From positions 1 through 26,685 of the IMG/VR virus record IMGVR_UViG_3300044516_001552: a stretch of DNA of 26,685 nt, one strand, 5' to 3'. Each line of letters begins with the position of its first letter. The first letter of the stretch is position 1. The notes under the pieces were generated by a model. The model saw only the letters and a program-made list of their open reading frames with translations, did no database searches and was not told the DNA's origin. Below are positions 1 to 26,685 of the stretch, piece after piece. The DNA comes from a virus. Position numbers and translations under genes: made by a program.

Positions 1-236
1 TCATTGACCAAGCGCAATCCATTAACCTCTTTTTCAGACCTGACGTAGACATTAAATATCTTCATGCTGTACACTTTCAAGCTTGGAAACAAGGTCTCAA
101 AACTCTTTATTATTGTAGATCAGAAAAAATCGGCAAAGCGGATAAAGTTTCAAACAAAATTGAAAGGCAAGTTATTCAAGAGGTCGATCTCAAAGCACTT
201 GCACGTGGTGAAGAATGTTTAGCGTGTGAGGGTTGA
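1..236 (+). CDS. nrdA: Ribonucleoside-diphosphate reductase alpha subunit, C-terminal end (partial)
   Basis: Open from the left edge (reading frame begins at base 3) to a TGA at 234-236, giving the last 77 residues. It contains a stretch typical of the end of the class I large-subunit barrel (LFFRPDVDIKYLHAVHFQAW) and ends in CLACEG. Such a C-terminal CxxC pair normally relays electrons from thioredoxin or glutaredoxin to the active-site disulfide. A thioredoxin-like gene and nrdB follow, so this is the ribonucleotide reduction module that supplies dNTPs for phage replication. The N-terminal catalytic part lies outside the window. Confidence 0.88.
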   Translation, partial: IDQAQSINLFFRPDVDIKYLHAVHFQAWKQGLKTLYYCRSEKIGKADKVSNKIERQVIQEVDLKALARGEECLACEG

Positions 237-237
237 A

Positions 238-876
238 ATGTCTTTTCTAGTTGCAAACCTTCCTCCTGTACATTGTTATATTCGCCGTGAATTCCTTTAT
301 GATTTTGAAAAGGGTCACGGCGAATATGAACCGTGTATTTGGGTATCAATTAAAAGTTTGAGAAGTCAAGCTTTTCGAATCGAATCATATCTTCCTAGAT
401 ATGGGGCACTTTATGATAAATTACCTTTACATGCATATGTAAGCAGAAAGGATAATTTAGAGATATCTTCATTTTTACCTCTCGATACTCTTCAAATATG
501 GGATTGCTTCAGCTATAATATTGCAATCTTACAAAAGGCATTTCTTCGAAACTTATCATGTCAGTTTTATGCAAAAGATAAACAGCTTTATTCTGGCAAT
601 TATCTTTTTACTGTTGACAATGCAAGCCCAGATTTGAATATAATCGACACTAGCTATAGTGAATGGCCAGAAGATCATAAGTCATTCAATTTTATTGAAC
701 TTGATAATGGGCAATATGCAGCACAGCCAAATAATCGATGTATATTTTTTGATGCTGCAAGCAACCCAAAACAAATGTTGTTTCCAGATTTTAAAGTTTG
801 CACAAAAAAATATATTGTAGAAACAAATCCAAAATGGCGTTTGGGTGATACAACTGATGTAATGTATACCAAGTAA
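238..876 (+). CDS. Conserved hypothetical protein between nrdA and the thioredoxin gene
   Basis: A 212-residue protein starting at ATG 238, one base after the nrdA stop, with GAGGG just upstream; a GTG at 226 is a weaker alternative. I do not recognise a domain. It is rich in aromatic residues, has no clear membrane segment or signal peptide, and reads as a soluble mixed alpha/beta protein. Its position inside the nrdA-thioredoxin-nrdB operon suggests a link to nucleotide metabolism, but that is inference from location only. Confidence 0.75.
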   Translation: MSFLVANLPPVHCYIRREFLYDFEKGHGEYEPCIWVSIKSLRSQAFRIESYLPRYGALYDKLPLHAYVSRKDNLEISSFLPLDTLQIWDCFSYNIAILQKAFLRNLSCQFYAKDKQLYSGNYLFTVDNASPDLNIIDTSYSEWPEDHKSFNFIELDNGQYAAQPNNRCIFFDAASNPKQMLFPDFKVCTKKYIVETNPKWRLGDTTDVMYTK

Positions 877-885
877 AGGATTCAA

Positions 886-1128
886 ATGAAAAAGATTTAT
901 CGTTTTACTGCCTCTTGGTGTCAACCATGCAAGGCATTATCAAAAAATTTAGAGTTAGCTAATTTAGATATTCCAATTGAAGTGATTGATATTGATGTTT
1001 TCGAAGATATTGCTATTGAATATGCAATTCGATCAGTTCCAACTTTAATTCTGAAAGATGGCGAAACTGAAAAAGGGTTGGTTGGAGTACATTCACCAGA
1101 ACAAATAAGAGAGTGGGCAAATGGTTAA
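886..1128 (+). CDS. Thioredoxin-like protein, likely reductant of the phage ribonucleotide reductase
   Basis: An 80-residue single-domain thioredoxin fold. The redox motif W11-C12-Q-P-C15 is near the N-terminus and the conserved cis-proline (S50-V51-P52-T) precedes the last strands. This is shorter than bacterial thioredoxin (about 105) and close to phage T4 NrdC and glutaredoxin sizes. The start is preceded by AAAGGA. The gene overlaps the start of nrdB by 8 bases, so the two are translationally coupled. It probably reduces the C-terminal cysteines of NrdA after each turnover. Confidence 0.88.
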   Translation: MKKIYRFTASWCQPCKALSKNLELANLDIPIEVIDIDVFEDIAIEYAIRSVPTLILKDGETEKGLVGVHSPEQIREWANG

Positions 1129-2110
1129 AAAGAAACTAAAACTAACAGATGAACGAAATTATTTTAAACCTTTCACATATCCTTGGGCATATGATTCATG
1201 GCTTAAACATGAACAAAGTCATTGGCTACACACTGAAGTTCCAATGATCGAAGATGTTAAAGATTGGAAAAACAAATTGACACAAAATGAAAAAGAATTT
1301 CTTACGCATATTTTTAGATTTTTTACGCAGGGAGATATTGATGTTGCTGGCGGTTACGTCCGTAATTACTTACCTCATTTTCCTCAGCCTGAAATTCGTA
1401 TGATGTTATCTGGTTTTGCTGCGCGAGAAGCTTTACATATTGCTGCATATAGTCATTTGATTGAAACTCTTGGGCTACCAGAAACTACATATAATCAATT
1501 CTTTGAATATCAAGAGATGCGTGATAAACATGATTACGTTTTGAATCAATCTAATAGCTTAGTGAACACATCATCTGTAGCAAAAAATATTGCATTATTC
1601 TCCGCTTTTACTGAAGGTATGCAATTGTTTAGTTCATTTATTATGCTGCTGAATTTTCCGCGTCAAGGAAAAATGAAAGGTATGGGTCAAATCGTAACTT
1701 GGTCGATTGTTGATGAAACTATGCACGCCGAGTCAATGATTAAATTGTTTAGAACCTACATAGAGGAAAATCGTGAAATTTGGAACGATACTCTCAAATC
1801 TGAAATCTACACTATTGCAACAAGAATGGTTGACCTCGAAGATCGTTTTATTGATTTATCATTCGGCATGGGCGATATGCATAATCTATCTTCTGATGAC
1901 GTTAAAACCTATATTCGTTACATTACTGATCGTCGCCTTATTAGTCTTGGTCTCAAGGGCATAATGAAAGTGAAAAAGAATCCATTGCCTTGGGTTGAAG
2001 AAATGATTAATGCACCAACTCATACCAATTTTTTTGAGAATCGTGCTACTGATTATGCAAAGGGTGCATTATCTGGAACATGGGATGAAGTTTGGGGAAA
2101 AGCCGCTTAA
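1121..2110 (+). CDS. nrdB: Ribonucleoside-diphosphate reductase beta subunit (class I)
   Basis: A 329-residue ferritin-fold small subunit that carries the radical used by NrdA. By alignment in mind with E. coli NrdB, the metal ligands are D72, E103, H106, E165, E199 and H202. The radical tyrosine is kept as Y110, four residues after H106 (EALHIAAY). The second ligand pair is seen in FTEGMQLF and DETMHAESM. It is somewhat shorter than E. coli NrdB (about 375) but complete. With nrdA and the thioredoxin it forms a full reductase system. Confidence 0.95.
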   Translation: MVKKKLKLTDERNYFKPFTYPWAYDSWLKHEQSHWLHTEVPMIEDVKDWKNKLTQNEKEFLTHIFRFFTQGDIDVAGGYVRNYLPHFPQPEIRMMLSGFAAREALHIAAYSHLIETLGLPETTYNQFFEYQEMRDKHDYVLNQSNSLVNTSSVAKNIALFSAFTEGMQLFSSFIMLLNFPRQGKMKGMGQIVTWSIVDETMHAESMIKLFRTYIEENREIWNDTLKSEIYTIATRMVDLEDRFIDLSFGMGDMHNLSSDDVKTYIRYITDRRLISLGLKGIMKVKKNPLPWVEEMINAPTHTNFFENRATDYAKGALSGTWDEVWGKAA

Positions 2111-2129
2111 TTTTGAAAGGAGAATAATC

Positions 2130-2315
2130 ATAGAAAAAGTAATAACAGCAGAGTGTTCTGAATGTGAATCATCTTTTGAGTTAGTCTATGAAGAAGAACT
2201 AGTATCTGACGATACGCCAAGTTTTTGCCCATTCTGTGGCGAGAAAATCGAGGACATCCAAGAAGAATATATAGATCAGGATGACTTTGATGATGAGATA
2301 GAGGGATGGAAATAA
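2130..2315 (+). CDS. Small acidic zinc-ribbon protein with an apparent ATA start codon
   Basis: Sixty-one residues with two CxxC knuckles (CSEC and CPFC) about 24 residues apart, typical of a zinc ribbon, followed by a very acidic tail. No ATG, GTG or TTG lies between the nrdB stop (2110) and the first cysteine in this frame. A strong AAAGGAG at 2116-2122 sits seven bases before ATA 2130, with ATC 2127 also possible. An ATG at about 2085 inside nrdB is in frame, but that start would ignore the strong ribosome site. The gene overlaps the next by 10 bases. It may be a nucleic-acid or protein adaptor. Confidence 0.72.
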   Translation: MEKVITAECSECESSFELVYEEELVSDDTPSFCPFCGEKIEDIQEEYIDQDDFDDEIEGWK

Positions 2316-2716
2316 ATTGGATTTACGAAGATAAAGATTTTTCTGAAGAGCAGATAGAGGATAACTATGGCTTTGTATATGTAATTACAAATTTACAGAC
2401 CGGTAAAAAATATATCGGGAAAAAGTTTTTTTACTCGTTAAAAACAAAAGTTATTAAAGGTAAGAAAAAACGGCAAAAATTATCTTCGGATTGGAAAACA
2501 TACTTTGGTTCTAACACAGAACTACAAAATGATGTTAAACTACTTGGACAAAGTATGTTTAAAAGGGAAATAATTTATCTTTGTAAAACAAAAGGCGAGT
2601 GTGGTTACATGGAAGCAAAAGAACAATTTCAAAAATGTGTTCTTGAATCAAACGAATACTACAATACTTGGATAATGGTAAGAGTTAGAAAAAATCACCT
2701 AAAAGGTATTAAATGA
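2306..2716 (+). CDS. GIY-YIG/Seg-like nuclease-fold protein
   Basis: A 136-residue protein with a GIY-YIG-like block near the N-terminus: YGFVYVITN (residues 21-29) followed by KKYIGKK (34-40). The first tyrosine triad is FVY rather than GIY. Later segments (DWKTYFGS, and FKREIIYLCKTKGECGYMEAKEQ with a conserved glutamate) match what I recall of the putative Seg-like homing endonuclease family. No separate DNA-binding module is present, so it may be a resident phage nuclease rather than an active homing enzyme. It overlaps the zinc-ribbon gene upstream and the next gene by 4 bases. Confidence 0.65.
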   Translation: MEINWIYEDKDFSEEQIEDNYGFVYVITNLQTGKKYIGKKFFYSLKTKVIKGKKKRQKLSSDWKTYFGSNTELQNDVKLLGQSMFKREIIYLCKTKGECGYMEAKEQFQKCVLESNEYYNTWIMVRVRKNHLKGIK

Positions 2717-3090
2717 TGGACTTAAAAAAGATTGATCCTAGTTTATATGACGGTGTTGATTTTTATCGTCAAGACAATCAATCAATTAATATTTCGGCAT
2801 TTAAACTAATAGAAACAGGTAATAAAAAAGACGGCTCGCCAATGGGCGATTTGTATGATATTATCATATTTCCTGATGTAAACAAAAAACCTTCTTTGCC
2901 AGAAAGATTTCAAGCAATATTAACTTCACCTTTAGATTATGTGGAAAGAATGGTTGAAAGTGGTTTTCTTGGTGTTGTTGTGCGAGCAACAGACACCTCT
3001 GATGACTACATGAAAGAAGTTTTCGATGAAATTAATGAAAACATGACTGTTTGTATTAAAAACTATGAGGAACGTGAAAATGTTAAATAA
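2713..3090 (+). CDS. Hypothetical protein
   Basis: A 125-residue soluble protein whose ATG overlaps the preceding stop codon. I recognise no domain. The sequence looks alpha/beta, with a central segment FPDVNKKPSLPERFQ and a charged C-terminus. It is in the same translationally coupled run as its neighbours between nrdB and rnh. Confidence 0.65.
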   Translation: MMDLKKIDPSLYDGVDFYRQDNQSINISAFKLIETGNKKDGSPMGDLYDIIIFPDVNKKPSLPERFQAILTSPLDYVERMVESGFLGVVVRATDTSDDYMKEVFDEINENMTVCIKNYEERENVK

Positions 3091-3358
3091 GTATGAACTT
3101 AAAGAAGTTTTGCAAAATTCGGTTGTTACTGTTGTTTTCACGAAGGTTGACGGAACAGAAAGAGTGATGAATTGTACGTTGCTCCCGGAATACATTCCAC
3201 AAGTTGTTGCAGAAAAACAACAACTTTTGACAGAAAGCTTGCCAAAAGCTGAAAATCCTAATACCATATCTGTATGGGACGTAGAAAGCAATGGTTGGCG
3301 TTCATTCCGTATTGACTCTGTAAAGACTGTAACTAAAAATGAGACTCACATCCGTTAA
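3080..3358 (+). CDS. WYL_2/SH3-fold phage protein (DUF2693 type)
   Basis: Ninety-two residues from ATG 3080, with GAGG about 10 bases upstream; an in-frame ATG at 3065 is less well placed. The pattern FTKVDGTERVMNCTLLPEYIP, then SVWDVESNGWRSFRIDSVK, matches my memory of the WYL_2 family, a small SH3-like beta barrel common in T4-related and marine phages. Its role in phages is not settled; a nucleic-acid or protein interaction role is inference. It overlaps both neighbours. Confidence 0.75.
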   Translation: MLNKYELKEVLQNSVVTVVFTKVDGTERVMNCTLLPEYIPQVVAEKQQLLTESLPKAENPNTISVWDVESNGWRSFRIDSVKTVTKNETHIR

Positions 3359-4427
3359 AGATTATGAAAAGGTACTTTCAGGTGGTGAACCCACCTGGAA
3401 GAATGGCGAATCATCTATTGTCAAAGCATTGAATTGGTACAACTATCATTCAGATTCAAAAGATAGTAAAAAGTACACTATTCATTATCTCAAAGAAAAT
3501 AAAACCAAAAAAGAAACACTCGATTTGATCGAAAAGGCTCCAGAGGACCTTTTTTCAAATCTTGGTTTTGTTTGCCGTATTAAAATGCGTGGCGGTCCAA
3601 TTACTGAAAATAATCAGAAATGGATTGATACGACAATTCAAAGCATAGCAAAAAAAGTTCAGCCTGTTATAAAAGTAAAGGCAGAAGAAGTCAAGACTGT
3701 ATCAATTCAAGATCGAATTCAAGAAAAATCAAAAGAAATAATTGGTGAACTTGAAAGTATTGTTGATGATTGCTTTTCTGTTCGTGATTTTGATGCAGTT
3801 GATCCGTATGAAATCATGCAAACACTCTCCGTAAAAGGTGTTCACGCCAATCATATCATTTCCTTTTTTAAGACTCGTGTATCTGAATTTGAAGAAGTGC
3901 TTTCAAGCAAAGATTCGCAATTGATTGAAGGTTATTCAAACTTTTCAAAAAGTGAACTCAAACAATATCTTGCATATCTTAAAAGAATCATTTCTGATGC
4001 GGAACGAATCACTCATGTAAATAAGTTGACACGGGCTCCTCGAAAGAAAAAAGCTAAACCTGTCGATAAAGTGATTTCAAAATTGCAATTCAAAAAAGAA
4101 GACTCAGAATACAAAGTCGCATCGGTGAACCCAGCGGATATTGTAGGCTGCACTCAACTTTGGGTGTTCAATACGAAGACACGTAAAGTCGGTGTGTACA
4201 ATTCAATCGACGATGCTGGGCTTTCGGTAAAGGGTACTACAATCATCAATTTCAACGAATCAACCTCCGTACAAAAAACTCTTAGAAAGCCTGAAGTGTC
4301 TCTTCCTGAACTTATCAAAGCCGGTAAAGTTACACTTCGTAAATTTTTGAGTAATATCAATGCAGTCGAACAGTCGTTGACAGGAAGAATTAATTCTGAT
4401 ACTATTCTTGTCAGGATTATCAAATAA
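3339..4427 (+). CDS. Conserved phage protein of unknown function (362 aa)
   Basis: The N-terminal part contains SGGEPTWKNGESSIVKALNWYNYHSDSKDSKKY, a stretch I associate with a conserved T4-like phage family without assigned function. The middle (about 115-245) is lysine- and glutamate-rich and probably helical or coiled-coil. A basic patch RAPRKKKAKP (around 230-240) precedes a C-terminal beta-rich domain. The gene starts inside the end of the WYL_2 gene (20-base overlap) and ends 8 bases before rnh. DNA or RNA binding is possible but not shown. Confidence 0.72.
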   Translation: MRLTSVKDYEKVLSGGEPTWKNGESSIVKALNWYNYHSDSKDSKKYTIHYLKENKTKKETLDLIEKAPEDLFSNLGFVCRIKMRGGPITENNQKWIDTTIQSIAKKVQPVIKVKAEEVKTVSIQDRIQEKSKEIIGELESIVDDCFSVRDFDAVDPYEIMQTLSVKGVHANHIISFFKTRVSEFEEVLSSKDSQLIEGYSNFSKSELKQYLAYLKRIISDAERITHVNKLTRAPRKKKAKPVDKVISKLQFKKEDSEYKVASVNPADIVGCTQLWVFNTKTRKVGVYNSIDDAGLSVKGTTIINFNESTSVQKTLRKPEVSLPELIKAGKVTLRKFLSNINAVEQSLTGRINSDTILVRIIK

Positions 4428-4435
4428 AGGTTATC

Positions 4436-5278
4436 ATGATTTTAATTGATCTCAATCAGGTTCTATTGTCTGGCATCATGGCACAAATTTCCGACAATAA
4501 AACCAAAATAGAAGAAGGGCTTGTTCGCCATCTTGTTTTGAATGTACTTCGCACACATATCAAACAGTTCAAAACTGAATATGGTGATGTTATTCTCTGT
4601 TGTGATAATAAAAACTATTGGCGCAAAGAATACTTTCCTTATTACAAAGCTGGGCGCAAAAAAGCGCGAGAAAAGACCGATCTTGACTGGCATCTGATTT
4701 TTCAAATTCTTGGTGAAATTAAAAAAGAATTGAAACTTTATTTCCCATATCGCGTACTTGATATTGATGGTGCAGAAGCCGACGATATCATTGGCACACT
4801 TGCCGCAAAATATGCAACCCGTGAAAAGGTACTCATCATCTCAAGTGATGGCGACTTTCTTCAACTGCAAATAAACAAGAATGTTAAACAATACAATCCT
4901 GTTTTGAAAAAATATATCAAGTCGGATAATCCCGTTCTTGATCTAAAAGAAAAGATTATCAAGGGTGACAAAGGCGATGGTATTCCAAACATCATTTCAC
5001 CCTCTAATTGTTTCATCATGGAACAAAGGCAAAAGCCCATCACTAAAAACAAACTGAGTGATTTTCTTGATACGCACCATTCTTTTTACGAAGAATCTGC
5101 AAGGCTCGGTTTTTCCCGCAATCAAACATTGATTGATCTTAGTTTTACACCACAAAATATCAAAGACCAAATCAATGAAGCTTTTGAAAACACAAAGCCG
5201 GCACCCAAGTCTGCTTTGATTAATTACTTCATGGAAAAGAAACTTAAAAACCTAATGGATGTTATCGAGGAATTTTAA
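4436..5278 (+). CDS. rnh: T4 RNase H-like 5'-3' exonuclease (FEN family)
   Basis: A 280-residue flap-nuclease family protein; T4 RNase H, which removes lagging-strand RNA primers, is 305. Acidic metal ligands are visible in the usual order: D5 (ILIDLNQ), D57 (LCCDNKNYWRKEYFPYYKAGR), E114/D116/D117 (EADDIIG), D138/D140 (SSDGD) and D178/D181 in the helix-hairpin-helix segment KGDKGDGIPN. It overlaps the next gene by one base (TAATG). Expected role: primer removal and flap processing during phage DNA replication. Confidence 0.9.
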   Translation: MILIDLNQVLLSGIMAQISDNKTKIEEGLVRHLVLNVLRTHIKQFKTEYGDVILCCDNKNYWRKEYFPYYKAGRKKAREKTDLDWHLIFQILGEIKKELKLYFPYRVLDIDGAEADDIIGTLAAKYATREKVLIISSDGDFLQLQINKNVKQYNPVLKKYIKSDNPVLDLKEKIIKGDKGDGIPNIISPSNCFIMEQRQKPITKNKLSDFLDTHHSFYEESARLGFSRNQTLIDLSFTPQNIKDQINEAFENTKPAPKSALINYFMEKKLKNLMDVIEEF

Positions 5279-5700
5279 TGAGAAAAAACATTTATGAAAT
5301 TTTTGATGAGTTTGAACTCGCAAAAACAAAAAAAGATAAAATTGATGTTCTAGCAAAACATTGGTCGCCAACACTTAAACTGGTTTTGCAACTTGCATAT
5401 CGACCAGAAGTTCAGTGGAAGTACAACAAATATCCGGAAGAATACCGACCTCAAAGCACTGTAGAAGGAATTTCTTTTGCATCACTTGATACAGAACTAA
5501 AGAGGCTGTATATTTTTCAAAAAGGAAATCCAACCGCAGAGAAACTAACCGAAAAAAGAAGTAAAGAACTTCTTATTTTGGTTCTAGAATCTCTTGAACC
5601 ACGTGAAGCGGATGTTGTTATGAATATTTTTAAAAAGGATCTGGATGTGAAAGGATTGACAGTTAAGTTTATCCGTGATAACATTCCAGGAGTCTTGTAA
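5278..5700 (+). CDS. DUF6433 family protein
   Basis: A 140-residue protein, N-terminal MRKNIYEIFDEFE, with a central YNKYPEEYRP segment and a C-terminal helical region (LLILVLESLEPREADVVMNIFKKDLDVKGLTVKFIRD). This matches the DUF6433 family as I remember it from T4-like phages, usually next to the RNase H gene as here. Function is unknown; the replication neighbourhood is suggestive only. Confidence 0.75.
   Translation: MRKNIYEIFDEFELAKTKKDKIDVLAKHWSPTLKLVLQLAYRPEVQWKYNKYPEEYRPQSTVEGISFASLDTELKRLYIFQKGNPTAEKLTEKRSKELLILVLESLEPREADVVMNIFKKDLDVKGLTVKFIRDNIPGVL
5656..5684 (+). promoter_or_regulatory. Candidate sigma70 promoter inside the DUF6433 gene
   Basis: TTGACA at 5656-5661, a 17-bp spacer, and TAACAT at 5679-5684 with an extended -10 TGA at 5676-5678. 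Transcription would begin near 5691, just upstream of the 5722 gene. The -10 is only a 4 of 6 match, so this is a moderate call. Confidence 0.4.
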
Positions 5701-5721
5701 ATTAACTACGGAGTATAATAA

Positions 5722-5919
5722 GTGTCAAAATTCGTTGGAAAGTTTCGTCAAAATCGTAACTATATGGACGATGATGATTATTCAAAGGGCTTCTCTAAAA
5801 ATAAAAAACGCAAAAAAGATGAATATCGAGAAATGCGTAAAATGAAAATGCGAAATCAGGATGATGACGCATATGGTTATGATGATCATGAAACACCAAA
5901 ACGAATGAAATCGTATTAA
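5722..5919 (+). CDS. Small charged conserved phage protein (GTG start)
   Basis: Sixty-five residues starting at GTG 5722, with GGAG eight bases upstream; no ATG fits. The protein is extremely charged: MSKFVGKFRQNRNY, an acidic run DDDD, a lysine/arginine-rich centre, then an acidic and basic tail. It resembles a short disordered protein found beside the following gene in T4-like phages, of unknown function. Confidence 0.7.
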   Translation: MSKFVGKFRQNRNYMDDDDYSKGFSKNKKRKKDEYREMRKMKMRNQDDDAYGYDDHETPKRMKSY

Positions 5920-5930
5920 AAAAACAACAC

Positions 5931-5959
5931 TTGACAGGATCCGTCGGATGTGCTAGAAT
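5931..5959 (+). promoter_or_regulatory. Strong sigma70 promoter with extended -10
   Basis: TTGACA (5931-5936), 17-bp spacer, TAGAAT (5954-5959) preceded by TGC, an extended -10. It sits right after the 5919 stop and would start transcription near 5966 for the 5983 gene, whose GGAG lies at 5971-5974. CAACAC abuts the -35 exactly as in the island promoter at 11197, but the left palindrome arm is absent. Confidence 0.8.
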
Positions 5960-5973
5960 AGCAGTTCGACGGA
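5940..5973 (+). repeat. 7-bp inverted repeat bracketing the -10 of the 5931 promoter
   Basis: TCCGTCG (5940-5946) and CGACGGA (5967-5973) are perfect reverse complements around the -10 and start point. A bound dimer here would block the promoter; alternatively the right arm is in the leader near the ribosome site. Operator function is inference. Confidence 0.45.
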
Positions 5974-5982
5974 GAATACATT

Positions 5983-6315
5983 ATGCTAATCTACACTGCG
6001 ACTCAAAAGTCAAAGCACAAACTCGCGCCTAAAAAAGAGCGAGAAGAATATGATGCTTGGCTCAAAAAACATCAGACCAATCGAGTTATTAAACCTATTA
6101 CTGCAAAACCAAAATATGAACTAAAAGTACCTCCTGGTCGGTCTACGACAAAACACATTCCATCTGTGGATTCTGGGCTTTCCTTTGCGGCTGCTGCACC
6201 TCGCAAAGTTTACACTGGAGATAAAATCATCGGAATCGGCACTTTGCACAAATCCAATGCTGTTCCAATTTTTTCCGATGAAGAAGCCAAAGATATTGCT
6301 AAAATGAGGAGGTAA
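5983..6315 (+). CDS. Conserved T4-like phage protein of unknown function (110 aa)
   Basis: ATG 5983 with GGAG upstream. The protein is basic at the N-terminus (MLIYTATQKSKHKLAPKKEREEYDAWLKKH) and ends with a highly characteristic segment (KVYTGDKIIGIGTLHKSNAVPIFSDEEAKDIAKMRR) that I recall as conserved across many T4-related phages. No enzymatic motif is seen. It is first in a two-gene unit behind the strong promoter at 5931. Confidence 0.78.
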   Translation: MLIYTATQKSKHKLAPKKEREEYDAWLKKHQTNRVIKPITAKPKYELKVPPGRSTTKHIPSVDSGLSFAAAAPRKVYTGDKIIGIGTLHKSNAVPIFSDEEAKDIAKMRR

Positions 6316-6316
6316 C

Positions 6317-6553
6317 ATGAACGAAAAATTTGAAGATATGCAACCCTGGCAACAACTGACACGAATTATTGATTCTTGGATCAATCCTTTTGTGGGCTTT
6401 TGTACTATTGAAGATGCACCTGACGGTTCTGGTGACGGAATTCTGACTTTTCCTGATGGATTCTGTGAAAAAGTGGGCTGGGAAGAGGGAGACACAATAA
6501 ATATTGAAGCTCCAGGTGACGGAACGCTTGTTTTGACAAAAAAACAACAGTAA
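6317..6553 (+). CDS. Small protein with an AbrB/SpoVT-like C-terminal segment
   Basis: Seventy-eight residues with an excellent ribosome site GAGGAGGT. The C-terminal half (ILTFPDGFCEKVGWEEGDTINIEAPGDGTLVLTKK) has the layout of an AbrB/MazE swapped-hairpin domain: hydrophobic strand, small helix, GW-x-EGD turn and two short strands. The N-terminal 35 residues are distinct (WQQLTRIIDSWINPF). It could be a DNA-binding regulator, but the domain assignment is by eye and similar phage proteins are simply called hypothetical. Confidence 0.68.
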   Translation: MNEKFEDMQPWQQLTRIIDSWINPFVGFCTIEDAPDGSGDGILTFPDGFCEKVGWEEGDTINIEAPGDGTLVLTKKQQ

Positions 6554-6575
6554 AACTCGTAAAAACTCAAAAAAC

Positions 6576-6604
6576 TTGACTTTTTTGTCGAAAATTGCTA
6601 AAAT
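6576..6604 (+). promoter_or_regulatory. Strong sigma70 promoter for the VWA gene
   Basis: TTGACT (6576-6581), 17-bp spacer, TAAAAT (6599-6604) with extended -10 TGC. Predicted start near 6611, giving a leader of about 29 bases with AAGGA before ATG 6640. Confidence 0.78.
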
Positions 6605-6625
6605 TTCACTCAAGTAAGCAATTTT
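6591..6625 (+). repeat. 9-bp perfect inverted repeat spanning the start site of the VWA gene
   Basis: AAAATTGCT (6591-6599) and AGCAATTTT (6617-6625) are exact reverse complements, one arm entering the -10 and the other in the early leader, 17 bases apart. It could be an operator or an RNA element; a random 9-bp match in this position is possible because the area is AT-rich. Confidence 0.5.
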
Positions 6626-6639
6626 AACAAGGAAAAGTG

Positions 6640-8793
6640 ATGCTTCTTCAATCAAAATCAAATCTTGCTCGTCTGATGGCTACGGAAAACATTTTCATCG
6701 AGCAAAAAAAAGTTTCAACTGCGTTTTTTGACCTAGAAAATCGCACTTTGACAATTCCTGTGCTAAACGGAAAACTCTCCGCTGAACTTTATGACCTTTT
6801 GCTTGGGCATGAAGTCGGGCATGCGCTGGAAACTCCAAAAGAAGGCTGGCATCATTCTGTTGTCGATCTAAAAGTCAATCGTACCATACTCAACGTATGC
6901 GAAGATGCGCGTATCGAGAAAAAAATCAAACGCAAATTTCCTGGAATTCGCCCATCCTTTCTGAAAGGTTACCGCGAACTCATGGATATGGACTTTTTTG
7001 GTGTTAAAGGGCATGATCTGAATTATCTTAACTTTATTGACAGGCTCAACCTGTACACTAAAGGCGGTTCAGCGCAGGGGATTGAATTTCTTCCTGTTGA
7101 AGAAGAACTTCTACGCGAGGTTGAAGAAACAGAAACCTTCGATGAAGTTGTCAAAGTCGCGCTTAAAATTCAAGAGTATATGAAACAATCGGCCGAAGAA
7201 GAAAAGAATCTTTCTTTGACTGATATATTCATTGATCTGGATGAACTCGAAGAATCAGATTATGATGAAGGTGATGACTTTTATGAGGATGTTTTTGAAG
7301 TAGGCGGCTCAAAAAGCAACAGCAAAGAGAATAAGAGTAAAGAGGATAAGAAATCCAAACTCCGTGGTGCTGGGCTTGACGGTTCAATCGATTCAGAAAC
7401 CGACAAAACTTTCCGTGAAAAGGAAAACCTTCTTCGTGATTCTTCATCACGTTATGGTTCAGTCTATGCTAACATTCCAAAATTGAACTTGGAAAATATC
7501 ATCGTTCCATATTCCTATTTGATGAATGAGTTTGACAATGAAAACAAAAAATATTCTTTTTATTCACTAAACGAATATATTTCAAACTTCAACAAATTCA
7601 AAAACGAAAGTAGTAAAGTTGTTTCTTACCTTGTCAAAGAGTTCGAACTTCGTAAGAATGCGGAACAACAATCGAAAGTTCGCATTTCTAAGACTGGCGA
7701 TTTGAACATGAACCGTATTCATGAGTATAAATTGACCGATGATATCTTTGCGCGCCTTGCATCAGTGCCCAATGGTAAGTCACATGGGCTTATCATGTTC
7801 ATTGATTGGTCTGGTTCGATGACGAATCATATGAATAATACGGTAAGGCAACTTTTGAATCTTGTTTTATTCTGCAAGAAAATCAATATTCCGTTTGATG
7901 TATATGGTTTCTCGACACACCTTACACTTGAAAGGAGTATGAGAATTAATGATAATGAAGATATCTTGAGCAAAGAGGTAAAGATTGGTGATCTTAGCCC
8001 AAATCCTTTTTCTCTTCTTCATTTGCTTTCAAGTAAAATGAAAGTTCGTGAGTTTACGAAAATGTGTTCAATTCTTCTTGGGCTTGGTGCGAAGCTTTCA
8101 CGTACACAGATTGGTAAGCCACTTGAAAATGGTTTAGACATGTCGGTTCCAAACATTCTTTCGTTGTCGGGTACTCCTTTGAACGAAGCCATTCTTGCTT
8201 GTTTTGAAATTATTCCAAAATTCAAGACCGACAATAAGGTACAGGTTGTCAATACGGTGTTTCTGACTGATGGTGAAGGTTCGACCATTTATGGATATTA
8301 TGAAGAGCAAAATGCAAGAAAGTTAAAAGGTTTCAATAATTACCGTGATCGAATCATCTTTCGTGATCCGGTGACAAAAGCAATTGCAGAAGTGTATGAT
8401 ACGATTGGTAATCCTTCCACCCAGGGCACTGACCAATCGATTGCGCTTTTGAGATTGTTGAAACAGCGGACCGACAGTAACATCGTTGGTTTCTATATCA
8501 CTTCAAGTCAAGATGCTCGCGCTTCAATTTCGAACTTCATTACAAGAGAAGAAAAGAAGTCAATTGATACTTTTATGTCAGAGTTTCGCCGAAACAAGTA
8601 TGCGATCTTGCAGAATGCTGGATTTGACGAATATTACTTTCTTCGTTCAAACGATTTGGTTATCGATGACGAGAATGATTTTGAAGTCTCATCAACGACA
8701 ACCCGAGCATTGGTCAGCGCATTTTCTAAATATACGACCAATCGAATTACAAATCGTATTGTACTTAATCGTTTTATTCAATTGATTGCATAG
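6640..8793 (+). CDS. VWA-domain protein with N-terminal HExxH metallopeptidase motif (CobT-like)
   Basis: A 717-residue protein from ATG 6640, behind AAGGA. The N-terminus has a zinc-peptidase signature HEVGH (57-61), with a likely third ligand in NVCEDARIE (E88). A long acidic, low-complexity linker lies near 200-260. The C-terminal von Willebrand factor A domain keeps the MIDAS residues D389-W-S391-G-S393, T512 (SGTPLNEA) and D544 (TDGEG). This resembles the CobT-like partner of MoxR/CobS AAA+ ATPases; a CobS-like gene is at 24968. In phages the pair does not make cobalamin on this evidence; an AAA+/VWA chaperone or protease role is more likely. It has its own strong promoter. Confidence 0.85.
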   Translation: MLLQSKSNLARLMATENIFIEQKKVSTAFFDLENRTLTIPVLNGKLSAELYDLLLGHEVGHALETPKEGWHHSVVDLKVNRTILNVCEDARIEKKIKRKFPGIRPSFLKGYRELMDMDFFGVKGHDLNYLNFIDRLNLYTKGGSAQGIEFLPVEEELLREVEETETFDEVVKVALKIQEYMKQSAEEEKNLSLTDIFIDLDELEESDYDEGDDFYEDVFEVGGSKSNSKENKSKEDKKSKLRGAGLDGSIDSETDKTFREKENLLRDSSSRYGSVYANIPKLNLENIIVPYSYLMNEFDNENKKYSFYSLNEYISNFNKFKNESSKVVSYLVKEFELRKNAEQQSKVRISKTGDLNMNRIHEYKLTDDIFARLASVPNGKSHGLIMFIDWSGSMTNHMNNTVRQLLNLVLFCKKINIPFDVYGFSTHLTLERSMRINDNEDILSKEVKIGDLSPNPFSLLHLLSSKMKVREFTKMCSILLGLGAKLSRTQIGKPLENGLDMSVPNILSLSGTPLNEAILACFEIIPKFKTDNKVQVVNTVFLTDGEGSTIYGYYEEQNARKLKGFNNYRDRIIFRDPVTKAIAEVYDTIGNPSTQGTDQSIALLRLLKQRTDSNIVGFYITSSQDARASISNFITREEKKSIDTFMSEFRRNKYAILQNAGFDEYYFLRSNDLVIDDENDFEVSSTTTRALVSAFSKYTTNRITNRIVLNRFIQLIA

Positions 8794-8800
8794 GAAAATT

Positions 8801-9352
8801 ATGATTCATATTCATCGAAATGTATTGTCGGATGAACTCATTGACAGACTGTTTGCGTGGAACGAAGAAACAAAAGGTGGTGACGTATGGGCATCCAATC
8901 AGGCCAAATGGTTGGATGTTCTGAAGTATGCTACGACGGGAACGATTCTTTCCAGAGTTTTACCTGACAATTTTAAGAACGACATTTTCAATGACCTCTA
9001 TCAAAGAGGAAAGATTGATTGGATGCCGCATACTGCATCGGCGCTTTTTTACATGGGCTTTCCACTTTCCTGTGTAAACTGGCATCCAGACTTTCCCGAT
9101 TTTGATGCAATGTCGATTTATCTAAGTAAAGAGTGGGATTCAAATTGGGGTGGTTGGTTTGCATGGACCGATGAGCGAGCCGGAAATGATCTGACGCAAC
9201 CGGCGTTTAATGTTCCGTATGGTAAGTTTTTTGTACCTAGTTACAATTCAGCCATACATTCGACGAACACCGAGTGGCATTGTACGACGCCCATTTCACC
9301 AAAAGCACCAGTTAGATATTCGATTCAACTTTGGTTCTCAAAAAAGACATAA
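8801..9352 (+). CDS. 2-oxoglutarate/Fe(II)-dependent oxygenase
   Basis: A 183-residue protein from ATG 8801 with AGGAA upstream; upstream TTG 8786 lies in the VWA gene. The jelly-roll facial triad reads H95-P-D97 (WHPDF) and H160 (WHCTTPI), with R172 in VRYSIQLWF as the 2-oxoglutarate-binding arginine. The family hydroxylates proteins, nucleic acids or small molecules using oxygen, iron and 2-oxoglutarate. Such genes are common in T4-like marine phages. The substrate is unknown. It follows the VWA gene in the same unit. Confidence 0.82.
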   Translation: MIHIHRNVLSDELIDRLFAWNEETKGGDVWASNQAKWLDVLKYATTGTILSRVLPDNFKNDIFNDLYQRGKIDWMPHTASALFYMGFPLSCVNWHPDFPDFDAMSIYLSKEWDSNWGGWFAWTDERAGNDLTQPAFNVPYGKFFVPSYNSAIHSTNTEWHCTTPISPKAPVRYSIQLWFSKKT

Positions 9353-9358
9353 TCTATA

Positions 9359-9784
9359 ATGCCTGACGATCAGAAATATTTCAAAGCTCATCTGATTAGG
9401 TATCGTGATCCAGACTCAGAGGATTATATCTGGTTCTGGATTCATCCTTCTACAGGTAGAAAGATATCAGGTGACTTTCTAAACCAAGAAGACGCCGAGA
9501 TATGGTTCAAAGAAGTCATGGAAATCCACACTCAAACAAACGACCTTATTGCCAGAGCAAGATATGGCAAGTTTTTCAAACTCAAAGCAACCCTAGATGA
9601 ACCTTACATTTTAAAACCAAACTGCCCCTTTTACTTTACAGTCGAAGACGGTAACCTCCTTTCAATACGAATCCTCGCTTTAGATATAAAAGAAGCCCAA
9701 GCCCGTACCAGAGAATACTTTAGAGTCAAAGAATGGATTAAAGGTAATCCAAAGAAAAAACCCGAGGAAAAGAAAAATGACTGA
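9359..9784 (+). CDS. Hypothetical protein (141 aa)
   Basis: ATG 9359, seven bases after the oxygenase stop and without a clear ribosome site. The protein is rich in tryptophan and charge (YIWFWIHPSTGRKISGDFLNQEDAEIWF) and ends in a lysine/glutamate tail. I recognise no family. It overlaps the next gene by 8 bases. Confidence 0.65.
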   Translation: MPDDQKYFKAHLIRYRDPDSEDYIWFWIHPSTGRKISGDFLNQEDAEIWFKEVMEIHTQTNDLIARARYGKFFKLKATLDEPYILKPNCPFYFTVEDGNLLSIRILALDIKEAQARTREYFRVKEWIKGNPKKKPEEKKND

Positions 9785-9974
9785 TGTTAAACCTGACGAT
9801 AAAAGCGATGATCAACTCCGTCAAGTAGTAGAAGAATGCATTAAAGTGATTGAAAGTACCAACCTTGGTGATACAGCCCGTACATCCTACGATACTTCAC
9901 TGGTAGAATACACCCGCCAGAGATTTATACGTGATATACGAAAACGATTCAATCTAACTAACAGTAACTACTAG
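9777..9974 (+). CDS. Hypothetical small protein (65 aa)
   Basis: A short, acidic then basic helical protein (QLRQVVEECIKVIESTN ... YTRQRFIRDIRKRFN) overlapping the gene before it. No recognised domain. Confidence 0.6.
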   Translation: MTDVKPDDKSDDQLRQVVEECIKVIESTNLGDTARTSYDTSLVEYTRQRFIRDIRKRFNLTNSNY

Positions 9975-9986
9975 GAGTAAAAAGAA

Positions 9987-10217
9987 ATGACCGAAGTTAA
10001 AGATATCTCAACCGAAACAAAAACCTGCAAAATCTACCAAGATGCGAATGGTACGTATGTAGTAGAATTTATCAATGGTGAACTCGCAGTAATGGCTGGA
10101 GCATTCTCAACAGTAGAGAAAGCCGAAGAAAAAGGAAATGAACTGCTCGTCGCCGAACATGTCTCTGGTGAAATGCTGGTTGGTGATGTATTACCCACTG
10201 AAGCCTCCACTGAATAA
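9987..10217 (+). CDS. Hypothetical small acidic protein (76 aa)
   Basis: ATG 9987 with AGGAG upstream. It is acidic and beta-rich (CKIYQDANGTYVVEFINGELAVMAGAFSTVEKAEEKGNELL). No family recognised. It is the last gene before the composition change at 10.2 kb. Confidence 0.65.
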   Translation: MTEVKDISTETKTCKIYQDANGTYVVEFINGELAVMAGAFSTVEKAEEKGNELLVAEHVSGEMLVGDVLPTEASTE

Positions 10218-10229
10218 CTCTGGGCTACT

Positions 10230-10290
10230 CTGGGGCCCCTGAAAAAAATTCCGTATTAGGAAAAATCGAAAATTTGTGAGGGGGCCCCAG
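10230..10290 (+). repeat. 10-bp GC-only inverted repeat at the island boundary
   Basis: CTGGGGCCCC (10230-10239) and GGGGCCCCAG (10281-10290) are perfect reverse complements, and each arm contains a self-palindromic GGGGCCCC. The 41-base space is AT-rich. The right arm is followed by AAAATAAATTTTTAAAAAAA. It lies right after the last AT-region gene and may insulate or terminate transcription, though it lacks a classic U tract. Confidence 0.55.
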
Positions 10291-10317
10291 AAAATAAATT
10301 TTTAAAAAAAAGAGTTT

Positions 10318-10368
10318 GGGCCATAGCACGAAATTACTTACACCACGTAATTTTTACGCAACTGGCCC
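10318..10368 (+). terminator. Nested stem-loop, possible terminator
   Basis: Outer arms GGGCCA (10318-10323) and TGGCCC (10363-10368) enclose an inner perfect 7-bp stem AAATTAC (10331-10337)/GTAATTT (10347-10353) with a 9-base loop. After the outer stem comes CCTAATTTTAAG, a weak T run. Together with the repeat just upstream, the 165-bp gap 10218-10382 holds structure but no gene. Confidence 0.4.
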
Positions 10369-10382
10369 CCTAATTTTAAGCT

Positions 10383-10440
10383 GTCGCCAAAAAACAACAC
10401 TTTCCACCACATTTGCCACAACCTCTGGTTCCTGTATACT
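10383..10440 (+). promoter_or_regulatory. Island promoter unit 1: palindrome (one mismatch) plus core promoter
   Basis: GTCG-N8-CAAC (10383-10398; other units have GTTG), then TTGCCA at 10413-10418, 16-bp spacer ending CTGGTTCCTG, and TATACT at 10435-10440. The palindrome-to--35 offset is 30 bp. It drives the gene at 10467. Confidence 0.75.
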
Positions 10441-10466
10441 TGGCACATATCAACACGGAGCCATCC

Positions 10467-10691
10467 ATGAGCACCAAAGCGAAACGTGAACTAGCCGATT
10501 CCCTCTCGAAAACCTTCGTCCTTGGCGTTAAGCGTAAGGCGTCCAAAAGCATCAACACCACCGAGATTGATCATGTGAACGCCTACAGTCTGGGCTACCT
10601 TGAGTCCTTCCTAGCCGGGCTGATGGCGTCCAACCCTAAGGTGATGGCTGAGGTAGTAGAGCGGATGAAAGCCCACGCCACCGAGGAGTAA
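10467..10691 (+). CDS. Hypothetical protein (74 aa)
   Basis: ATG 10467 is chosen because CGGAG lies upstream and the in-frame TTG at 10413 is the -35 box. Basic N-terminus (MSTKAKRELADSLSKTFVLGVKRKASKS) and helical C-terminal half. Function unknown; first gene of island operon 1. Confidence 0.68.
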   Translation: MSTKAKRELADSLSKTFVLGVKRKASKSINTTEIDHVNAYSLGYLESFLAGLMASNPKVMAEVVERMKAHATEE

Positions 10692-10694
10692 AGC

Positions 10695-10793
10695 ATGAGC
10701 CGATTTGAAAACCTGTATCCCTATGCGATGGTCGCCACCTACATCCTGGTGGCGGTGGTTGCGGTACTTGACCTGTTTATCTGGAGACCATAA
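10695..10793 (+). CDS. Small single-span membrane protein (32 aa)
   Basis: MSRFENLYPYAMVATYILVAVVAVLDLFIWRP would be the full product; it is one hydrophobic helix with an aromatic-basic end. It starts four bases after the preceding stop, with GAGGAG in the end of that gene, and its TAA overlaps the next ATG (TAATG). Coupling on both sides supports it as real. Confidence 0.6.
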   Translation: MSRFENLYPYAMVATYILVAVVAVLDLFIWRP

Positions 10794-11176
10794 TGAAACC
10801 GTTAATCTCTGAACGTAAAGCGAAGGCTGAAGCCAAAAGGATCCACGAATTGGCCGTAGCCAAGCACACTAAACACGGCGAGGTCCGGACTCGGAAGGAA
10901 ATTGTCTCCGTGGTCAGCGAGATGGAAGATGGTTCGGAAATTGAAGCTTGGCGGATGGCTTCCGCGGCTGCGATTATGGTCTACGGTCCACGTGGTCCTA
11001 AATGGTCTGCCGCGAGGAAGGCGGAATACGTGGAAAAAGCCAGGGCTGCAACCAGGTTGGTCCACTACCACCTCCACTCTTATATTGAAGAGTACAAAGC
11101 CAGGTTCGTGGCTTCCGCTGCGGAATGGGCTAGGAAGGAAAAGCTGAAAGAGGAAAAGCGAAAAGCTTCCAAATAA
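10793..11176 (+). CDS. Hypothetical lysine-rich helical protein (127 aa)
   Basis: Starts at the TAATG overlap, with GGAG upstream. The sequence is alanine-, lysine- and arginine-rich and mostly helical, with a basic C-terminal tail (ARKEKLKEEKRKASK). I recognise no domain; nucleic-acid binding is possible from charge alone. The next promoter unit begins three bases after its stop. Confidence 0.65.
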   Translation: MKPLISERKAKAEAKRIHELAVAKHTKHGEVRTRKEIVSVVSEMEDGSEIEAWRMASAAAIMVYGPRGPKWSAARKAEYVEKARAATRLVHYHLHSYIEEYKARFVASAAEWARKEKLKEEKRKASK

Positions 11177-11178
11177 GT

Positions 11179-11224
11179 GTTGTTCCCTGACAACACTTGC
11201 CACAACCTCTGGCCCCTGTATACT
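11179..11224 (+). promoter_or_regulatory. Island promoter unit 2: palindrome abutting the -35
   Basis: The palindrome is extended here to AGTGTTGT-N6-ACAACACT (11176-11197). TTGCCA is at 11197-11202, 16-bp spacer, TATACT at 11219-11224. The offset is 18 bp, 12 bp shorter than in most units, so the palindrome touches the -35. Confidence 0.78.
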
Positions 11225-11258
11225 CCATTCCATACTGAAACGAAACGAAAGCGAAACG

Positions 11259-11336
11259 ATGAACATCCTTGACAAAGCCTTTGACCTCTTCCTCCTTCTG
11301 ACCGGTGCGGTCGCCATTGTCTCCTTCACCATCTGA
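11259..11336 (+). CDS. Tiny single-span membrane peptide (25 aa)
   Basis: MNILDKAFDLFLLLTGAVAIVSFTI is hydrophobic apart from the first few residues. The leader is purine-rich (GAAACGAAACGAAAGCG) without a classic AGGAG. It lies alone between promoter 2 and the next gene, in the first translatable position of the transcript. Plausible but short. Confidence 0.42.
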   Translation: MNILDKAFDLFLLLTGAVAIVSFTI

Positions 11337-11356
11337 GCAAATCCGAGCAAAACACC

Positions 11357-11542
11357 ATGACGAAAAAACACTTTGAAGCCCTAGCAGATTCCATCCGTTG
11401 CATTATGGACCCCCATGCTCGATTGCAAGCCGCCGTGGCTGTAGCCCATGCGGTTGGCAAGTTTAATCCGCGGTTCGATTACGACCAATTCTATGATGCC
11501 GCTGGCGTGGTCTTCACCAGCATCCAACCCAGCGAAAGGTGA
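11357..11542 (+). CDS. Hypothetical small protein (61 aa)
   Basis: MTKKHFEALADSIRCIMDPHARLQAAVAVAHAVG... is a helical start I have seen in small phage proteins, followed by FNPRFDYDQFYDAAGV. The function is unknown. The ribosome site is weak (GAGC). Confidence 0.66.
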   Translation: MTKKHFEALADSIRCIMDPHARLQAAVAVAHAVGKFNPRFDYDQFYDAAGVVFTSIQPSER

Positions 11543-11547
11543 TCAAT

Positions 11548-11757
11548 ATGACCTGGAATCTTGAAGGTAAGCGAGTTCGGGCCACCTATCTGGTGGATAT
11601 GCCCCTGACCGGTGTGGTGCTGGAGTCCCGTGTAAAGTATGGTGGGGCTGTGCAGCACCGAATCAAGTTGGACGTGCCCCTTGCAATGAGGTGGCGTACC
11701 GAGCCAGCGGATATCCTGCTGGTTGATGATGATAAAATTATGGAGGTCCTACAATGA
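11548..11757 (+). CDS. Hypothetical SH3-like small protein (69 aa)
   Basis: ATG 11548 follows AAAGGTGAT; GTG 11539 overlaps the upstream stop but has no ribosome site. Beta-rich sequence (GKRVRATYLVDMPLTGVVLESRVKYGGAVQHRIKLDVPL) of the kind seen in small phage SH3-like proteins. Overlaps the next gene by 4 bases. Confidence 0.62.
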   Translation: MTWNLEGKRVRATYLVDMPLTGVVLESRVKYGGAVQHRIKLDVPLAMRWRTEPADILLVDDDKIMEVLQ

Positions 11758-11939
11758 AAGCAACCCCTAAAACCACCACCGTCTGGCAGGTCCGTTGGCC
11801 TGGGAGCCGTTGGAGGCGCACCTGCAAGACCAGGGCTGAAGCCCGCATGGTTGTCAAGGCCGATGCCGCAGCCAAGGCGGATTGGTACTTGGCGATCACC
11901 AAACCCTTTATTCTGAAAATCACCACCCAAAAGGTATGA
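11754..11939 (+). CDS. Hypothetical basic small protein (61 aa)
   Basis: ATGA overlap with the previous gene and GGAGG upstream. Strongly basic (WQVRWPGSRWRRTCKTRAEARMVVKADAAAKADWYL), with arginines and tryptophans that could bind nucleic acid. No family recognised. Confidence 0.62.
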   Translation: MKATPKTTTVWQVRWPGSRWRRTCKTRAEARMVVKADAAAKADWYLAITKPFILKITTQKV

Positions 11940-11941
11940 CC

Positions 11942-12169
11942 ATGAGCCAAACCAATCGAAGGCTTCCCTTTCAATGCATCCTGGGCACCGAACCAGAGGT
12001 GATCGCCAACCGTTTCACGGGTGAGTCGGTAACCCTTCCTCCTGACGCCGTAGCCGTATATGACACCATCATAGGGTGCGAACGATTCGGAGATTATAAG
12101 ACCATGCGGAAGGGCTTGGATTGGTTCCGTCGGTACTTTCCGAAGGAGTATATGATTCTGTTGGATTAA
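11942..12169 (+). CDS. Conserved small phage protein (75 aa)
   Basis: ATG 11942 with AAAAGG eight bases upstream; ATG 11936 is an alternative that overlaps the upstream stop. The segment RFTGESVTLPPDAVAVYDTIIG then MRKGLDWFRRYFPKEYMILLD is distinctive and I recall it from other phage and prophage genomes, always without a function. Its final codons and stop form part of the next promoter palindrome. Confidence 0.68.
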   Translation: MSQTNRRLPFQCILGTEPEVIANRFTGESVTLPPDAVAVYDTIIGCERFGDYKTMRKGLDWFRRYFPKEYMILLD

Positions 12170-12217
12170 TGCAACACCCCAGGGGTTGGTTGCCAGCCTC
12201 TGGGGTACCTGTAGAAT
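12160..12217 (+). promoter_or_regulatory. Island promoter unit 3 (palindrome overlaps a stop codon)
   Basis: GTTG-N8-CAAC at 12160-12175 spans the end of the upstream gene, including its TAA. TTGCCA 12190-12195, 16-bp spacer ending CTGGGGTACCTG, TAGAAT 12212-12217. Offset 30 bp. Expected start near 12225, where the duplicated leader begins. Confidence 0.75.
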
Positions 12218-12224
12218 CCAAACC

Positions 12225-12261
12225 ATAGCACTGGTCATCCGAGGCTCTAATCCGCCCCTGC
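12225..12261 (+). ncRNA. Leader copy A: candidate small RNA or 5' leader
   Basis: The 37 bases beginning ATAGCACTGG, right at the predicted start of promoter 3, match copy B at 12830-12866 at 32 of 37 positions without gaps. No gene starts between here and the next promoter unit, which begins 14 bases later. Conservation without an ORF suggests an RNA or a binding site; no clear terminator is seen. Confidence 0.35.
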
Positions 12262-12274
12262 GCGTTATTAATCC

Positions 12275-12332
12275 GTTGCGCCCATACAACGGTTCGAGCC
12301 CCTCTTGCCACCGCCTCTGGCTCCTGTATACT
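12275..12332 (+). promoter_or_regulatory. Island promoter unit 4
   Basis: CCGTTG-N8-CAACGG (12273-12292, a 6-bp arm version), TTGCCA 12305-12310, 16-bp spacer ending CTGGCTCCTG, TATACT 12327-12332. Offset 30 bp. It is in tandem, 115 bp downstream of promoter 3. Confidence 0.78.
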
Positions 12333-12364
12333 TTGCGCATGTCAACGATGAAAGCGAAAACAGA

Positions 12365-12580
12365 ATGAACCTACGCACCGCAGCCGCCCTCCGTCTGGTC
12401 CTTGATAAGGACCGTCTGGAGCGTGAGATGGAATACCGTCGGTCCCTAGCCGAGTCCTACAGGTTCAGTGGCCAACCTGGTTCGAACGAAGTCTACCAGC
12501 AAGCCTTGAGCGACGTGGAAGGGCTTCAAGACCTTTGGAATCTACTTGACCACCTGGAGACTGAATATGCTTTCGCCTAA
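12365..12580 (+). CDS. Hypothetical helical protein (71 aa)
   Basis: ATG 12365; the in-frame TTG at 12305 is the -35 box. The product is helical and charged (LRLVLDKDRLEREMEYRRSLAESYRF ... DVEGLQDLWNLLDHLETEY). A nine-codon reading frame begins with ATG 12339 at the predicted transcription start and ends at TGA 12366-12368, overlapping this ATG, so translational coupling from a leaderless mini-cistron is possible. Function unknown. Confidence 0.66.
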   Translation: MNLRTAAALRLVLDKDRLEREMEYRRSLAESYRFSGQPGSNEVYQQALSDVEGLQDLWNLLDHLETEYAFA

Positions 12581-12773
12581 AGATTCCGACCGATTCTACC
12601 ACGACCAACCAACCGAAGAGGACCGCATGGACGAAGCCAACCGAGAGTGCCGCGAGATTGCCGAACAAGTAGCAGAACAGGAAGCCGAGATGGCCTACAT
12701 GAAGTGGATTGACACTATGCTTCATGCATTCTATGAGACGGAATTCCCTGACACGGAATGGGATGTTGCGTAA
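12567..12773 (+). CDS. Hypothetical acidic protein (68 aa)
   Basis: ATG 12567 overlaps the end of the gene before and follows CTGGAG. Strongly acidic helix (TEEDRMDEANRECREIAEQVAEQEAEMAYMKWID) and aromatic C-terminus. No family recognised. Its stop lies inside the palindrome of unit 5. Confidence 0.66.
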   Translation: MLSPKDSDRFYHDQPTEEDRMDEANRECREIAEQVAEQEAEMAYMKWIDTMLHAFYETEFPDTEWDVA

Positions 12774-12822
12774 AGCCAACAGGTCCAGGGCTGGTTGCCA
12801 CCGGCTCTGGTACCTGTAGAAT
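12765..12822 (+). promoter_or_regulatory. Island promoter unit 5 (palindrome overlaps a stop codon)
   Basis: GTTG-N8-CAAC at 12765-12780 covers the stop of the upstream gene. TTGCCA 12795-12800, 16-bp spacer ending CTGGTACCTG, TAGAAT 12817-12822. Offset 30 bp. No gene follows within 470 bases; the duplicated leader B is the immediate product. Confidence 0.75.
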
Positions 12823-12829
12823 CCACTCC

Positions 12830-12866
12830 ATAGCACTGGCGCACCGAGGCTCTAATCCACCCCTGC
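12830..12866 (+). ncRNA. Leader copy B: candidate small RNA or 5' leader
   Basis: Begins ATAGCACTGG at the predicted start of promoter 5 and matches copy A (12225-12261) at 32 of 37 bases. The distance from each -35 to the next palindrome is the same in both copies (85 bp), so the whole unit was duplicated. With no gene downstream for hundreds of bases, a non-coding RNA is the simplest product. Confidence 0.38.
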
Positions 12867-12878
12867 TTGACGCCAATT

Positions 12879-12896
12879 TGTTGTTTCCACACAACA
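12879..12896. promoter_or_regulatory. Promoterless palindrome TGTTGT-N6-ACAACA
   Basis: A perfect 6-bp-arm copy of the island palindrome, 51 bp after the predicted start of promoter 5, as in the duplicate. No TTGCCA/TANAMT core is at the usual distance. Confidence 0.6.
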
Positions 12897-12963
12897 CTCC
12901 GGCGCGAGACGTTTGGACCATTGTAACATGCGGAGCGCCATAGAGGCAATCAATGCGGTGCGA

Positions 12964-12981
12964 TGTTGTGTGGATACAACA
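12964..12981. promoter_or_regulatory. Promoterless palindrome TGTTGT-N6-ACAACA (second)
   Basis: Another perfect copy, 85 bp after the previous one. At the expected -35 position only GCGCCA is present and no -10 is visible, so the promoter is decayed or absent. Confidence 0.6.
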
Positions 12982-12987
12982 AACTGG

Positions 12988-13070
12988 CAGGATCGCGCCA
13001 GGATCGACGGAATATTGGAATGGTACTGGGACCTTCCTGCGGTCCTCTGAGGCGCTTGGAGGCGCTTGGA
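12988..13070. repeat. Two short direct-repeat pairs
   Basis: CAGGATCG occurs at 12988-12995 and 12999-13006, an 11-bp period. GGCGCTTGGA occurs twice in tandem at 13051-13070. Between them GGACC (13029-13033) and GGTCC (13041-13045) form a small stem. Function unknown. Confidence 0.45.
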
Positions 13071-13136
13071 ATCGTTCGGATTTTCGGGCGCCTCTGGTGC
13101 TCGGGCTAAGGTCCTCTGCCTGGTTCTGCCTGCGGC

Positions 13137-13151
13137 TGAGAATGATTCTCA
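13137..13151. promoter_or_regulatory. Fur-box-like palindrome
   Basis: TGAGAATGATTCTCA is a perfect 7-1-7 palindrome differing from the Fur 7-1-7 consensus (TGATAATNATTATCA) at two symmetric positions; this variant is common among bacterial Fur sites as I recall. No clear core promoter overlaps it. Host Fur binding is inference. Confidence 0.5.
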
Positions 13152-13187
13152 TCCACCCACTAGCACCGTTCCGCGAAACTCTCCGCG

Positions 13188-13217
13188 ATTAATCTACCGA
13201 CCGGTCGGTTAATTAAT
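13188..13217. promoter_or_regulatory. Long palindrome with ACCGACCGGTCGGT core (TetR-operator-like)
   Basis: The 14-bp core 13196-13209 is a perfect palindrome. The flanks ATTAAT and ATTAAT extend symmetry to 30 bp with only the two bases next to the core on each side unmatched. Cores with ACCGACCGGT are typical of TetR-family operators. It lies about 45 bp upstream of the -35 at 13264. Confidence 0.5.
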
Positions 13218-13222
13218 GCTTT

Positions 13223-13291
13223 GTTGCACGGATACAACGAAAGTGGTACGGTTTCTGTACTGGTTGCCGCTAGGTCTGGTGCCTGTATACT
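13223..13291 (+). promoter_or_regulatory. Island promoter unit 6 (palindrome one turn further upstream)
   Basis: GTTG-N8-CAAC 13223-13238, TTGCCG 13264-13269, 16-bp spacer ending CTGGTGCCTG, TATACT 13286-13291. The offset is 41 bp, 11 bp more than the usual 30. Confidence 0.72.
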
Positions 13292-13298
13292 TGGCAAC

Positions 13299-13514
13299 AT
13301 GTTGAACGAAGTAACCAACGAAGGAAAAGCGGTGTTGATTTTCATTGAGGAACAATTCGAAGCCATGGCTCTACTTGAGCAGGTTATTTCCAGCCTGCCT
13401 CGGCGAGATAATATCTTCGCTGGCAAGATGTTGGAACAATACAACAGGACCGGGCACTTGTCCGATAAACAATTCTCAATTGTTTTGGAGATAATCGAAA
13501 GGAGTGGAGTCTAA
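13299..13514 (+). CDS. Hypothetical helical protein (71 aa), possibly leaderless
   Basis: ATG 13299 lies exactly eight bases after the -10, at the predicted transcription start, and has no ribosome site. An in-frame GTG at 13332 preceded by AAGGAAAAG is the alternative start, giving 60 residues. The product is helical (IEEQFEAMALLEQVISSLPRRDNIFAGKMLEQYNRTG). No family recognised. It overlaps the next start (TAATG). Confidence 0.62.
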   Translation: MLNEVTNEGKAVLIFIEEQFEAMALLEQVISSLPRRDNIFAGKMLEQYNRTGHLSDKQFSIVLEIIERSGV

Positions 13515-13753
13515 TGAATTACCCTGTAACCTTTATGAATTTCGGTCCAATGCGGCGGAATTGTTCCTCTAATCTGATTTTCGAGCATATTCCCATCCAA
13601 TATCTGGATGAATTCAAGGCTCGGTATAAAGGTGCAGGGCTTCGGCTTCGTTGGCGTGGTCCCCGTAAGCATAGACTGGATCGGAGCCCTTTTCTGCGCC
13701 AGTTGGATTGTACTCGGGCGGATGCTGTATGCTTTTCGGTGTATCTTAGATAA
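13514..13753 (+). CDS. Hypothetical basic small protein (79 aa)
   Basis: TAATG coupled to the previous gene, with GGAG upstream. The C-terminal half (LRLRWRGPRKHRLDRSPFLRQLDCTRADAVCFSVYLR) resembles a short recurrent phage motif (RYRGPR ... LRxDAxxFxVY) that I remember without a function. N-terminal part unknown. Confidence 0.66.
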   Translation: MNYPVTFMNFGPMRRNCSSNLIFEHIPIQYLDEFKARYKGAGLRLRWRGPRKHRLDRSPFLRQLDCTRADAVCFSVYLR

Positions 13754-13762
13754 AGGCTGTTA

Positions 13763-13939
13763 ATGTATAAGGTCGGAATGCAGGTGCGGTATATCGGAAC
13801 TCAGGTGCAGTGTAAAGGCTCCGAATTCTGGATTGTCTCGGTGGCTGGAGATATACTAGAATTGTCCTTGGTGCCCGGTGGTGCTGGTTCATTCTACACC
13901 ACGGCGGGCTATGTTGTACCGATACAACAGGTTGGATGA
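13763..13939 (+). CDS. Small SH3-like phage protein (58 aa)
   Basis: ATG 13763 behind AAAGG, nine bases after the previous stop. Sequence MYKVGMQVRYIGTQVQCKG then EFWIVSVAGDILELSLVPGG is beta-rich, typical of small phage barrel proteins. Its last codons (GYVVPIQQ) encode the palindrome of the next promoter unit, so coding and control sequence overlap. Confidence 0.62.
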   Translation: MYKVGMQVRYIGTQVQCKGSEFWIVSVAGDILELSLVPGGAGSFYTTAGYVVPIQQVG

Positions 13940-13970
13940 TGGTTGCCAGCCTCGGTGGTACCTGTAAGAT
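13913..13970 (+). promoter_or_regulatory. Island promoter unit 7 (palindrome inside a gene)
   Basis: TGTTGT-N6-ACAACA 13912-13929 lies in the end of the 58-aa gene. TTGCCA 13943-13948, 16-bp spacer ending GGTGGTACCTG, TAAGAT 13965-13970. Offset 30 bp. Drives the Gp88-family gene. Confidence 0.78.
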
Positions 13971-14001
13971 ACCAACATTGAACGATTGATTGGAAAACAG
14001 A

Positions 14002-14751
14002 ATGAAACTTCTCTCGGTGGGTAATCCAAAGGTTCTCAAAGGTATGGATCAAGGTTATATGACCTACATCCTGCACTTGGCTCCTGCTAATGTCTCGGGT
14101 TATGAAACGTGCCCGAAACGGACTGAAGGTTGCACCTTGGCCTGCCTCAATACGGCTGGGCGTGGCGGCATGTTCCGTAAAGGCGAATCCACTAACGTGA
14201 TTCAGGAAGCCCGTAAGCGTAAGACTCGGTTTTTCTTCGAGAATCGGGCTGGCTTTCTGGATACCCTGGTGGCTGATATTGAACTGGCAATTAAACAATG
14301 CGCCAAAACTGGTTTTATTCCTGTCTTTCGTCTGAATGGCACCTCTGATATTGCATGGGAAAAGTACCCGGTGGTTCGTGGCGGTGTAATGTATGATAAT
14401 GTCTTCCTGGCTTTCCCGGAAGTTCAATTCTACGATTACACCAAAATCCTTGGGCGTAAGGTGTCAGCGATCACTAACTACCACCTGACCTTCTCGGCGG
14501 CTGATGGCAATGATACCGACGTGGTTCGTGCAATTGATGCTGGGATGAATGTGGCGGTTGTGTTCGGTGTGCCCAAGTCCAAACCTCTCCCGGTGGCGTA
14601 TCTGAACCGTGAGGTTTTCAACGGCGACGATTCTGACCTCCGCTTTCTTGACCCCAAAGGCGTGGTTGTCGGGCTCTATGCAAAAGGTAAAGCCAAAAAA
14701 GATACGACCGGTTTTGTCAAGTTTCCAACCTTTTTGATGAAGGTGGCCTAA
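14002..14751 (+). CDS. Gp88-family phage protein
   Basis: A 249-residue protein from ATG 14002 behind TTGGAAAAC; the TTG at 13990 is a poorer start. MKLLSVGNPKVLKG ... YILHLAPANVSGYETCPKRTEGCTLACLNTAGRG matches the Gp88 family I recall from many phages. Three cysteines (C37, C44, C48) are close enough to bind a metal or cluster. A later region contains repeated aromatic and aspartate motifs (RLNGTSDIAWE, NYHLTFSAADGND). No enzymatic function has been established to my knowledge. It is the longest gene in the first half of the island. Confidence 0.78.
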   Translation: MKLLSVGNPKVLKGMDQGYMTYILHLAPANVSGYETCPKRTEGCTLACLNTAGRGGMFRKGESTNVIQEARKRKTRFFFENRAGFLDTLVADIELAIKQCAKTGFIPVFRLNGTSDIAWEKYPVVRGGVMYDNVFLAFPEVQFYDYTKILGRKVSAITNYHLTFSAADGNDTDVVRAIDAGMNVAVVFGVPKSKPLPVAYLNREVFNGDDSDLRFLDPKGVVVGLYAKGKAKKDTTGFVKFPTFLMKVA

Positions 14752-14753
14752 TA

Positions 14754-14945
14754 ATGAACCGCCAAGTAAAAAAGTGGTCACCAACCGATCCTCGGCACTT
14801 TGAAGGTAAAACCATCAATGAATTGCAGGATAGGTTGGTCGATGCTGAACAATTTGCAAAGAACCATCCTCAATTCGAATATGGTTGGCACAATGAGTAC
14901 CGGCAGGAACTCAAAAGGCTAATCGCCGAAAAGATTGGAAAGTGA
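14754..14945 (+). CDS. Hypothetical small protein (63 aa)
   Basis: Two bases after the Gp88 stop. Charged helical protein (KTINELQDRLVDAEQFAKNHPQFEYGWHNEYRQELKRLIAEKIGK). No family recognised. Same operon as the Gp88 gene. Confidence 0.66.
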   Translation: MNRQVKKWSPTDPRHFEGKTINELQDRLVDAEQFAKNHPQFEYGWHNEYRQELKRLIAEKIGK

Positions 14946-14947
14946 CC

Positions 14948-15005
14948 GTTGCAGGAAAACAACAGAACCACAGATGGTTGCCATTCCCACCGGTACCTGT
15001 AGAAT
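14948..15005 (+). promoter_or_regulatory. Island promoter unit 8
   Basis: GTTG-N8-CAAC 14948-14963, two bases after the upstream stop. TTGCCA 14978-14983, 16-bp spacer ending ACCGGTACCTG, TAGAAT 15000-15005. Offset 30 bp. Confidence 0.8.
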
Positions 15006-15012
15006 TGTCTCC

Positions 15013-15213
15013 ATGATGAAAACAAACGAACGATACACGGTCCAAAAAGCATACGCTTCCACATTGGCTGGGCGACAGTATGCAATTTGGAATGTAATTG
15101 AAACCATCAAAGGTGTGGTGCATGTTATCGATACCTTCAGCCTGCGCCGTGATGCCAAATACTATGCCGGGCTCTGGAATTCGGAATCAGCCCGCAACGG
15201 ATTCTCCCATTAA
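15013..15213 (+). CDS. Hypothetical small protein (66 aa), apparently leaderless
   Basis: Two consecutive ATG codons at 15013 and 15016 sit at the predicted transcription start, eight bases after the -10, without a ribosome site. Product MMKTNERYTVQKAYASTLAGRQYAIWNVIETIKGVVHVIDTF... is a mixed alpha/beta small protein; no family recognised. Confidence 0.62.
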   Translation: MMKTNERYTVQKAYASTLAGRQYAIWNVIETIKGVVHVIDTFSLRRDAKYYAGLWNSESARNGFSH

Positions 15214-15226
15214 ATAAGGAAATATT

Positions 15227-15418
15227 ATGTTTGACCGTGAAAAAGCCATCGACGAATTGGCCAATGCTCTGAATGATGAATTCAATCAGGGATACCTCTC
15301 CTTTGATGATATAGTTATCAATGGATTCCGTGGGTTATCCTCAATGACGGATGAGGAACTTATGGCTGAATTGGAAGCCCGTGATATATCTTACCTGTTC
15401 GGAGAAACCCATGAATAA
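15227..15418 (+). CDS. Hypothetical acidic protein (63 aa)
   Basis: ATG 15227 behind AAGGA. Acidic and helical (DREKAIDELANALNDEFNQGYLSFDDIVINGFRGLSSMTDEELMAELEARDISYLF). The middle and end resemble small phage adaptor-like proteins. Function unknown. Overlaps the next gene by 8 bases. Confidence 0.66.
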   Translation: MFDREKAIDELANALNDEFNQGYLSFDDIVINGFRGLSSMTDEELMAELEARDISYLFGETHE

Positions 15419-15548
15419 ACACTTTCAACCAATTGTCGTACCAGTGCCCAAACCAGCATGCCGGACACCCATCAAGCCGGCGGTAAAGCATACGGTCCGC
15501 ACCGAATACACTCGCAAACCCAAACACAAAGGAAAGGTATCAGAATGA
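15411..15548 (+). CDS. Hypothetical basic proline-rich small protein (45 aa)
   Basis: ATG 15411 follows GGAG and overlaps the previous stop; ends in the ATGA overlap with the next gene. Rich in proline and lysine (VPVPKPACRTPIKPAVKHTV ... KPKHKGK), probably disordered. Coupling on both sides supports it. Confidence 0.58.
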   Translation: MNKHFQPIVVPVPKPACRTPIKPAVKHTVRTEYTRKPKHKGKVSE

Positions 15549-15772
15549 AGTCCTATATTGTACTCTACCGCATCGAGTCGATTATGTCCCCCGTGGATGC
15601 ACCGTATGGCTTCCAATGCTGGGCGGAAGATACTGAACACGCCGAGGAACAATGCATGAATGCATACCCGGATGGCGAGGTTGTATGGGTCGCCCTTGGC
15701 GGTGAGAATGAAAGCGATTATGATTATGCATTGTCGGATTATTGGGATATTCTAGAGGATTGCGGAAAATAA
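15545..15772 (+). CDS. Hypothetical acidic protein (75 aa)
   Basis: ATG 15545 with AAAGG upstream and ATGA overlap; an upstream frame opening is a shadow of the previous gene. MKSYIVLYRIESIMSPVDAPYGFQCWAEDTEHAEEQC ... looks like a small alpha/beta phage protein with strands that start the domain and an acidic tail. No function known. Confidence 0.67.
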   Translation: MKSYIVLYRIESIMSPVDAPYGFQCWAEDTEHAEEQCMNAYPDGEVVWVALGGENESDYDYALSDYWDILEDCGK

Positions 15773-15960
15773 TGATACACTCTACCAACACCAAAAATCC
15801 TATCGATTTTCCAAAAAAGGAAATTCAGGTCCCTACCGACGACGGTATCGGCTGGGCTGATATTCGATTGATGGCTGGTGAAGGTAAACTGACACAAAAG
15901 ACCATCCAACAAGCCATTGATGTTATTCGTAAACAACGGAAACAACGGAGTAAACAATGA
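15772..15960 (+). CDS. Hypothetical small protein (62 aa)
   Basis: TAATG coupled. Product MIHSTNTKNPIDFPKKEIQVPTDDGIGWADIRLMAGEGKLTQKTIQQAIDVIRKQRKQRSKQ: a short beta segment and a basic C-terminal helix. No family recognised. Confidence 0.64.
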   Translation: MIHSTNTKNPIDFPKKEIQVPTDDGIGWADIRLMAGEGKLTQKTIQQAIDVIRKQRKQRSKQ

Positions 15961-16166
15961 ACCAACGCGACCTTGAAAACCTGGAATTCCTTCGTTCCCT
16001 CACCCCCGCAGCCCTTGAAAATTGGTTCTCACAAGCCGATGAAGATGACAAGGAATATGCGGCTGAACTTCTGGACGCATGGGAAAAGGAACTGGATGAA
16101 TTGATGATGGAAGCCGCCGAGGTGATCGAAGTCAATATTCGCCCCTCTGGTGTGACCCTCCACTGA
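15957..16166 (+). CDS. Hypothetical acidic helical protein (69 aa)
   Basis: ATGA coupled, with CGGAG upstream. Strongly acidic (SQADEDDKEYAAELLDAWEKELDELMMEAAEVIEVNI). Such small acidic proteins are sometimes DNA mimics, but nothing specific supports that. Last gene of its operon; the next palindrome starts two bases after its stop. Confidence 0.66.
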   Translation: MNQRDLENLEFLRSLTPAALENWFSQADEDDKEYAAELLDAWEKELDELMMEAAEVIEVNIRPSGVTLH

Positions 16167-16168
16167 TT

Positions 16169-16226
16169 GTTGCAGGAAAACAACAGAACCATGGATGGTT
16201 GCCATCCTCACCGGCACCTGTAGAAT
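16169..16226 (+). promoter_or_regulatory. Island promoter unit 9
   Basis: GTTG-N8-CAAC 16169-16184, TTGCCA 16199-16204, 16-bp spacer ending ACCGGCACCTG, TAGAAT 16221-16226. Offset 30 bp. Nearly identical to unit 8 over the whole length. Confidence 0.8.
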
Positions 16227-16233
16227 TGCACTC

Positions 16234-16446
16234 ATGTTGAACGATAAAGGTAACACAATGTCTCCGATGCAATTTCTCAAAGCCGCGCAAGATTATGCGG
16301 AGTCAATTGGTGATGAATATTGGTTCGCCCAATATTACACCAAATTCCGTGAGAATCATGGTGTAGGTGAATCAGCCGAATACACCATCATCCTCCTGTA
16401 TGGCACCGATTGCCACCTTCTGAACAATCTAAAGGAAACCGCATGA
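16234..16446 (+). CDS. Hypothetical protein (70 aa)
   Basis: ATG 16234 is at the predicted transcription start; ATG 16258, in frame and preceded by AAAGGTAAC, is at least as likely and gives 62 residues (MSPMQFLKAAQDYAESIGDEYWFAQYYTKFRENHG...). Aromatic, mixed structure; no family recognised. Overlaps the next start by 4 bases. Confidence 0.62.
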   Translation: MLNDKGNTMSPMQFLKAAQDYAESIGDEYWFAQYYTKFRENHGVGESAEYTIILLYGTDCHLLNNLKETA

Positions 16447-16715
16447 AACCCGTGAAAACCATCAAATTCAAATTCTATACCGATCCTGGGCACGGCTGGC
16501 TCGCCGTGAAGCGTAAACTGGTCGACCAGTATATGGTAGGCGATGAGGTCACCTGTTATTCTTACATGAACGGCAAGACGGTCTATCTGGAAGAGGACTA
16601 CGATGCACCCCGATTCCTAGAGAAAATCAAAGCCGCTGGCTTTATCGTTGAAATCGAACACAAAAATTCCGCCACAAAAGACTCGCCGATCCGTCGGTAT
16701 GATTCCTTTCAATAA
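16443..16715 (+). CDS. Conserved small phage protein (90 aa)
   Basis: ATG 16443 behind AAAGGAAAC. The segment KFKFYTDPGHGWLAVKRKLV and the later GKTVYLEEDYDAPRFLEKIKAAG are highly characteristic of a widespread phage/prophage family that I recall as conserved hypothetical. Compact alpha/beta fold likely. Function unknown. Confidence 0.72.
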   Translation: MKPVKTIKFKFYTDPGHGWLAVKRKLVDQYMVGDEVTCYSYMNGKTVYLEEDYDAPRFLEKIKAAGFIVEIEHKNSATKDSPIRRYDSFQ

Positions 16716-16723
16716 ACAAAAAA

Positions 16724-17398
16724 ATGTCTACTGCCTGGCTTTTTCGAACTGGAATTTTACTTGCGGCTCCGGCTGTACTCTATTGGCAATATACGGATGT
16801 AAAAAAGGTTTTTTCAGAATTGAAGCGGGTGCATGAGGACCAACAAAGGCTCTATGATAATCAAGTCCAAATTGTAAAACAACAGGCGCAAATCGTTAAT
16901 GAATTAAAAGAATTACAAGCCCCACGGGCACCGCGCATTGAAACACCAATTTCGGTGCCGGCGCCGCCCTTGAAACCCCTTTCAATTGTAAAAACAAACC
17001 AAAAGGTTCCCTATAATTCCAATGACCTATTCTGTATGGCAAAGAATATTTACCATGAGGCGGCGCATGAGCCTATCATTGGTAGGTACGCCGTCGCGCA
17101 GGTAACACTAAACAGAAAAACCGATTCAAAATATCCAAAACGTATTTGTGAAGTGATATTGGATCTATTCCAATTCAGTTGGGCAAACGATAAGAAAATC
17201 CATTGGGTACAACCAAAAGGTCCCGCATGGGAAGAATCCAAACGTATTGCCCATGATGTTATCATCAATGGTTATCGGGTGCAGGGGCTTGAAAAGGGGC
17301 TTTTCTATCATGCCGATTATGTAAGCCCTAAATGGCGTGACAATAATGCCAAGATAACCCAAATTGGTCGCCACATTTTCTACAGCAAGGCTCTATAA
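16724..17398 (+). CDS. Membrane-anchored SleB-type cell-wall hydrolase
   Basis: A 224-residue protein. Residues about 5-21 form an N-terminal membrane segment. Residues 30-66 are glutamine-rich and coiled-coil-like, followed by a proline-rich linker (67-90). From about 100 the sequence matches the Hydrolase_2/SleB domain: LFCMAKNIYHEAAHEP with likely catalytic E112, GRYAVAQVTLNRK, FSWANDKK (about 151) and LFYHADYVSPKW. This family cleaves peptidoglycan. The anchor suggests a signal-anchor type lysin, or an enzyme tethered to the inner membrane. There is no good ribosome site, and the codons are more AT-rich than in neighbours. Alternative: a host-surface remodelling enzyme rather than the lysis endolysin. 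Confidence 0.83.
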   Translation: MSTAWLFRTGILLAAPAVLYWQYTDVKKVFSELKRVHEDQQRLYDNQVQIVKQQAQIVNELKELQAPRAPRIETPISVPAPPLKPLSIVKTNQKVPYNSNDLFCMAKNIYHEAAHEPIIGRYAVAQVTLNRKTDSKYPKRICEVILDLFQFSWANDKKIHWVQPKGPAWEESKRIAHDVIINGYRVQGLEKGLFYHADYVSPKWRDNNAKITQIGRHIFYSKAL

Positions 17399-17399
17399 T

Positions 17400-17457
17400 G
17401 TTGCGTAAAAACAACACAAGCACGGATGGTTGCCATCCCCACCGGCACCTGTAAGAT
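17400..17457 (+). promoter_or_regulatory. Island promoter unit 10
   Basis: GTTG-N8-CAAC 17400-17415, beginning two bases after the stop. TTGCCA 17430-17435, 16-bp spacer ending ACCGGCACCTG, TAAGAT 17452-17457. Offset 30 bp. Drives the AAA+ ATPase gene. Confidence 0.8.
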
Positions 17458-17490
17458 TGCATCTGTTCAATAACAATTCTGGAGTTCGAT

Positions 17491-18318
17491 ATGCCACGTG
17501 GCGTACCCAAAGCAGGTTTTCGTAAGACCAAAGCCGCAATTTCCCGTAAGACCGATGCCCTTATGACCAAGGCTGTAGAATCGCGGTTCTCGATCAATGA
17601 GCGGTTCGGCTTCGTGTCTGATATGATCGCCATGTTAGCCTCAGGCGATCAAGCCTCCGTGGTCGTGACAGGCCCTGGCGGGCTTGGCAAGTCCTTTACC
17701 GTCACCCAAGCCCTTACCGATGCTGGTATGGTCGACGTTTCGCTCCTTGATGAATTCGACATTGGCGACAAAATCAACACCAATACCTCTTTCCGTGTCA
17801 TCAAGGGTTACTCTACACCGAAGGGCTTGTACCGTACACTCTACGAAAACAAGGATGGCGTGGTAGTGTTCGATGACTGCGATTCCGTACTCAAGGATCC
17901 CGTATCGTTGAACCTGCTCAAAGGTGCATTGGACTCCTATGCTCGCCGTGTTATCTCATGGCGTGCAGACCTTCGTGATGAGGACCTGCCTCAGGCTTTC
18001 GAATTCAAAGGTCGCGTGGTCTTTATCTCAAACCTGCCCTCCGATGCTATGGATCAAGCCATTATCACCCGTTCAATGGCGGTTGACCTGTCAATGAATG
18101 AAACCCAGAAAATTGAGCGGATGCGTTATCTGCTCAGCCAAAAAGATTTCATGCCTGAATACAGTAAACAACACAAGGATGATGCCCTCAACCTTATCGA
18201 TATGTTAAAAGATAAGGTCAAAGAATTGTCTCTTCGTTCACTTATTCAGGCAACAAAAATCCGAAGTTCTGGTGGTGCTAAATGGAAGGATCTTTGTGAG
18301 TATGTCCTTTGCGGCTGA
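17491..18318 (+). CDS. AAA+ family P-loop ATPase
   Basis: A 275-residue protein from ATG 17491 behind GGAG. It begins MPRGVPKAGFRKTK, a basic tail. Walker A is GPGGLGKS (61-68), Walker B VVVFDD (124-129), sensor 1 asparagine N181 in VVFISN, and a likely arginine finger in ITRS (about R194). A helical C-terminal region follows. Other phages have similar single-domain ATPases of unknown use, in my recollection. No VWA gene is adjacent, unlike the CobS-type protein at 24968. Confidence 0.8.
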   Translation: MPRGVPKAGFRKTKAAISRKTDALMTKAVESRFSINERFGFVSDMIAMLASGDQASVVVTGPGGLGKSFTVTQALTDAGMVDVSLLDEFDIGDKINTNTSFRVIKGYSTPKGLYRTLYENKDGVVVFDDCDSVLKDPVSLNLLKGALDSYARRVISWRADLRDEDLPQAFEFKGRVVFISNLPSDAMDQAIITRSMAVDLSMNETQKIERMRYLLSQKDFMPEYSKQHKDDALNLIDMLKDKVKELSLRSLIQATKIRSSGGAKWKDLCEYVLCG

Positions 18319-18352
18319 GGTGCCAATTTCTCATATCTTCAAAGGATCAACC

Positions 18353-18613
18353 ATGACCAATCCTGAAATTCAGAACCACCTGTACCAATGGGCATGCGCC
18401 AAGGGCTTTGATGCACCTTATGGCGTACTGACCGGGTCCGCAACCAGTCGGAACGGGCGTAGGCACTTTACTGTTACCTTTGGGCGCGCAAGGACTTTGG
18501 ACGCAACGGTTGAAGTCTATGGTCCAACCTTCCTGCGTCTCCGCACCTCCAGCCATGGAAATGAGATATTCCGCGACCTACCTAGCCTCATGGCTAGATT
18601 GGAGACCCTATGA
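18353..18613 (+). CDS. Hypothetical protein (86 aa)
   Basis: ATG 18353 behind AAAGGATCAACC. Beta-rich middle (HFTVTFGRARTLDATVEVYGPTFLRLRTSSHG). No family recognised. Overlaps the next gene by 4 bases. Confidence 0.67.
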   Translation: MTNPEIQNHLYQWACAKGFDAPYGVLTGSATSRNGRRHFTVTFGRARTLDATVEVYGPTFLRLRTSSHGNEIFRDLPSLMARLETL

Positions 18614-18885
18614 AGATTGTAATTAACCAATGCCATGGCGGCTTCGGGCTCTCCGATGAAGCCATGGAGCGTTATGTCAAGGAGTCTGGTACCACACCAG
18701 CTGGGACCTGGGACATTGCCAGGGACGATCCTACACTGGTCAGGATCGTGGAGGAGATGGGTTCCAATGCTTTCACCAAGTTCTCCGACCTCAAGGTGGT
18801 GGAAGTGCCGGACGGTGTGAGGTGGTTCATACAGGAGTATGATGGGCTGGAATGGGTAGCAGAGGCCCATCGGACGTGGCGATAG
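18610..18885 (+). CDS. Widespread small phage protein (91 aa)
   Basis: ATGA coupled, with GGAG upstream. MKIVINQCHGGFGLSDEAMERY, then RDDPTLVRIVEEMG, LKVVEVPDGVRWFIQEYDGLEWVAEAHRTW: I recognise this as a very common conserved phage/prophage protein of unknown function. The arrangement of strands and the acidic EYDG loop are well kept. Confidence 0.78.
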   Translation: MKIVINQCHGGFGLSDEAMERYVKESGTTPAGTWDIARDDPTLVRIVEEMGSNAFTKFSDLKVVEVPDGVRWFIQEYDGLEWVAEAHRTWR

Positions 18886-18900
18886 GACCACCTCCAGGGC

Positions 18901-18942
18901 GCTCCAGGGGAGCAGGGAAGGTCCTAGCATGGGCAGGACCTT
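18901..18942 (+). terminator. Two stem-loops after the AAA+ operon, possible terminator
   Basis: GCTCC-AGG-GGAGC (18901-18913) is followed by AAGGTCCT (18918-18925)/AGGACCTT (18935-18942) with a 9-base loop. Only TTTC follows, so it is not a textbook intrinsic terminator. The 227-bp gap 18886-19112 otherwise holds only palindromes and a promoter. Confidence 0.4.
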
Positions 18943-18980
18943 TCAGCGCGTCCTGGGCGGTCCTGGCGCTTCGCCATTCC

Positions 18981-19015
18981 GTTGTATCGGTACAACACTG
19001 TCGCGTTGGAACAAC
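18981..19015. promoter_or_regulatory. Extra palindromes upstream of unit 11
   Basis: GTTG-N8-CAAC at 18981-18996 is a full copy of the island palindrome without its own core promoter. GTTG-N3-CAAC at 19005-19015 is a shortened variant. Together with the unit 11 palindrome they make a cluster of three in 54 bp. Confidence 0.55.
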
Positions 19016-19018
19016 ACT

Positions 19019-19076
19019 GTTGCACCCATACAACACTCCATGATCCTGTTGCCATTCCTACCGGTACCTGTAGACT
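19019..19076 (+). promoter_or_regulatory. Island promoter unit 11
   Basis: GTTG-N8-CAAC 19019-19034, TTGCCA 19049-19054, 16-bp spacer ending ACCGGTACCTG, TAGACT 19071-19076. Offset 30 bp. It appears to drive the long operon from 19113 onward. Confidence 0.8.
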
Positions 19077-19112
19077 TCTCTTTATCGATTGAGACAACAC
19101 AAGGAAGAAACG

Positions 19113-19469
19113 ATGGACAGCATTCTTGACACCCGCGACCTTCAAGACCGCATGGATGAAATTGAGATGGACCTGGAGACTCTGGAGATGACTGAGGCTG
19201 AGCGTGAAGCCCTCCGCGAAGAATTGACGGCTCTCCAGACTCTACAGGAAGAGGTCGAAGGGTACTCCTCAGACGATTGGAGGCATGGCATCCAATTGAT
19301 TCCTGAAAAGGTTTTCACGGAATACTGCCAGGAACTCTTGGAAGACTGCGGAGAGATTCCCCGCGACCTGCCCTCTTATATTGTAATCGACTGGGAGGAT
19401 ACGGCCTCCAACCTGCGGGTAGACTACACCGAGGTCGATTTTGAGGGTACCACGTACCTTTTTCGCTGA
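19113..19469 (+). CDS. Conserved acidic phage/prophage protein (118 aa)
   Basis: ATG 19113 behind AAGGAAGAAACG; the in-frame TTG at 19089 is not needed. An N-terminal acidic helix (ILDTRDLQDRMDEIEMDLETLEM ... EELTALQTLQEEVEGY) is followed by FTEYCQELLEDCGEIP and a C-terminal VIDWEDTASNLRVDYTEVDFEGTTYLFR. This layout recurs in many phages and prophages; I vaguely associate it with antirestriction (ArdA-like) annotations, but cannot support a function. The high acidity would suit a DNA mimic. Confidence 0.75.
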   Translation: MDSILDTRDLQDRMDEIEMDLETLEMTEAEREALREELTALQTLQEEVEGYSSDDWRHGIQLIPEKVFTEYCQELLEDCGEIPRDLPSYIVIDWEDTASNLRVDYTEVDFEGTTYLFR

Positions 19470-19496
19470 TTTTAACAGATTATAAGAGGAGAAACC

Positions 19497-19757
19497 ATGG
19501 ACTTATTCGTTGAAGTTGAAAAGATGCTGGAATTGGATTGCGATTATGAGGAAATTATCGCATTCATCCAGGCGGCTCGCCCAGGTTATAATCTAGCCGA
19601 TTGTGAAGAGGTGATTATGGACTGCGAGATGAAATTGGCCGTGCGTTATAAAGACATGGAAGACTATGAGGATATGGACGGTGACCATGCATCGGCTTTG
19701 GCATCGGCTGGGTGGGGTACCGATGAGGACTATGGCTATGCATCCGACGATTATTAA
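19497..19757 (+). CDS. Hypothetical acidic protein (86 aa)
   Basis: ATG 19497 behind AGAGGAGAAACC. Very acidic, with an aspartate/tyrosine-rich tail (DMEDYEDMDGD ... TDEDYGYASDDY). No family recognised. Confidence 0.67.
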   Translation: MDLFVEVEKMLELDCDYEEIIAFIQAARPGYNLADCEEVIMDCEMKLAVRYKDMEDYEDMDGDHASALASAGWGTDEDYGYASDDY

Positions 19758-19780
19758 ATTTTTGCTCCCGGTGGCTTATT

Positions 19781-19912
19781 ATGTCGAATATGTATCCTTT
19801 GGTCTATTTTTTATCCTTCTTCGTGCTTTGTCACCTGGCCAATAAACATTCAGGTGCGGCCGGTGTAAGTGGGGTTGTAATTGCATGGTTTATTTTTGGT
19901 TTTTTTCTGTGA
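19781..19912 (+). CDS. Small two-span membrane protein (43 aa)
   Basis: Two hydrophobic segments (YPLVYFLSFFVLCHLA and VVIAWFIFGFFL) are joined by a short polar loop (NKHSGAAG). It fills the gap between two well-supported genes, with GGTGG upstream. Confidence 0.55.
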   Translation: MSNMYPLVYFLSFFVLCHLANKHSGAAGVSGVVIAWFIFGFFL

Positions 19913-19920
19913 GGTGGTAA

Positions 19921-20304
19921 ATGGGTACTCGCGCATTGATTAAAGTTCTCGATGAGTCTAACTCGGTGGTGACCTGCCTCTATTCACAATGGGATGGTTA
20001 TCCGTCTGGTATTGGTTCTGCCCTGGCGGCCTTTTTGAGTCAAATTAAACTAATTAATGGTATAACTGGCAAAGAAACTCGCCCGGTGGCCAATGGCATG
20101 GGTTGCCTTGCGGCTCAATTAGTTGTACACTTTAAGAAGGAAGTTGGTTCATACTATCTGGTTGATCCAAAAGTTGAACATGGCGAAGAATATATCTATG
20201 AGGTATATTCAAATAAAGTAAGAGTAACCAATTATGCTAAAGAAGTTCTTTACCTTGGTTCGTGGGATCTTTTCTCCGAATTCTGCAACGGTTCTGATGA
20301 TTAA
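19921..20304 (+). CDS. Conserved phage protein (127 aa)
   Basis: ATG 19921 behind GAGGTGG. MGTRALIKVLDESNSVVTCLYSQWDGYPSGIGSALAAFL matches a common phage family (MGTR ... YxQxDGYPSGxG) without known function. The rest is beta-rich (YLVDPKVEHGEEYIYEVYSNKVRVTNY). Confidence 0.75.
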   Translation: MGTRALIKVLDESNSVVTCLYSQWDGYPSGIGSALAAFLSQIKLINGITGKETRPVANGMGCLAAQLVVHFKKEVGSYYLVDPKVEHGEEYIYEVYSNKVRVTNYAKEVLYLGSWDLFSEFCNGSDD

Positions 20305-20407
20305 ACCTGTGACCTATCGCCGTTATTATTGGAAAGAATTTCGCCGCCATGCGAAAGTATTGATTCGTGATATTCGTGGTATTATCCTAAATCGGAGAAT
20401 AAAATGA
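20297..20407 (+). CDS. Small basic protein (36 aa)
   Basis: Starts within the end of the previous gene and stops in the ATGA of the next. Rich in arginine and tyrosine (MIKPVTYRRYYWKEFRRHAKVLIRDIRG). It fills an otherwise 99-base gap with tight coupling on both sides; not certain. Confidence 0.48.
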   Translation: MIKPVTYRRYYWKEFRRHAKVLIRDIRGIILNRRIK

Positions 20408-20853
20408 CGGTTGATGATTTGTTTAAAAAGTACCCATTGATTTTTCAGGTACGCAAAGGGCGAGAACTTGAACCTTTTTGCATGTTTGGCATTGAATGTG
20501 GTAGTGGTTGGTTTCCTCTTCTGGATGCACTCTGCTATCAGATTCAATCTTATATTGATTATCGTAAAGAATCTAACGAACGAATCGAAGAAAACAAGAA
20601 AAAATATCCAGACTACGATCAAAAACCATATGACCTTATTCCTCAGGTTACTGTAACACAAGTAAAAGAAAAGTATGGTACTCTGCGATTCTATTATGAT
20701 GGTGGTGATGAAACAATCGATGGCATGGTTCGAATGGCTGAAGCGATGAGTGCAATCACTTGTGAAGTATGCGGCAATCTAGGAAAAATGCGCGGGCGTT
20801 CTTGGCTCTATACTGCTTGCGATGAACACACTAAAGAAGAGGATAAAAAATGA
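20404..20853 (+). CDS. Conserved phage protein with C-terminal cysteine knuckle (149 aa)
   Basis: ATG 20404 behind CGGAG. The layout ECGSGWFPLLDALCYQIQ, then VKEKYGTLRFYYDGGDE, then CEVCGNLGKMRGRSWLYTACDEH is a family I recall from many phages. The C-terminal Cys/His set probably binds zinc. Function unknown. Confidence 0.75.
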   Translation: MTVDDLFKKYPLIFQVRKGRELEPFCMFGIECGSGWFPLLDALCYQIQSYIDYRKESNERIEENKKKYPDYDQKPYDLIPQVTVTQVKEKYGTLRFYYDGGDETIDGMVRMAEAMSAITCEVCGNLGKMRGRSWLYTACDEHTKEEDKK

Positions 20854-21149
20854 AAACTGATGAAATTGCACAACTGGTATCTATTATTGAAAAATGTAAT
20901 CAAGCTGATGTGAGGAAAATTCTTGTTGACTATCTCGCGTCTCAATTGTATAATAAAGGTATGATCCCGGTGGTTAAACCTTTGACAATTGAGGAACTTA
21001 ATCCTGCTTGGAGCAATAAATGCCCTGTATGCCATCTAATTGGTGCACAGGGCTATGTCTGTAGCAGGAATGATTGCCCCTGTAAGATCACTTCTTCAGC
21101 CACCAACTATCAGCAAAAAGTCCGTACTAGTGGTATCGACACGTATTAA
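20850..21149 (+). CDS. Hypothetical protein with a cysteine-rich segment (99 aa)
   Basis: ATGA coupled. An N-terminal helical part (IAQLVSIIEKCNQADVRKILVDYLASQLYNKG) precedes a zinc-finger-like segment CPVC ... C ... CPC (about 58-78). An internal promoter lies in the coding region before M37, which has AAAGG upstream, so a shorter product from M37 is conceivable. Confidence 0.68.
   Translation: MKTDEIAQLVSIIEKCNQADVRKILVDYLASQLYNKGMIPVVKPLTIEELNPAWSNKCPVCHLIGAQGYVCSRNDCPCKITSSATNYQQKVRTSGIDTY
20926..20954 (+). promoter_or_regulatory. Candidate intragenic sigma70 promoter
   Basis: TTGACT (20926-20931), 17-bp spacer, TATAAT (20949-20954), close to consensus, inside the 20850 gene. AAAGGTATG follows at once, so transcription would start at about the in-frame ATG 20960. 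It may boost the downstream operon. Confidence 0.45.
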
Positions 21150-21162
21150 AAGAGAGTAAGAA

Positions 21163-21552
21163 ATGGGAACTAATTACTATGTTGCTTCCAATCTTTGTGA
21201 ATGCTGCGACCGATATGATACTGAATACCATATTGGTAAGTCATCAGGCGGTTGGGCATTTTCTTTCCATGGATATCGCCCTGAGCGGCTGGTAAGCTGG
21301 GCTGCATGGAAAGAATTCTTGAAAGATAAAGTTATCATGGACGAATACGGAGAACGTATCGACTACGATTGGTTCGTTCAGTATATCGAAAGCGAGAAAT
21401 CTCCAGGATTTATTCGTAATGATGGGCGAAGGAATCTTCAACATAACGATGAAGGGCGAAAACCTGACAAGTTTGGATATGCATGGTTCAATCCCGAATA
21501 CGATTGGGACGATCCAGAAGGATATGCTTTTTGTAGCAGGGAGTTCTCATGA
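21163..21552 (+). CDS. Conserved phage protein of the MGTNYY type (129 aa)
   Basis: MGTNYYVASNLCECCDRYDTEYHIGKSSGGWAFSFHGYRPE is a hallmark of a frequent phage family (CxCC, HIGKSS, GWxFSFHGY). The remainder is aromatic and acidic (YDWFVQYIESEK ... FGYAWFNPEYDWDDPEGYAF). The cysteine/histidine set may bind a metal. Function unknown. Start behind GAGAGTAAG. Confidence 0.77.
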   Translation: MGTNYYVASNLCECCDRYDTEYHIGKSSGGWAFSFHGYRPERLVSWAAWKEFLKDKVIMDEYGERIDYDWFVQYIESEKSPGFIRNDGRRNLQHNDEGRKPDKFGYAWFNPEYDWDDPEGYAFCSREFS

Positions 21553-22031
21553 GCATTGAAGCAATGAAGCAGGCTCTGGAGGCGTTGGATTCAGACAATC
21601 CCGATATTCAACTACGGGCGGCAACCGCTCTCCGCGCTGCCATCGAGAAAGCTGAAAAATATAAACAAGATAATGCTTTAGGTGGACCTGCCAAAGTGTT
21701 TGATGCGATAGCTGATGCAATTCGGGCAGGTGATGATTATTATCTAACATTACGTAGATATGGCTATACAGAGGTAGAAAAACATGTTACTGGGCAGGTG
21801 CGTCCAAATTGTTCCCGCGAAAAATGGGTCGATGAAAATCAACTAATCTATAGTGCATGGCGTGACTCTGAAGCATATCAAGTGCCTATGACAGAAGAAG
21901 GCGTAAAACTTGCAGGGAGGAGATTTGAGTCTTTTCGCAAAGGATGGGAATACTATAAGTTCTATCTAGAACATGGTGATGTCTATATGAAAGATTATCT
22001 TGAACATGGGCCGAGGAGTGAAGATAAATGA
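21549..22031 (+). CDS. Hypothetical protein (160 aa)
   Basis: ATGA coupled, with AGGGAG upstream. The first 50 residues (MSIEAMKQALEALDSDNPDIQLRAATALRAAIEKAE) resemble a helical N-terminal segment shared by many phage proteins. The rest has FDAIADAIRAGDDYYLTLRRYGYTEVEKH and an aromatic C-terminal tail. It could be a modular fusion; function unknown. Confidence 0.7.
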   Translation: MSIEAMKQALEALDSDNPDIQLRAATALRAAIEKAEKYKQDNALGGPAKVFDAIADAIRAGDDYYLTLRRYGYTEVEKHVTGQVRPNCSREKWVDENQLIYSAWRDSEAYQVPMTEEGVKLAGRRFESFRKGWEYYKFYLEHGDVYMKDYLEHGPRSEDK

Positions 22032-22240
22032 TCAATATTGTTACACCAAAAAAACTTTATTACGTGCTGCTATACAAACCAAGAACTTTTCCCGACGGTA
22101 GTTGGTCTAACTTTATTGCTACACCACATCTCGGTAAAGCACGATACTACGCTAAGAAACTAAAACGAGCACACCGTCAAATTGATGTACGGGTTCGTGG
22201 TAAGCGTAAAGCGTATGTTCTAAAAGGAAGTTGGCTATGA
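22028..22240 (+). CDS. Hypothetical basic protein (70 aa)
   Basis: ATGA coupled, with GAGG upstream. Strongly basic (HLGKARYYAKKLKRAHRQIDVRVRGKRKAYVLKG), beta then helix then strand; may bind nucleic acid. No family recognised. Confidence 0.66.
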   Translation: MINIVTPKKLYYVLLYKPRTFPDGSWSNFIATPHLGKARYYAKKLKRAHRQIDVRVRGKRKAYVLKGSWL

Positions 22241-22470
22241 ACAAACGAATTCAAGAACTGGCCAAACAATGCACCGATCAATACCGCGATGGACATGGCG
22301 GCTATATTGATCATGTGGATATTGAACAGTTCGCCGAGATGATTGTTCGGGAATGTATCGGGGTTGTAGAAAACCTAAGTCCAGGATACGCCGATTATCG
22401 TAACCAAATCGAAGATGCTTTCCGTAGAGACTGTGTTGAAAAAGTCAAAGAACATTTCGGAGTTGAATGA
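22237..22470 (+). CDS. MNERIQEL-type small phage protein, paralogue 1 (77 aa)
   Basis: ATG 22237 overlaps the previous stop. MNKRIQELAKQC, then EQFAEMIVRECIGVVENL, then VKEHFGVE defines a family with two further copies at 22993 and 23208. I recall this family as common in T4-like and related phages, without function. Mostly helical and acidic. Confidence 0.74.
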   Translation: MNKRIQELAKQCTDQYRDGHGGYIDHVDIEQFAEMIVRECIGVVENLSPGYADYRNQIEDAFRRDCVEKVKEHFGVE

Positions 22471-22610
22471 TGAACGAAATTACTGTTTGGTTTTTTGTTG
22501 GTTGGATCGTAGGCATTCTCCTTGGCTATGTAGTGTGGGCACCTGAAACACGATTCAAACGTAATTTTGTTGACGGACTGACTTTGCGTTTTCTTTGGGG
22601 TAAAAAATGA
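22470..22610 (+). CDS. Small single-span membrane protein (46 aa)
   Basis: ATG 22470 directly follows the previous stop. One hydrophobic span (TVWFFVGWIVGILLGYVVW), then a basic tail (RFKRNFVDGLTLRFLWGKK), so the tail is probably cytoplasmic. Ends in an ATGA overlap with the next gene. Confidence 0.6.
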   Translation: MNEITVWFFVGWIVGILLGYVVWAPETRFKRNFVDGLTLRFLWGKK

Positions 22611-22993
22611 GCCAAGTAGTAAGAGCAATTGAAGCACACGATACGGGTGAACGAAAACTTATCAAAGAAAGTTTCTCTACTCTATTCCAAGATGTATTCA
22701 ATATCAAGTCACATATTCAAGACCTAAGAGGAACTGAAGGTATTGCTAAACAATATCGAATCAGTGTCACAATTGGTTCTCAGGTCCATGTAAGTGACCT
22801 TGACCTTCTCCAAGAAGGCGGTGATTCACTAGAAGAAGCAATTCACCGTACCAAGCGCCAAGTGATTGAAGCCATCTATGGTGAGTTTCGACAAGACCTG
22901 ATGATGGTTGAACGTGCATTGTATGATCGAGATTTTCAAAAAGCACGAGATTATCTAAGGATTCTAGAACAAAAAATGTTTGGGATTGAATGA
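22607..22993 (+). CDS. Hypothetical protein (128 aa)
   Basis: ATGA coupled. Mixed alpha/beta: a helical N-terminus, a strand segment (YRISVTIGSQVHVSDLDLL), and a helical C-terminus with IHRTKRQVIEAIYGEFRQDLMMVERALYDRDFQKARDYL. No family recognised. It sits between paralogues 1 and 2. Confidence 0.68.
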   Translation: MSQVVRAIEAHDTGERKLIKESFSTLFQDVFNIKSHIQDLRGTEGIAKQYRISVTIGSQVHVSDLDLLQEGGDSLEEAIHRTKRQVIEAIYGEFRQDLMMVERALYDRDFQKARDYLRILEQKMFGIE

Positions 22994-23208
22994 TGAACGA
23001 ACGAATTCAAGAACTGCTTATTGAGGCTCATAAACAAACCAATGGTGGTATTTACAATGGACATCTTTCTGAATGGACAGAAAAGTTCGCCGAGTTGATT
23101 GTTCGGGAATGTAGTGATGTTGCACATAAATGTATTTTGGAAGATGGATCTGATTTTCCCATGAAGTCTGTAGCATATAGAATCAAAGAATATTTCGGAG
23201 TTGAATGA
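22993..23208 (+). CDS. MNERIQEL-type small phage protein, paralogue 2 (71 aa)
   Basis: Starts at the second of two adjacent ATGs. MNERIQELLIEAHKQTNGG, EKFAELIVRECSDVAHKC and RIKEYFGVE align with paralogues 1 and 3. Coupled on both sides. Confidence 0.74.
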   Translation: MNERIQELLIEAHKQTNGGIYNGHLSEWTEKFAELIVRECSDVAHKCILEDGSDFPMKSVAYRIKEYFGVE

Positions 23209-23465
23209 TGAACGAACGAATCCAAGAACTTGCTGAACAAGCAGACCTCTTTGCTGATTCTAAACTTTTAATGAAAGGCGAATATCATCCCGATTGGCAC
23301 GACATTCGTGATGAAAAGTTTGCCATGTTGATTGTGCAAGAATGCATTGAGCAAGCTCATTGTGTGGCTGATTCGCGTGGTGTAAATGCTGATATGATTT
23401 ATGGTGCTGATACTGCTGCTGCAAGAATTGCTAAACATTTTGGAGTAAATAATGAAACTAAGTGA
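23208..23465 (+). CDS. MNERIQEL-type small phage protein, paralogue 3 (85 aa)
   Basis: Starts directly after paralogue 2 in the same ATGATG arrangement. MNERIQELAEQADLF, EKFAMLIVQECIEQAHCV and RIAKHFGVN align with the other two, with a longer insertion in the middle. Overlaps the next gene by 14 bases. Confidence 0.74.
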   Translation: MNERIQELAEQADLFADSKLLMKGEYHPDWHDIRDEKFAMLIVQECIEQAHCVADSRGVNADMIYGADTAAARIAKHFGVNNETK

Positions 23466-23775
23466 ACTGCATCGATTGGTGAATGTATACCAAGAACGAA
23501 TGATGCGGGAAGATCCAGAAGTTGTAGTTCAGATTAAACTCCCATACTCCACAATGGGTGGGCAACCAACGGTGCCCGTGAAAAGTTTACAAATGGGGTT
23601 TGACTGGGATCATGGTAAGTTCATTATCACACCAGAAGAAAATCTAACACCTGCTGACCGTGACTTTGCTGAACAAATGCGAAAAATGCAGGATGATTTG
23701 GGTTGGGTTAAACTTGAAAATCATAAACTCAAGCAAGAGATTAAAAAACTGAAGAAACAACTAGGAGCACCATGA
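23452..23775 (+). CDS. Hypothetical protein with C-terminal coiled coil (107 aa)
   Basis: ATG 23452 behind GGAG. The N-terminal part (MKLSELHRLVNVYQERMMREDPEVVVQIKLPYSTMGGQPTVPVKSLQMGFDWDHGKFII) is a beta-rich layout seen in other phage proteins. The C-terminus (DLGWVKLENHKLKQEIKKLKKQL) is a clear coiled coil. Function unknown. Confidence 0.7.
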   Translation: MKLSELHRLVNVYQERMMREDPEVVVQIKLPYSTMGGQPTVPVKSLQMGFDWDHGKFIITPEENLTPADRDFAEQMRKMQDDLGWVKLENHKLKQEIKKLKKQLGAP

Positions 23776-24125
23776 TGAGTGAAGAAAAACCTTGTAGAGA
23801 TAAAGAATGGTGGGAACATTATCCGCTGCACAAATGGTGGTGTAATGATGTATGCCCATTGGTGCCCCGGTGGCATTACCGAGAAGGTGATGAATGGAAT
23901 GCAAACAATTGGAGTGTTCACTGGTTGTTATTCACTGTTTGGTCAATGGAACATTTTTCGTTTGGCGTGGATGCTGGGCTAGACCCAAATGAACTTTATG
24001 TTGGTGCTATCTTGCCTTACCTAAGAATTACAGTTGGCGTAAGGCATTGTTATTCCAACTGGCAAATTAAACTTACAGAATTTCTGCGAAGAAAGCCTGC
24101 AATTAAGGAGCCAAAATATGACTGA
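23772..24125 (+). CDS. Hypothetical tryptophan-rich protein (117 aa)
   Basis: ATG 23772 (or 23775) behind AGGAG. Unusual density of tryptophan, histidine and cysteine (KEWWEHYPLHKWWCNDVCPLVPRWHYREGDEW). Not clearly membrane-spanning, though VHWLLFTVWSMEHF is hydrophobic. No family recognised. Confidence 0.67.
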   Translation: MMSEEKPCRDKEWWEHYPLHKWWCNDVCPLVPRWHYREGDEWNANNWSVHWLLFTVWSMEHFSFGVDAGLDPNELYVGAILPYLRITVGVRHCYSNWQIKLTEFLRRKPAIKEPKYD

Positions 24126-24516
24126 AGAAGATGACGGTGTTGAAAAAGCAATGGCCGAATTGTCAGAAATTGGCCAACGATTTCAAAAAGTAGTTGATGC
24201 AATGGAGAAGGAACAGGAAGATTTCTGGTATTCCCTAACAAAAGAGCAACAACTATTGGCTTTCTGTGCAATGTCTCGCCGTATCGTTGATGGTGAAATT
24301 AAACAGAAGGGCTCTTATCGTTATGTGCTATATAATGTTTTTGGTTTTGGTTCAGAAGCATATATGGCGGCTCAATGCGCAGGTTATCTAGATATTCACA
24401 ATGCAATCTTTGATGCAGAACACGAAGCAGACTTGCTCAAAGCGTTTGCGAAGTTTCATGGGCTTGGTGAGGATGCCGTGGATAAATTTTATGAAACAGG
24501 GAGTCACAGAGTATGA
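24118..24516 (+). CDS. Conserved phage protein (132 aa)
   Basis: Overlaps the previous gene by 8 bases. EDFWYSLTKEQQLLAFCAMSRRIVDGEIKQKGSYRYVLYNVFGFGSEAYMAAQCAGYLDIHNAIF is a well-known conserved phage block without assigned function. N-terminal acidic helix, C-terminal helical region. A nine-codon frame (24513-24542) overlaps its stop and may link it to the next gene. Confidence 0.76.
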   Translation: MTEEDDGVEKAMAELSEIGQRFQKVVDAMEKEQEDFWYSLTKEQQLLAFCAMSRRIVDGEIKQKGSYRYVLYNVFGFGSEAYMAAQCAGYLDIHNAIFDAEHEADLLKAFAKFHGLGEDAVDKFYETGSHRV

Positions 24517-24534
24517 ATAATTCGAAGTTTTATA

Positions 24535-24705
24535 ATGGGTAAGATGTTTATTCTTTTTGCCAGCGCAATTGTTCTTATCGCGCTGGCTATTCACATTTTC
24601 GATAATTCGGTTAAACCTAAGATCCTTGTATTCAGGGAGGGTGGGTATGAGTGTGTGACTCTGAGAGGGAGTGGCGGTGCTTCTTGCTACAGGGTTGAAC
24701 AATGA
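24535..24705 (+). CDS. Small membrane protein (56 aa)
   Basis: ATG 24535. N-terminal hydrophobic span MFILFASAIVLIALAIHIF, then a polar part with two cysteines (GGYECVTLRGSGGASCYRVEQ), probably on the far side of the membrane where they could form a disulfide. Overlaps the next start by 4 bases. Confidence 0.58.
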   Translation: MGKMFILFASAIVLIALAIHIFDNSVKPKILVFREGGYECVTLRGSGGASCYRVEQ

Positions 24706-24830
24706 TAGAAAAGCTATTATGGTTGTTAATTGTACCATGTTTCTTCTTAGCTATTACCATATTCTTAATCGCCTTTTTTGCAATGATGTTTGGTCCAATA
24801 GTAAATCTAATAATTGGTAATGTTTCTTAA
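24702..24830 (+). CDS. Small hydrophobic membrane protein (42 aa)
   Basis: ATGA coupled to the previous gene. Almost entirely hydrophobic (LLWLLIVPCFFLAITIFLIAFFAMMFGPIVNLII), one long or two short spans. With its partner it might be a holin-like or inhibitor pair, but no evidence beyond hydrophobicity supports that. Confidence 0.52.
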   Translation: MIEKLLWLLIVPCFFLAITIFLIAFFAMMFGPIVNLIIGNVS

Positions 24831-24907
24831 AGGCTGGACATACCTACTTATATAAGATAAGAGACTGGTATCGAGGTAAATATGTTGTTTTTATGCAAAA
24901 GTACCAG

Positions 24908-24936
24908 TTGCCAACAGGAAATAGTTGTGATACAAT
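24908..24936 (+). promoter_or_regulatory. Sigma70 promoter of the CobS-like gene
   Basis: TTGCCA (24908-24913), 17-bp spacer, TACAAT (24931-24936) with extended -10 TGA. It shares the -35 of the island promoters, but the spacer length and sequence differ and the palindrome is absent. Start predicted near 24943, with GGAG at 24958-24961. Confidence 0.7.
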
Positions 24937-24967
24937 GTTGAGACAGTCAAATATTATGGAGAATTTA

Positions 24968-26119
24968 ATGAACAAGAATGCAAAAGCTTTCGTTTCCGCT
25001 GCAACTGAAGTTTTTGGTCCCAATGCGATTATCACCCGTGATGACATTCAAGCGGTTGTTGAGAATCGGAAAGTTCCGTATCCCTTTTGGTTTGTAACTC
25101 GCCAAGAGTTCCGCGCTGGGCGCGGCAACTACCGTCTGCCAGATTTTCCTGATGGTAATCCTGTTGTTGTGCCTGTTCAAACTCAAGAAGCACCACAACC
25201 AACGGCTACTGTAGAAATGTCTGCAACTGTTCATGTTCTCCGTCAGAAACGGCTTCAAGATGATGTTGACGTTTCTATTCCCGAAAAATATGATGGTTAT
25301 GTTCCTTTTGGTTTTTACAAGGATCTTCTGACCATTATTCAATCACGAAACTTTTTCCCTGTGTTTATCACTGGGCTTTCAGGTAACGGTAAAACCCTGA
25401 TGGTCGAGCAGGTTTGCGCCAATCTTAAACGTGAATGTATTCGCGTTAACGTATCGATTGAAACTGATGAATCTGACCTCATTGGTGGTCCTACTCTTAT
25501 CGATGGCAATGTGGTGTACCGCGATGGTCCTGTTATCACAGCCATGAAACGTGGTGCAATTCTTCTGATCGATGAGATTGACCGTGGTTCGAATAAACTT
25601 ATGTGCCTGCAAGGTATTCTAGAGGGTAAACCATACTTTAACAAAAAGTCTGGTGAGTATATTCATCCGAGTGCTGGCTTCAATATTGTTGCAACGGCTA
25701 ACACCAAAGGGCGTGGTTCAGAAGAAGGTAAGTATTTGTCACAGATTCTTGACGATGCATTCCTTGAGCGTTTCAATATCACTGTTGAACAACAATATCC
25801 CGAGTCTCGCGTCGAACTGAAGATTCTAAAGCCTCTGCTGAATGATAATGAGTTTGCCGAGAATCTGGTGAAATGGGCTGATGTTATTCGCAAGACCTTT
25901 AATGAAGGTGGTGTGGATGAAATTATCTCTACTCGCCGACTGGTGCATATTGCAAAAACTTATAGCATCTTTAAAGATCGTCAAAAAGCAATTCAACTAT
26001 GTGTGAATCGTTTTGATGAAGAAACCAAACTGGCGTTTCTTGATCTGTACACGAAAGTTGATGTTAAGGTTGCAGAGGCAAACACCGCCACAACCAATGT
26101 TGATGAGTTGCCTTTCTAA
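24968..26119 (+). CDS. cobS: CobS-like AAA+ ATPase (MoxR type)
   Basis: A 383-residue protein from ATG 24968, six bases after GGAG; an in-frame ATG at 24893 lies upstream of the promoter and is rejected. Walker A GLSGNGKT (136-143), the DLIGG element (170-174), Walker B LLIDEID (199-205), and sensor 1 N245 in ATANTKG are clear. The arrangement fits MoxR/CobS ATPases, which work with VWA-domain partners; the CobT-like VWA protein at 6640 is the obvious candidate. In phages a cobalt-insertion role is unproven. It ends 11 bases before the exonuclease start. Confidence 0.88.
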   Translation: MNKNAKAFVSAATEVFGPNAIITRDDIQAVVENRKVPYPFWFVTRQEFRAGRGNYRLPDFPDGNPVVVPVQTQEAPQPTATVEMSATVHVLRQKRLQDDVDVSIPEKYDGYVPFGFYKDLLTIIQSRNFFPVFITGLSGNGKTLMVEQVCANLKRECIRVNVSIETDESDLIGGPTLIDGNVVYRDGPVITAMKRGAILLIDEIDRGSNKLMCLQGILEGKPYFNKKSGEYIHPSAGFNIVATANTKGRGSEEGKYLSQILDDAFLERFNITVEQQYPESRVELKILKPLLNDNEFAENLVKWADVIRKTFNEGGVDEIISTRRLVHIAKTYSIFKDRQKAIQLCVNRFDEETKLAFLDLYTKVDVKVAEANTATTNVDELPF

Positions 26120-26130
26120 AGGAGATAAAG

Positions 26131-26685
26131 ATTTTTATCTTTGATGTAGAAACACTTGGTAAGAAGTCCAGTGCTGCCATCCTTTCGATGGCAGCCGTTC
26201 ACTTCGATCCTGTTAAAAAACCATCTTTTGATGAGATGAAAGCATCCGCCTTTTTTGTGAAATTGAATGCAAAGGATCAACTTACAAGGTTGAAAAGGTC
26301 GATTACTAAATCATCCGTTGATTGGTGGGAAAAACAGTGTGATAACGTAAAGATTAAATCTTTCAGGCCACATGCAAATGATGTACTCTTTGAGGATGGC
26401 TATGAAATGCTTCGTGAATGGGCTAAATCTTTTAAAGATAACAAGTCTTGGGTCTGGGCAAGAGGTAATCTAGACCAACTGGTCATGGACGATATTGAGG
26501 AACAACTGGGGCTTGATCCTGTCTTTTCATACTCCCGGTGGCGGGACGTAAGAACTGCTATCGATATTTTCTATGACACCGAAAACGGTTATGTTGATGT
26601 TAGCCATGAAGGTTTTAAGTCTGAACTTATGATAACAAAACATGACCCGGTGGATGATTGTCTCTTGGATGCCATGATGTTGCTT
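26131..26685 (+). CDS. DEDD-type 3'-5' exonuclease, partial, with an apparent ATT start
   Basis: Open to the right edge (185 codons). IFIFDVETLGKKSSAAILSMAAV is the ExoI motif with D5 and E7. Later DQLVMDDIEEQL and KHDPVDDCLLDAMMLL supply the second aspartate and the H/D of ExoIII. This fits an RNase T/Rv2179c-like exonuclease fold. In-frame codons after the upstream TGA (26104) contain no ATG, GTG or TTG before the motif; AAAGGAG lies six bases before ATT 26131. The next in-frame ATG would delete the catalytic motif. Confidence 0.78.
   Translation, partial: MFIFDVETLGKKSSAAILSMAAVHFDPVKKPSFDEMKASAFFVKLNAKDQLTRLKRSITKSSVDWWEKQCDNVKIKSFRPHANDVLFEDGYEMLREWAKSFKDNKSWVWARGNLDQLVMDDIEEQLGLDPVFSYSRWRDVRTAIDIFYDTENGYVDVSHEGFKSELMITKHDPVDDCLLDAMMLL

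Follow-up and report, generated by a model that had tools for sequence, protein, structure and literature searches.

The put RNA of HK022 and the nut RNA of lambda promote the read-through of terminators in cis. HK022 has two put sites, with putL located just downstream of PL, and put RNA measures approximately 70 nt, forms two stem-loops, and works in cis (PMC9378689). Other small RNAs encoded by phages act in trans, e.g., PreS of lambda and AgvB (reviewed in PMC12197685), and the solitary repeat units that encode RNA anti-CRISPRs (Racrs) lie immediately downstream of a strong phage promoter and yield an RNA of repeat size that carries a hairpin (PMC10651486). The locus described here lies in a window of 26,685 nt, which is the whole stretch of virus DNA that was analyzed, and shares features with each of these systems. 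As with PreS and AgvB, a short non-coding RNA in a phage genome is predicted to act on host functions, but in contrast to them, its core has no match in Rfam. The size, the predicted hairpin, and the position directly behind a promoter resemble a Racr, whereas no CRISPR repeat of the core sequence was found in genomes. Similar to putL and putR, there are two related RNA elements per phage, one of them directly at an early promoter; unlike put, the conserved core measures 37 nt, shows weak structure, and lacks a gene to serve in one lineage. For phage small RNAs acting in trans, we know of no description of strict conservation over divergent T4-like phages combined with a doubled gene.

In the window, the two promoter-leader copies form a direct repeat (12159-12290 and 12764-12895) with 73% identity across 132 nt, which bears out the original prediction of a duplicated unit at 12160-12290 and 12765-12895. 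Both copies are preceded by a TTGCCA-N16-TAGAAT promoter, assigned by consensus match, on the plus strand (12190-12217 for copy a and 12795-12822 for copy b, the -35 boxes starting at 12190 and 12795), and the same architecture precedes the core in relatives. The 37-nt core that follows reads ATAGCACTGG-TCAT-CCGAGGCTCTAATCC-GCCC-CTGC in copy a (12225-12261, plus strand, predicted start at 12225), and ATAGCACTGG-CGCA-CCGAGGCTCTAATCC-ACCC-CTGC in copy b (12830-12866, plus strand, predicted start at 12830). As had been claimed, the leaders agree at 32/37 positions, and the five differences comprise the N4 loop and one further base. With up to three mismatches allowed, two core matches were found in the window, compared to 0.01 expected in shuffles.

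The search pattern proposed earlier, with an N7 gap, did not match anything as written, not even in the window, because the true gap between ATAGCACTGG and GAGGCTCTAATCC is 6 and the pattern was thus one base too long. The corrected pattern, CATAGCACTGG-N4-CCGAGGCTCTAATCC-N4-CTGC from the predicted transcription start, does match, and the core was found letter for letter in 10 other IMG/VR contigs. The core-bearing contigs, all of them fragments, fall into six lineages: the window with L083, L084, and L091; L001; L002; L082 with L088; L086 with L087; and L089. Judged by the genes they carry, these are T4-like myoviruses, since the replicative helicase of the L002 phage is approximately 62% identical to cyanomyovirus helicases and the window has genes of this phage group for a CobS-like ATPase and a peptidase. 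Five IMG/VR scans with different sub-patterns returned the same contigs and no near-variants of the core, with the limit that simultaneous changes in several blocks would escape such scans. The single extra match, L220 from a looser-gap scan, was taken as chance, as no promoter lies ahead of it and the region reads as coding. A search for diverged copies in 92 loci yielded 20 exact cores and beyond those matches at chance level only.

Across nine copies from six lineages, 30 columns are invariant within the stretch that opens one base ahead of the predicted start and closes at base +37. The variable four-base block occurs as TCAT, CGCA, ACGT, ATGC, ACAT, or TCGT, and the second variable site is the four-base spacer. 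The 37 nt upstream of the core are 19-89% identical between copies, and the 37 nt downstream mostly 11-50%; most flanks are near background, and the highest identities were obtained between copies of close lineages. The shared proteins of the core-bearing lineages have a median identity of approximately 55-75% (divergence up to 45%). Among relatives, promoter and flanks diverge around a fixed leader, opposite to the pattern set in advance as speaking against an RNA product (a free leader behind fixed promoters), and this supports the earlier suggestion that the RNA is the product. Copy a of L091 does not differ from copy b of L091 anywhere between the -10 and CTGC, and both have the CGCA loop, whereas the loops differ in the near-identical window phage; this looks like gene conversion between the copies.

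The start of the core is always located 6-7 nt past a -10 hexamer, across TTGCCA/TAGAAT, TTGACA/TATTAT, and TTGCCG/TATAAT promoters, and since this distance holds for whatever promoter type, AUAG is the predicted 5' end of the RNA. A sigma-70-type promoter, recognized by consensus match, adjoins every copy with readable upstream sequence. Start-site leaders other than the core recur at many promoters of the early mRNAs of L001-L076 as well (CCATGATGAA, TTGATTGAGA, GCTAAGTTAAACAAAAGGA, and ACATAGGGCAAACA). Further upstream, the palindrome GTTG-N8-CAAC lies 30 bp 5' of the -35 of copy a (12160-12175) and copy b (12765-12780), and it is common to most other early promoters of the window. Between 11179 and 19064, the palindrome, in fuller form GTTGTA-N4-TACAAC, precedes 10 early promoters. 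At 8 of them, its start is exactly 30 bp from that of the -35, and at the remaining two the distance is 18 or 41 bp, a shift of about one helical turn in either direction; this phased spacing suggests a candidate activator site. A second palindrome had been counted as part of the repeated unit, and it does start 85 bp after each -35, at 12275 and 12880. Its membership in the unit was rejected, because the one 3' of copy a (12275-12290) belongs to the next promoter (12305-12332) as its upstream site, with the usual 30 bp from 12275 to 12305, and because, in the alignments of the relatives, the one 3' of copy b (12880-12895) is absent at the same place in L002, and L086, L088, and L089 lack it too.

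The surroundings of the core were compared between lineages. Three of them carry two copies per phage; copy a lies 3' of the same gene (11942-12169 in the window, 74% identical in L001 and L002), and copy b lies 0.6-1.2 kb ahead of a GP88-family gene in the two-copy lineages. The single copy of L088 is likewise found approximately 1 kb ahead of GP88. In L086/L087, the core stands alone and does not lead into an mRNA, as the nearest downstream gene (213 aa, PHROG 18122, E 1e-11) runs on the opposite strand, with its end 96 nt past the RNA start. In L089, a hairpin with a T-run (TATTTTTT) closes the unit at 79-105 nt, a separate promoter serves the gene that follows, and the core is probably free-standing in this second lineage as well. 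A good terminator was located at 354-375 nt in L002 copy b, and the transcript length may therefore differ by lineage. For most copies, including both in the window, the terminator scan indicated no clear terminator nearby.

Within the window, the gene that follows copy a is served by a promoter of its own, 80 bp further on, and the first promoter beyond copy b is found at 13264, at a distance of 469 bp. The non-coding stretch 3' of copy b (12867-13222, plus strand) aligns with blocks kept in L001 and L002 (e.g., GGACCTTCCTGCGGTCCTCTGAGG), and the ORFs within it or crossing copy b displayed no clear protein conservation in these two relatives. The same stretch holds a near-perfect palindrome of 30 nt (ATTAATCTACCGACCGGTCGGTTAATTAAT, 13188-13217), at whose place L091 has other sequence. 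In L001, DnaA-site-like boxes (TTATCCACAG) are present in non-coding DNA approximately 300-400 nt past copy b (9148); they were not seen at the same place in the window. A convergent promoter-like site (12920-12949, minus strand) faces copy b. It reads TTGCCT-N18-TACAAT, with a TG ahead of the -10, and is kept as TATAAT in L001 and L002; in all three phages this putative extended -10 promoter would yield an RNA antisense to copy b.

With regard to the structure of the RNA, RNAfold favored closely similar hairpins with the variable block as loop in most copies, though not in all. In an alternative fold with bulged A6 and G17, AGC(a)CUGG-N4-CC(g)AGGCU would form seven pairs around the variable four-base loop (12227-12246 in copy a and 12832-12851 in copy b, plus strand). 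The predicted hairpin is weak (approximately -4 to -7 kcal/mol for 40 nt). Because no hairpin pair varies among the copies, covariation neither supports nor contradicts the pairing; most of the variation falls within the predicted loop, which is compatible with a hairpin. The core was also considered as a peptide (IAL..RGSNP). This reading was rejected, as the core contains no ATG, GTG, or TTG start codon, third positions are invariant in the sole frame open through it, and the N4 block changes amino acids, all of which indicates that the core is not coding.

Could the core be a leader that acts on its own transcript? The 37-nt RNA would then bind RNA polymerase or Nus factors on the nascent transcript and permit terminator read-through. 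Host factors as partners would explain the invariance, the hairpin is followed by a faintly boxA-like GCUCU stretch, and the core is placed immediately behind early promoters, at the very 5' end, with two copies per phage in three lineages, just as HK022 has two sites. However, the layouts described above speak against an operon served in cis: in L086/L087 an opposite-strand gene takes the place of a sense gene downstream, in L089 the core is followed by hairpin and T-run and then by a gene with its own promoter, and the window gene behind copy a is equally equipped. Moreover, conservation ends at 37 nt, half the length of put, and one short hairpin is predicted instead of two stem-loops over approximately 70 nt. 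We therefore consider a cis-acting leader unlikely, and it is the layout of L086/L087 together with the hairpin and T-run of L089 that favors a free-standing small RNA gene over an mRNA leader.

A DNA element was judged quite improbable. Here, the duplex from +1 to +37 would be a protein-binding site, such as an operator or pause/origin signal, and its transcription into RNA would be incidental. Invariance by itself cannot separate DNA from RNA, GG-N4-CC is part of an imperfect dyad, and the fixed place at the start site would suit a repressor. However, the core occurs solely downstream of promoters and in one orientation, is absent from all other early promoters of the window, and, at a length of 37 bp, is asymmetric outside the dyad.

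Searches for known families and targets were mostly negative. The covariance models of Rfam 15 gave no core match above threshold, only chance-level eukaryotic families and no CRISPR-repeat family, ARAGORN detected no tRNA, and GenBank phages and PLSDB plasmids contained no relevant core match. As a 24-base pattern, the core was present in 0 of 84,980 species genomes (one genome per species), and the 15-mer CCGAGGCTCTAATCC was found in 91 scattered, unrelated genome stretches, once each and never in an array. These results speak against a CRISPR repeat, against a homologue in the host, and against a perfect antisense target there. Among ten neighboring proteins, no anti-CRISPR or other named match was obtained with NCBIfam. 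A Racr, whose RNA would mimic a host CRISPR repeat, possibly in diverged form, and occupy Cas proteins, would suit the repeat-sized core of 37 nt and a hairpin loop that is free to vary, but given the missing similarity to any CRISPR repeat in the genomes, the arrays, and Rfam, and the lack of NCBIfam matches among the neighboring proteins, this explanation is very unlikely. In the target prediction on the phages' own contigs, antisense sites showed no clear excess over shuffles, the core sites themselves aside. In the 16S rRNA, UCUAAUCC is antisense to positions 785-792 (GGATTAGA, the 790 loop) over 8 nt; the match is about chance level, other 16S tiles score higher, and it may serve as a weak lead.

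From the sequence comparisons, we regard as probable, though far from certain, that the core represents a new and very strictly conserved family of phage small RNAs, which would act in trans on an invariant host component. Each copy would then be a small non-coding RNA gene that stands by itself, with a strong sigma-70-type early promoter initiating the transcript at AUAGCACUGG. The working part would be the first 37 nt, consisting of a short hairpin, whose four-base loop is free to vary, followed by the invariant single-stranded CUAAUCC and CUGC. It would be extended by a tail that differs between lineages and that, in some of them, is followed by a terminator. Early in infection, such an RNA could act as an antisense or a decoy on a host component that is hard to change, either an RNA or an RNA-binding protein. 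Against a small RNA gene stand the weak hairpin, the lack of an Rfam match, the small number of terminators, and the fact that no target was found; furthermore, similarity of start-site leaders after the -10 also occurs in the early mRNAs of these phages (CCATGATGAA).

With 30 invariant bases compared to proteins of approximately 55-75% identity, the constraint on the core exceeds that on the protein genes compared, and such strictness usually reflects contact with an unchanging partner. Tentatively, and at rather low probability, the core could even stand for a new class of RNA inhibitor, in which a short phage RNA mimics or captures one invariant host molecule (a defense guide RNA or a ribosomal or polymerase site), is kept base for base in divergent T4-like phages, and is doubled in some genomes. 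Metatranscriptomes and hosts can readily be probed with the exact core, and owing to its extreme conservation, the RNA may point to a host target or a defense that these uncultivated phages must meet.
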